From: Hyperoplus lanceolatus
Lineage: Eukaryota > Chordata > Actinopteri > Uranoscopiformes > Ammodytidae
DNA length: 64,000 nucleotides
Assembly: GCA_026929865.2 (NCBI GenBank)
Contig: CM049402.1
Coordinates: 6,691,001-6,755,000, forward strand
Reading direction: 5' to 3'
The notes beneath the pieces were generated by a model that was given only the letters and a program-made list of their open reading frames with translations, had not been told where the DNA came from and did not search any database. Of this stretch, positions 1 through 64,000 are shown one piece after another. The translations under genes and the position numbers were made by a program. Each line of letters begins with the position of its first letter. The first letter of the stretch is position 1.

Positions 1-172
1 GCTCCGAAACAGAGTGGGAGAGTTCATATTTTTTGTTGAACGTTATGGCAGGCCATTCTGCCTTATATGCCAGGTGTCATTTGCGCATTTCAAGGCTTCA
101 AATCTTCGGCGCCACTTTAGCTCTATCCATGCTAAAAGTAAGTCCCACAAAGCAACATGCATAGTAAGAGAA
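1..172 (+). pseudogene. hAT-type N-terminal BED-like zinc-finger fragment
   Basis: The frame is open from the window edge. It encodes an aromatic-rich stretch (FIFFVERYG) followed by C-x2-C, then NLRRHF and a second histidine (IHAK). This C2H2/BED-like spacing is typical of the DNA-binding N-terminus of hAT-family transposases and of host proteins derived from them. Nothing recognisable as the dimerisation or RNase-H-like core follows; the frame stops at about 223 after unrelated sequence. The beginning lies outside the window, so this may be the edge of a longer hAT copy. Family assignment rests on motif shape only. Confidence 0.45.
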
Positions 173-1440
173 AAACGCTATTTTAAATTGTTATATTCTT
201 GTTTGTGGACTTGGTTGAACTGAGAGTTTGTGTGTGAGGCAGTGCACACAATGTTCATTGTTGAAAATGACTGGCCTGTCGTCTTTAGTACTGTAGGAGT
301 CTAGTTCTGTCATTATCACAGGGGCGGCCTTAACGATCTGGGGGCCCGTTTCAAGTCCTAGTGTGGGGCCCCCTGTTTTTTTTTTTTTTTTTTTTTTAAT
401 AAATAATGGTTGTGCATGCATGTGCAAGCTCCCGCGAAAATAAAAACGCCACCCCCCCCCCCGAAATCTTACTGGCCACCCCAGTGCCCCCCTGCCCCCC
501 AGTTCAAATGTTATTTTTTATTTTCATTTTATTTTTTTAATTAAATTTTTTTCCTGATATGTATCCTAGTTCAGAGATGATATGTATTTTTTTTTCTTTC
601 TTAACTTTTTTTGATAGGTAGTTGCCAAGTTCATCACACAAACACTCCAATCCACTGATATGATATCAGTTTGCAATTTTCAATTACTAAATTAATGGTA
701 GGACTGTGGCCACTAGAACTGGTCTCTGGTCAGCAAAGGTCTTGAAAACAGCATAAGTGTGCTTGTAACATGCGTGCCACCCATGCATGTGTATAGGCAC
801 GTGTCCCAGCAGATTTTTGAAATCTGAATAAAAAAATTAAAGTTTGTAGTTAGCGAGTGTAACATGTTCTTAGCAAGGGCAGACTTTCATAAATAAATGT
901 TTATTTTTTTAGCAAGATATTTGGTCAAAGGCTAGTGGTCATCCGTCCCTCTGTGCAGTTGTTAGGCATCTGGCTGCTAGCAAGTTATGTTGTCTTGCTA
1001 ATTTTACTATTCATCTGAGCTGAAATAAATATTGACTTTTTCCTTTATTATCTTCGCCAGAATGCACCAGAATGCTTAGATTACATGTTAAAAACACAAA
1101 AAAATCTTCTGGGGGGGATGCCCCCAGACCCCCCTTCAGGGGTTTGGTTTTCTGACAAACATTACAATGGATACTAACATGATTTGGGCATTTGGGATTA
1201 TAAATCATCTTTGAATTGTTTGTACAGCATATCACATGCTATTCATTCAGGGGTGCGATGGCCACCCCACTCTAACTCTGTGGCCCACCTTGGCCACCCC
1301 CAGTCAAAATTTCCTGGAATCGCCACTGTGTATACCCGTGTGTACGATATGGCTCTTTGCAGTAACACAGTAAAAAATGTGGCTCTTTGTCTCTGACTGG
1401 TTGGCCACCCCTGGTCTATGCTGTAAATGTAGGCCTGTTC
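173..1440. other. Gene-free AT-rich stretch with transposon debris
   Basis: No coding region is supportable. It holds a T tract near 369-397, C-rich runs at 451-500, and short hAT-like terminal-looking phrases: CAGGGGCGGCC at about 321 and a GGGGGGATGCCCCC palindromic phrase at about 1111. Short C-rich phrases (GGCCACCCC) recur near 474, 1259 and 1401. I could not pair any of these into a bounded element. Confidence 0.5.
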
Positions 1441-2591
1441 CTGTAACATCTAGGCTTTTAGACATTGTCATTGTTATTATGTTAGTATTGATTTTTATAA
1501 CAATTTAGCAATATATCCTTTCATATTGAACTGAATCCAAACCCCTCCTTTTTTATATTTTATATTTAATACACATACACATTTTAGCATATTTATCTTC
1601 TTTGTAATTTAATATATTTTAGATTTTCATTGTTAATTTTTCTAATTTTTTCCAATATTTCAAGTAAAAAAAATTGTATTTGCATTATACTGATCTGTAA
1701 CATGTATTTTTTCTGAAAACGAACCCAACATTTTTTTAAGCGTGGCATTTAAGGAGTCAAGAGGGAAACAGGAGTGCAAGTGAGGAAAAACAAAATTCCT
1801 CCTTCAGGAACTCAGAGACAGCCACCAACATGCGGCTCATTAACTCGCCGTTTGGTGCTTGTCGTCTGCAGGGCATGGCTCTCACCCTGTCATTGTTTGG
1901 GTCAAACCTCAGGTGGATAGCAAGGAGAATCTCCAGAACACTCCCAGACAAATCAATACCTTTATTTATTTATTTATTCCTGCAATAGCCCTTTCCACTT
2001 TTAAATGACACCCTTTTGCACACTTTTTCCACTTTGATTATAACAAGGAACTGTTAGAGCATGAAAGTCTAATTACTGTAAAACAATATCTGATGCACAC
2101 ACGTAAAATACGACACACACTGCAATATTATTAGCATATCGCAGAGAAGGCTTTTTTTTACACTGGGCCTCTGAAAATGGAAATGGAAATTGTACTCATA
2201 CAGCCCTCCCACTTTTTGTTCAGCAGCCATGATTCAAAAACTCATTATGATTTCCTTGCTTGGCATTTTAATACACTGTGGGGGTAAATAACAGGATTGT
2301 CCGACCACTGTTCAGAAGGCTAGTGAGCGAAATTCACATTGTTAAAAAGTTGGCCCGCTGCACAGATAATGAAGTTTCCAAACGACAAGTGAGCAGAAGA
2401 AAGCAAATGAGAAAGGCCTGCCGGTTGATATACAATAGGCCGTAACGATGTCAGTGATCAAACCACACTTAACAATTTGAAAGTACAGTCAGACTGAAGT
2501 TCTAATGTTAACCACACAATATCACGTGTACATATTTTCAAAATTATATTTAAAGGAATAGTTCAACATCACTTCACATGATGTCATTTAA

Positions 2592-3884
2592 AGCCACTAC
2601 GAGTAAATTTGTCAGTTGGCGGCCCCATTGGACAAAAGCGGTAGAATTTTTACGACGCCAGCTGTCGTGAAGCTGTTTTCTAGCGCGTACCGGCCGTGCA
2701 AGTGTCAAATGATTAGGACGCAATATGTCCGCATGTCCGTGTGTTGAAAGTGGGAGGGCACGGACTCTTTTCGGCTCAGTGAGTAGTGACACTGCATCAG
2801 CTAATGCCAGTCAGTGCCACACACACCTGATTGCAATGAGTTGATCAGTGTCACCTAACTACTCTCACGGAGCTGAACGACTCCGTGACCTCACAGAAAG
2901 CGAGAGACGGCAGTTAGTATGGATCACGATGAGGTAAAGTGTTTATGTTGTTGTGAATACTGACTATTTCAGATGAATAATGGTTATCTGATGATGGTGA
3001 AGCAAAGTAAACTTTGTTTTAGTACCAGTCATTCATTTAGGAGTAAACACTGCAGTCTAGTTCACTCCCGTGAAATTGTGTACACGTTGCTTGGCAACGC
3101 CCTCTTCCCGCCCGTCTATCACTCTCCATTTTAGCTTTTCTTCATTGCATTTTCTTTTTTTTCTTTGATGGTTCATCCCCGTTATCAGTAGCCTGGCTCC
3201 GCCCGCCCGCCTACTTCCGGCCAAATTTTATTTTCCCTTCAGTAGTCAGTCTGGGTGTACAGCCCATTTCCCAGTTTTGCTGGAGATTCGACAGCCGGTC
3301 CAATCAGCGAACAGAGCGAGTGGCTGAGAACGATGACGTCAAAGTCGCGCTCCAGTTTCAGTTGCCAGAAGCCGGCTCATGACACACGTGACGACCAAAC
3401 GTTATGCGATTGGTTGGCTAATCCAGAGTGGCACTGGGCAGATCCAATAGTTTTAAACTTTAACAGACACCCGCCTCCATGAGTTAACGTTTGCCAATTA
3501 AAGCACTGCCAGACCTTCTGTACAAATGAAATGAAGTACGATGGTCTGGTAGCACCAGGCTACGTTATCAGTCATTATGACGACAAATAACTGTCTCAAA
3601 CAAGGCTCCCGCTCCCTTTCCCTCACCTGGAGAGATAGGCTTCTCAAATCGCGTTGCTGCGCTACACTGAAATCTGCGACCAATACGAATATGTGACCAT
3701 AGAGCCTGCATGCGCAAACCGAAAATCGGACTAGGTGTGCGACCAGACCAAATGCAGAAATAAAAACTATATGAAAACGTCTTTCTTTGCACTGATGGTC
3801 TCGTTTGCTGTTAAAAGTAATTTAGGATTATCAGAGGAAACATGAGGCTGTTTAAAATATATTTAAATGTTACTCTTAGTGGCT
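2592..3884. mobile_element. TTAA-flanked non-autonomous DNA transposon, copy 1
   Basis: Terminal inverted repeats start AGCCACTACGAGTAA (left) and AGCCACTAAGAGTAAC (right, reverse complement). Both ends abut TTAA (2588-2591 and 3885-3888). The duplicated locus at 24591-24594 has a single uninterrupted TTAA in the same flanking sequence, which proves the boundaries. TTAA targets are used by the piggyBac and Kolobok superfamilies; the TIR does not let me choose. About 920 bp is the element itself and the rest is a nested hAT-like MITE (3189-3563). Copies 2 and 3 lie at 20397-21311 (inverted) and 36663-37605. The interior keeps an ATG followed by a splice-donor-like GTAAAG near 2919-2940. Confidence 0.85.
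3189..3563. mobile_element. hAT-like MITE nested in the TTAA element
   Basis: A 375-bp insert begins TAGCCTGGCTCC and ends CCAGGCTAC. It is flanked by an exact 8-bp duplication GTTATCAG (3181-3188 and 3564-3571). The sister TTAA element at 36663-37605 has the uninterrupted sequence at this point, confirming the insertion. The 8-bp TSD fits hAT. A second copy of the same family lies at 62038-62650. The interior has no meaningful ORF. Confidence 0.85.
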
Positions 3885-3924
3885 TTAAAAACCAAATACA
3901 TACTGGAAGGAAACAAGCAAGGCC

Positions 3925-4345
3925 CGTGATGGTCACTTATGTCCATAACCTCCATAACTCATAAGACAGCAGCTCCGCTGAACAGAATCAAGTCCCGCCA
4001 TCCCTACAACAAGGCAGCACAAGAGATGCTCTGTTCCACCACTGAGGGCCTGTCCAAAGATGGATGGCTGGTGACAGCTTGGAAGCAGGAGTGGGAGAGG
4101 GCTGGGCAAACCCACATCCACCACTACATCTTGGATCCAGGAGATAGCGCCACAAGAGATGATCTTCTCTGCTGAACCATCTACGAACTGGGGTCGGTCG
4201 GTTCAGATCTTCTGCCCCTGAACAGACTGTCGAGCATATTATGACCACCTGCCCCCTATACAGACCACCCTCGGAAGCCGGCCTCTTTGACGTGGGACCA
4301 GAGACAAGGGCATGGCTAAAAGATACCGAGTTGGACCTCTGATGT
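3925..4345 (+). pseudogene. LINE reverse-transcriptase C-terminal fragment
   Basis: Read across two frames, this stretch encodes RIKSRHPYNKAAQEML, then GLSKDGWLVTAWKQEW, then LRTGVGRF, EQTVEHIMTTCPLY and a hydrophilic tail. That order (a linker, a basic RTG-x-GR block, then a Cys/His motif ending CPLY) is the usual C-terminus of several non-LTR retrotransposon ORF2 proteins. At least one frameshift and in-frame stops make it dead. It lies in copy A only, so it probably arrived after the segmental duplication. The exact clade is not resolved. Confidence 0.6.
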
Positions 4346-4436
4346 TACGCAAAAGATGAAGAAGTCACTTATGTAATAGATTAAAAAAAAATTGAGCGCA
4401 ACATAATGTGATAAATAAACAATTCCCATAAGCCAT

Positions 4437-4915
4437 TATCTCTCACCTAGTCCTGGGTCTTCCCCGAGGCCTCCTTCCAGCTGGACGCTCCTGAAACACC
4501 TACCTTGGGAGGCGCCCAGGGGGCATCCTTACCAGTTGCCCGAACCACCTCAACAGGCTCCTTTCGATGCAAAGGAGTAGCGGCTCTGCTCCAAGTTCCT
4601 TACGAATGACTGAGCTTCTCACCCTGTCTCTAGGGAGACTCCAGCCAACCTCCTTGAATAAAAACCCATCTCAGCCACTTGTACCCACGATCTCGTTCTT
4701 TTAGTCATTACCCAGCCTTCATGACCATAGGTGAGGGTGGGAACGAAGATTGACAGTTAGATCGAAAGTTTTGCCTTCCGATGCAGCTCTCTTTCCGTTA
4801 CAATGGTGCGGTAAAGCGAGTGCAATATAGCCCCTGCTACTCCGAATCTCCGACCAATCCCACGCTCCATTGTTCCCTCACTTGCAAAGAAGCTGCGAAC
4901 CGATCCAGTGATATA
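4437..4915 (-). pseudogene. RTE/Rex3-like LINE fragment
   Basis: On the minus strand the translation contains RSLLRWFGQLVRMPPGRLPR followed by a GRRPRGRPRTR-type basic tail. This is a hallmark of the C-terminus of RTE-clade LINEs of the Rex3 type common in teleosts. The upstream part (towards higher coordinates) includes the conserved run that reads as a Y-G-H-E-like segment ahead of the ERSLLRWFG block. Stop codons and a frameshift interrupt it. It is 5'-truncated and absent from duplicated copy B. Confidence 0.7.
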
Positions 4916-4916
4916 T

Positions 4917-5195
4917 TTTACATTCTGCTTTATATTTAAATGGTGCATCTTATCTCTACACTTTGTTTGCACTGTGTCCTTGCACTAATTGTGTGTTTAT
5001 TCATGTCTCAGGTGGCTCACTTGTGTGTAGTGGATTATTCTATATTATTTTGTATATATTGTACTAATATAAATTGTATTTGTCTATATTGCATTGTTAA
5101 GGGGGGCCTGGGATATGAGAATTTCATTGCCAATGCTGCTGCTGTAATTGTTGTGCATTTGACAAATAAGCCTCATGAAATCTTGAAGTTGAATT
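4917..5195 (+). repeat. AT-rich LINE-like 3' tail remnant
   Basis: An AT-rich segment ends with GAATTTCATTGCCAATGC, a TGCTGTAATTGTTGTGC phrase and GACAAATAA. This resembles the 3' tails of teleost LINEs that end around a polyadenylation-like AATAAA. A partial counterpart exists in copy B near 24718-24775, so at least the terminal part predates the segmental duplication. No ORF with recognisable motifs is present. Confidence 0.35.
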
Positions 5196-5371
5196 AACCA
5201 AAGGCTGGCCAGTCTGGTGGTCTAGTTCTCATCGCTGGATGAAGGCCAGTACAAGAAACATGTTTTGTCTGATTTTTCTTCTGTGAGCCATTTTAACAGA
5301 TGCTTTTTAATCTGGTTGCTGTGTCTTCTCGGCAGGACACTTTTCCTTGGCTCACATCTCTTGGTTAACAG

Positions 5372-6486
5372 CAGTGTTGGGAATAACGCCGTTTAAAATA
5401 ACGGCGTTAGGTAACGCCGTTCTTTTTTCAGTAACGGTGTAATCTAACTAATAACGTTTTCCGTCGTTACAACGCCGTTATCGTTACTGAACGTTAAATG
5501 CGGTGCGTTACTATGAATTGATTGAATAAACTGTGTAATCCGAAAGCACCCCTGGCTCCATACTACACAAACTGCTAGTAAGGAGAACGGTGGGTTAACA
5601 ACAAGATACGCGGTTGTTATTTATTATACTGTTTAAAGATGTGTTTTATTCAGTGTGGATGACATTATAACTGTCAGTTAGCGCCGTCACGTCAGTCAGC
5701 CGGAGCGCCTGTTTAGTGAAGTTTCTTTTTCTTTCTCTCTCTGTTGTGTGAGCGTGCGCGTTGCCGCAGTAACCACCTATCAATCCACGGTTGAAACGTG
5801 TTCTCCCTGAGTTTGTTTGCATCGCCCTTGTGAGTAAGTGCATGGAGTTTCCCAATCTCTATAAATTATAATTTATGCACGTTATTGAACAGCCTCGTTT
5901 CGCCGGTTGCAACAGCTGTTTAGCGTGTCATCATTAGCCGAATATTGCTACTTTTCCTGGGATCTGTATGCTGCTGTGCATGTTAAAGAAGGAAATAAAC
6001 ATAGGATAAATCCTTACTCATCCTCTCATCGTCTCATGCTTCATAGTCTGACGTTTTTGGCCTTAAGTGGTGTTTTAGCCGACACCCCTGAAGTGAATCC
6101 AGTGATAGCAGATCAGCAAGGGACATTCAGGAGTTTCCTCTACTAGCCTACTTTTGTTGAGAACAAAATAGGCTAGGCCTAGTGCAGGATAAACCTCTTG
6201 CTGTCTGTTGATGTGCAATAAATATTTAAGGTTATATAGCCTACAATAGGCCTACCTGTCTGTTCTACTCATTTCAACTGACTTGTGAAAACTGCTCAGA
6301 AAAATCCAAATTTGTTGAAAACAGCAAATTTCTTTTTTTTACAGTAGGCTAACGCAAATAGTTACTTTCCCTGGTAACTAGTTACTTCTATTATAAAATA
6401 ATTCAGTTACTAACTCAGTTACTTTTTGGAACAAGTAGTGAGTAACTATAACTAATTACTTTTTTAAAGTAACGTTCCCAACACTG
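5372..6486. mobile_element. hAT MITE (CAGTGTTGGGAA termini)
   Basis: The termini are CAGTGTTGGGAATAACG and, at the other end, AACGTTCCCAACACTG, a well-known hAT-type inverted repeat in fish. The 8-bp flanks are GTTAACAG (5364-5371) and GTGAACAG (6487-6494), one mismatch. The duplicated copy B has the empty site GTTAACAG at 24944-24951 followed directly by the matching right flank. Subterminal regions repeat the GTAAC/GTTAC words. The 1115-bp interior has no transposase. Confidence 0.9.
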
Positions 6487-9300
6487 GTGAACAGTGAACC
6501 GAAGAGAGCTTGTTGTTGTAAATACACACAGCAAAGCTTGCCACATATGTTTTTGTTATTGGAAATTGAAACACAACACATTTTCCACCTGTTTCCATAA
6601 TTTTCCACACGAGGAGAAGGGAAAGAAAAATGTAATATTGCACTCTTATAACGTCAGACTTGGCTCGCTTCATATCTAATTCCACACACCCCGATTTTTC
6701 CAGCCCGACTGACTCTGACATCAATTTATCAGATTTCATGCAGCTTCCTCTGGAATCATAAAAGGCTTTAAAACACCTGTACATAGACTTTGATGTGTAA
6801 AGTCGGATGGAGTTCCCCCTTAACCCTCCCGTTGTGTTCTGGTCGAATGTGACCGATTTTAAAGTTTTCTCTCTGAAAAAAAATTTAGTTAATTTTTTTC
6901 TGATTTTCATGAGATGAATGTGTCCACATAGAACCTCCAAACAGAAAAAACACACATATACACGCCTTTTGATTTTTTTCATTAAACCTTGGATGCATGT
7001 GCCTGGCCAAAAATGACCGGCCATTAGAAGTGAATGGGTGTGAATACCTTATAGGGGTCACATCAGCCCTAGCTACTTCAGCTTGTATTTCAATAGAAAA
7101 ATGCAGCAGGTCAGCAGGCTATGATGTGTTTCCATCTGTGATGGTCTATTATGAGTCACTTGATTACAGCCGTGCTGCAGAGAAGGACTGCTCACACAAT
7201 GAAATACTGATTTTGTGTGATTTGAAATTTCATGTTCAGTTTTGGGTCCATACGTACTTTCTTTCCTAATCAAATGAGACAACACAACAGATGACATTTT
7301 GTGCTACAATTCAAAAAAGCAAAATGGTTTAAAAAACAAATACTTTTGTTAAGATTTGACACAATGTAGTCTTTGATTAGTAGCACAATATGTTTAATCT
7401 TAGTATTTGTTAAAGTTGAGATAAAAATGTAGCCTACTCCTAAACGAGTTGTATGAGCTCAGGTCAACAAGAACTAAATGCAAAGATCCAAAGAATATGA
7501 GTTGATTAAAGGCCACAAATGAAAAAAACTTTTTTTGTAGAAGCATTTTTGATGAATGATCCCTTAATGACAAATTGTATGCATTTCACATCACTGTTTC
7601 CCTATTAAATGTGACTTTTAATGTGAAATAGGAGTAGTAGGACATTTTTGGTTCGCATTAGCTATAACTTAAAACACCTCTTCCACGGCACATAGCACCT
7701 TCTTTATCTTTTAACTATACTTCATACTGCAGCTTAAAAAAGCATGTAGTTTGCATGCAGTTTGAATACGAGTGAGACATACTATTTGGCCATAACATTT
7801 CGCCTTGAATTTGACCATCTCGCTTATTGATCCGTTGCAGTCCATGGTTTTTCTCTCTTGGTGGCTCAGTTGATGTGACATACGTTAAACTGTGTCTCAG
7901 AACAGCCAAAAAAAAATGCATACTGGGCTACAAAATACAACAGGATCTAGTCAAGCATCCAAGTGTTTGTGGCATACAGCATTTACTGGGACATATTTTG
8001 TCTGGCATGCTAAATAGTATGGGAGTATAAGTATTGGAACACACCCAAATTCTGGATTACATGCATCATTTCCTGTGTAGCCCTTGTGCAAGGGCGGACA
8101 GGGAAGGACGGACTCTGCCCCTAACAATGATGCTATATGAAAGCTATGGTGAGTAAAGCTAAAAAATGGTTAAGTAAGTTACATAATGTATTATGTTGAA
8201 TGGCTTTGCAGAAAAATGCAGTCTAAAATTAATAATGAGGTTTGATTCCATGTAAATATTCAGAATGCAAACTTTGACCGTGGTTTTTCAAACCGACTCT
8301 CACAACTTACCCAATTTTGCCAATTTAGCAGTAGTAACGTCACTCAGGGAGCAACACATTGAACTGAAAAAAGCACTAATTGTTTGATAACTTTTGTCCG
8401 TGACAATAACAAGCCTAACAGTTTCTATGTTTGGCGAGCTTTGTAGCAAATCACACATTTAATGAGATGTTTTTCTTGTCGTCTTGTCAGTCAAGGCTGT
8501 GTGGACGTCCCCAGGTTCAAAAGCAAAGCTAGTTAGCCTTTGCCATATGCTGCGAGCAGTAGGATGGTGCTAGATCAATTGGAAGTAATCAGATAAAATG
8601 TCAACCTTCCATTTTGATTTGGGGCAAACACAAGTCTGAGCAAAGGAGCAGAAGAATCGTTTCCAATAAAATAACAAGCAAATTATGTGTTGATCTGTAT
8701 GAAAAGCCTGTCAATAGAAAGGTGTGATTTTCACCCACCCATAGCCTCCTTATCTGGAATTAATTTCTTGGCTGTCTCAAATCATAACACCCTTCTGTGA
8801 ATAACAATACAATCATATTCACATTTCCAGTGTTGTCACAACACATATGGCTCCCAAAATAAAGAGACAAGTTTAAGGAAATTCAAGCAGACAGTTTGGA
8901 CCATTTGTATATGAGATTAAAAAATTAATAGAGGCTTGTCAGGCTTGGTGATTATAGCCGTGTGATGCTAAGAACATTTCCAGAGGGCACATATTTATAC
9001 ATGTTTCATTTCAACAGTAGTTTAAGCAACATCAGTGGTATTATATAGTTTTATTCAGTTGAGCTGAAGGATGAAATATGTCGCTGGAAATGGAACAGAA
9101 AATTAAATTATTCAAGTAAAAATGTTGTGTTAATGTGATAACATTTCTCTGCCTCTCACAACTAAAAGCCATGGCAGTACATCATTCGCAACAGCACCAC
9201 AAATCTTCTGCTAGGTCAGAGAAACAGTGAAGAGAGGGATGATTCTTTGATATTGTTTTTGTTTATTTGGCACATTAGTCGGATTTACATGTGTCACATT

Positions 9301-11689
9301 TCAGAGGGGTGTTTCAGGAAGCGGGTTTTGAGGCAACTCAGAGTCCGTTACTGAGGCAAAATACGCCATGACTGTAACCGGCTGGATAGGTGATTTGACC
9401 TGCTCTGAGTTTGTTTTGGCTTCACACTGCAGCTAAAAAAATAAGCGACAACATCGCTTAGTTGGCAACCTTGCTCACTGCAGCCTTTAGTATGTGCACA
9501 TATACACATGCACGCCAGCATGAAAAAAACATGATAACTTCTACATACGGTATTTGGTCCAAAACACTTCATATCAAGGATGCACTCCCTTATGCCGTTC
9601 GCAAGCCACATCCGGAAGCTCAGGCCGATCTGACTAACAGAGAGATATGCGAGCCACAGACACACAGAAAGACAGACAGACACACAGACGTTTCTTGCTT
9701 AAAAGATAGTTCAAACCAAAACCAAGATCCCCTAACGTTCCCCCTATTTATATCCTGATCATTCCGTGTGTGTGTGACTCATGGCAATGTGTTGGTCGTG
9801 CTGGTTATTATTGACTTTCCTGCCTTGCTCCCTCTAACATACACACTGACTTTTTGCACATTCTCTCATTATCTCCTCCTGGCCAATGTGGGGGTGTAGG
9901 TAAGGAATTAAAAGGGTTCGGAGCTCCACAGTTAATTATCTGTTGTGTGTTTCCCTCACAATGTTTCTATGTGGCCTACATAATGGCCAGTGTTCTGTCA
10001 AAAAGGATCCTAAGGGGGGGACTCTAATAACCCGAAAGATAATGCTGTTACATTTCTATCTGGGGGCACTTTGTCTCTGCCTGCCAGCGCCCAGGTGCCT
10101 TACTACATAGCATTGACAGCGCTTCCTCTGCCATGTAAATAGTATCTGTCAACATGGAGGAGAGGTTGAAGTGGTAGGGGAGAGTGGGAGAGAGGAGGGA
10201 GGGCTGAAAAAGGGTGAGAGAGACACACTTTTTTCAGATTGCACATACAGATTGCATGGTTTGATGATTCATGTTTTGCATTATGCAGTGTGAAAATGTG
10301 TGTCTGTGATCAAATTTCATGCTAATTGTCAGATATTATTGTCAACGAAACATTGTTTCATTATATATAATATAACATTTTGATGAAGGTAACACATTAC
10401 ATACTGTATTGCTATGAACTTTGTTTGACCTCACAAGAGAGGTACTGTGAATGTCCTTGCAGAAAGGGGTAGAGAGACTCCCACATTCCGTTCTCAGATA
10501 AGAATATCTGCACAATTAAAACTCATCTAGCTCATCTTGCAAGAAACTCAAGGACATTGTATGAATTGCAACATCTGTTTTGACTCAATGTCCTGGACAC
10601 ACAAACCTAGTTTGGTTCGCATACACCTTTTTCATGCATACAATCTCTGTACACTGTTCATTTCGTTGTCTCAATCATGATGCCACACTTGTGCTTGTGT
10701 GGCGTCTAGATCGAACCCTTGCTTTTGCTGTTGCAAGTAAAAACTTTGCCTGCTTTGAAGCCTGCCTTGACTCAGATTTCTTTATTGAAATACTTGGGTT
10801 GTTTAATATAAGAATTCCTTTATCAATTATATTGATAAGAAACGGTTTGGTTTGGTTAACGGATGTACTAATGTGAGTGAGATGGACCATGAAATGCATT
10901 AGGCCTCTGTCACTCTCCACACTGGTCAGCCATTAAATCTTTTATTTTCTCAAGAAGACAAAACACAGCTTGCCAGAGATATATCAGAAATTAACTGCCA
11001 TGCACACAACTTTTTGGTCATCTTCTCTGACCACAATTGGTACCGCAAACGATGGAAACAAAGGCAAAAGTGTTCTAAAAGGTATACGGTTTTTATCTCT
11101 CAATTAAAAAAATCATTAATTCCTGACAATATATCAGCATTTCCTGGGATTTATTGCCACAAATTAAATTAATTAAAAAAATATATTTTAAAAGTAATCT
11201 AATTAATTACATATTTACTCGATCATGTAATATTTCGCAATGACAAAATGTCTAGAAAATTACATAATTTTTTCTCAAATATGAGGTTTTTCAGCATATC
11301 TTCTTACCAGTTACAACTGGTCATGTGGGAATACTGATCATTGTTTTACAGTGATGGCCTCAGGTTACAATGTGCAGTAGTAGGGAAGGAATATCTTTTA
11401 CATGCATTCACATCAGCGTGCCACTTTTTGTAGTGTGAGGAATGAGGTGTTAACTCCAACTGCAATATGAAGGTATGGTGGTCTGAATGTCTGATAAGGG
11501 CAATCGTGTGGGTGGATTACATAGACTGTTTTTGCTTGGAGAGAAGTAGTAAGAAACGGCCGCAGGTGAAAAGTTGATCCTGTTATATTACTGTGGTAAT
11601 GGCTGCTTGAGGGTCTGACCCCGGTGCCAGGTGCATGGAAACCTTAATGATAGACTGGAGATATCTTTAAAGTGTAGGAACGCACAGGT

Positions 11690-11690
<1 letters not shown>
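9301..11690. other. Gene-free stretch between duplicated blocks
   Basis: No gene is supportable. A phrase near 9306-9350 (GTGTTTCAGGAAGCGGG, then ACTCAGAG) resembles the tip of a common fish MITE, but no partner end was found. A purine-rich run lies at 10154-10230. The remaining sequence is AT-rich with no long frame showing family motifs. Confidence 0.5.

Positions 11691-11740
<50 letters not shown>
11691..11740. repeat. (CA)n microsatellite
   Basis: About 25 uninterrupted CA units, followed by AAGCTAAAAC. Typical teleost dinucleotide repeat. Confidence 0.95.
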
Positions 11741-11742
<2 letters not shown>

Positions 11743-11924
11743 GCTAAAACATCACAGGTTCCTGCTTGTATTATTACTTTTAAACCGGTGTTAACCCTTT
11801 ACCTCACTTTTCTGGGGTAAAGGAAAAATCAAGTTTGTTAATTCAGCATACATGTATGTATATGTATTATGGGGACAGATGGGCCTCCACAAAAAGTGAC
11901 TGATTATTCAGAGGCTGACATTAG

Positions 11925-12036
11925 GGACAGAGAGGGGAATGACATGCAGAGAACCACCCAGGCTGGATTTGAACTGCTGCAACGAGGGCTGAGCCTTTAT
12001 TGGGGGGGGGCGCTCTAACCACTACACCACAAGTGC
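11925..12036 (-). repeat. tRNA-derived SINE head remnant
   Basis: On the minus strand the sequence reads GTGGTGTAGTGGTTAGAGCGC, matching the A-box region of a tRNA-like RNA polymerase III promoter. About 40 nt later comes CAGTTCAAATCCAGCC, close to the B-box consensus GGTTCGANTCC. The G/C run in between (12002-12010) is expanded. There is no full cloverleaf and no adjacent tail that I can define, so this is a decayed SINE head rather than a functional tRNA gene. Confidence 0.55.
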
Positions 12037-12039
12037 TCT

Positions 12040-13480
12040 CTGACATTAATACTTTGACCTAGAAGTTCCACATTTTGATGAGCTGCTGCTTTTTCTGGCC
12101 CAACCCAATGTAAAGCTCCCATTAAAGGACTGTACATATAGGACTAGCTATATGGGCAGAGATGAGCTGGATGTGAGCAGGTCTCCAGTGCACAATTACA
12201 ACAAGAGCACAGGGGCCTCTGACGCTATGGCACACGCTAGAAGGTGACCTGATTAACCTGAAAATTGACATTAACGCAGAGAGAGTCGGCTTTGGCATGC
12301 CAAATAATATAATCTAAGGGTTAATTAAGTATTTAACGCATGACATTGAATGTAGAAACCGTATAATATACTGTTCAGAGACAAACAGCTCATTGCAAAG
12401 AAATAAATAATAGAAAAATACTGACACGGTGGCATCACAATCGTTACATGAGATGGATAATCAAGGAGGCATCATATATCTAACTCCAGTTGTGCCTTGA
12501 AGGGCAAAAATATCTATTTAATAAATACATTTAAGCAGGTGTTCAAGTCATCCCCAAGCCATTGTTGGACAGATGAAGCTTTTCTTTTCTGTAAAATTTG
12601 GTGTGTGTGTGAGCAATATTTGAAAATGATAAAACTCTGGGGGCCTTTGTCTTGGCCCGGCCTGTCATGACGAATGACGTTGAAAATAGGGCATTGTCCC
12701 CTTACTATCATTTATTATGAGTGTTGGCCAGGTTTTGATGGAGGGAGCCAGGCAGTTGGGAGTGTAGATCATTCATCCTAGAATGAGAGGGCTGGCTGTG
12801 CCGTGTGGCGACCGGGCTTGTTCAACCAACAGGAGCGGAGCCCTTGTAGAAACTCGGTCTGAACACAATCTCGGACAAAAAGAGAAAAAATTATGAAACA
12901 TCTGCAGCTTTGACCAAAATCAGTGATATTCTTACCAATTAAATCAACGTTTGAATTCCCTAAGAAAATCTTGATGTGTCTGTGTCTGCCAGTGCAGTAT
13001 AATGTCACACCTCCACATAATAGATAACCCAAATGTGTATTACCACCACCACAAGCTGATGATTTTCTTTCAATAGATGCTTGTGTGCTGCTGTTAGCTT
13101 TGAATAGTGTGTGGATCCGTGAGCCACGGCGGCTTGGATATATAGTTAGGTACAGTGATGTGCCAAGGGGAAGGGGTTCGCTGACTGACTGAGTGAAATA
13201 GGGCTAGGTGCTCCGTCTCCCCCATGTCACTCCACGGCACATTCTGCTAATGTATCCAGCTGTCTATCGCTTAACCATATACTGTAGGTTGGAGCAATTG
13301 CCATCATACCCATCTTCAATCAGATCTTCAACAGCCTAAATGAAGGGACCAACAAAAATACAATCATATAAATACAAAGTCCCAGGGGACTATGGCAGGG
13401 TCTATGTACCATAACAGACTACAAAGCAAAACCCTCATCCATGATGAATGGCAACATCTCTCTGGCTGATAAACTGAACT
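12040..13480. other. Gene-free stretch
   Basis: AT-rich, without a frame carrying family motifs. Short palindromic or simple tracts only. I see no terminal repeats that pair. Confidence 0.45.
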
Positions 13481-14330
13481 CTATATGCGCCCTTCGACGC
13501 AAACAGCCAACATAGCCCTGACCACCGTGGTGTTGAAGTGTTTTGAAAGACAAATCAAAAAATTCATCACCTGTCACCCTGGACCCTTTACAATTTGACT
13601 ACCGCCCCAACAGATCTACGGATGACGCCATAGCCCACATACTCCACACTACCCTCTTAGATTGCGCAATAACATGTCATCCCCCATCACCCTCAACACT
13701 GGTGCCCCCCAGGGCTGCTTGATGAGCCCTCTGCTGTATTCCCTTTACACCTACGACTCAGTTGCCACCTGATCTCAAACGATGATGAGACTGCCTACCG
13801 CTCTGAGATCAAACATCTAGTAGGCTGGTGTGAGGAGAATAACCTCAAGCTGAATCTTCACAAGACCAAAGAGCATTATAGTGGACTTCAGCAGTGATCT
13901 TCCAACCTCTCAGCATAAACGGAGCCCTGTTGGAGAGGGTGGACAGCTTCAAATACCTCGGTGTTCACATTACACAGGACCTGTCATGGTCCTGTCACAC
14001 CAACACTGTTGTAAAGAAAGCCCGTCAGTGTCTTTAGCATCTCAGACGACTAAGAGACTTTAAACTCCCACTCTGTGTGCTCAGGAACTTCTACACCTGC
14101 ACCATAGAGAGCATCCTGAGCATCCATCACCACCTGGATGAAGAGGGCCACCAAGCAGGATCAGTTCTAGCTCTAAGGAGGGTGGTCCACTCAGCTGAAA
14201 GAACCATCAGGACCAGCCTCCCCAATCTCCAGGACATTCACATTAAATGATCCAGAAAATGAGCATAGAACCTGCTGAGAGAGCACAATCACAGGCAAGC
14301 CACAGAGAAGCTTCAGAAAGCTTTTTGGAT
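13480..14330 (+). pseudogene. L2/Rex1-like LINE reverse transcriptase remnant
   Basis: Translation across frames gives a decayed FDYRPNRSTDDAIAH block, then NTGAPQGC-type and SPLLYSLYTYD motifs (fingers/palm of a non-LTR reverse transcriptase). It continues with LVGWCEENNLKLNLHKTKE and a VDSFKYLGVHITQDLSW-type thumb segment. The palm F-A-D-D catalytic box expected between the LYTYD and LVGWCEE segments is missing or deleted, and frameshifts and stops occur throughout. The element is therefore dead. Strand and domain order are clear; the clade (L2 or Rex1) is by resemblance only. Confidence 0.7.
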
Positions 14331-14339
14331 CATATAACA

Positions 14340-15640
14340 AAACAAAGAACGGCTAATGATGGATCGACAGAGCGAGGCAGCCCGATTAACTGTAATTAGC
14401 ACAATCAAAAAAATGTTCACAGAAAATAGCTATAATTATTACAACTGTGTGAGTTATCTGCAAATTCAAGTGAAACTCTGGGAACATACTTGTGTGTTCT
14501 GAACTTCTCCCATTTTCTTAGCTGAAGAAATTTGATCATTCAATTGATTCACAAGAGTGCTGGGATTGATTATAAACAATAAACCATATAAATTATGGTG
14601 ATAATAATCACATTTATGTCTGTATTGACAATGCAAAAATGAATGTAAACTTGGGTAAACATTTCTCCTAATCCTGGGCTCACTTTTGAGGACTTTTAAA
14701 AGACTTTGAAAAGACTGAAGACTGACACCCTCTCACATCAAATGACTCAGACTGAGATTTTGCAAAGACAGTGTGTCTCATATTGCAAGACGACAACTAG
14801 ATTTATTTTGGGATTGATATTATTTCCATTCCTGCTACTAGGGATTAAAAGTGATTTCAGTCAAATGAAAAGTTATTTTTTAGCAGGTAAAATGGACTGG
14901 GTAGAATCTAATCTTAAGTAAATACAAACAACTATATTCCCTTATCACTAATAGGCTAAATGTAATGCCTGATCATGTTAAAAACTGCAAACGCAATTGT
15001 GATTATTTAATTAAAAAAACTGAATTCAATATTCCGAGCGGGGGACATCCTGTAGTTATTTGGCCGGGTTTATTTGCTGATCTCGTCCCCCAGTAACTCT
15101 TAACTCCTAACCCTAAATGTGACAGTAAGGTGTTAAGGTTGCACGGTTATGAGCCTGGTTCTTCATCCGAGTCTGCCGGGTAAAAGTGTCGGAAAAAAGT
15201 GCTTCACAGGCGGTCAAGTCGCGACTAATGCCGCTCCTCCTGCGTCGTGTTTGGTGCTTGACAGAGCGTACCCGTTGGTTGTTGACAATATTCACGTCAT
15301 TTTAACTTCCCTATTTGCATGAGCCAAACCTCAAGACTCACAATAATATCAAACCTGTATGATAACTTCAACGGGAATAAGACTGACTGAAATCGGGTAG
15401 GATGACCAATTTCCACCAAACGACTGAGATTACGGGCGCCCGCCACAACTCCAGCAAGACTGAGCCCAGCATTAGAGCCAAAGCGGATGCCACTCAAGAA
15501 AGTCAGAGACAGCTGGTCAAAACAGCTGCCAGGCATCTGAGAAGGTGCACACACTGAAAGCCTATTGTTAAAAAAGTTATTATTTTCTCCGATAAACTCA
15601 AAAATGTCAAAGTATGAGCAGATTCCAAATCTACGAGAGT
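14340..15640. other. Gene-free stretch upstream of the her relic
   Basis: No gene recognised. AT-rich, with a GC-richer block at 15130-15290 that has no coding signature I can defend. Confidence 0.4.
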
Positions 15641-15649
15641 GTACTGTAC

Positions 15650-15870
15650 CTCGGTCAAAGTTATTGATCTCAGTATCAGGCTGTAGTTCAAAGAGCTATG
15701 TGAGTCTCCCTTCAACACCCCCCCAGTCCTCCACCTTTTCCCCTGATTTAACTATTGTCCCCCAGGCAATACAGCGTTCAGCGTGTTGCATCCCTTATTG
15801 TGTAATTAAACTAATTGATTGGCTGATAAGTTGAGAAACTACAGCCAATACAAGACCATTACATATTTTA
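15650..15870 (+). pseudogene. Orphan promoter copy of a lost her paralogue
   Basis: This segment aligns colinearly with 18431-18665, the proximal promoter of the her gene. Shared phrases include CTCGGTCAAAG, GATCTCAG, CAGTCCTCCACCT, CAGCGTGT and the inverted CCAAT box GATTGGCTGA. The Notch-responsive CSL site TGTGGGAA at 18624-18631 is degraded here to GTTGAGAA. The sequence that follows (about 15900 onward) resembles the region beyond the her polyadenylation signal (about 20310 onward). The whole transcription unit is therefore missing. I infer a tandem her duplicate that was later deleted. Confidence 0.75.
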
Positions 15871-15934
15871 TAATTAAATCAAACATGATGAAACATTTCC
15901 AACAGTACACTTGTCATTGCGTGCTAAGCTATTA

Positions 15935-17490
15935 GTTCGGTAAAACCGTCAGGTTTCAGGAGTTTTCATTTAAAAGGTTCAATGTTAACCATTCCTTTTT
16001 AAATGAGGCCAAACATTGTAACTAAGACCCTGTTTCCACCTGGGATTAACCTCTGACTTTTTGAATCTGGTTACAAGTGGCCAGCTCTCAGTCCGTGTGC
16101 TCCCACTTGTATTTTCAAATGTGACTTTCTTGTCTACTTCTGTATCCGATTCCATTTACCCGCGCTGTATTTAAATCAACACGCACATCATTTCCGTTGC
16201 ATTGCTGTTTTTAACCGGGGTCTAAACAAGTAAACATACAGGGCTGTACAGTGCCACAGTTTTAATCGCATTTGCTATTAAAATGTATTACGTGCGAAGA
16301 TAATTACAAGTCTAGGTTGACGAGATAGGCTACTGTCTCATTTAGACAAGGAGGAGCGATGCACAACACTGCTTAGAGGGCTCTACATTAACACTCGCCA
16401 AATGCGGGAAATATCATAGATAGTATATCAAAGTAAAAACTCTTAGGCGAGTAAGGTATTACGCCTCTATGGCTGGTAAAGATGTGTTTGCTGGGCGGCT
16501 TTTCTAATGTCTGCTACACTCTTCTTGTCACCACCACAAAGCCTACACGGCTTTCTGTATGCAGTTAAGATACTGCATATGCAAACAGAATATTTCCTGT
16601 GCGCCTTCACATTAAACGCCTGTTACTAGCCAAACGCGATAAAAACAAACAGATAAAAACAGGAAGTTGTTGCCTTGCAGCTCTCCAGTCAATAGCAGCG
16701 ATTTCCGTGTTTTCAGATTTACGCAGTGAAACGAAAACAGAGGACAGAAAGCTTGTCATTTGCAATACTGGCGGATGCAACTAACGTTCATGAGGCTTCT
16801 ATAAAAGCTGCCTTTTCAACGTATTTCCGCTCAGGGCAGGGGCGGCAGTTGAGTAGAGGTCCCTAATGTGGATAAAAACCACATGGTGTTCCCACTACCA
16901 AATGAATGCGGACACAACAGTCACAACGGACATAAACCACCTCCGAATGTGTTTTTTGTGATTCGATCTCAATGCGTCTTGAGAGTGTTTTCACCTGTAG
17001 TTAGAGCTTTATTCATGTGATCCGATTACAAAAGTCAGATGTTAATGCCAAGTGGAAACGGGGTCTAATGTGATGTATAATACGGCACACTTCTATTGAT
17101 CCACCAGTGAAAGGACAGAGTGTGGGAAACCAGAGGAAATTCATTCACAGAGCCCACAGGGACAATAGTTCCAGACCTTTGCCCTGAAGGGACAGAGATT
17201 AAAAGGTTCTCTGGCTCCACGGATAGAAACCAACTAACAAGTTTTAAATTATGTAGTAAACCTTTATTTTGTCTTAAATCTCTTATCACTAATTTTACTT
17301 GTATTGAGATTTACTAAAGTCAGGTTTGAGCAAAGTCATGAAATACAAATATGTCAATTGATCTACCTGTGAAAAGGGATTGCTCTTAAGAAATGCAAGT
17401 TTATGGTATTTGGTTTGTTTGATTCCAATAATATCTGAGGCATTATAACATTTTGTTTATACAAACAAGACAGGGAATTGATTACGATTT
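15935..17490 (+). repeat. Her-locus 3' flank, duplicated copy X
   Basis: Sequences at 15935-16025 and 17069-17490 match 20330-20396 and 21316-21785 in order. In copy X the Harbinger-like element 16026-17065 interrupts it; in copy Y the TTAA element 20397-21311 does. A shared segment at 17110-17240 carries TGTGGGAA (CSL consensus, 17121-17128). Retention of that site in both copies is noteworthy but not proof of function. Confidence 0.8.
16026..17065. mobile_element. Harbinger-like MITE with TAA target duplication
   Basis: The left end GACCCTGTTTCCACCTGG and the reverse complement of the right end GACCCCGTTTCCACTTGG form an inverted repeat of roughly 37 bp that continues to CTGACTTTT. TAA flanks both sides (16023-16025 and 17066-17068). 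A 3-bp TWA target is characteristic of PIF/Harbinger. Paralogous copy Y (around 21355-21375) lacks the element. No transposase or Myb-like ORF is visible in the 1040-bp interior. Confidence 0.8.
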
Positions 17491-18410
17491 TGAAATGTTA
17501 TCTTGAATAGATGTAACGAAAAAGTAAAAAAGTAAAAACCCAATGTCCTAAAAGACAAAAAATATCCTAAAAAAAGGTGCATTTGGACATAGGCACATGC
17601 CTACATATTTTTCAATGGACTGAGTATGGGTAAACTCTAGAGATCAGAATTTAGCATGATTATCATTACCAATCCCATCAGCAGCATACTATTCTCCAAA
17701 GGGATTTGGCACACTTCAAGAAACAGCTCCATCAACCTTGTGCCCTCATTCATAGATCTAAAACTTTGATTTAGTTATTGCATAAGCACAATTAATAGTT
17801 TATCAAAAATAAATGTATGAAAATGATTGGATGTTGACTTCATAATTAGGAATGAAACTTAAATGTATGTTCAATTTCAAAACTCAAAGTTACTGAGAGC
17901 CATCCAATGACATTCTTTCCCTCCAGATGGTTGGTGATGTCAGGCTGTTTCAACACACGTCGAGCGTCAGTCACAAAGCTCTATTCAAATTCCTTTTGTT
18001 GTTCAAAGACCACAGCATACAGGGAGTCAGTGTGGGAACCTGAGACCAACTTTCTACTCACAGTGAATACAGCACACAAGTCAAAAGACATCTGGACTGA
18101 CGCTGAATATTGTTTTCACATTTTCAATGAAAGTTAAAAGTATGGCCATCAAGTCAATGTAATTCATCTGTATATTGGGAACATAAGACAAATTTCAAGT
18201 AATATTTCTGGAGTTCATTATCTTTTTTTAAATTTTAAGAAAAAAGTCAAATTACATTACATTCAATTTTTAAATACATTATTATTTACAGAATTATTTA
18301 GAATTTTTTAAAACCCTCATCACTTTCTTAACCAAGGTGCAGTCATAAGAGATGTTTTTTATACAATAAATTTGATCTTTAATGCAATTCATTTTCAGTC
18401 TCCCACGTGT
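17491..18410. other. Upstream region of the her gene
   Basis: AT-rich. Contains a perfect CSL/RBPJ consensus TGTGGGAA at 18031-18038, about 0.7 kb upstream of the her start codon. No coding sequence recognised. Confidence 0.45.
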
Positions 18411-18700
18411 GTGATGGGGTGAGGTTGTGCGCTCGGTCAAAGCCATGGATCTCAGCTTCAGGCAGCAGATCTGCTCCATCCTCAGTGTCACCACTTTCCC
18501 AGATTGACACATGGCCAGTCCTCCACCTGTTCTCCTGGGATCTAACCATTATCCGCCAGCAATAAGAGCATTCAGCGTGTGGCATCAACTATTGTGTCAC
18601 CAAACTCTCTGATTGGCTGAGACTGTGGGAAACCCCAGCCAAACCAAGAACCACACATTCATATGGAGATGTGGGACTACATAAAGGAGGGATGAAGCCA
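18411..18700 (+). promoter_or_regulatory. Proximal promoter of the her gene
   Basis: Elements in order: an E-box CACGTG at 18414-18419, an inverted CCAAT box (ATTGG, within 18611-18620), a perfect CSL/RBPJ site TGTGGGAA at 18624-18631 placed about 120 bp before the ATG, and a weak TATA-like ACATAAAG around 18679-18686. HES5/her4-class genes are direct Notch targets, and a CSL site beside a CCAAT box near the TATA region is the expected arrangement. The block is partly preserved as an orphan copy at 15650-15870, where the CSL site is lost. The transcription start is inferred to lie around 18700-18720. Confidence 0.65.
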
Positions 18701-18752
18701 GAAGAGATCAGATTCTCCCTACAAGAGACCCCTGCAGCACCGAGATTCAGAT

Positions 18753-19348
18753 ATGGCACCTACAATCACTGCAGCAATGACAAATTCTCAGGAGCATCTG
18801 ACTCTGACCCACAAGGTAAATACAAAATTCAGGAAGCCTTAATCCTTTATAAAACGTTGTCCTGTTTCAATAAGAACATTAGACTACTTGGAAAAAACAA
18901 CATTTTCTTTTTCTTTCTGCAGCTCAGAAAGCCTCTGGTGGAGAAGTTACGCAGAGAGCGAATCAACAGCAGCATTGAGCAGCTCAAGTCTCTCCTTGGT
19001 CCAGAGTTCCTCAAACAGCAGCCAGACTCCAAGTTGGAGAAAGCAGACATCCTGGAGAAGACAGTTTGTGTCCTGAGACGACTGCAGCTGCAGCAACACC
19101 AAGCTGTGGACTCAGCAGCTGTCCACCAGGGTTACTCCAGGTGTGTCCAGGAGGTCAAACACTTCATGTCCAAGGAGCAAGTGAAGACACAGTCCCATAA
19201 AGGCATGCTGAACCACTTCGACAAGCTGCAGTCTTCCTGTGATAAAGACCTGGGAGAGGTCGACTTCCCTCTTCTGAGCTCCACAGTCCAGACAGGCATC
19301 ACCAAAGACAAGAGTCTATTCAACAGCGCCCTCTGGAGGCCATGGTAG
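18753..19348 (+). CDS. Hairy/E(spl)-related bHLH-WRPW repressor, HES5/her4-like
   Basis: Two exons, 18753-18815 and 18923-19348, joined in phase 0 by a 107-bp GT-AG intron with a pyrimidine-rich acceptor. They give a 162-residue protein. Exon 1 encodes a 21-residue N-terminus ending THK. Exon 2 opens with LRKPLVEKLRRERINSSIEQ, the HES basic region with its diagnostic proline (KPxxEKxRRxRIN) and helix 1. Helix 2 contains KLEKADILEKTV. An Orange-like segment (GYSRCVQEVKHFM) follows, and the protein ends exactly in WRPW, the Groucho/TLE-recruiting tetrapeptide. HES5-class proteins are nuclear Notch effectors that repress proneural genes or act in somitogenesis. The start was chosen because the longer upstream frame lacks the family N-terminus and the splice site fits. 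The exact orthologue (her2, her4, her15 or hes5) is not resolved. Confidence 0.92.
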
Positions 19349-20320
19349 ACACCAACAGACTGGAGTTACTAAAAGCCAAATTGAGTTGACCAAATTGGTT
19401 AAAGATGACTGTTAATAATGATAACTGAATTATTTGAAATTGACCTGTTCTTTATGAAAAGAAGGCTTTTTTTTGCTTGATGAAAGATGAGATTTCCTAT
19501 GGAAATGATAGCAACAATATATTGTATATTAGAAAGATAACACTTATTATTATGACTAACTGTACAGAATGTATTGTTAGTGTATGGTAACATTTGTTAT
19601 CTCTTAATTGTAATCAACGATTATGAACTCAAAATTATCCTTTATAAGGACTTGTATGTGATTGTTTAACATAGATCTGTTGTAATCATTTTATTTTATT
19701 TTCCTCAAAGGTTTATTTAATGTTACCATATCACAATTTTCCTGTGATAAGTTTATGCTTCATTGTGCAACATGTATTTTTAAAATATAGTGCAATGCTG
19801 ATCTTTAATAATTCTCAATTATTCAAGATCATTTTGATCAAATATGTTACTTTTCCGATTTTGGGACATTTTGTCATAATAGACTTTACTTCAGTTTATT
19901 TGAATATTTAAACATGATCTGTTTAAGGTCAATATGTTTTTTATTTACTGTAAAATGTTCGTTAATGTCTCACTGTCACAGTTTTCCAGTGACAATGTAT
20001 TTCATAAATTTTGATAATTAACTGACTTAAAATTGATGTGACCTGTTGTAGGGTCAATAATAACCATTTTTGCTTTTGTTAATTTATGGCAAATATTTTG
20101 ATCCAGTTGGGGAACAATCTCAAAGGATAGTGAGTACTGTGTCCTCATATATTAGTAAGTCCTTGTCTTTTATAAAGACAGCTGCTCCTTTACTCTCTCC
20201 AAGTACGGTGTGTCTTATTGGAATATGCAAGTTATTGTTGTGATGTGTCATCACCTTTGGGAGGAGTGTTCTACTTTGTGACTGATTGTTCCTTGTTCAA
20301 TAAATAACACTGCCAGTGGC
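19349..20320 (+). other. her 3' UTR and polyadenylation region
   Basis: AT-rich sequence directly after the TAG stop, with no competing ORF. A canonical AATAAA lies at 20299-20304. Similarity to the paralogous flank (copy X) resumes only just beyond it, which supports this point as the approximate end of the transcription unit. Confidence 0.5.
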
Positions 20321-20396
20321 AAATTTGGTCTTCTATTGCTTAACTTTTATTTCGGTAGAACTGTCAGTTTGAGGTGTTTTAATTTAAATGGTTTAA

Positions 20397-21311
20397 AGCA
20401 GCAACGAGTAACATTTAAATATCTTTTAAACAGCCTCATGTTTCCTCTCATAATCATAAATTACCTTTAACAGCAAACGAGACCATCTGTGCAAAGAAAG
20501 ACTTTTTTATATAGTTTTTATTACTGCATTTGATCTGGTCGTACACCCAGGTCCGATTTTCGGTTCACGCATGCATGCTCTATGGTCACATATCCGTATT
20601 GGTCGCAGATTTTCAGTGGGGCGAGGAACGCGATTTGAGAAGCCTATGCAGGTGAGGGAAGGGAGCGGGGAGCCTTGTTTGAGACAGTTGTTTGTTCATA
20701 ATGACTGGGATAACGGGGGCTGAACCATCAAAGAAAAAAAGAAAATGCAATGAAGAAAAGCTAAAAGGGAGAGGATAGGCGGGCGGGGGAGGGCGTTGCT
20801 AGCAACGTTGGCCACAATTTCACGCAGCGAACCTAGACTGCAGTGTTTACTCCTAAATGAATGAGCGGTAGCCTACTAAAACAAAGTTTACTTTGCCTCA
20901 CCAGCATCATCAGATGACCATTATTCATCTGAAATAGTCATTATTTACAACATAAACACATTAATTACCGTGATCCATACTAACTAACTGCCATCTCTTG
21001 TCTTTATTCGCTTGGTGTGTGAGGACACGGACTCGTTCAGCTTCCGTGAGAGGTGACAATGCATCAACTCATTGCAATCAGGTGTGTTTAGCACTTACTG
21101 CCATTAGTTGATGCTGTGTCACCCATAGACTCACAGAGCCAAAAAGAGTCCGGTGCCCACACTTTCAACACGCACCATATTACTTCCTGATTATTTGAAT
21201 CTTGCACTCCCTGCACGAGCTAGAAAACAGCTTCACGACAGCTGGCGTCGTTAAAATACTACCGCTTTTGTTCAAAGGTGTCGCCAACGTGCCGACTTAC
21301 TCGTAGTGGCT
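20397..21311. mobile_element. TTAA-flanked DNA transposon, copy 2 (inverted)
   Basis: Same family as 2592-3884 but in reverse orientation. The termini are AGCAGCAACGAGTAAC on the left and AGCCACTACGAGTAAG (reverse complement) on the right, with TTAA at 20393-20396 and 21312-21315. The paralogous site near 15974-15985 reads GGTTCAATGTTAACC, the empty site with one substitution in the TTAA. The element is 915 bp and has no complete transposase. Confidence 0.85.
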
Positions 21312-21315
21312 TTAA

Positions 21316-21785
21316 TGTTAACCATTCCTTTTTTAACAAGGCAATACATTGTGTCTGAAGTGATGCATAATAAGGCACACTTATATTGTTCCTCCAGTGA
21401 AAGCAGTGAAAGGACAGAGTGTGGGAAACCAGAGGAAACTCACTCACAGAGCCCAGAGGAACAATAGTTCCAGACCTTTGCCCTGAAGGGACAGAGATTA
21501 AAAGGGACTCTGGCTCCACATATAGAAACCCCCCAACAAGCTTTAAATTATCTAGTCAACCTTTTCTTTGACCTAAATTCCTCATCACTAGTTTCACGCG
21601 TATAGAGATATACTCAAGGCAGGGTTGAGCAAAGTCATGAAATAAGAATGTTTCAATTAATTAACTGTGAAAAGGGATTGCTCTTAAGAAATTAAGTGTA
21701 TGACATTTGTTTGTGTTTTATTCCAATAACATCTGAGGCTTTATGACATTTTGTTGACACAAACAAGACAGGGAATTGAGGAAAA
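21316..21785 (+). repeat. Her-locus 3' flank, duplicated copy Y
   Basis: Matches 17069-17490 closely. It includes the conserved CSL consensus TGTGGGAA at 21420-21427 and a GACCTTTGCCCTGAAGGGAC phrase identical in both copies. No ORF is convincingly coding. Confidence 0.75.
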
Positions 21786-22376
21786 TGCTAAGTAATGTCA
21801 TTGTTCGGTTGAAAGAGTATGTCTAAGAACAAGAATCAAATATTGATTGTAGTGTGTATCGGTTATATTTAAGGCTGTCAAAATTAATGCGTTTTTCCCA
21901 CAACTGTATCCATTGTCGATGGAGAAACGATTGAACCGGATCCTTTCGATTGTAATATTTGGTGTTTTGGGTGGAAGCCTTTATAGTGTAAGCACAAAGA
22001 TTGGAAAAAAAACACAGCCTCCCTGTTATAATGTCTGGTTAATGCAATACGATTAATATTGCGTGGTTCTGATGATAAAATTGAGAAATTGTGGCGTGCA
22101 TTCATAGTCTACTCTGAACCCAGGCTTTAAGTCTCCTTTCATGCAACTTTTGGGCTTATAGACATTGTCATTTTCTAACCGCCCAATCAATTTTATCAAT
22201 TTTGTAATTACTATTATTTTTTTAGACTTTCATTATTTCTTTTTCTTCTTTTTTCCCAATTTATACAATATACTGATCTGCAACACATATTTTCCTGAAA
22301 CCAAATAAACACTTTTTTTTTATAAAGTATGGCATCTGAGATGACAAGAGGCAAACATGAGTAAGAGTTCTTCTCT

Positions 22377-23791
22377 GTTTCTTCAACGAAGGTGGTCGCA
22401 TACTCTGATCCCTCCCAAGCCCTTATCTTCCCTGCTCTGCTCTCTGTCTTGTGCTGTCTCTGTCTAAATCTCTGAGCCTCTCTGCATATTCCTCCGAAAC
22501 CTAAATTATGGATCTGATCAGTTGGGGTCTTTCTGCAATGGATCAAATTTTCTCAACGAGAAAAGTGGACAAAGGAGAAGCCTCCTGTCCCGATGGAACC
22601 TTTGCTGCTGGATACACCTGGGACGCGTGGAGTAGCTGGAACCCGATGTGTCTGGCAATACTTTCCATTGAGGATGCTGAAGATATTTATGTTATTGGGC
22701 TTATGGTAACAGGGTTCCTGCTGTTTGGAGTTGGCGGATTCCTGTTCTACTGCAACTTTAAAAAGGCGTTGGCAGCACATCAGGCCATTGAAAAGCTGCC
22801 GGTCTTTGAGGGCTTGTGCCGGGCTGTCAATGCACAAGTATTAAGCGAGGTGAATCGCAAGCTGGAAGTGATTCCCGGACTTATTCGAAAAGTGGATGCA
22901 ATCTGGGGGGGCATGGGCAGACCGTTGGCGCTTGAAAAGGCCACTGGATTTCGGCTATTTCGATTACTACGTACACCAGTAACTCTAAGACAGGCTACAC
23001 ATTCCAGCGCCTAGTCTCAAAACAAATTTACAATCTCTCAATTTGGCTCCCCACACGGACCTTGGAGGTGTTATCTCTTCTCTCTCCGGGATGTTTATGC
23101 AGAAAGACGCTCTACCCCCACCTATCCCATCACCTAATCTCCCGTGAACTCTATCTGTGGCTGGGCCTCGAGGTCGTCTCCATGGACTCGCTCTTACCAC
23201 CTGGCGCCTGAAGACTCCCGTTATGTCTGGACAGAGATAGATACGCGGAACACACATACACACACACGTAGACACATACCACACATGACCCTGACCACTC
23301 AAGCCCTCTTGAATCCGTCCCCCTCTCCCTCCCTCGTTGCAGAACGGATGCTGCGGGCGGGGCGCCCCTGTCGGCTGCGTACGCCCCCTAGTGCCTGGGC
23401 TGTGACACTTACCGTCCCATAAACCCTTAATCCGTCCCTTTAATGTGCAAGTCTACGAGTCCTATTTGTCTGTGGTGTTTATCATGTTGCTTATTGTGCT
23501 AAGGTGGTTTTTCACTGATCACACACTCCCATAAGGAACGTAGTTCGAGATTGGAATTTTTTATTTTTTTTTAACCTGTCTTTCCCTGTTGTTCTCCTTT
23601 TCCTTCTAAGAAATAGGAGCGCGGCGAATGCTAGACGAACCTACAGTTACACTCTCTCCTGTCCACCCATGTTATTGTCACTGTCTTCTATGTTTCTTGG
23701 TGGGGTGTGAACTGAAATGCAATTTCGTTGTTCTGTAATGGTGCAATGACAATAAATCTGATTCTTTGATTCTTCTTCGAGTTGAAGAAAC
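22377..23791 (+). mobile_element. Unclassified 1.4-kb insertion carrying an intact small ORF
   Basis: This sequence is present in copy B but absent from the aligned position in copy A (around 1790). The ends carry an imperfect inverted repeat: GTTTCTTCAACGAAG at the left and, reverse complemented, GTTTCTTCAACTCGAAG at the right. The flanks share TTCTCT, offset by one base. Near the right end is a LINE-like tail (TTTCGTTGTTCTGTAATGG, then CAATGACAATAAA). It contains the 168-codon ORF at 22508-23014. The combination of short terminal inverted repeats and a LINE-type tail does not match a class I can name. Confidence 0.45.
22508..23014 (+). CDS. Hypothetical single-pass membrane protein in insertion
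   Basis: A 168-residue ORF begins MDLISWGLSAMDQ. It has a W-rich stretch with cysteines at about 35-47, then one strong hydrophobic segment at about residues 62-81 (VIGLMVTGFLLFGVGGFLFY). A mildly amphipathic, charged region follows (KKALAAHQAIEKL, EVNRKLEVIPGLIRK), with an RLFRLLR-type basic tail. There is no signal peptide ahead of the hydrophobic segment. I do not recognise the family. Uninterrupted length and the private insertion context suggest a transposon-encoded protein, but function is unknown. Confidence 0.45.
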   Translation: MDLISWGLSAMDQIFSTRKVDKGEASCPDGTFAAGYTWDAWSSWNPMCLAILSIEDAEDIYVIGLMVTGFLLFGVGGFLFYCNFKKALAAHQAIEKLPVFEGLCRAVNAQVLSEVNRKLEVIPGLIRKVDAIWGGMGRPLALEKATGFRLFRLLRTPVTLRQATHSSA

Positions 23792-25337
23792 TTTCTCTTT
23801 CAGGAACTCTGAGACAGCCTCCAACATGCGGCTCATTAACTCACTGTTTGGTGCTTGTCGTATGCAGGGCATGGCTCTCACCCTGTCATTTTTTGGGTCA
23901 AAAGCCACCTCAGATGGATAGCAAGGAGAATCTCCAGAACACTCCCAGACAAATCAATACCTAACATCCTTTATTTATTTATTCCAGCAAAAGCCCTTTC
24001 CCATTTTAAATGACACCCTTTTGCACACTTTTTCCACTTGAATTAAAACAAGGAACTGTTAGAGCGTGAAAGTCTAATTACTGTAAAACAATATCTGATG
24101 CACACACGTAAAATACGACACACACTGCAATATTATTAGCATATCGCAGAGAAGGCTTTTTTTACACTGGGCCTCTGAAAATGAAAATGGAAATTGTACT
24201 CATGCAGACCTCCCACTTTTTGGTCAGCAACCACGTTTCAAAAACTTATTATAATTTCCTTGCTTGGCATTTTAATACACTATGGGAGTAAATAACAGGA
24301 TTGTAGGAAGGCTGGTGGGCGAAATTCACGTTGTTAAAAAGTTGGACCGCTGCACAGATAATGACGGTTCCAAACGACAAGTGAGCAGAAGAAAGCAAAT
24401 GAGAAAGGCCTGCCGGTTGATGTACAATAAGCCGTAACGATGTCAGTGATCAAACTACACTTAACAATTTGAAAGTACAGTCAGACTGAAGTTTTAATGT
24501 TAACCACACCAAATCACGTGTACATATTTTCAAAATTATATTTAAAGGAATCATTAAACATGCTTTTTGTCTCACCTCACATTATGTCATTTAAAAACTA
24601 AATACATATGAAATACATGTACAGTATCCTATTTCATTATAGTTATTATTCGTTTTATTTTTTATTTCGATGTGCAGTATTTCTATTTTGTCTACATTTA
24701 ATTTAACTAATTTAATTCTGATGCTGTAATAGTTGTGCATTTGACAAATACATCTCTTGAATTTGGAAGTTGAATTAACCAAAGGCTGGCCCGTCTGGGG
24801 GTCTAGTTCTCATCGCTGGATGAGGCCAGTACAAGAAACATGTTTTGTCTGATTTTTCTTCTGTGAGCCATTTTAATAGATGCTTTTTAATCTTGTTGCT
24901 GTGTCTTCTTGGCAGGACACTTTTCCTTGGCTCACATCTCTTGGTTAACAGTGAAACCGAAGAGCACTTGTTGTACACACAGCAAGTCTTGCCACATATG
25001 TTTTCATTATTGAAAATCAAAACACAACACTATTTTGCACCTGTTTCCATCATTTTCCACACATGAGGAGAGGGGAACAAAAAAATTAACATTGCACTCC
25101 TACAACGTCAGACTTGGCTTGCTTCTTTTCTAATTCCACACTCCCAGATTTTCTTAATTTCTCCGGCTCAACTGACTCCGACATCAATTTATCAGATTTC
25201 ACGCAGCTTCCTCTGGAACCACAAAGAGCTTTAAAAATGTTTCCACATTTGTAGTAGGAATACATGTAAATAGACTTTGATGTGTACATTTGGGTGGAGT
25301 TCCCCTTTAACCCTCCTGTTGTGTTCCGGTCAAATGT

Positions 25338-25795
25338 GTCATGATCCTGCTTGGGCCTCAAGCCCTTGTGTTGTTTTTTCCCTTTACCCTTGTCTGTGTT
25401 CTGGTGTAATTGCAGGGTTGGAGTGAGGTGTGCTGGAGTCAGTTACCAGCATTCACAGCTGCCATCGATCAACAATCAACTGCTCTTCTTATACCCGGCC
25501 CTACCTTCCAGACACTGCCAGATTGTAAACTCTGTTACCCAGTCAGTAACTCTCCAGCCACCTAGACCTTTTGTAGTTCTTCCTGCATTTAGCTTGTTGC
25601 TAAATTCTGTTCTTTTTTGCCACAGTCTCCCAGCCTGACTCCAGCCACCAGCTCCAGCCCTCGTCAGCCAGCTCTCCCTCCCTGGACCCCTCTGCCTGCC
25701 TGCTCTTGTCTGCCTCTGCTCGTCTCCCCGGATTCTCCCCTTGGCACTTACTGATTTTGAGCAGGAGTCAGGAGAAAATAAATCAGTGGTGAAGT
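25338..25795 (+). mobile_element. Solo-LTR-like insertion in copy B
   Basis: Inserted relative to copy A, which reads GGTCGAATGTGACC at the corresponding place. It starts TGTCATGATCCTGC. It is C/T-rich in the middle, with TCTCCCTCCCTGGACCCC-type tracts, and has an AATAAA-like signal near the end (GAAAATAAATCAG). This composition is reminiscent of fish Gypsy LTRs. The right boundary and target duplication could not be fixed, so the class is tentative. Confidence 0.4.
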
Positions 25796-26691
25796 TTCAT
25801 GTTTAGCTTTCCTAATCAAGTAATACAGGTCGTTTTTGGCGGGGAACACAACAGATATCATTTTGTGCTATTTAAAAAAAAGTGAAATGGTTTAAAACAA
25901 ATGCTAGCCATCGAATGACTCTTGTTAAAATTTGACACAATTTAGCCAATGATTAGTAGCACAATTTATTTCATCTGAGTATTTGTTAAAGTCGAGATAC
26001 ATTTTACTCAAACAAGTTGTATGAGCTCAGGTTGATGATTACTCAGGCTTTAATAGCAAATAGCAGTTCTAAACCTATAATGTTTTGAAGAACACAAGTT
26101 GATTAGAGGATATAATTACACAACATAGGTTTATAATATATGTACTAATATGGACTTGTATAATCAGCTGTAATGGGAAAGTCATTTTTGACGGATAGGA
26201 GGGTTTAGGCTACTGAGTTTCCTCTATTTAAAAAGGTGGAGGAATATATAAAAGGCCATTGATGAATGATGACAAATTGCATGCATTTCAACTGACTGTT
26301 TCCCTAGAAAATGCCCCGCCCCATGTTTTACCAGATCAAGATTTTTTATGTGAACTAGGAGTGGTAGGGAATGTCTGGTTTGCCGCAGCTTGAAAAGTAT
26401 GCAGTTTGCATACAATTGGGATCGACTATTTAGCCATACCATTTTGCCTTCAATTTGACACTCTCGCTTATTGCGGCCCATAGTTGTTCTCTCTTGGTGG
26501 CTCACTCTATGTGACATAGGTTAAACTGTTCAGAGGATTATGGGTCTGAAAAGACAGAAAAAAAGCATGCTGGGTGCACACTGCAAAATAAGACCGGATA
26601 TAGTATGGCCTCTAGGTTTTTGCATTTGACCTGCATTTACTGGGACATCCTGAATCTTTTGTTTGGCGTGCTAAATAGTATGGGAGTCCGG

Positions 26692-27947
26692 GGGCCTCAT
26701 TTATCAACAGTGAGTAGAAAAGGTTCTAAATTCACTCTTACGAATGAAATTTAGTATGTGCTTAAGTACAAAAAAATCGGTATTTATCAAACGTGCGCAG
26801 GCCTATCGTACGCACACCAGTAAGTCATCAATCTTGATAAATCCCACATGTTCTTAAGTGTCATGCTCGTTCACGCTCAGACCATTTGCATTCAGAAACG
26901 CCTCCAATTAACCATATATGGTCACAACACATCCCTTTATCAACCATCTGAATGTGTTTTACCCCTCTCCTCCACAATGGCAAAGAGGGTAACGAAAAGA
27001 AACTTCTCCAACACAGAAATGGAAACCCTTGTAAACGAGGTTGAATCAAAGCGAAATATATTTTGTTGGCTCACTTAGTGCAGGCATTAAAACAATAGAA
27101 AGCTTGCTGCATGGGAAAATGTGATATTTTCGAGCAAGTTGTTAGGCAACGGCATTGTTTGGGGTCCGCGATCTGACAACTTTACGTGCAGTCATTCATA
27201 AACTCTTTCAATACATAAGAGATGAAGATAAATTCCTAACAACATTAGAGTGACTAAGTGAAATGAGTGATGGCGAGTCTGGCGAGTCACCGCGGCTCGT
27301 CCAGCTCACAGCTGAGTGCTGTCAGATGAGACGCACAGAGAGCATCGGAGGGATCCTCCGCTTCAAAACATGTAAATGTGTGACACATTTAATGAATAAT
27401 CAATTAGAGCTTACCTAAAAATAAGTGTGCCATGTAACTATTTATTGTATTTAGGATTTTAGCTCATTTGGACGCTGTTTTGACCGGCTGTTTTCATTGA
27501 TATAGCCTATTGGCGATATTATATCTACTTTCAGTTTCATTAACCTACTGAGTCGCCACGAAACGTGATCAGTGTTCTTAAAGAAACTTAAGATTATAAA
27601 ACAAGAGGTCCATAACACAGATGATGATTAAACAAAAAAATGTATGACTTTATATTACACTAGAAATGCACGATTGGATTTGACGCGTGGCGATTATAGA
27701 TAAAGAGAACGCTGGCGGTTCTAGTGTTAATGCAGACGTTGAAACTCTTAAATGCTTTGCTTTGTGCTTGTAATATCGCTATTCTACCACTAGATTATGT
27801 TCGTAAGCATGGTCAGAGTTGTGCTTACATTTACACACATTCATAAGTCTAAGTACATTTTGGTAAATTCCATACTTTGCGTGGCAATGTTCTTACGCCC
27901 TACTTACGCACAGATTTGTGCGTAAGTAGGGTTGATAAATGAGGCCA
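26692..27947. mobile_element. Harbinger-like MITE with a Myb-like exon remnant
   Basis: The termini are GGGCCTCATTTATCAAC and, reverse complemented from the right, TGGCCTCATTTATCAAC. Copy A (near 8020) lacks the insertion. The interior (26977-27180) encodes MAKRVTKRNFSNTEMETLV and, after a frameshift, WENVIFSSKLLGN. This resembles the N-terminal Myb/SANT-like protein that accompanies PIF/Harbinger transposases. The target duplication is unclear. A subterminal palindrome CTTACGCACAGATTTGTGCG is present at the right end. Part of the interior recurs inverted at 38820-39110. Confidence 0.6.
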
Positions 27948-29262
27948 CAGGTATTGGAAGTAACACACCCAAATTCTGGATTACATGCATCATTTCCTGT
28001 GAAGCCCTTGTGCAATGGCGGACTGGGAAGGGCTAACTCTGCCACTAACATGATGCTATATGACCACTATGGTGAGTATAGCTAAGAGATGGTGAGAGAT
28101 ATATGTCTAATGGAATGCTTAAAAATGCAGACTATAATCAATAATGAGGTTTGATTTCATGTAAATATTCAGGATGCAAACTCTAAAATCATGATATTTT
28201 GGCTTTTTTTGCACTGATTTTGACCGTGGTTTTTCAAACCGACTCTCACAACTTACCCAATTTTGCCAATTTAACAGTAGTAACGTCACTCAGGGAGCAA
28301 CACATTGAACTGAAAAAAGCAATAAGTGTTTGCTAACTTTTGTCTGTGACAATAACACACCTAACAGTTTCTATGTTTGGCGAGCTTTGTAGCAAAACCC
28401 ACTCGCATATAATGAGATGTTTTTCTTGTTGTCTTCGCTGCATGTGCACGTCCCCAGGTTCAAAGGCGAAGCTAGTTAGCCTTTGCCATATGCTGCGAGC
28501 AGTAGGATGGTGCTAGATCAATTGGAAGTAAGCAGAGAAATGTCAACCTTCCATTTTGATTTGGGGCCAACACAAGGCTGAGCAAAGGAGCAGAGGAATC
28601 ATCGTTATTAATTACTGAGCCAATTATGTGTTGATCTGTATGAAAAGCCTGTCAATAGAAAGGTGTGATTTTCACCCACCCACAGCCTCCTTATCTGGAA
28701 TTAATTTCTTGGAAACCTGTCGTCTCAAATCATAACACCCTTCTGTGAATAACAATAAAACATTTTTCACATTTTCAGGGTTGTCGCAACACATATGGCA
28801 CCCAAAATAAAGAGACAATTTTAAAGGAAATTCAAGCAGACAGTTTGGACCATTTATGGATGATAATAGAAAATAAATAGAGGCTTGTCAGGCTGGTGTG
28901 ATTACGATGTGTTCTTACCAGTGAGTGCTGGTAAGAACATTTCCAGAGGGCACATATTTATACATGTTTCATTTCAACAGTAAATCCTAATTTAGTGGTA
29001 ATCAGTGGGATTATTTAGTTTTATTAAATTGCGCTAAAGGATGAAATTTGTTGCTGGAAATGGAACAGAGAAAGTCATTATTCAAATAGAAATGGAAATC
29101 AAGTGTTAATGTGATAATATTTCTCTGCCTCTCACGACATCATCTGTAACAGCACCTCAAATCTTCTGCTAGGTCAGAGAAATAGTGAAGAGAGGGATGA
29201 TTCTTTGATATTGTTTTTGTTTATTTGGCACATTAGAGGGATTTAAATTTGTCACATACCAG

Positions 29263-30924
29263 GTTTACAAGATTATCTTTTATGATTAGATTGTTCTCAA
29301 GTGGTGTCAACCTCTTACACAATGAGAAATGATTGGATTGGTTCATTGGGACCATTGAGCCTGTGATGATAGATGACAGGTCCTTAAGCAAGGCACCACA
29401 CGCCATGGTGCGCTCAGAAGCTATGTTGCCTGGTAACTATAAATTCATCTGATTGAGGTAATCTGAAATGAATTTAAATTATGTGTGCTAAGAGCCAAAG
29501 GTATTTTGCTACCCGCCTGTTACTTAGCTACCAAGATGACATCGAAGCCTGCACGATTTACTTTTTGTTGTTGCTGTAATCGTTCACATGCAAATCTTTC
29601 CGTTTTCAACTATGGTAACCATGTAGCTCAAGTATGTTCATATATAGGTTAGTCATTCTGTGGCTAACTTTACATAAGAAGTATGTTGTTTGCAGCAGGC
29701 ATACAATAGGGACATACTTTATAATGTATTATGTCTATATTATTCATTTCGTCATACCATCGCTCCTAGAACTTGCGTCTTGCCTTTATATCCATCTCTG
29801 TGCTGGTTAATTTCACTCTGAAGCTCTGTCGCTGCACAGTGGATTGTTGGTCAGAATTGCCAAAAAAGCATGCTGATTTCCACACTAACAATCCCGACTG
29901 GATGTAGAAGGGCAATCGGGTATTTTTTATGCATTCTGCATCACACTACCTGCATATGGACATCCTAAATCTTTTTCAACCATACTAAAAAGCAGGAAAG
30001 TATGGGTATTGGAAAGCAGGGCTCGTATTGCTTGTCTTTGTCTCTACACACATCTGATACTTAATCTAATGAACTTATATTCTTCTATTCACAGTGGCTA
30101 ACCGTTGATTTACAGCTGTAAATGAAAAGGTAATCCTTCAAGTAAATTATTGATTTAGATGTGATGATTCCTTTTGGTCATAAAGTCAGTAGCTGTTCCA
30201 TTGCAGTATTTATGGATTTTTCTTGATAGGACATTAACCTAAATCAAAAACTTTTAAACTCAGTCACAGCTGCTGGTAATGACCTGACAACCTCCAGTGT
30301 GTGTTTAAGTATTTCAACTGTTATTTTATGGGAGCCAGTAATCATAATTCAAAACTCCTTTCAACATGTACTGATACTGTATATAAGGTGTGCTTGTGCG
30401 TCTGTGCCCTAAGTGCTTTGCTGATTGTACAAAGCCTATAGTGACAACAAGGCCCACTCGGCCACGGTAATATCTTATTTCACTACAATTGCTTATGATT
30501 GTTGCCTCCCAATGAAAAGGCAAATAGGCATGCAACAACACATGGCATAACATTATTTACTTACTTCTTACTCACACCTGGCTCACATGACAACATCTGG
30601 AGTTTTATTGAAAGGAAAAGCTCTAAGGACAGAGAGTAGAGCAGAACAGAACCTCCTCCTGCTCCTCCTCTTCACACACACAGACACACACACAGGATGA
30701 GGTCATTAAAAGGTAAAGCCCTCTCTCTTCTGAAATAATGTAGATATCACAACGCATCACTGTTCCTATATTTAAGTGGTGATCAGTGTTCAGAACAAAG
30801 GTGAAACCTTTTGAAAAACGCCTATAAGACAGAAAGGATATTGTACTGCATGACAACGCAAACAGCATTATGCAAAGGCAGACGGTCGTAATGAAACTAC
30901 CATCATTTTCTAAGAGTCGGAGCA
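29263..30924. other. Gene-free stretch right of copy B
   Basis: No recognised gene. The region 29690-30010 vaguely resembles 7730-8030 and 26390-26690 (shared phrases such as TTGCATAC and AGTATGGGTATTGG), suggesting an older third copy of that segment. A short CA-rich tract lies at 30673-30695. Confidence 0.4.
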
Positions 30925-31260
30925 AACGATAGTTATGTATGTAACTACGGTTCTATGAGTTCCGGATGACCGCCAGAGGCGGTGCTTACAGCACTGGATG
31001 TTCCATCGCGCGCATGCGCAGGTCGAGATCTTTATACCAACAAAGTCACCTGTGACACCTGGGTGACCCCGGGAATGTCTATATATTCCGGAAGTCACTC
31101 GAGGATCTGTTCCAACTGGATCTTCTCGCGGTATCTGAGAAGTCTGAGTGACAGAGAACTCTGGCGGTCATCCGGAACTCATAGAACCGTAGTTACATAA
31201 CCATCGTTCTATTTCGTTCCTACTGACCGCCAGAGGCGGTGCTTACAGCACTGGATGACT
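30925..31260. repeat. DIRS-type inverted terminal region
   Basis: Arm 1 (30925-30981) reads AACGATAGTTATG, then GTAACTACGGTTCTATGAG and a GACCGCCAGAG block. Arm 2 (31157-31212) is its reverse complement. A direct repeat of the GACCGCCAGAGGCGGTGC phrase starts again at 31225. Inverted and internal complementary repeats next to a tyrosine-recombinase ORF are a hallmark of DIRS-like retrotransposons, which lack ordinary LTRs and an integrase. Confidence 0.65.
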
Positions 31261-31339
31261 TATACCAAAAAGGTCACGAAGAGTGCTCATCAATTAAGGG
31301 CTTGCAGCCATCAACAAGACAGCTGTCATCCCACAAGAT

Positions 31340-32720
31340 GAGGTGCAGCAACATTTACTCTGTAGAGCCGCGCAACATACATGATGAAGACCATGTAGCC
31401 GTGGCGCAAATGTCCTGCCGTGAAATCCGCTTCAAGGCAGCCCATGATGTAGCCATACTCCTGGTAGAGTGGCACTCAACGGCCAAGGCATGGGGAGCCC
31501 CTGTGCTCTATATGCATTCAAGACCACATCCACAAGTCAGTGGGAGTGTCTCTGTTTGGACAGGGCAGCCCCCTTCCTGCAGCTCCCATAGCAGACAGAG
31601 GTATTTGTCTTACGCAAGCTGGTTGTTGCCACAACTTATGCCCTAAGCGCCCGCACCGGGCACAGTGGGTTTGATATTCTTTCTGCACCCCCTGGTGAGC
31701 CCAGGGGATTGAAAGCAGCCAACTCGATCGATTGGTTTACATGGTGGGGAGACAATCGTTTGGATTGGAAGGATGGATTTGGCGAGAGCACCACTCCTGA
31801 CCCTTCTGCATGCCAGAGCAAGCACGCCTGGCTCACTGACGAGGCATGGAGTTCACCGACCAATTGCAGTCGCAATGGCAAGGAGGAATGCCGTCTTCAT
31901 AGACAGCCGCGTCAGGTCTGCCTGACTCAGCGGCCCAAATGGGGGTAGACCTAAGGCCCTCAGGACTACTTGCAAGTCCCATGATGGTGCCCTCAGGGGT
32001 CATGGTGGCTGAATGAAGCCTCTGGCCTCCCTTCAGAAACTGCCTGACTAGGTAGTGGGACCCTATCATCTGGTTATCCCCCCCTGCATGTGCGGCCGAT
32101 ATCGCAGCCACATAGACGCACAGGGTGGAAGCAGCTCTCCTGCTGCCCAACACAGACTGCAGAAAGTGTAATATCACTATCACTGAGCAAGTCCATGGGA
32201 CTTCGCCATGTGCCATGCACCACTGTGAAAACAACTTCCACCTGTTTGCATAGCGCCATGTAGTGGAGAGTGCCCCTGAAGTTAAAAAGGTATGGACCTC
32301 TGACTGGTCGCAATACGTCAACAGTGGGTCCTGGCTACCAGGAGCCCCACGCACAGCTGCAGGCGCCCCGAGTTCGGGTGCCACATGTGTCCGCCTACCT
32401 GAGACAGAGGTCCTGTCTCCCTGGAAGGCACAAAGGCTCTCCTTGAGGAGTTTAGTAATGCTGGGATCCATGGCCTTCCTAGCCAATGTGGAGCCACCAA
32501 ACGTAGGCTGTAACTGCAATGCTGGACCCCATCCAGTGTTGTCAGTAACAAAAGAATTGTAGGAAATGCATAAAGCAGGCTGACTGGCCAAGCATTAGCC
32601 AGAGCATCCTGCCTTACGGGACTGGTCCTCTCCATTTAGGAGGACCCAGGGGGACAGTGGGTCATCTCTTCGGAAGCAAAGAGATATGCCACTGCCCTGC
32701 CATACTTGTCCCAATCATGC
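31340..32720 (-). pseudogene. DIRS-like retrotransposon: RNase H end and tyrosine recombinase
   Basis: Read from high to low coordinates. First comes an RNase-H-like C-terminus (32635-32318) with DALANAWPVSLLYAFP and LRLVAPHWLGRPW. Then follows a tyrosine-recombinase N-terminal core (32591-31833) with TTWRYANRWKLFSQWC, VILHFLQSVL and AASTLCVYVAAISAAHAG. A shifted frame (31881-31636) continues with ELHASSVSQACLLW. A last decayed piece (to about 31340) contains the LSKQRHSHWLVDVV-like C-terminal segment. These are the signatures of fish DIRS1-like elements. Several frameshifts and stops show it is dead, and the reverse transcriptase and gag are missing because a Tc1 fragment adjoins at 32765. 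Confidence 0.75.
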
Positions 32721-32764
32721 CCACCACCTCCGGATGGAGTCTTGCTGATGGCTGCGACATCAGC

Positions 32765-33255
32765 AAGGAGGTGGCGGAGTCATGTTTTGGGACGGAATCA
32801 TGGGGAGAGAGCTAGTAGGCCCCTTTAGGGTCCCTGACGGTGTGAAAATGACCTCGGCAAAGTATGTTGAGTTTCTGACTGACCACTTTCTTCCGTGGTA
32901 CAAAAAGAAGAACTGTGCCTTCCGTAGTAAAATCATCTTCATGAATGACAATGCACCATCTCATGCAGCAAAGAATACCTCTGTGTCATTGGCTGCTATG
33001 GGCATAAACGGAGAGAACCTCATGGTATGGGCCTAATCTTCCCCTGACCTCAACCCTATTGAGAACCTTTGGAGCATCCTTGAGCAAAATATCTATGAGG
33101 TTGGGAGGCAGTTCACATCAAAACAGCAGCTATGGGAGGCTATTCTGGCATCCTGCAAAGATATTCAAGCAGAATCTCTCCAAAAACTCACAAGATCAAT
33201 GGATGCAAGAATTGTGAAGGGGATATCAAAGAGGGGGTCCTATGTTGACATGTAA
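32765..33255 (+). pseudogene. Tc1-like transposase C-terminal fragment
   Basis: The translation reads MFWDGIMGRELVGPF, then a segment ending IIFMNDNAPSHAAKN (second catalytic Asp). After a stop comes [16 protein letters not shown] (catalytic Glu region) and a C-terminus ending RGSYVDM. This order is the DDE catalytic domain of Tc1/mariner Tc1-group transposases. The HTH half and the first Asp are missing. An internal stop after MVWA and a nonsense tail make it non-functional. The start coincides with the end of the DIRS remnant, so one element probably interrupted the other. Confidence 0.85.
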
Positions 33256-33639
33256 CTTGGCCTGTTAAGATGTTTTTGATTGAAATAGCTTTTGATTTCA
33301 TTAAATATGACCTCCACATTCTGCAAATTCAACAAATGACCATTTTTTGTTGTTTACAACCTATACAATTTTTTGAAACTATGTTGTGCATAATTTGGAA
33401 CGGTGCATTTTGAGTTTTTTATTTTTGAAAAAAATACTGTTATCATTGGGAGGTTTGTTCAATAATTTGAATCATACTCTAACGGTTGATGACTTGAAAA
33501 TTATACTGACTGTCATTTGCATCGACTATTTAGGAAAATCTGAGAAAAATATAATTTGCATAATAATTTGCGCACCCCCCCCAAATTGAAATACTATTGA
33601 GAACCTGTTAATATTTATTTATTTGTACAATTCTTTTTT

Positions 33640-33722
33640 TTTTGGTCAGTTGGAAATCAAGGCAGCCCCTTCCCCCCCATGACAACTCACGGCGCTCCAC
33701 CATTTGAGAAGCACTGTATTAG
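33640..33722. repeat. hAT terminal fragment
   Basis: The sequence ends CACCATTTGAGAAGCACTG, the reverse complement of the CAGTGCTTCTCAAA terminal repeat seen in many Charlie/hAT-like elements. No matching left end is visible nearby, so this is a solitary tip. Confidence 0.4.
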
Positions 33723-33922
33723 CAGAACAGTTTATGGAATTTATTTGGCATTCAGAGCACGTGGTTCAGGTTAGGTCTTGTTTGGATATCAAAAAGAGGG
33801 GACATTATCATATTTACATTAAATCAAAGCCAAAATGATCCCCTAACCTTGACTATAGTGCAACTGTTGCCCAGACCTCGTAAACACAATACATTTGCAT
33901 CACAAAAAATTACCCACACCCA

Positions 33923-35397
33923 TAGGGATGGGAATCGAGAACCGGTTCTTGTTCAGACCCGGTTCCGAGTCAACCAATTCCTTGGAATCGTTAACATGCC
34001 TGCTTAACGATGCCGCTTCCGCTCGTAGCAAATGCGTCATGACTTCAGACTCGTGCTGCTTTGTTTTGGTTCAGAACGCAGCAAACATGACGTCGAGGCA
34101 GAAGCGCTCTAAAGTGTGGTTGTATTACACATGAAAAGGCAACAATACGGTAAAGTTTCCATTTCAACAAATGACTCGTGCACAAGCAAGTGCGCAGACT
34201 GCGATCCTGACGGTTGAACGTTTAAAAGTCCGCTGCCTTATTCAGCACCAGAATTGCCCATCACTTGGATTTGAAAATACAATGTAGGCTATATGAATTA
34301 ATGTGTGTGTAAGCCTAGGTGTGGGCAAGTGAAAGAGGGAGATACATAAAAAGGCGAGAGCAGCATACAAATAGGAAAAAAGGATTTCTTATTCGCTTCC
34401 AAAGGCCCGCTGTTTACTCTCGTTCAACAGCTGTTAAATGCTGCCTTGAAGCACGGCAGAGGGGACGAACGCAAAACAACACACAGCGGGACTCGGCGGT
34501 CCGGTGGTAAGGAAACTTTAACAATACGCTTTATAAAGACAGTAAGACACACTTAAAATAACGCTCTCTGCCCGATACAAAAAGCTCTGCCTTGTATTAC
34601 TTGAGCGATTGATGTGTATAAAACCATCCGCTACGTGTCTGATGAAGGGACATTATATTAGCCTAATAAACAGCGCGGTGAACATAACAGCGTACATCGT
34701 AAAGCTGAGATGGAGCGGTGACACCTTGTCGTTGGCGTGGTGAAGAATAAGCAAAGTGACACGCCTTTATGGCGTATTTATTCTCTTCTTGAATAGCCTA
34801 CATGACTGTCTACTGTGCAGTCGTGACAGTTTGACCTGAGGCGTTAACATAGTGACATCATCACGTTGGCCTTTCAGAGTAAGGGCGCAATCATATAATA
34901 ACACTTAACATACATTAAAGATCTCGTATCCTTCCTGAGAGGGCAAACATGATAATTGTTCTGCAGAAAAAGAGTTGGTATTATCTTTTCAAAAGACTTT
35001 TTTGTGTTTTTTCTGTCAGTTGAATTTTGTTTTAAGTGCCAATGAGCACTGTTAATATTCCAAAAGGCACAAGCTCTTCCTTGACTGTTTTAAGTATGTG
35101 TTTTTAGTTTGTAGGGCACATGAGGGCATTTGGGCTTAAAAACCAAAAAAAAAAATTGTCTGGACCAATTAATATGAAAATTGACAATTTCCTAATCCTA
35201 AAGTAGCTTGATAATCTTTCAATGCATATACTAGACACTTCTGATCAGATATTAAAGAGAGTTAATACAAACAAACTAATTTGTACATATTCTCTCACCC
35301 AATGAGAATCAATAAGAGAATCGATAAGGAATCGGATCGATAAGCAGAATCGGAACCAGAATCGGAATCGCTAAATTCTTATCAATTCCCATCCCTA
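33923..35397. mobile_element. hAT MITE with perfect 8-bp TSD
   Basis: The termini are TAGGGATGGGAATCGAGAA and ATCAATTCCCATCCCTA. The flanks are an exact CACACCCA duplication (33915-33922 and 35398-35405). The subterminal right region is crowded with ATCGATAAG, GAATCGG and AATCGGAACC words. No transposase is encoded in the 1475 bp. Confidence 0.9.
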
Positions 35398-35974
35398 CAC
35401 ACCCATAATGGAAACATTTTAGCCACTGAAGATAATTTGGGGCAGCATTTACACTTCTTCGAAATATTGGAAAACCTTTTGGGGAAGATCACAGTAGTAC
35501 ATCATGTTGAATAATAGGAGGGTCGCACACAGACATGAGAGCAGCGTTGATTGGCTCATCACTCTTATGCTAGGAAAGCATAAGAGTATTTCTCCAAAGT
35601 GTCAAACTAGTCCATAACACGACCCATTTAGCTCCATTAAAACACGTCATAGTATGGTTATGTTCCATATGTCGGAACCCCAAAATAAGTGAGCCTCCCA
35701 GGAACGTTGCAAAAAAGCGTCTGTCACTTAAATGCCATGTTGACTCAGCTTATTTATATATTGATCATTCAATGTGTGGGTCTGTGTGTGTGTGTGTGAG
35801 AGAAAGAGAGTGAGAGCTACCATGATGACAGCCAATTAATTTTTGGCGAGGGGAAAACTGATTCGCGGTTCGCATTAGTCATGCAGTAAATGGAAGCACT
35901 GTCATCGGGGAGCTCTCATTCACTTTAAAGGTGACGGTTTGTGAGTGTGTGTCTGTTTTTATGTGTGTGTATGC

Positions 35975-36008
<34 letters not shown>

Positions 36009-36662
36009 ATGTACATGCCAAGTGCATGTGTATGAATGTGTGCATTTATGTGAACGCCCACATGAGTTTGTTAGCAATCTCCTGCTATCCTGTCATCCCT
36101 CCCTCAACCACAGGGGCCTTAGCATGACACAGCCTCAGGACTTAAGGATACCGTTGAGTGCAGCCCGAGTGTCAAACTTCCAACAAAGCATTTAACAAGC
36201 ACAACAGTGCACAGTTCTGCTCGCTTAAATATGGCAAAGTTTACCCCCGACAGGACCGGAAACAAACAACTTTATGATGGTTGATTTCATCAGGGCCAGC
36301 CCTGACCAATTTGGCGCCCTAGGCAAGATTTTAGCTGGCGCCCCCCATGGCATTGCAGTCAGATCCACCACTGTTCATACACTCACACAGAACTGGATAG
36401 CTTTGTCTTTGACATTTCATTTTATTTTAGATAGAAAATAACGCACAAAATAAAAACCATATCACAAAACAAGTGACATAACATTAAAAAATTAATACAA
36501 TATTACGATTCGCACAGAAAAATACAGACGTTAAAATTTAAAATTATAATCTATTACAAGTATAGTTTAAATAAATCCTAACTTTGTATTGAATATAATT
36601 CCACACAAAAGCTATATTACAAAATTAAATGACAGAGACCTCTGGTCTGTACTGCTATTTAA
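35398..36662. other. Gene-free stretch with GT microsatellite and hAT tip
   Basis: (GT)n occupies about 35976-36005. At 36293 there is CAGGGCCAGCCCTGACC followed by TTGGCGCCCTAGGCAAG, a hAT-like terminal phrase common in fish. A candidate opposite end (CCCAGGGCCGGG) lies at 43028-43039, but I could not establish that they belong together. No gene. Confidence 0.45.
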
Positions 36663-37605
36663 AGCCACTACGAGTAACATGGCACGTTGGCGTCCCCTTT
36701 GGACAAAAGCGGTAGTATTTTTACGACGCCCGCTGTCACAAAGCTGTTTTCTAGCTCGTGCCAGGCGTGCGAGTGTGAACTGAGAAGGGCGCAATATAGT
36801 GCATGTCCGTGTGTTGAAAGTGTGAGGACTCTTTTCGGCTCCGTGAGAGTGGTTTTGACACTGCATCAACTAATGCCAGTCAGTGCTACACACACCTGAT
36901 TGCAATGAGTTGATGCAGCAGCGTCACCTAACTACTCTCTCTCTCTCACGGAGCTGAAAGATTACGTGTCCGACTCCTCACAGAAAGCGAATGAACGAGA
37001 GACGGCAGTTAGTATGGATCATGATGAGGTAATGTGTTTGTGTTGTTGATGTAAATAATGACTATTTCAGATAATGGTTATCTGATGATGGTGAAGCAAA
37101 GCAAACTTTGTGTTAGTACCAACCGCTCATTCATTTAGGAGTAAACACTGCAGTCTAGTTTCGCTCTCGTGAAATTGTATACACGTTGCTTGGCAACGCC
37201 CTCGTCCCGCCCGTAGCCTATATCACTCTCCCTTTTAGCTTTTCTTCATTGCATTCTCTTTTTTTTCTTTGATGGTTCAGCCCCGTTATCAGTCATTATG
37301 ACGACAAATAACTGTCTCAAACAAGGCTCCCGCTCCCCTTCCCTCACCTGGAGGGATAGGCTTCTCAAATCGCATCGCTGCTCCACACTGAAATCTGCGA
37401 CCAATACGGATATGTGACCATAGAGCCTGCACGAGCGAACCGAAAATCGGACTGGGTGTGCGACCAGACCAAAAGCAGTAATAAAAACTATATAAAAACG
37501 TCTTTCTTTGCACTGATGGTCTTGTTTGCTGATAAAGGTAATTTATGATTATCAGAGGAAACATGAGGCTGTTTAAAAGATATTTAAATGTTACTCGTAG
37601 CCGCT
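36663..37605. mobile_element. TTAA-flanked DNA transposon, copy 3
   Basis: Same family and orientation as 2592-3884. Left terminus AGCCACTACGAGTAACATGG; right terminus (reverse complement) AGCGGCTACGAGTAAC. TTAA lies at 36659-36662 and 37606-37609. It lacks the nested MITE found in copy 1 and is thus the reference empty site for 3189-3563. At 943 bp it probably represents the family's usual non-autonomous length. Confidence 0.85.
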
Positions 37606-38529
37606 TTAACTTGATTCCAACAGAGAGCTGTCTACATTTAGTTGTTAAGACCTCATCTTCATATCTCAACAAGCTCACCTCACCTTGCTACAGCCTGACT
37701 TCTCTTGCCTTTGGGTCTATTGGTGAAGCCTTTTTTCCTCATGCTGCATCACTGGGCTGTGCTAAGGTGGAGAAGATGTCTGCAGGACAGGTGGCTCAAA
37801 GTATTTCAAATGAAAACCTGAAGAGAAAAGAGAAGTATACATGTGGTTACATTATTTATATTAATACATGGTGAAAAGCATTAAAATGGAAATTTGATAA
37901 GATTAAACTCTTGTCATTAAAATTAAATGCAGTTTAGCATCCAACCAGAGTGAAGAGAAGCAGTAACTAATGGAAAGCTATAGATAAGGTACAATCAAAC
38001 GGAAAAGTTTGCTCCTGCTTTTTAGTAAATCAGAATCAAGCCTTCTGATTATATCTCATGGCTTTATGTATAGCACTTTGATTTACCTAGTGTTGAAAAG
38101 TGCCTCACAAATAAACTTGACTTGCCTCAGGTATGCAATATTAACAGTTATTATACTGTGCACTTTTAACACTGATGTAAACTAACACAATAAACCCAAG
38201 GTTGACAACCATTAATTATAGTGGAAAAGGAATAGCTTTCTAATAACCATTACAAGCAGTGCAAACTTTGGCAAGTTATGACAGGGGATGTAGGCTACCT
38301 GAAAAATCTTTCTAAATGTCTCTGATGAATTTAAATTGGGAGTAATGTTACCCATCTTCCAAAAGTAAGCTAGCAAGTTAACACACTGCTACTAAAACAA
38401 TGCAGCACACTATTCATTCATCACATTAACGTCACTGTAGGCCTACCTCTGTCTTTGTCACGTTTTACTCCTCTTCTTTTCCTTTTCAGTCTTCCCTTGG
38501 CACGAGAGAGCTTTTGTCTTTTTGACATG
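37606..38529. other. Gene-free stretch between two MITEs
   Basis: No ORF with family motifs and no paired terminal repeats. AT-rich, single-copy-looking in this window. Confidence 0.4.
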
Positions 38530-39305
38530 GGCTGTGTTCGGAACGCCATACTAGCGTCCTACATCCTACATACTCACCATCTATATACTGCATACTCTCT
38601 ACTCAAAGATCGATTGTGTATGCGAGGTGCGTCGAAACGTTCTCAGTTGAAGTATACTCAAGCGATGAAGAATTTCTTCTTCTTCTTGTAAGATTCAGGC
38701 AGTTTAGACGCTGTTTAGCGTATAACCGCCCTCTACAGGTTAGATATTGAACTAGATTTTTACAGTCCTGTGTTCATCATCTGTGTTTTAGACTTCATGT
38801 TTAATAATTATGTTTTGAGGCAGAGGATCCCTCCGACCCTCTCTGTCCGGCTCATCAGACAGCACTCAGCTGTCTGTCAGTTGAGCTGGACGAGCCGCGG
38901 TGTGTGGAACAGCGATCTGTTCTGATCTCTCTCCACTATCAGACTCACATCACTCATTTCACTTAGTGACTCTAATGTTGTTAGGTATTTATCTTCATCT
39001 CTTATCTATTGTAAGTTTTATGAATGACTGCACGTACAGTTGTCAGATCGCGGACCCCAAACAATGTCATTGCCTAGCAACTTGCTCGAAAATATTTCAT
39101 TTTCCTGGGCGGGTAGAATTGACCCAGTGCATTGTGGGGCGGATGAGTAGGAAAAGTATACAATCGATTCATACCCAAAATCTTCCCGGAAGTTAATACT
39201 CATCCGGGAATTTCTCGCATACCCAAACTCGCATACCCAACCGTCACATACTCAAATTGAAAATGAGTATGAGTAGGACGTTAGTATGGCGTTCCGAACA
39301 CAGCC
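38530..39305. mobile_element. MITE with GGCTGTGTTCGGAACGCC termini
   Basis: A perfect inverted repeat GGCTGTGTTCGGAACGCC starts at 38530 and ends at 39305. It continues imperfectly through ATACTA and CGTCCTAC. Immediate flanks share CATGG overlapping the element edge, so the target duplication is ambiguous (ATG, or CATGG). The interior region 38820-39110 is the inverted relative of 27100-27310 in a different MITE and encodes the same decayed IFSSKLLGN-x-IVWGPRSDN segment. Confidence 0.75.
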
Positions 39306-39685
39306 ATGGTGTGCGCTCTTTTCTTCCGGTTCCGACCGGTGAAGTTACCGTTCAGATACCGGGACCTATCCGAATAGTCCAATCTCCTAACCTATAAGCC
39401 TCCTTTCCTATACCTTAACCCCTAAACGTCATCGGGGTTAAGGAGAGATGAAAGGTGCTTCCTATCGAACATAGTTAAAGACAGCACTGTTTCAAAAGAA
39501 TTCGACTCCACTTTTCCTAACCGACGTCATTGCGCGACGGCGAGTATTGCTGACGTGAGTCACTAGCGTGAAACTACACTATAGCCTATTCTCCGACAAT
39601 TGACAAGCGCTCGTTTGATCCATGCGTTCTTTTCATATTGATTTTAATCAGGTTGTCGCCAACAGAATGAGAATCACTCCCATAT

Positions 39686-42255
39686 CAGGGTTTTTCCTGC
39701 ATTCAAAACATTTTGGCGCCCCCCAAAGGAATTTTGTCACCCCCCAAAGGAAAATCCTCAGCGCCAAAGCGGTTTTTTTTTAGGGATAAATAAATAAAAA
39801 TATACTTAAAACGGCTCCAAATGTGTTTCCATTTCCGCGCCATTCCAGTCATATTACTTGCAATCTCAGTTGTAAAAAAAAATCACTTCATTTGACATGT
39901 TATCAACAACATTTTGGCTTTATATCCATGAGTTATTTTTAATTTCGTCCGGCGAAGTTTCCCGCGAGTCCGTGATCGCCATAGTAACGGCAGCGTCGGA
40001 CAGTGAGTGAGGGGCACTTTACACTGTGAAAACGTGACAGTTTTCCAGTTTTTGGTTTAAAAAAAAAACCCCCGTTCAGATACAATTTATCTGACATCTT
40101 CACTCGTACACATGTTTTCAGAGGAAACGGGCCGAAATCGCTGTAGTAGCAGTGTAGCAGCCATGCCAAGCCAATAGTCAGCGGTGACACAGCCTAGTAG
40201 ATAGCTCTTCCGGTACAATTTGATGCATAAAACCTTACTGTAACCGAAAATTAATGCCACTAACGTTCATAAAGCTGTTGGTGTAAGCTTGGGGTTACAA
40301 GTATTGTAAATGACAAGCTTTCTGTCCTCTTATTTCACCGCATTGGACTCGTAAAAACAGAAGACTTGCTGATAGTGAAGGGGCTTCGTGAGCGGATACC
40401 TTCCTGTTAGTCGTACTTCAAAATAAAAGTCAACTCACGTGTGTCCAGTGAAATGCTATTAATGTTCAGCCAGTGAAATGCTTTTACTGTGAAGCCGTAG
40501 CCTTAATGCTCCTTTTGTTGAACAGTAACTTAACCGCTGCGCGCTGAACTATGGATAGTGTTTTTTAATGTAGAGAGCCGTGTCCCTGCCCTGGCATAGA
40601 AGCTACACACGTTTATTTGGCTAGAAAAACCGGCAGAGCACAAATCTTTCCCCAGACAAAGTGGCCGATGGTCTCAATAACTTACTAATCGCTTAGACTA
40701 AATTGGTGAGTGTTAGGCTATATTTTAGCCCTGCACGTCACTCTCCGCTGATCACAGTGATGGTGCCGTGGAGACACCGTTCATGTTGTCTTCTAACTTT
40801 ATAACTCGCTTGTGTTGTGGGTATTTTGACAGCAAATGTTATAGACTACGCATGTGTGAGGGTGGAGCCGTGACGTCAGCGTTATCAGGGGAAATGGTTT
40901 CGGTGTTTACAGGAAACCAAAACCGTTAAGTTTTCCAAAAAATCCTCCCTGGGAGGTGATCTCAAAAACCTGCGGTTTCATGCCTGCGTTTGCTGTTTTC
41001 CTGTAAATGATATAGTGCAACCGCGGGAATTTTTCCGCGTTTGCACCGTTTCGGTGTAAAGTGCCCCTGACAGGCTGACTACAGGGAACTCAGACCATGA
41101 ATCAGACCCACAGAACTTTCGGATTCAGTCAGATTACCGGTAGGCCTTCATCAGGTTTGAGGTAAGTTTCCAATAAAAAACTTTTGGCGTGTATAAATAT
41201 AGGCAATGGTAGAAATCAGGTCGGGGATAATTGTTATTAACTATCATTGTTCCGCACGCCGGGGCATGCAGGCTTGTAAATGCAGCAAACCCTACTGTTA
41301 TGCACTCCGCTCGGCCCCTCCCTCACCTGAGCTATCGGCTGGTCCAGAGAGCACGAGGGAGATGTTGCGCATTGGGTGTTTTGAAAAACTTCTAGATGAC
41401 GAGAATAAAAGGTAAAACTAATTGTGTTGTCTGAAAAAACTTCAGACTCACAACAAACTAAAATAATGTGCAAGATATGTCACGTGCGGACACGCGAGTC
41501 ACGTAGCCTAACATACGCGAGAGAGAGAGTTAAAATTATGCAGACACAGAAAAAAGCCATATACGACCTGATTTGCACCTCTAAACATCCCGACCAATTT
41601 GATAAATAAATAAATAAATCATGCCCTTACATTCAATGCTAGCAAAAGACGTGCCCTATCAACACCATTTACAACTGGTTATTTTAATTTTGACTTATTT
41701 TGACTTTGAATTATTAAAATTTGTTTCACTTATTTAGCCTATTTCTATTCTCCCTGTTTTCAGTTCAATTAGGCCTTTGTTTAAAGTCCAAAGTCATGGT
41801 GTTATTAGAAAAAAAACCTTGTTAAAAGTAAAATAAATGCATAATGTTCTTAAATCAATGATTAACTGTCTTTAATAATCGTGATTACACAATGTGATTA
41901 CTCAAAATAATCATGATTATGATTTTTTCATAATCGAGCAGCCCTACCTTCTTCCATGGTTTAGATCAATTAGAAACAATTAGAGTATTAAATAGGTAGG
42001 CCTAGTCATTATTAGTATTTTGACTTCATATCTACAGGTTTTTTATTGTGATTTCATAAGCGTCAGTGAGCTCCATGGTAACGCAGTGATTGACAGGCTG
42101 ACTGAAATGCTCTTGAGCTGGACAGAAACACTCCTCTCCCAACCCAACACCCCTCTTAAAATACACAAACCGTTTGCCTTTACTGTCGCGACCCCAAAAA
42201 AAGTTGGTCGCGTACTGACCCCCCAAAGGCCCATTCTGAGCCAGGAAAAACCCTG
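39686..42255. mobile_element. hAT-like element nested in the MITE
   Basis: Inverted termini CAGGGTTTTTCCTGC and (reverse complement) CAGGGTTTTTCCTGGC. CATAT flanks both sides (39681-39685 and 42256-42260). The uninterrupted sequence is visible in the sister MITE at about 43188-43202 (CACTCCCATATATCCC). The termini look hAT-like although only 5 bp of duplication are obvious. Its interior contains another element (40011-41067) and a terminal phrase AATCGAGCAGCCCTAC at about 41931-41946 from some further repeat. No intact transposase. Confidence 0.7.
40011..41067. mobile_element. MITE with GGGGCACTTTACAC termini, third nesting level
   Basis: Inverted termini GGGGCACTTTACAC at both ends, with TGA on each side (40008-40010 and 41068-41070). 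A 3-bp target would fit a Harbinger-like or CACTA-like mechanism, but the class is not settled. 1057 bp, no ORF with motifs. Confidence 0.65.
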
Positions 42256-43037
42256 CATATATCCCAATTCAAATGTGGAATAAAAAGAGGCTACACTTAT
42301 GTTGATGTTGAAATGAACTGCCCCCAGTAACTTCATTAAATGTGAAGTTGGTATTTTATTTTCTTATGGTGTAAATTATGTGCTACGAAAACAACTATTA
42401 TGATGTTGGTCTTTTATGAGTTCTTTATTATCTTTAGCCTGTGTGTGAGGGGGGGGGGGTATTTTGTTTTAGCCGAGTTAAATCTTCCTCTCTTCTCTTC
42501 TCCTCTCTTCTGTTTTACCTCTCGTACGTATTCGTGTAGAGTCGGTAAACTCCGGCGGTGGCCTGTTGCTTTAAATCTTGCCGCCGTAAAGGATTATGGG
42601 ATACCACTATCTCGTTTCCTTTCGCATAGGTTGGTCCGGAATAACCTATGCTAAAGGAGGGTTAAAGGATGAATCGAGGCTCCTTTCCTAAGCATTTTGA
42701 GAATTCGGATCACCTATCTGCCGAGTACTTCCGGGTCAGCTCGATAGGATAGGAAATTTCCTATGCAAAAAATACTATTCGGATTGGCCCAAGGCTGATC
42801 GCCAGAAATCTGGAAGAGTCTATCGGAGGGGGGGCCCTTCAATTTTTTTTTATAGTTTGTCTATCCTCAATAGTTGTCATATTTTAAGCTTAACTCATAT
42901 TTTGAAATTATAGTATTAACAGTATTAGTAAAAAAAAAAAAAAAAAGTTTTGGTAGTCCTTTTTTTTTTTTTTTTAGCGGCGCCCCTGCGGATGGATGCG
43001 CCCCTAGCATTTGCCTATACTGCCTATGCCCAGGGCC

Positions 43038-43384
43038 GGGCCTATCCGAAAAGTCCAATCTCCTAACCTATAAACCTCCTTTCCTATACCTTAACCCCTA
43101 AACGTCATCGGGTTTAAGGAGAGATGAAAGGTGCGTTCTTTTCATATTGATTTTAATCAGGTTGTCGCCAACAGAGTGAGAATCACTCCCATATATCCCA
43201 ATTCACATGTAGAATAAAAAGAGGCTACACTTGTGTTGATGTTGAAATGAACTGCCCCCAGTAACTTCATGAAATGTGAAGTTGGTATTTTATTTTCTTA
43301 TGGTGTAAATTATGTGCTACGAAAATAACTATTATGATGTTGGTCTTTTATGAGTTCTCTATTATCTTTAGCCTGTGTGTGTGT

Positions 43385-43415
<31 letters not shown>

Positions 43416-43743
43416 GGATTTTGTTTTAGCCGAGTTAAATCTTCCTCTCTTCTCCTCTCCTCTCTTCTGTTTTACCTCTCGTTCGTATTCGTGTAGAGTC
43501 GGTAAACTCCGGCGGTGGCCTGTTGCTTTACCACTACCACTTGGGATACCACTATCTTTCCTTTAGCATAGGTTGGTCCGGAGTAACCTATGTTAAAGGA
43601 GGGTTAAAGGATGAATCGAGGCTCCTTTCCTATGCCTTTCCTAAGCATTTTGAGAATTCGGATCACCTATCCGCCGAGTACTTCCGGTTCATCTCGATAG
43701 GAAAGGACATTTCCTATGCAAAAAATACTTTTCGGATAGGCCC
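43038..43743. mobile_element. CCTATCCGAA-family MITE, copy 2
   Basis: Termini GGGCCTATCCGAAAAGT in perfect inverted orientation, 706 bp. It shows the uninterrupted form of the family present at 39361-42790. An internal (GT)n followed by a long G run (43377-43418) is expanded compared with copy 1 (42439-42459). No ORF. Confidence 0.75.
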
Positions 43744-43968
43744 CTGGATTTCATACTGAGTCCAAAAGGATAGGAGTTAAGTCTTGTTTTTCTTCTCCTC
43801 AATAAAAGGTGCTCACATAGAAAAGCAACAGGGAAGTGATGTAACGATCAAGGCGAAGTGGGTCACATAGGGCCGTGTGCAAAGTAATTAAAGGCTAAAA
43901 TTTATGCTGGCTGTTATTGGATGTGACTGCAATTTAGACATGCAGAATATCAAGAATGTACAGGGAAT

Positions 43969-44473
43969 GGCCTCTGCACACATCCTACCGCATCTACCTC
44001 GCGTCTGGGTCTGACTTTCTGTCACTGACAGTGTAATCAACCTAGAGCGGGCACACATCCAACCTCAGACGCACTGCTGATGCACGTCTGAGGCACATCT
44101 GCAGCGACGCTCCCCTTTTCCTCAGGAGGCTCGCCTATTTTTTTCTGAGAGCCGCGCGTCTCTCTCGGGTCTCTCTGCTTTAACTGATAGAGAAATACTC
44201 TGCTGAGAGTCATATTGACTTCATACCGGCAGCTTTCGCAGTAGTTTCACCATTTCCTGGTGTGTCCCTTTCAAAATAAAACTTCCAACAAGAGAAAATG
44301 TGGCAAAAAAAATAAAAAAGGCAATGGAGCGCACAGATTACTGTCCAGACTCAATATTAGACTCAGTATAAATCATATGCATCATAAATGACAGGAAAGA
44401 ACTTATCCGAGAGACGCAGCAGTAAGGTAAGTCGACGCGCTCCAGAGGTAGATGCAGGATGTGTGCAGAGGCC
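43969..44473. mobile_element. GGCCTCTGCACACATCC MITE, copy P
   Basis: Inverted termini GGCCTCTGCACACATCCT at both ends, followed by a short CATCTACC-type extension. The interior is the reverse complement of much of 47776-48391. Contains an ATTTCCTGGTGTGTCCCTTTC phrase and an AAACTTCCAACAAG phrase shared with that copy. A (CA)n tract lies just outside at 44489-44523. Confidence 0.8.
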
Positions 44474-46080
44474 GGAAGGGAGAGACAACACACACACACA
44501 CACACAAACACACAAACACACACTACTTCGCTCATTGAATACGTTTTATACTCATTATCCATCAGTGCTGACCATGAACAGCCTGTGTGAACAGCTTGAA
44601 ATATTATATGTTAATGCCAAAACCAATCGCAGGTTATACTGTTTATCAGCCATTCAGTACTGTCTGCTGACCTCAGTGTGTTATACTCACCATGGTACCA
44701 TGGCTAGACACTCGTCAGGTTTCATCCAAATATATAACACTTTTGCAGATGGAACATGAAGTGAGTCATTTACATTTATTTGTGCGTCTGCTGATTTACT
44801 GTATATCCAGACATGAACACAGGCACAGCTTGGCAAATAAAGTTATAATATTCTGAAGGTGGTTTTAGTTATTTGATGGTATAATGTAAAGGAGGGATAC
44901 TTCAACTTTATCAATTTGGACGGTTGTAAAGTTAAAGGTGGAGTCAGCGATTTTGGAGATTGCTCATAGTCAAAATGAGTGAATATCTCCTCACGATCCA
45001 CTACCGGTTCGTACTGTGTGATTTTACCAAACCGCGTTCTCCAGAATCTCTGACCCCACCTTGAAGTTTTATCATCAGTAATTATCATTACACATACTCA
45101 CTTAAAATGTATATTTTGGCAGATGTGATCGAATGCTGCTTTTGTTTTCCAGGAGACAGACATAACTACAGATATTAATTTTAAAAGAAAGTAAAGAAAT
45201 TAGGAATCACAAGTTTCTCATTTTAATTTTAATTCAATAATACATTTTCTTTACGATTAAAAATTGATCAAAGTTGGATTTTGTTTGGTAATAATATGTT
45301 GTGGTACATAGGCTATCCAGTCCCTTTGCAGGAAGTGTGTGGTGAGAAGTCCCTTTGCCGGCATTTAAAGCTGGGGTGGAGGATTTGGGGAAAAAATGGC
45401 AGTTGGGATAGAGATTTGAATCCAAATACCTCAACCGCTCTACTGGTTCTCTTTGGTCCCCCCCTTACACTCTCTACACCAACAAAGTCGTGCCAAAGTG
45501 AATGGACAGTCCCAACAGCCAATAAGAACAGAGAATCGGAGCCTCGCTCTGATTGGTCAAAGTGTCAGCTCATGTTAACTTTGACCAATCATAAATCATA
45601 TACTTTAACTCAGGGGTCTCCAAACTACGGCCCGCCACTTTTTATTGGCCCGCGGCCGATTTTAAAAATATAATGTAATATGGCCCTTCGATTTTTTTTT
45701 TTTTTTTTTTTTTGCATGTCTTAGTTAACCCACTAGTGCAGGGGTGTCAAACACTGATTGATTGGCCCGTGGCACATTTTAAAAATATAATGTAATATGG
45801 CGCTTTTAATTTTTAAATAATTTAAATGCACTCATTATATTACAGAGAAATATGTCCCATAAAAGAAAATGAGCAACAAGCCCATCCCAGAGGACCCTGC
45901 ATAATATTTTATTTTAAATTAATATTATTATGAAAAACCTATGTGTCCTTCTCCAATAGCTTCTAATTCATCTGACACAGTGTCTCCATTTTTTTCATAC
46001 AAAATTCTTCAGATTTAGCCTCTTAATTTCCCTCTCAAAGTGCACCAGATTCATGCATTTCACTTTAAAAACTTTAAAAA
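44474..46080. other. Gene-free stretch with partial transposon tips
   Basis: Contains TTAA followed by AGGTGGAGTCAGCGATTTTGG at about 44934, a typical TTAA-element end without a found partner. At 45611 and 45740 there are hAT-like openings (CAGGGGTCTCCAAACTACGG and GCAGGGGTGTCAAACACTG). Each is followed by the same TTTTAAAAATATAATGTAAT phrase, indicating two nested or tandem copies. No gene. Confidence 0.45.
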
Positions 46081-46340
46081 ATCTCCCGGGGGGGGCATAC
46101 CCCCGGACCCCTCTAGGAGAGTCGGGACCTCGGCTGGATACAAAGGATTACAATTTACGAAGACACTATGAAACTAAACATCAGAGCAGCTACATGTCCT
46201 GATAAATGTGTTATTTTTGCAAAGTGGCCTGGCCCTTCGTAGAATGGTGCATAATAATGTTGCAATACTGCCCTGCAGCCCAGTTTACGAAGGTTGAGTG
46301 CACGTGCTTAGCGTCATATCCAGAGGTTGGCTTTGGAAAA
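46081..46340 (+). pseudogene. hAT BED zinc-finger fragment
   Basis: From 46137 the frame reads DTKDYNLRRHYETKHQSSYM before a double stop. This is the H-x(3-5)-H half of a BED-type zinc finger found at the N-terminus of hAT transposases and ZBED-like proteins. Sequence to the left contains the G-rich/C-rich phrase CCCGGGGGGGGCATAC. No catalytic domain remains. Confidence 0.5.
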
Positions 46341-46359
46341 TTGACGTGTGAGTGCTGCC

Positions 46360-47345
46360 AGCATTGCTGAAGGGCTTGAAGGGGTGGGGAGTCAGCCTGT
46401 TAGTGCTCAGACCATACGCCACACTCTGCATCATACTGGTCTGCATCTATTCTAAAGATGATGCACAAGAAACCCCACAAAAAGTTTGCTGAAGACAAGC
46501 AGACTACGGACATGGATCACTACAACCATGTCCTATGGTCTGATGAGACCAAGATACATTTATTTGGTTCAGATGGTGTTAAGAGTGTGGGGCGGCAACC
46601 AGGTGAGGAGTACAAAGAAAAGTATGTCTTGCCTAGAGTCAAGCATGGTTGTTGGAGTGTCATGGTCTGGGGCTAAATGAGTGCTGCCAGCACTGGGGAT
46701 CTACACTTCACTGAACATGTACTGTGACATACTGAAGCAGAGCATGATCCCCTCCCTTCGGGAACTGGGCCGCAGGGCAGTATTCCAACATGATAACGAC
46801 CCCAAACACACCTCCAAGACGACCACTGCCTTGCTTCAGAAGTTGAGGGTAAAGGTTATAGACTGGTCAAGCATGTCTCCAGACCTAAACCCTATTGAGC
46901 ATCTTTGGGGCTTCTTAAAACGGGAGATGGAGGAGCTTCTAATATCCACCAGCTCCTTGATGTCGTCATGAATGAGTGGAAGAGGATTCCAGTGGCAACC
47001 TGTGAAGCTCTGGTGAACTCCATGCCTTAACTCCCAAGAGGATTAAGGGAGTGCTGGAAAATAATGGTGGCAACACAAAATATTGACACTTTGGGCCCAA
47101 TTTGGACATTTTCGCTTAGGGGTGTACTCACTTTTGTTGCCAGCACTTTAGACATTAATGGCTGTGTGTTGAGTTATTTTGAGGGGACAGCAAATTTACA
47201 CAATTTTATATTAACTGTTATATGAGCTGTACACTGACTACTTTATATTGTATCAAAGTGTCATTTCTTCAGTGTTGTCCCATGAAAAGATATAATGAAA
47301 TATCTGAAGAAATGTGAGGGGTGTACTCACTTTTGTGAGATACTG
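46360..47345 (+). pseudogene. Tc1-like transposase and right terminus
   Basis: Encodes HYNHVLWSDETKIHLFG (first catalytic Asp), [11 protein letters not shown] (second Asp) and [16 protein letters not shown] (Glu), with the shifted frames and a stop (after MVWG) expected of a decayed Tc1 transposase. The right end GGTGTACTCACTTTTGTGAG then ATACTGTA at about 47320-47347 is the terminal repeat of a well-known vertebrate Tc1 family, with a second GGTGTACTCACTTTTG copy at about 47120. The left end and most of the HTH region are missing. Confidence 0.85.
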
Positions 47346-47525
47346 TATATGCTCTCAACACAGCAGCTTTAATTTTTGACAAAATCCAGACTATCGTCAT
47401 CGGACAACCTCATCAGCGCCCACCAATCATGAGTACTTGCGACATGCTCAAAGAGAAAAAAAAAACTTGTCTACCTCCTCCTCGGAGAAAACCGGAATAA
47501 GATCAATGTGTTCGGTAACATCTAA

Positions 47526-47775
47526 CTAAGCTGGCTGTATAACTGTTGCGTTTTCCAGCACAGCCGCGCTCATCTCCAGCTCTTTTAAACGTACCAAACG
47601 ACTCGTCTCCACCTCAAGCTTTCTCACCTCAAATTGGCGAGTGATCTCTTTCATTTTCACATCAAGCGCTTTCTCTTTTAATTCAAGCTCTTTCTCTTTT
47701 ACTTCTAGCTTACAAGATTCTGACTCAAGCTCCTTCATTCTTACCTGCTCGCTACAGCCCGCCCCATCAGACTTA
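47526..47775 (-). pseudogene. Gypsy-like gag N-terminal coiled-coil fragment
   Basis: The minus-strand frame encodes a lysine/glutamate-rich heptad region (MKELESESCKLEVKEKELE, then LKEKALDVKMKE), characteristic of the N-terminal coiled coil in several fish Gypsy-type Gag proteins. It ends at a stop at 47526, so the remainder is absent. The sequence upstream on the same strand is interrupted by MITE copy Q (47776-48391); beyond it the leader and LTR (48692-49160) follow in the right order. Confidence 0.5.
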
Positions 47776-48391
47776 CGGCCTCTGCACACATCCTGCGTCT
47801 ACCTCTGGAGCGCGTTGCCTTACCTTACTGGTTTGTCTCTCGGACTTTTCTCAGACACACATGGAACGGCTTAGCAGCTGCTGCTGCTGCAGCGCTGCTT
47901 CTAAAAGCCCAATCTTTCTACATAGAGTTTTCATAGATAATTCCCATTAAAAATAAAGTTATTTCCTGTCATTTATGATGCATATGATTTATACTGAGTC
48001 TGCTGTTGAGTCTGGACAGTAATTCGTGCGCCCCATTGCCTTTTTTTTTTTTGCCACATTTTCGCTTGTTGGAAGTTTTATTTTGAAAGGGACACACCAG
48101 GAAATGGTAAAACTACTGCGAAAGCTGCCGGTATGAAGTCAATATGACTCTCAGCAGAGTATTTCTCTATCAGTTAAAGCAGAGAGACCTGAGAGAGACG
48201 CGCGGCTCTCAGAAAAAAATAGGCGAGCCTCCTGAGGTAAAGGGGAGCGTCGCTGCAGACGTGCCTCAGACGCGCATCAGCAGTGCGTCTGAGGTTGGAT
48301 GTGTGCCCGCTCTAGGTTGATTACACGGTCAGTTACAAAAAGTCAGACGCGAGGTAGACACGCAGTAGAGGTAGGATGTGTGCAGAGGCCG
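47776..48391. mobile_element. GGCCTCTGCACACATCC MITE, copy Q
   Basis: Termini CGGCCTCTGCACACATCC on both sides, with TTA flanks (47773-47775 and 48392-48394), a TWA-type 3-bp target that suggests Harbinger. It lies inverted relative to copy P at 43969-44473 and contains an extra segment around 47840-47960. It interrupts the Gypsy-like leader/gag. Confidence 0.8.
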
Positions 48392-48691
48392 TTAGGAGGG
48401 GTAACCACGCCCCGCTCCACCAACACTCCCTGCTGAACCATAGCAAAAAACAGCTGATCCCCAATCAGCTTCTTGCCCGCCTTACTCACGAAACGTTATC
48501 TCTTTCCGCAATGAGTTTCTACTAACCCTCCAGATCAAACTCCATCGCGCTTTAGAACAAACAGCAAAACACTACACCCCCAGCGACGAGGGAGCAACTC
48601 CAGCACTCCCGTCTACCAAATAGAAATCCCTGCGCAGAGCATTAAATCAATCAACGCACATGCGCTAAACAAAGTTGACGAGCCCCCCATA

Positions 48692-49160
48692 TGTTACGGC
48701 CGACCTACCAGGCTCGTTAATCGGCCGATAACAATTAAAGAAACCAAGACAAAACCATGAACCAACGTTTAAAACCATAAGGTAATTTATTAAATCAATC
48801 CCAAAACTCACGTTAACCGGAGGACTGTAAAAGAAAAGGAAAACGGGAGGAAGCCTGGGACAGCCACAGTTGGACCGCGTTATTGCCTCCAACTAAACTA
48901 TACCCCGGCCCCTCTAAAGCTACGATCAAAACAATACGAACACTAAACTAACAGACATTAACTAAATCATTAGACAGAAAGCAGTAGCAGTATGGTGCAG
49001 GTCAGCAGCCGAGAGCAGCTCGCGTGGAGTGAGAGACCAGAGACCGGCACATGCCACGCCTTTAAGCTCCGCAGGAACACCTGCCCCACAATTAGGACAC
49101 CTGAGAGAGAGAGAGTGAAGGAGGGAACAGGAGGAGAGACAACAAGGCGGGAGCCGTAAC
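48692..49160 (-). mobile_element. Gypsy-like LTR
   Basis: The segment starts TGTTACGG and ends CCGTAACA, i.e. TG...CA with an 8-bp terminal inverted repeat. On the minus strand it is followed immediately by TATGGGGGGCTCGTCAAC, a position and composition compatible with a primer-binding site, then by leader and the gag fragment. Length 469 bp. The partner LTR and pol are absent, so this is a truncated element. Confidence 0.65.
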
Positions 49161-50291
<1,131 letters not shown>

Positions 50292-50603
50292 CACTGTAAA
50301 AAAAAAATCGTATTTTTTACAGGGAATCGCTGACAGCTGTGGTTACCAGAGAATTTCTGTAAAAAATACAGCGGCACAGTAGATAACTTAACCAACGAAA
50401 TATGTAAATTGATTTACAGTGAATTAAATCATGGCAGAATCACATTAAAAAACTGTTAATTCTACAAAAATGTTTTTTTAATTTCACATTACAGTGTTGT
50501 ATATAAAAAGACTATTTCCTGTATTTTTTACATGTAATAATTGCTTATGCATCAATAAATGGTAAATTTAACAGGGAAATATCATACAAAAAACACATTT
50601 TAA

Positions 50604-52089
50604 AGGCCCTGGCAACCCAAATCCACTAAATCCTTGTAACTATGTTATTTGGGGGGTAAAATCAGTGCTAATATGTATATGAAAGGTTTTAGGAATAGCT
50701 GCCAACCCCCCGCAAACATACTGTCATGTCAGTTGGTCGAGCATTTGAAAAATCCTGATTCGAATGTTGCCTCAGTTTAGAGCGAGCTATATCTTGGGAC
50801 GTCACGCGAAGGATCTCTGTTCTAAAATGCATTGAGACGGCCATTTGAAAATTTCTGATTCGAACTTTGGCTTACGTCAATATCTTGGGACGTCACACGT
50901 TCTAAAAAACAAATATATACAATATCTCTGGAGCCGCGCAAGAGATACTGTCTCTTTGAGCCTACACTCACAGCCCCGTCTGAGCGAAGCAGCGCGCACC
51001 CCGGTGAAACACTGTGATGGTAACGTTCACAGTGACACCTCGCCGAGCCGCCGTGCAGAAAAAGCCCAATACGGCATGTGTCACTGCTGCATGTAACAAT
51101 ATTGCATTGGTGATGCATTTTTTTTTTTAATCAATGTAGCGAGTTATTATTGAAGTGCAGGCAGAGTTTTTTTTTGTCAGCACTCCCTTCTGAGAATATG
51201 TTTCTGCGGCTGCCTGTAGCGTAGGCTACTTCAACAGCGGGTCTCCACACTGTTGATCGTCTGGACAACGTTAGCCTGCTTGCTTAGGATCCAACTGGCC
51301 GGCTGGTTTGAACTCATTTGATTGTCTTATTTTATATTTTACTCCTTGTGCTCTTAATTCAAACCGCATATCGCATCAGCTCACGTGATGAGAAACATAA
51401 TCAGACTCCGTTTTCTCTCTCTCTCTTTCTCTCTCTCTCTATTATTCCCACTCCTATCCTCAAAAACATTTAAAAATGCATATGTCTAAAATAGATAGCA
51501 GATTTTTTTGCAAGTTAAATGGGAAATAAACTAATAAGATATAACAATAAATATGAGACAGAGATATTTTTTATATATTTTCATTGTGACACTGACACCT
51601 GTTTCAATTAAATAGGTTGCGGTTGTAGTGGGAATACATATCCTACAACTAATTGCAAACCTATATAGGCCTAATAATAAGTTACTTTCTGCAAGTGATG
51701 TTGAGCTTGCGCTCTCAGCTGTGCCAAAGCATTCACCGTTGCTAAGGAAACCAGCTACCGTCGCAGCCCGTGCAGCAGTGTGAACTGCCAGTCAGGCTCG
51801 TTGTGAGCATGTGCAGCATTTTCAAGTTTGCATCTCGTTGTGTGGTGAATCTTTTGTCTGAACTGGGTTTAACCTGCTCAGCACCGTGAGTGAGAGAACG
51901 TTCCCCTACAGAACGTTGTTGGCCACGCCCACACCACCCTGCAAAATGTTCTAGACAGCAAAAAAGCAGTTTTTAGACTAAATTTTATAATATTTATGAA
52001 AATACATTTTTAATTGGATGACTGTAAACAGCTTATAGAGAAACCCAACATTAATGTCATATATTTATGTCTGTGGGTTGCCAGAGCCT
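50604..52089. mobile_element. TTAA-flanked element with AGGCCCTGGCAACCC termini
   Basis: The left end is AGGCCCTGGCAACCCAAA and the right end (reverse complement) AGGCTCTGGCAACCCACAG. TTAA flanks lie at 50600-50603 and 52090-52093. EnSpm-like AT-rich sequence on both sides appears to join if it is removed. 1486 bp, GC-richer in the middle (50860-51290), without a transposase. Confidence 0.7.
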
Positions 52090-52430
52090 TTAACTGTTGA
52101 AACAGCAGTAAAACTTTGCATTTTAAATGGTACTGTTCTGTATATTATACATAAAATCTATTTATAATATGCTGTATTTTTATGTTTTAATAATCAAGTT
52201 TTAATGTAAAATGTACTAATAAACCTGTAAAATTATTACTAATACTCCTACAGCAAAACATGCAAAAATACATTTTGAGAAAAGACAAGAGAGGAAAATA
52301 TCACTTTTGGGAAATTTAACAGCCATCGGCAATAAACAATTGGATGCAATTTTTTCCAACATATACAAAATGGAAACAAGCCTGTGTCAGATAAAAACAC
52401 ACTGGGACTGTGAGTGCTTGTCTGTGTGTG

Positions 52431-52475
52431 TGAGTGAGTGAGTGAGTGAGTGAGTGAGTGAGTGAGTGAGTGAGT
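52431..52475. repeat. (TGAG)n microsatellite
   Basis: About eleven TGAG units in tandem. Confidence 0.9.
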
Positions 52476-52851
52476 ACATTAACTTGAGATAGCTACATCA
52501 TTTATATTTCGGAATCGTCCCGCGCAACACTATACAATAAGCACCCTTCTGTATAGGATGTCACCACGTCCGTGCCCGTGGGACATAGAACACATAGGGG
52601 GAAAACCACCTGTAAGGAAACAAACCTAAACAAGCCGTCTAGAAACACAGCAGTAAGACAGTTGTTCACTGTAAAAAAAAAAAAAACCTGGAACATAACT
52701 ACAAAGCAATAACATAATGAAACAGGCGGGTGGCGGACCCTATACCAGGAAAAGTTACACAGTGTGCCTTAATTACCATAATACACATTGTGGATTAACA
52801 AAGCGAAAACTAAAAGTACCTCTTCTCAAACAAACAGTCAGAGTCCACATA

Positions 52852-53468
52852 TAGGCCTTTCACACCGCCGCAAAATTGGCGCTAGTTCTGGGCTAGTTCG
52901 GAGCTAGAGACAGTGTTTTGGTTTCACACCGCCAGAGAGCCTGCTCCGGGCTGTACAAACCGGTTCAACTCAAACACCAGGATTGAGCAGGGTTTGAGAT
53001 AAGAACTGCTTGCGCCAGCGGCTGGGGGAGGGATTATCCTGACTAACCAGACCAACTCAAACCTCATGCCCGCCATATTTAAAAACACCGCTACTACGAG
53101 ACGTAAACATAACATAATTACCGAACGTAGCGATCAAATTGACCGGCGAGAATACGCTGTATGGGTCCTGTTTGGTTAGGAAAGCAAAGCGAGAGCCAAC
53201 ACGTGTAAAAATAAGACGTATTTGCCGCTGTTGTTGTGCTTAAAGGTAGCAGTAGCTTTAGCGTTAGCCACAAGAGCAGCGGCGTCGGGCGACGTACACA
53301 CACGTTTACAGTGACGTCATGACGTTGCTCTCTTGCCGGCTCTATGGCTGTCTCCGGTCGATGTGAAACCAACCGGTTCATAACTGGGATAAGGCTGTAA
53401 CCAGTTTTGAACTGACCCCAGCACCAGCCTGGAACTGGCTCATGGTTCTTTTTGGTGTGAAAGGCCTA
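52852..53468. mobile_element. MITE with TAGGCCTTTCACACC termini
   Basis: Termini TAGGCCTTTCACACC and (reverse complement) TTAGGCCTTTCACACC. The flanks contain AGAGTCCACAT (52840-52850) and AGAGTCCATAT (53471-53481), a long near-duplication of about 11 bp that is unusual for hAT or Harbinger and closer to MuDR-like behaviour. The right flank touches the stop codon of the SAMD3-like gene (53482-53484). Confidence 0.65.
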
Positions 53469-53747
53469 ATAGAGTCCATATTTAGGCTTGACGCCACTCG
53501 TGATCGGAGAGATCCTGTATCAGGGTGAGGACTCGAGGGTTCAGGTTGAGACGACGCTTGTTGTTTTTACTCTCTACTTTGGTTCCTTTTTCTGGGTTTA
53601 TCGAGAAGAAACACCTGTAAAAAAAAGCATATTAAAGCATTTTAATTGATAATTTAAAAAAAAATAAGTACAAGAAGAACCAAGACCAAGACTCAGGCCA
53701 CACCTATAGAGCCAAGGCCGAGGCAGACCCAGTTAGTTGAAGTCGGG

Positions 53748-54036
53748 ATTAAAAGGAGAATGCATGCCGTTTTTAACCCATAGCCCTGTTACCGAGTGCT
53801 GTCGGTAGGAAAAATAACGAGAACATTTGGCACAATATTGACCGAGTATCAGAACGGCAGCTAAAGCGAACCAAAAGTAAAACTTAAGGGAGCTTGGCCC
53901 AATAGGTTTGCTTCAGCTGTCGTTCTGATACTCGGTAAATATTGAGTCAAATTTTCACGTTATTTTTCATACTGCAGCACCTGTAACCTCAAATCAACAG
54001 GGCTATTGATTACAAACGGCCGGCATTCTCCTTTAA
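53748..54036. mobile_element. Palindromic MITE in intron 3 of the SAMD3-like gene
   Basis: Both ends read AAGGAGAATGC / AGGAGAATGCCGGCCGTTT in inverted orientation, each next to TTAA. The inside is near self-complementary: CCGAGTATCAGAACG at about 53851 pairs with CGTTCTGATACTCGG at about 53921. It would fold as one long hairpin. About 290 bp, intronic, same strand-neutral type as other TTAA-flanked elements here. Confidence 0.7.
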
Positions 54037-55328
54037 GACTGGAACCTCTGAGCCAGACTCCAGGTCCCAGTCTCAGGTCTGAGAAATTAGTAAACCATGT
54101 TTACTCACCTTTGAAGGAACTCCAGAGTTGAAGCCAGCTCAGATGGATAATGGATGTTGAAAATGTAGTAGCTCCCGAACATGAGGCACAATGCAGAAAT
54201 GAAGGAGGAGATGTTTGTGTTGACAAGGTTCCGATCCAGACTCAGCATGTACCTTGTTGAGGAATAGCAGGACTGTCCTATGAACAAATTATTGAACAGG
54301 TTTTATTAATAAGCACTGCACTTACATGATAATTTATAAACGGTTTAATTAAAAAAAGATATGAAACAGACTTACCACAGACAATGACAGTGGGTGTCAG
54401 AGGCACTTGCTCCAGTTGGACCTCTTCTGCCAGACATGTATCTTCTACATGGAAGAACATGGACTCCTCCTTCTCATCAAAGTAGTCGAGCAGAAGCAGG
54501 AGCATCTCTTTCACGTCATCTGAACAGCCACTCTGCTGTCCCCGCATTCTCTGAAGCCTTGCATAAGTCTGAAGAAACTTCTTGCTCTTGCTGACACAAA
54601 CTGTGGCCATGTAGTCGAGAAGCCTTTTTCCCTTCAAATCCAAATTTCGTGTGAATGTCTCTTTGAGGTCATTCCCTGTCAGTTCCTTGAAGTGACATGC
54701 CAAGGTCATCAAAGCAAAACGGCCACTCCTCTCTAAGGCATTTGATACTTTTTCCAGGTTGACATGTTGTCGTTGTGTGTAAAAAGTGGACTTCATTAAA
54801 CATTTGACCTCCTCTGGATTGGCATCAGAGTGTTGGAACATCACCTTGAGTTTTTCCATCTTTTGCTTCTGGCTCTCTTGAGTTTTTTCACGGGGCAGAA
54901 ATTCTACATTCCATTTAATGCATCCATACGTGTCCTGCATTGCTGCTCTCTCTTCCAATGGGATCTCGTCTGTGTGGTCAGAGTCATCAGTCTGATGTTT
55001 TCTTTTTCTTATTTTGGGTGTTGAAGTGCGCCTCACATTTTCGATTCTATTTTGCAACTGTTTGACAAGGGAAAGGTAGCCTGCTCCAACAATATCGCCC
55101 TCTATTACATCTTGCAGAGAATGTGGATATTTTGCAACCATTTTTTTTGCAACGTCAGTTGAATGCTTTTTGCCTACATGAGGGCATTTTTCCATCATCT
55201 CAGTCACAACAATCCGGACCATTTGCCTCCTCAGTTTTGGGCCTGGCCTTTTTCCCTTCTCAAGAGAATGCATCACTTCTTCAGGAAACTTACTCCATGG
55301 AATTTCAAAGTTGTCGTCCCACTGTGTG

Positions 55329-55660
55329 CAGACCCGTCGCCAGACCTCAGTCTTAAGGGGGGCATATGAAATGCATAGGGGGGCACAATTATTATTAGCC
55401 TACAATATGTACATTTATAATAGTCCTATACTCTATTCGCGCAGCACGTAATCATCACGTTAAACTAACCAACAGCGGTAGTCTATAGCCTACAACATCA
55501 GTCCTCATAATTTAAAGCTATACATTACATAGAAGCAATGTCATGAATATCCATAAAACACTTGACTATTCAACATATTAGATGTAGCCTAACACCAGAC
55601 GCATATCTCAAACATTGCATTTTAAAGCAGTCAACAGAGGGATATGATATGCATTGCCAT

Positions 55661-55733
<73 letters not shown>

Positions 55734-56655
55734 TAGCCTACTTTGAGTGGAGGCAGGGCTGTGCTCTCTCCAGTCCCTTCTATCAGTACAGCGGGAGGCG
55801 GCGTTTCTCCGAGCTCAACCTCCTCATCAACATATCTCGGCCTCCGGGTTCAGAGCAGCCAGTGCGCCAATGAGCTCGCTGCTGCGCTCTCCAAAACGCG
55901 CATCCATCTCTCCTTGCACAGCATCGCTAACATTGTAAAATACTCTTGAACTCAGTCTTTTCGTCTATGTCACTTTGTGACGGACCAACTGTTTCCTCAA
56001 CTGCAAATCCGCGGAGGTTCTTGTAAATTGTGCGTCTTCTCGGCCGGTCTCCGGCACAGCCTCGCCCTCGATGGCCGTGGCTGGAGGAGCGCAGAGTTCC
56101 CACAGTGCAAAACTGTGGCTTCACGCAATCAGAAGTGTCACCGCGCTGAACAAGTCCATAATTTCGGCTTGTAGTAGTCTGTTGTGTGGCTCGAAAAGTG
56201 ACAACAGTTTGACGATCCGATTTGGCAGAGGAGACTGTTGTTGGTGGGCTTTTCAACCATTACCGAATATCGATTATGATGAACTAGAAATGAAATAGTA
56301 AGCCGGTGAAAACTCATCCAGCTTCACTCTCAAAGTGCGTGGTAACTGTTGAGCGGCTACATTGAAGTAGTTAGTAGCCTTACTTTCTTTTCAGTAAGGC
56401 CGTGATAGGCTGTTGCAGTGTAGATAGACTCCCGTCAATCAAACAAAATCACACCAATGTTTATTTATATTTTAAATGTTTTGATGATAAAGAATGCAAC
56501 ATTAGTATTTATCAACACAAAATTAGCTACTATGATAGTATAAAATAAAAATTAAAGTATTTTTTTTTTGAGAGATCTGTGCCCCAAGTGGGGGGGCACA
56601 AGCATTTCTGGGGGCGGGCCCGGCCCCCTATGGCCCGCCCATAGCGACGGGTATG
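55329..56655. mobile_element. hAT-like insertion in the SAMD3-like coding exon
   Basis: Starts CAGACCCGTCGCCAGACC and ends so that its reverse complement is CATACCCGTCGCTATGGGC. It is flanked by an exact 8-bp duplication ACTGTGTG (55321-55328 and 56656-56663). Removal of the element with one duplication restores a continuous reading frame (T-Q-W-D-D junction). It carries a (CA)n at 55666-55730 and GC-rich sequence but no recognisable transposase. Confidence 0.85.
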
Positions 56656-57877
56656 ACTGTGTGTCAAGTCCTCGGCTGCTGTTGGAGGTTGACGATGAAC
56701 TTCCGGGTGAAATAGAGAGATATGACAGCAATTGGGTAGGTGAGGCTTCCTCAGATGATAGTGAGCTGTTCTCGGGAGTCTGGTCTGTAAATGACCAAAA
56801 AAATATATTATGACACACTGTACAATATTACAAAATGTCCATGTATGTTTTTGTGTTTGATTAGTTGTGGTGTTGTGTTTTTAATTACATTTCCGTTTCC
56901 AAGCAGAAAGAAGCTTTCTGGCTTGTACAGGTCTTAACGCTGTTATCAAATCAGCCTCCGTTACAAAGCGTAGATCATCAGCCATCTCCACACCAAGGGA
57001 CTGCAAGTGCTCTTCCAGGATGGTTTTGTTTACTGCTGGAAGTTCTGGTAGGAATTCAGTGATGGCGACATCTAGGAAGGTTCTCTCCGCGTCACACATA
57101 TTTGCACTGAAGAACAAATGCCACCTTCAAAACAGAACAGAAAAGAAGTTCATTACACTTAAAGGTGAAGTAAGCAATTTATTGATGTTAATATAAGTGT
57201 TAAATCGCTCTTTATTCATACAGTGATCACTAGTAGGGGTGTAAATCGCTGCTTTCATCACGATACGATATTACATCGATTCATTGGACAACGATACGAT
57301 ATTCTCCGATATTTAAAATCTGCTGCGATACGATTTCGATTCGATACGATTCAGGGGCCTGCGATCGATATAAGACGATATGCCCATTTAACACAAGTAC
57401 AACCTGTTACATTCCCATCAACTCACAGAAAACAACTTCATTATAATTTCATCATTTTATTTCTGTGCTCTTCCAGATATTTGAAAAAAAATACAAAGAA
57501 TAAAGTTCCACTCTGCATTAAAGTGCAAAAACATTTTTGTGGCTGAACTTAAAGAGCCTGTGATGATCTTGAATTTTTACTTTATCAAAAAAAAATTAAA
57601 GTGCAGATACATTGATTTGAGCCCACTGCTTTAAAAACTAAGATCTTACAGAACAAAGCAAATGTATTTGTAACCAAATTAATTTCACCATATTATTTCT
57701 GACTCTTCCAGATATTTGAAAAAATACAAAGAATAAAGTTCCACTTTGCATTAAAGTGCAAAAACATTTTTATCTGAACTTAAAGAGCCGTGAAATATGT
57801 CCCTTTCAGAACAAAGCAAATGTATTTGTAACCATTTCACATTGTCAGTAAAAGTGGATTTCTCTTCTCTACAAGAG

Positions 57878-60521
<2,644 letters not shown>

Positions 60522-61472
60522 CCCGCCGACACTACTGCTTGCTGTGGCTGCTTTAACCGTTTAACAGTTGAACGAATAAGCGCTCGGAACGGCTTCGCGC
60601 GGGCGGAAATAGTGTCAGAAGCACCGGCGCAAGGAGATTGTCAAAATAAAAGCATATAATACATCGATTTGTATCGATTTTTGGGCGTTGTATCGATTCA
60701 GTTGTATCGTCCCATCAATCGATGGATCGATCTATATCGATGGATCGTTACACCCCTAATCACTAGTATAGTGATTAGGGGTTTGAATGAATCTTCTTAA
60801 GAAAAAAAAAATAATGTGTTCTAACTGTAGTAGCTGTGTATCTGTGTATCTGAATCTTATGGCAGTGGGGGCGGGACTCGATAAGCCTTTGGCTTCTCCT
60901 GCTACCCTTCGGACGATAACACAAAGTAATATGTATGAATATGCAATGTGAAAATTATGTATTATGTGTAATTGTCCGGAAGAATAATAATAAATAAATA
61001 AATAAATAAGTGTGCGCGTTTCATACAGCCGATCTCTCAGTCACTCGCTCTGCATGTAATTGGCAAATAAACTTTTCGGGGATCCCACAACTGATAACCA
61101 ATCAGAAGAGAGAATGCAACAAACCGGCACCCGTCTCACTGCCGGTGCACGCGCAGAGCAACAGAGGGGTGAATGTTTATGCGCCTACAATGGCGGAGTA
61201 GGTAAAAATCCTTCCCAATGCCTGTATTGAGGTTTTTTATTATGTTTTATCACACTTATGGATCTGAGATGATGCTAGATAACTCGCTGCTTGAAGACCG
61301 CAGTGCATTAATGTGGTGACGAGGGAGGGGACGACTAACTGCAGTAATTGACAGGAAGTTAGCTAAACTGACTATTCTGCTTACTGAACCTTTAACAGGG
61401 CAGGGACATGCATCAGCTAACACTTATATTAATGTCAAACTATTTACAATGTAAGTCCGCTTTAATTGGACT

Positions 61473-64000
61473 TTATTTTGCCACAATACTGTGTTTTAGT
61501 GGAATGACTTGGTATCTATCCAGAATGTATGATACCAAAGGATAGAAATCGGGCAGGTCATTAATGTTGATACACTGTAACCCAAGACTGTCCTTTGTCA
61601 CAGAATACATATGGTATTCTGAGAGGAAGATGCCTTTGTGGATATCCATCAAAACATACACAGATGTGTCATTTTGAATCAAGATGAGTAGAAGTTCACC
61701 AAAGTCCATATACTCATCATTTCTGTACACAAGAAACTGTCCTTTTTTATATGCAGTGCCCTTATACTGAATGTCTGTGGTAACTTTGGTATCGTTTTCC
61801 GAAAAGGCTAACTCCCTGACTGCATGTTTGATAGTGTCACTGTAGAGGTTGGGATAAAACGCACAGCTCTCCTTCACTTGCAGTAGTGTACTGCATTCTT
61901 GCCCAGCTAAAAGATATGCCTGATACATCTGATGACGCTCTGACAAAGTTTGACAAATGTTTTTGAAATTTTTCAAGTGTCTGGCACATCTTTTGAAATA
62001 ACTATGTTTACTTTCAAACCTAAGTGTCCATAACCTCTAGCCTGGCTCCGCCCGCCTACTTCCGGACAAATTTAATTTTCCCTTCAGTAGTCAGTCTGGG
62101 TGTACAGCGCATTTCCCAGATTCTCCGGAGAATCTACAGCCGTCCAATCAGCGAACAGAGCGAGTGGCTGAGAACGATGACGTCGAAGTCGCGCTCCAGT
62201 TTCAGTTGAATGCTGCGTTCCTTTATACTCGGAAGAAGGAGATTTCCGACTTGGTAGTTCCGAGTTCCGACCTGTCTGTGTTCCAGTGCATCTGCTTGCG
62301 AGATTATGGATGCCTTAAACCTTTCTCGTCCAAATAACTAAACGTTAAGCTCTAACAAGTTACTGTTGCCAGGTACCGGTAGATTCATAGACTACAATAT
62401 GTAGTGAAGTCGGAAATGTCCGAGTTCCCTGTCCAAGTGGAAGGCACCATCAAAAGCCGGCTCATGACACACGTGACGACCAAACGTGATGCGATTGGTT
62501 GGTTAATCCAGAGTGGCACTGGGCAGATCCAATAGTTTTAAACTTCAACAGACACCCGCCTCCAAGTGAGTGAACGTATGCCAATTACAGCACTTCCAGA
62601 CCTTCTGTACAAATGAAATGAAGTACGATGGTCTGGTTGGACCAGGCTACATAACATCATCAATGGACCAAATTTCAACAACAGTGCTGAATAATGGCAC
62701 AAATAGTGGTGCTTGGGTTTTAGTTGAATTTCAGGAAACAACATCTTTCTCATCTCCAAATATTCTTGGATCAAAATGTCAACATATGCTATCTGCGACA
62801 AGGAAATGTTCTGAGCACAAATAAGATCTGCAATGTCTTTTAACTGGAGAGCTAACTGCCATACTGCATCCTGATGGTTTTGCACTTTGTCACCAATCAA
62901 AACTGGTAGCAATCTCAAAAGGTTCCAGTTTTGAACGGCTTGCCCTGATAACTTTGCTCCATCAGGTTCGACAGCACATGGCTTTGTGAGCGCTTCAGAT
63001 CCTTTATACTTAAACTGCTTGATGCGCCTGTTTAAGAGGGAGTATGTGAACCATTTTTTCTTTTTTATAATGTTCTTCAGGTACAGTGCTAGATCATATG
63101 ACAAGACTCCTTCAAAGAGGTCATGACCTAAACAAGGAGGGAGACCAGGCTGAGAGACGTGAAAAGACTCAAGGGTATTAAAGACCAAGTTTACCTTTAT
63201 TCCTCTGACACGTTGGATGTCTTCAGCCTGGAGATCCGCCACAGCCGCGTCATATGTCTCTGGGGTGCGTGGAGGACCACAGGCATTCGGATGCATGAAA
63301 CTCAGTTCTTGTGATTTCACAGTATCTGCAAAAATATTGAGAGGTGGTGAAGTTTTCTGTAAACCCACCTACACAATGAGAACCCAAGTTATCCCCAGAA
63401 ATGCAGTAAAGACCCGCTTTTACTGTTTCCCCATCTACATTTATTCCATCTGTCTCCAAGGATTTCAGATCTGCTAACAACTCTGAGAAAACTTTGGCTA
63501 TTCCAAAACGCTTAAATTTAATTCTCAACACATAACAAGACCAAAAACATATTATCAGTATTGGAACGCAAATGGATGGGTAAATTTGCTAATGAAAGAT
63601 AGACTGCAAGCACTTCGTTTGTCTTTTTACCAGAACCCAGGGGATTCACAACTTCAAATGAATCTTGGTACAAAATCAGTTTGAGGCTTTCCGGGTTTTC
63701 ATTAAAGAACTGGTGGCATTTGAAATTTTGTCCATCATATAAATCAGTAAAAACCTCTACATCAGGATATCCAAACTGTTGTGCCTGTGTATTCCTCCAT
63801 AAATCGGACTGTAGAAAGCTCTTCAGAGTTTCTGCAACTGGTATGTAGTATGCACATTTTTCTGTCATGTTTTCATCCATTTCCAATGCTACTTTTCGGG
63901 GTTCTGTGTATTTAATTTTTTTTGTGAATGTCTGATTTCTGATGTATGTTGTTCTTAATTGTCCCTGATGACAGGAAGAGAACAAATCTGACTCTTTAAT
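61473..64000 (-). pseudogene. TNP2/CMC-EnSpm-like transposase, 5' end beyond the window
   Basis: The frame enters from the window end and reads PVAETLKSFLQSDLWRN, then SFEVVNPLGSGKKTNEVLA, VYLSLANLPIHLRSNTDNM, GDNLGSHCVGGFTENF with FCRYCEI, LPPCLGHDLFEGVLSYD, KPKHHYLCHYSALL and, after the inserted MITE, LWTLRFESKHSYFKRCARHL. It ends YQVIPLKHSIVAK. This order resembles animal TNP2-domain transposases of CACTA elements; I rate the superfamily as probable, not proven. Lesions are one-base frameshifts near 63520 and near 63290, and the hAT-like MITE at 62038-62650, whose removal leaves the frame intact. An AATAAA overlaps the TAA stop. Confidence 0.6.
62038..62650. mobile_element. hAT-like MITE inside the transposase ORF
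   Basis: Same family as 3189-3563 (TAGCCTGGCTCC start, CCAGGCTAC end). Its 8-bp flanks are ATAACCTC (62030-62037) and ATAACATC (62651-62658), one mismatch. Relative to the short copy it contains a nested insert of about 230 bp at 62219-62452 with GATGSTGC-TTCC-like ends (GAATGCTGCGTTCC, and reverse complement GATGGTGCCTTCC). Confidence 0.85.

Follow-up and report, generated by a model that had tools for sequence, protein, structure and literature searches.

Does the four-exon gene that lies behind a TNP2-like transposase at this locus of Hyperoplus lanceolatus belong to a transposon, or is it a host gene beside one? The earlier note on the same 64,000 nucleotides (the window) had proposed that SAMD3-like genes are the accessory open reading frame of a large animal CACTA element, an inference that proved largely right. 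The minus-strand TNP2-like frame reaching to 61473 that it had described was confirmed, with matches extending beyond the window to about 64735, as was the four-exon gene at 57099-53482, which lies downstream of the transposase on the same strand, has GT-AG junctions and is called the SAM-type gene here. Both genes are decayed in the window copy. The element and its genes comprise the following features:

50292..64000, minus strand: CACTA/EnSpm-class element, the part within the window, a decayed copy.
50292..50603, minus strand: 3' end of the element, with the CACTGTAAAA terminus and subterminal TGTAAA/TTTACA repeats.
61473..64000, minus strand: TNP2-like transposase, window part, continuing past the window.
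56889..57099, minus strand: SAM-type exon 1, with the ATG at 57099 and a predicted SAM domain.
56656..56784, minus strand: SAM-type exon 2, first part, split from the second by an insert.
54376..55328, minus strand: SAM-type exon 2, second part, in which a short stretch departs from the reading frame of its relatives.
54109..54277, minus strand: SAM-type exon 3.
53482..53614, minus strand: SAM-type exon 4 with the stop codon.

The CACTGTAAAAAA at 50292 is taken as the element end because the likeness between the window copy and those on C2, C5 and C20 stops there, which bears out the terminus with TGTAAA/TTTACA repeats that had been placed at this position. The far (5') end, at 65717, falls beyond the window and begins with CAGTG rather than CACTG, giving a full span of 50292-65717 in window coordinates (15,426 bp) with the last 1.7 kb past the window edge. 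CACTG...CAGTG termini were found in the C2 and C5 copies, fitting the CMC clade rule of a CAC start and a GTG finish. As anticipated, ends of the CACTG/CAGTG type bracket both genes, and they do so in three copies, each with a 2-bp duplication; in the C5 copy the transposase is represented by its N-terminal part only. Plant-type EnSpm elements duplicate 3 bp of the target. The 3-bp duplication expected by the earlier note was not borne out, as all three copies with both ends known carry 2 bp (CA/CA on the plus strand in the window copy, TT/TT in C2 and CA/CA in C5). This length lies within the 2 to 5 bp range of CMCT, and the 3-bp duplication of narrow-sense EnSpm, described for fungal families in the same source, was absent from all three copies (PMC12730594).

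Subterminal repeats were present at both ends of the C2 copy, where TGTAAA reached 6.0 and 6.3 per kb (compared with 1.2-1.4), densities attained by 1 and 5 of 200 shuffles at the respective ends. In the same genome, all five full-length copies of the 3' end are situated 3' of SAM-type exons and all three copies of the 5' end precede the transposase; full-length 3'-end copies and matches to the 5'-end pattern were found only at transposase/SAM units. That copies occupy several sites with differing flanks and duplications suggests that the element has moved in the past. Two other candidates were rejected: a second CACTGTAAAAAA / CACTGTAAAA at 52667, across which the window and C2 copies remain alike, and a small MITE at 50292-50421, whose flanking bases differ and past whose limits the copies remain alike. 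For distant subfamilies, ends were sought as CACT/AGTG pairs with a duplication, a search that returned a single match, the known ends, in the C2 control. It did not find the ends of the units on C22, C14, C8:3.10M, C17 and C9. C22 gave eight matches (best CACTGTTAGAAATGTT/CACTGTAAGAAAAATC with TA/TA) and C14 four, the best of which, a perfect 16-base pair CACTCACCGGCCACTT with TA, may represent the ends of an unrelated repeat; C8:3.10M and C17 gave none each, and C9 one weak match.

Within these ends the window copy is interrupted by nested inserts:

57159..61466, no strand assigned: older TTAA-flanked insert between the transposase and the SAM-type gene, whose ends the C2 copy shares.
57234..60758, minus strand: ZBED-type hAT transposon inside the older insert, with a perfect 8-bp target duplication ATCACTAG.
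50604..52092, no strand assigned: insert flanked by TTAA, within the 3' subterminal part of the element and missing from C2.
52858..53468, no strand assigned: hAT-like non-autonomous insert, missing from C2.
55329..56655, no strand assigned: 1.3-kb insert splitting SAM-type exon 2, with a duplication of about 8 bp, missing from C2.
62038..62649, no strand assigned: insert in the transposase frame, with a duplication of 8-9 bp, missing from C2.

The ZBED-type hAT, carried by the older insert that separates the two genes, had gone unmentioned in the earlier note.

A frameshift near 63518, one insert and in-frame stops interrupt the transposase frame in the window. The protein combines C2H2 and DDE regions, and a RAG1/Transib-like fold is predicted. 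The DDE triad with C(2)C and H(3-4)H between the second D and the E, which defines the CMC clade (PMC12730594), was invariant in 48/48 aligned relatives, and these catalytic motifs were also recovered in the window copy, spread over more than one frame. Pfam Transposase_21 (PF02992) was detected in four of six transposase-bearing proteins, in each case below the cut-off (E 3e-5 to 0.09; top score 23.8 bits, cut-off 28.6 bits); the window transposase pieces and the C9 protein gave no match to this model. Among the viral contigs searched there was no confirmed relative.

For the SAM-type protein, no Pfam SAM model matched at or above the cut-off and Foldseek with the SAM model returned no match at E <= 0.001, while a resemblance to MutY and forkhead was distrusted as weak sequence matches. 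Among the matches listed, the protein occurs in many teleosts and one frog. Their visible (partial) names are mostly 'uncharacterized' or 'hypothetical', in some cases 'SAM domain-containing' and never SAMD3.

The pairing of the two genes was followed through the genome of the window. A TNP2-like gene lies on the same strand with the partner at most 10 kb downstream for 12 of 17 SAM-type loci and for 18 of 46 loci recovered with a bait that we take to be 'SAMD3-like' by name. Order and strand were identical in 30/30 TNP2/SAM-or-SAMD3-like neighbours found within reach, in agreement with the co-occurrence that had been suggested, and no other arrangement of these genes was found in the same genome (chance expectation about 0.02). 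The larger claim, that a whole host family is transposon cargo, goes further than these counts, since no TNP2 was found within 10 kb for 5/17 SAM-type and 28/46 SAMD3-like loci; conversely, 18/48 TNP2 loci had no partner found. The TNP2 lists are lower bounds, with 51-52 of 149-167 candidates scored. The 17 SAM-type loci each match in the middle domain; about ten places at which only short C-terminal-exon matches were seen (among them C9:2.06M, C8:5.02M, C3:23.2M, C2:38.2M, C19:25.4M, C14:6.62M, C5:23.93M, C1:27.4M and C9:16.3M) were left out, and counting them would give 12 of about 27. Divergence of TNP2 covaries with that of the SAM part across 13 linked units (r 0.96), a value obtained with the Triplophysa transposase P0176 and its own SAM part, and equally when it was first paired with the SAM part of model P0071.

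We consider it highly probable (about 0.9) that the SAM-type gene resides inside a CACTA/EnSpm-class transposon, between the transposase gene and the 3' end, and that its protein is likely a second transposition protein with a TNPA-like role. A single pre-mRNA would yield the transposase when left unspliced across the transposase frame, and the SAM protein when spliced to an acceptor just 5' of the SAM start. In relatives, transposase exons are joined to the SAM exon, in gene models and in one spliced contig (P0003) from other sources. The middle domain of the SAM protein would bind the subterminal TGTAAA repeats, and its N-terminal domain would oligomerise, pairing the element ends for the transposase. 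Where nested inserts are absent, about 70 nt separate the transposase stop from the SAM start, and this interval holds a splice-acceptor-like tract; a SAM start close behind the transposase stop, with such a tract, recurs in most loci examined. In the window the acceptor-like tract TTTTCTGTTCTGTTTTGAAG finishes 25 nt 5' of the SAM-type ATG. Donor and acceptor sites are both found in the window and C2 copies, the donor in the window being:

63189..63203, minus strand: within the transposase frame, a splice-donor-like site GGAATAAAG/GTAAAC where the spliced relative P0003 has its junction.

The gene might instead be a passenger that travels with the element but is dispensable for cutting and joining, its function being a different one (escape from silencing, for instance, or control of the element's promoter). 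Other EnSpm elements do bear non-transposase genes, for example fungal TET/JBP dioxygenases (PMC12730594), and maize TNPA acts on promoter methylation too (PMC1636069). However, the pair is retained in diverged subfamilies that diverge in step, and this retention, the tight spacing and the acceptor-like tract suggest that the gene belongs to the core of the element and is no optional extra, which leaves the passenger role unlikely. Much less probable is that the element chiefly makes a transposase-SAM fusion, with the separate SAM protein a minor form. In the gene models P0176 and P0208 most of the transposase is continuous with SAM, but these two omit the transposase C-terminus and stop, junctions vary between models, and 108 of 120 SAM matches listed are without a transposase piece. 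Faulty annotation could account for some of the fused models. An ordinary host gene lying beside a CACTA element by chance deserves next to no credence, for although a TNP2 neighbour was not found for five of the 17 SAM-type loci, and at C12:27.31M the matched exons are free of stops with no TNP2 in the 10 kb before them, the pairing is far above chance, full-length 3'-end copies and 5'-end matches were found only at these units, and the bracketing ends in three copies together with the copy comparison rule out such a neighbourhood at the window locus.

Subterminal repeats are a feature of maize En/Spm. Its TNPD/TNPA system further resembles the fish element in CACT termini, in a TNP2-type gene and a second gene per unit, and in splicing across both (PMC1636069), whereas the second fish protein is SAM/SAMD3-like, the target duplication is 2 bp, and in relatives the transposase forms one long open frame ahead of the second gene. 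SmTRC1 of Schistosoma mansoni, likewise a CACTA-type element of an animal, encodes short proteins by alternative splicing in addition to Transposase_21; its authors describe these as lacking similarity to other animal or fungal CACTA-type elements (PMC1636069), whereas the fish second protein recurs among the matches listed. The RAG transposon (RAG1-like/RAG2-like) and Transib differ from the fish element, which has another partner, C2H2 fingers and a BAH-like domain. For vertebrate CACTA elements the SAM-type protein is a candidate for a second protein that is conserved; the SmTRC1 account reports none common to animals.

The tie to the annotated SAMD3-like family is weaker, and depends on the name given to the bait and on distant matches. 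In hhalign, the SAM-type protein aligned with 'SAMD3-like' sequences at E 3.8e-4 (probability 36%) and 8e-4 (24%), at nearly the same register both times, compared with E 0.25 for an unrelated control, and a 9.7-kb search gave matches to the C-terminal exon (E 8e-5) and the middle region (E 1.5e-5). Fish 'SAMD3-like' genes show a distant match to the SAM-type gene in these two regions and, in part of their loci, lie behind TNP2, but they are highly divergent and the N-terminus differs at C9. Tentatively, and with the odds somewhat against it, the whole SAMD3-like family might play the part of TNPA in animal CACTA transposons, as an old partner whose middle and C-terminal domains persisted while the N-terminal module for oligomerisation was exchanged (SAM in one lineage, a PB1-like domain in another). 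On that view vertebrate SAMD3 would be a transposon protein domesticated by its host, a counterpart among partner proteins to RAG2. Among the papers listed in the literature search, none tied SAMD3 or the SAM domain to CACTA/EnSpm. If the reading is true, many fish gene models become transposon genes rather than host genes, affecting gene counts, claims of family expansion and expression studies; a study on carp-goldfish hybrids has two 'SAMD3-like' models in one of its tables of results (PMC6771007). The need of animal CACTA transposition for two proteins and the domestication of SAMD3 both become testable. The N-terminus of the C9 SAMD3-like example, which had no Pfam match, appeared PB1-like by eye.

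The minus strand of the window from 64000 to 50292 carries the larger part of one transposon, in which a TNP2-like transposase gene is followed on the same strand by a SAM-type gene. It is close to certain that the SAM-type gene belongs to the transposon at this locus; position, element ends, gene order, co-divergence and spliced relatives were all observed directly. The earlier note had placed here a TNP2-like frame ending at 61473, a four-exon gene behind it and a terminus at 50292, and all three were borne out, the likeness among genome copies stopping at the element end. The SAM-type exons match 265 proteins from many teleosts (E <= 0.001; best 120 of 265 listed) and the transposase pieces match 839, often about 880 residues long (best 120 of 839 listed). 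The window copy is decayed, with a frameshift near 63518, in-frame stops and six nested inserts.

Features of the window element
61473 to about 64735 (beyond the window), minus strand: TNP2-like transposase frame, from sequence matches
57099-53482, minus strand: SAM-type gene, four exons with GT-AG junctions, from exon matches
50292: element end, CACTGTAAAAAA
57159-61466: older TTAA-flanked insert, host of the hAT element
57234-60758: hAT transposon of the ZBED type, with a perfect 8-bp duplication ATCACTAG, inside the TTAA-flanked insert between the two genes
50604-52092: insert, from comparison with the C2 copy
52858-53468: insert, same comparison
55329-56655: insert, same comparison
62038-62649: insert, same comparison

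The C2 copy lacks 57236-61008, corresponding to the hAT element and about 240 further bases. Once the older insert is subtracted, the gap between the transposase stop and the SAM ATG shrinks to about 70 nt (59 + 7 + TTAA). Elsewhere in the window, an open frame (18566-19348, plus strand) holds a her/HES-like basic helix-loop-helix stretch, as judged by eye.

The ends were defined by comparing the copies on contigs C2, C5, C8 (window) and C20 of this genome, whose likeness starts at CACTGTAAAAAATGG and ends at TTTACAGTG. Based on these limits and the flanking two-base duplications (TT/TT at C2, CA/CA at C5, and TG/TG, in gene orientation, at the window), the window element spans 50292-65717. 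The earlier note had expected CACTG termini and 3-bp duplications around both genes; CACTG-type termini do bracket both, but the duplications are 2 bp long at all three copies. Genome-wide, a 32-base 5'-end pattern (<=2 mismatches) was matched at three sites, each of them at one of these units. The 3' end (309 bases) gave seven matches, two of them partial; the five full-length ones (C8, C20, C5, C2 and C9:2.06M) each follow a SAM-type exon and are correctly oriented. The C20 copy lacks the 5' part, and the C5 copy retains only the N-terminal transposase part before SAM, an internal deletion. At the C2 ends TGTAAA reaches 6.0 and 6.3 per kb versus 1.2-1.4.

To the 806 Mb genome, SAM-type queries (proteins P0001 and P0244) and TNP2-type queries (P0121, P0237, P0269) were applied, yielding 17 loci, counted by middle-domain matches, and 48 merged loci, respectively. 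The co-occurrence in one order and strand that the earlier note proposed to test holds for 12 of the 17 SAM-type loci, each having a TNP2 locus on its own strand and no more than 10 kb upstream; none of the 17 shows another arrangement. With the 120 listed TNP2 hits as queries, no TNP2 was found in the 10 kb upstream of C12:27.31M, C14:3.27M and C7:1.83M, where only zinc-finger cross-matches or SAM-part hits of fused models occur; C14:1.60M and C15:27.05M, compared with the locus lists alone, have no TNP2 neighbour in them. The truncated TNP2 locus C1:4.90M has no SAM within the next 4 kb. The SAM-type gene at C12:27308404-27312096 (own genome, G000), stop-free in its matched exons, is 63% identical to P0244 of Notolabrus, has relatives in cypriniform fishes and is a candidate domesticated copy.

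A bait peptide, taken to come from a fish protein with the annotation 'sterile alpha motif domain-containing protein 3-like', gave 48 matches at 46 loci of this genome. The proposal that SAMD3-like genes stand behind TNP2 held for 18 of the 46, downstream on the same strand (0.014 expected), but not for the remaining loci, for which no such neighbour was found; no other arrangement with TNP2 was seen among the 46. At C9:22.47M (L042), one of the 18, a stop-free transposase frame, alignable to the window family over 860 columns, is followed by 72 nt with TTCTCCCTCTTTCTTAG and a SAMD3-like frame, and an exon downstream matches the conserved C-terminus. This second protein matched the window family with E 3.8e-4 (probability 36%) and a second SAM subfamily with E 8e-4 (24%), versus E 0.25 for an unrelated control. 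In published work, 'SAMD3-like' is a name of fish gene models (a table in PMC6771007; PMC7037442). Two four-copy SAMD3-like sets with identical scores (C8:34.27M, C9:33.29M, C19:28.70M, C24:13.36M; and C1:38.46M, C8:26.15M, C10:16.98M, C10:29.85M), with no TNP2 found nearby, may be units of a different kind that moved recently.

Distance matrices of transposase and SAM protein correlated with r = 0.96 over 13 units (0/20,000 permutations as high). Since many of these are close relatives, the analysis was repeated with one unit per lineage (r = 0.85, 8 units, 2/20,000); the 6 units of this genome gave r = 0.79 (56/20,000). The co-divergence trend holds, more weakly than r = 0.96 implies. SAM-type P0005 and P0006 (elephantfish, shad) are 88-90% identical to P0001 (wrasse), versus 69% for the zebrafish one, a patchy pattern that might reflect horizontal transfer.

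En/Spm is a known element of the two-protein kind. The SAM protein probably acts as the transposition partner of the element (roughly 0.6): unspliced RNA would give the transposase, RNA spliced to the acceptor would give the SAM protein, and the latter would bind the TGTAAA-rich ends and draw them together. For SmTRC1, the authors described short spliced proteins that they found to be dissimilar to other elements of this type in animals or fungi (PMC1636069). No tie of SAM or SAMD3 to CACTA elements was found in the literature searched, with Repbase and most subscription papers outside its scope.

An acceptor-like tract ends 1-25 nt 5' of the SAM ATG in 9 of 10 loci, the ten representing about six lineages (the C14 tract is weaker), against a background in which 18% of the ATGs of that sequence have such a tract within 40 nt, a comparison devised after the sequences were seen. 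The frame P0003 is 571 residues long and comes from a contig of 2,210 bases; it presumably derives from RNA because all four SAM exons are joined. It starts with transposase residues ending '...RGIK' and continues from the acceptor onward, and its donor and acceptor are also present in the window and C2. Transposase-SAM joins also occur in gene models of Triplophysa, Misgurnus, Brachyhypopomus, Hoplias, Scortum and others, the transposase piece coming first in 14/14 joined cases (12 among the best 120 SAM hits, including P0003, and 2 among the best 120 TNP2 hits). In P0078 the zinc-finger part is joined directly to SAM; P0208 and P0078 (Misgurnus), with consecutive XP numbers in their titles and different LOC numbers, may be isoforms. 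In P0046, P0052, P0060 and P0268, SAM-type/middle-domain regions are joined to other N-terminal exons that by eye resemble host coiled-coil/zinc-finger gene leaders, possibly as host-transposon fusions or model artefacts.
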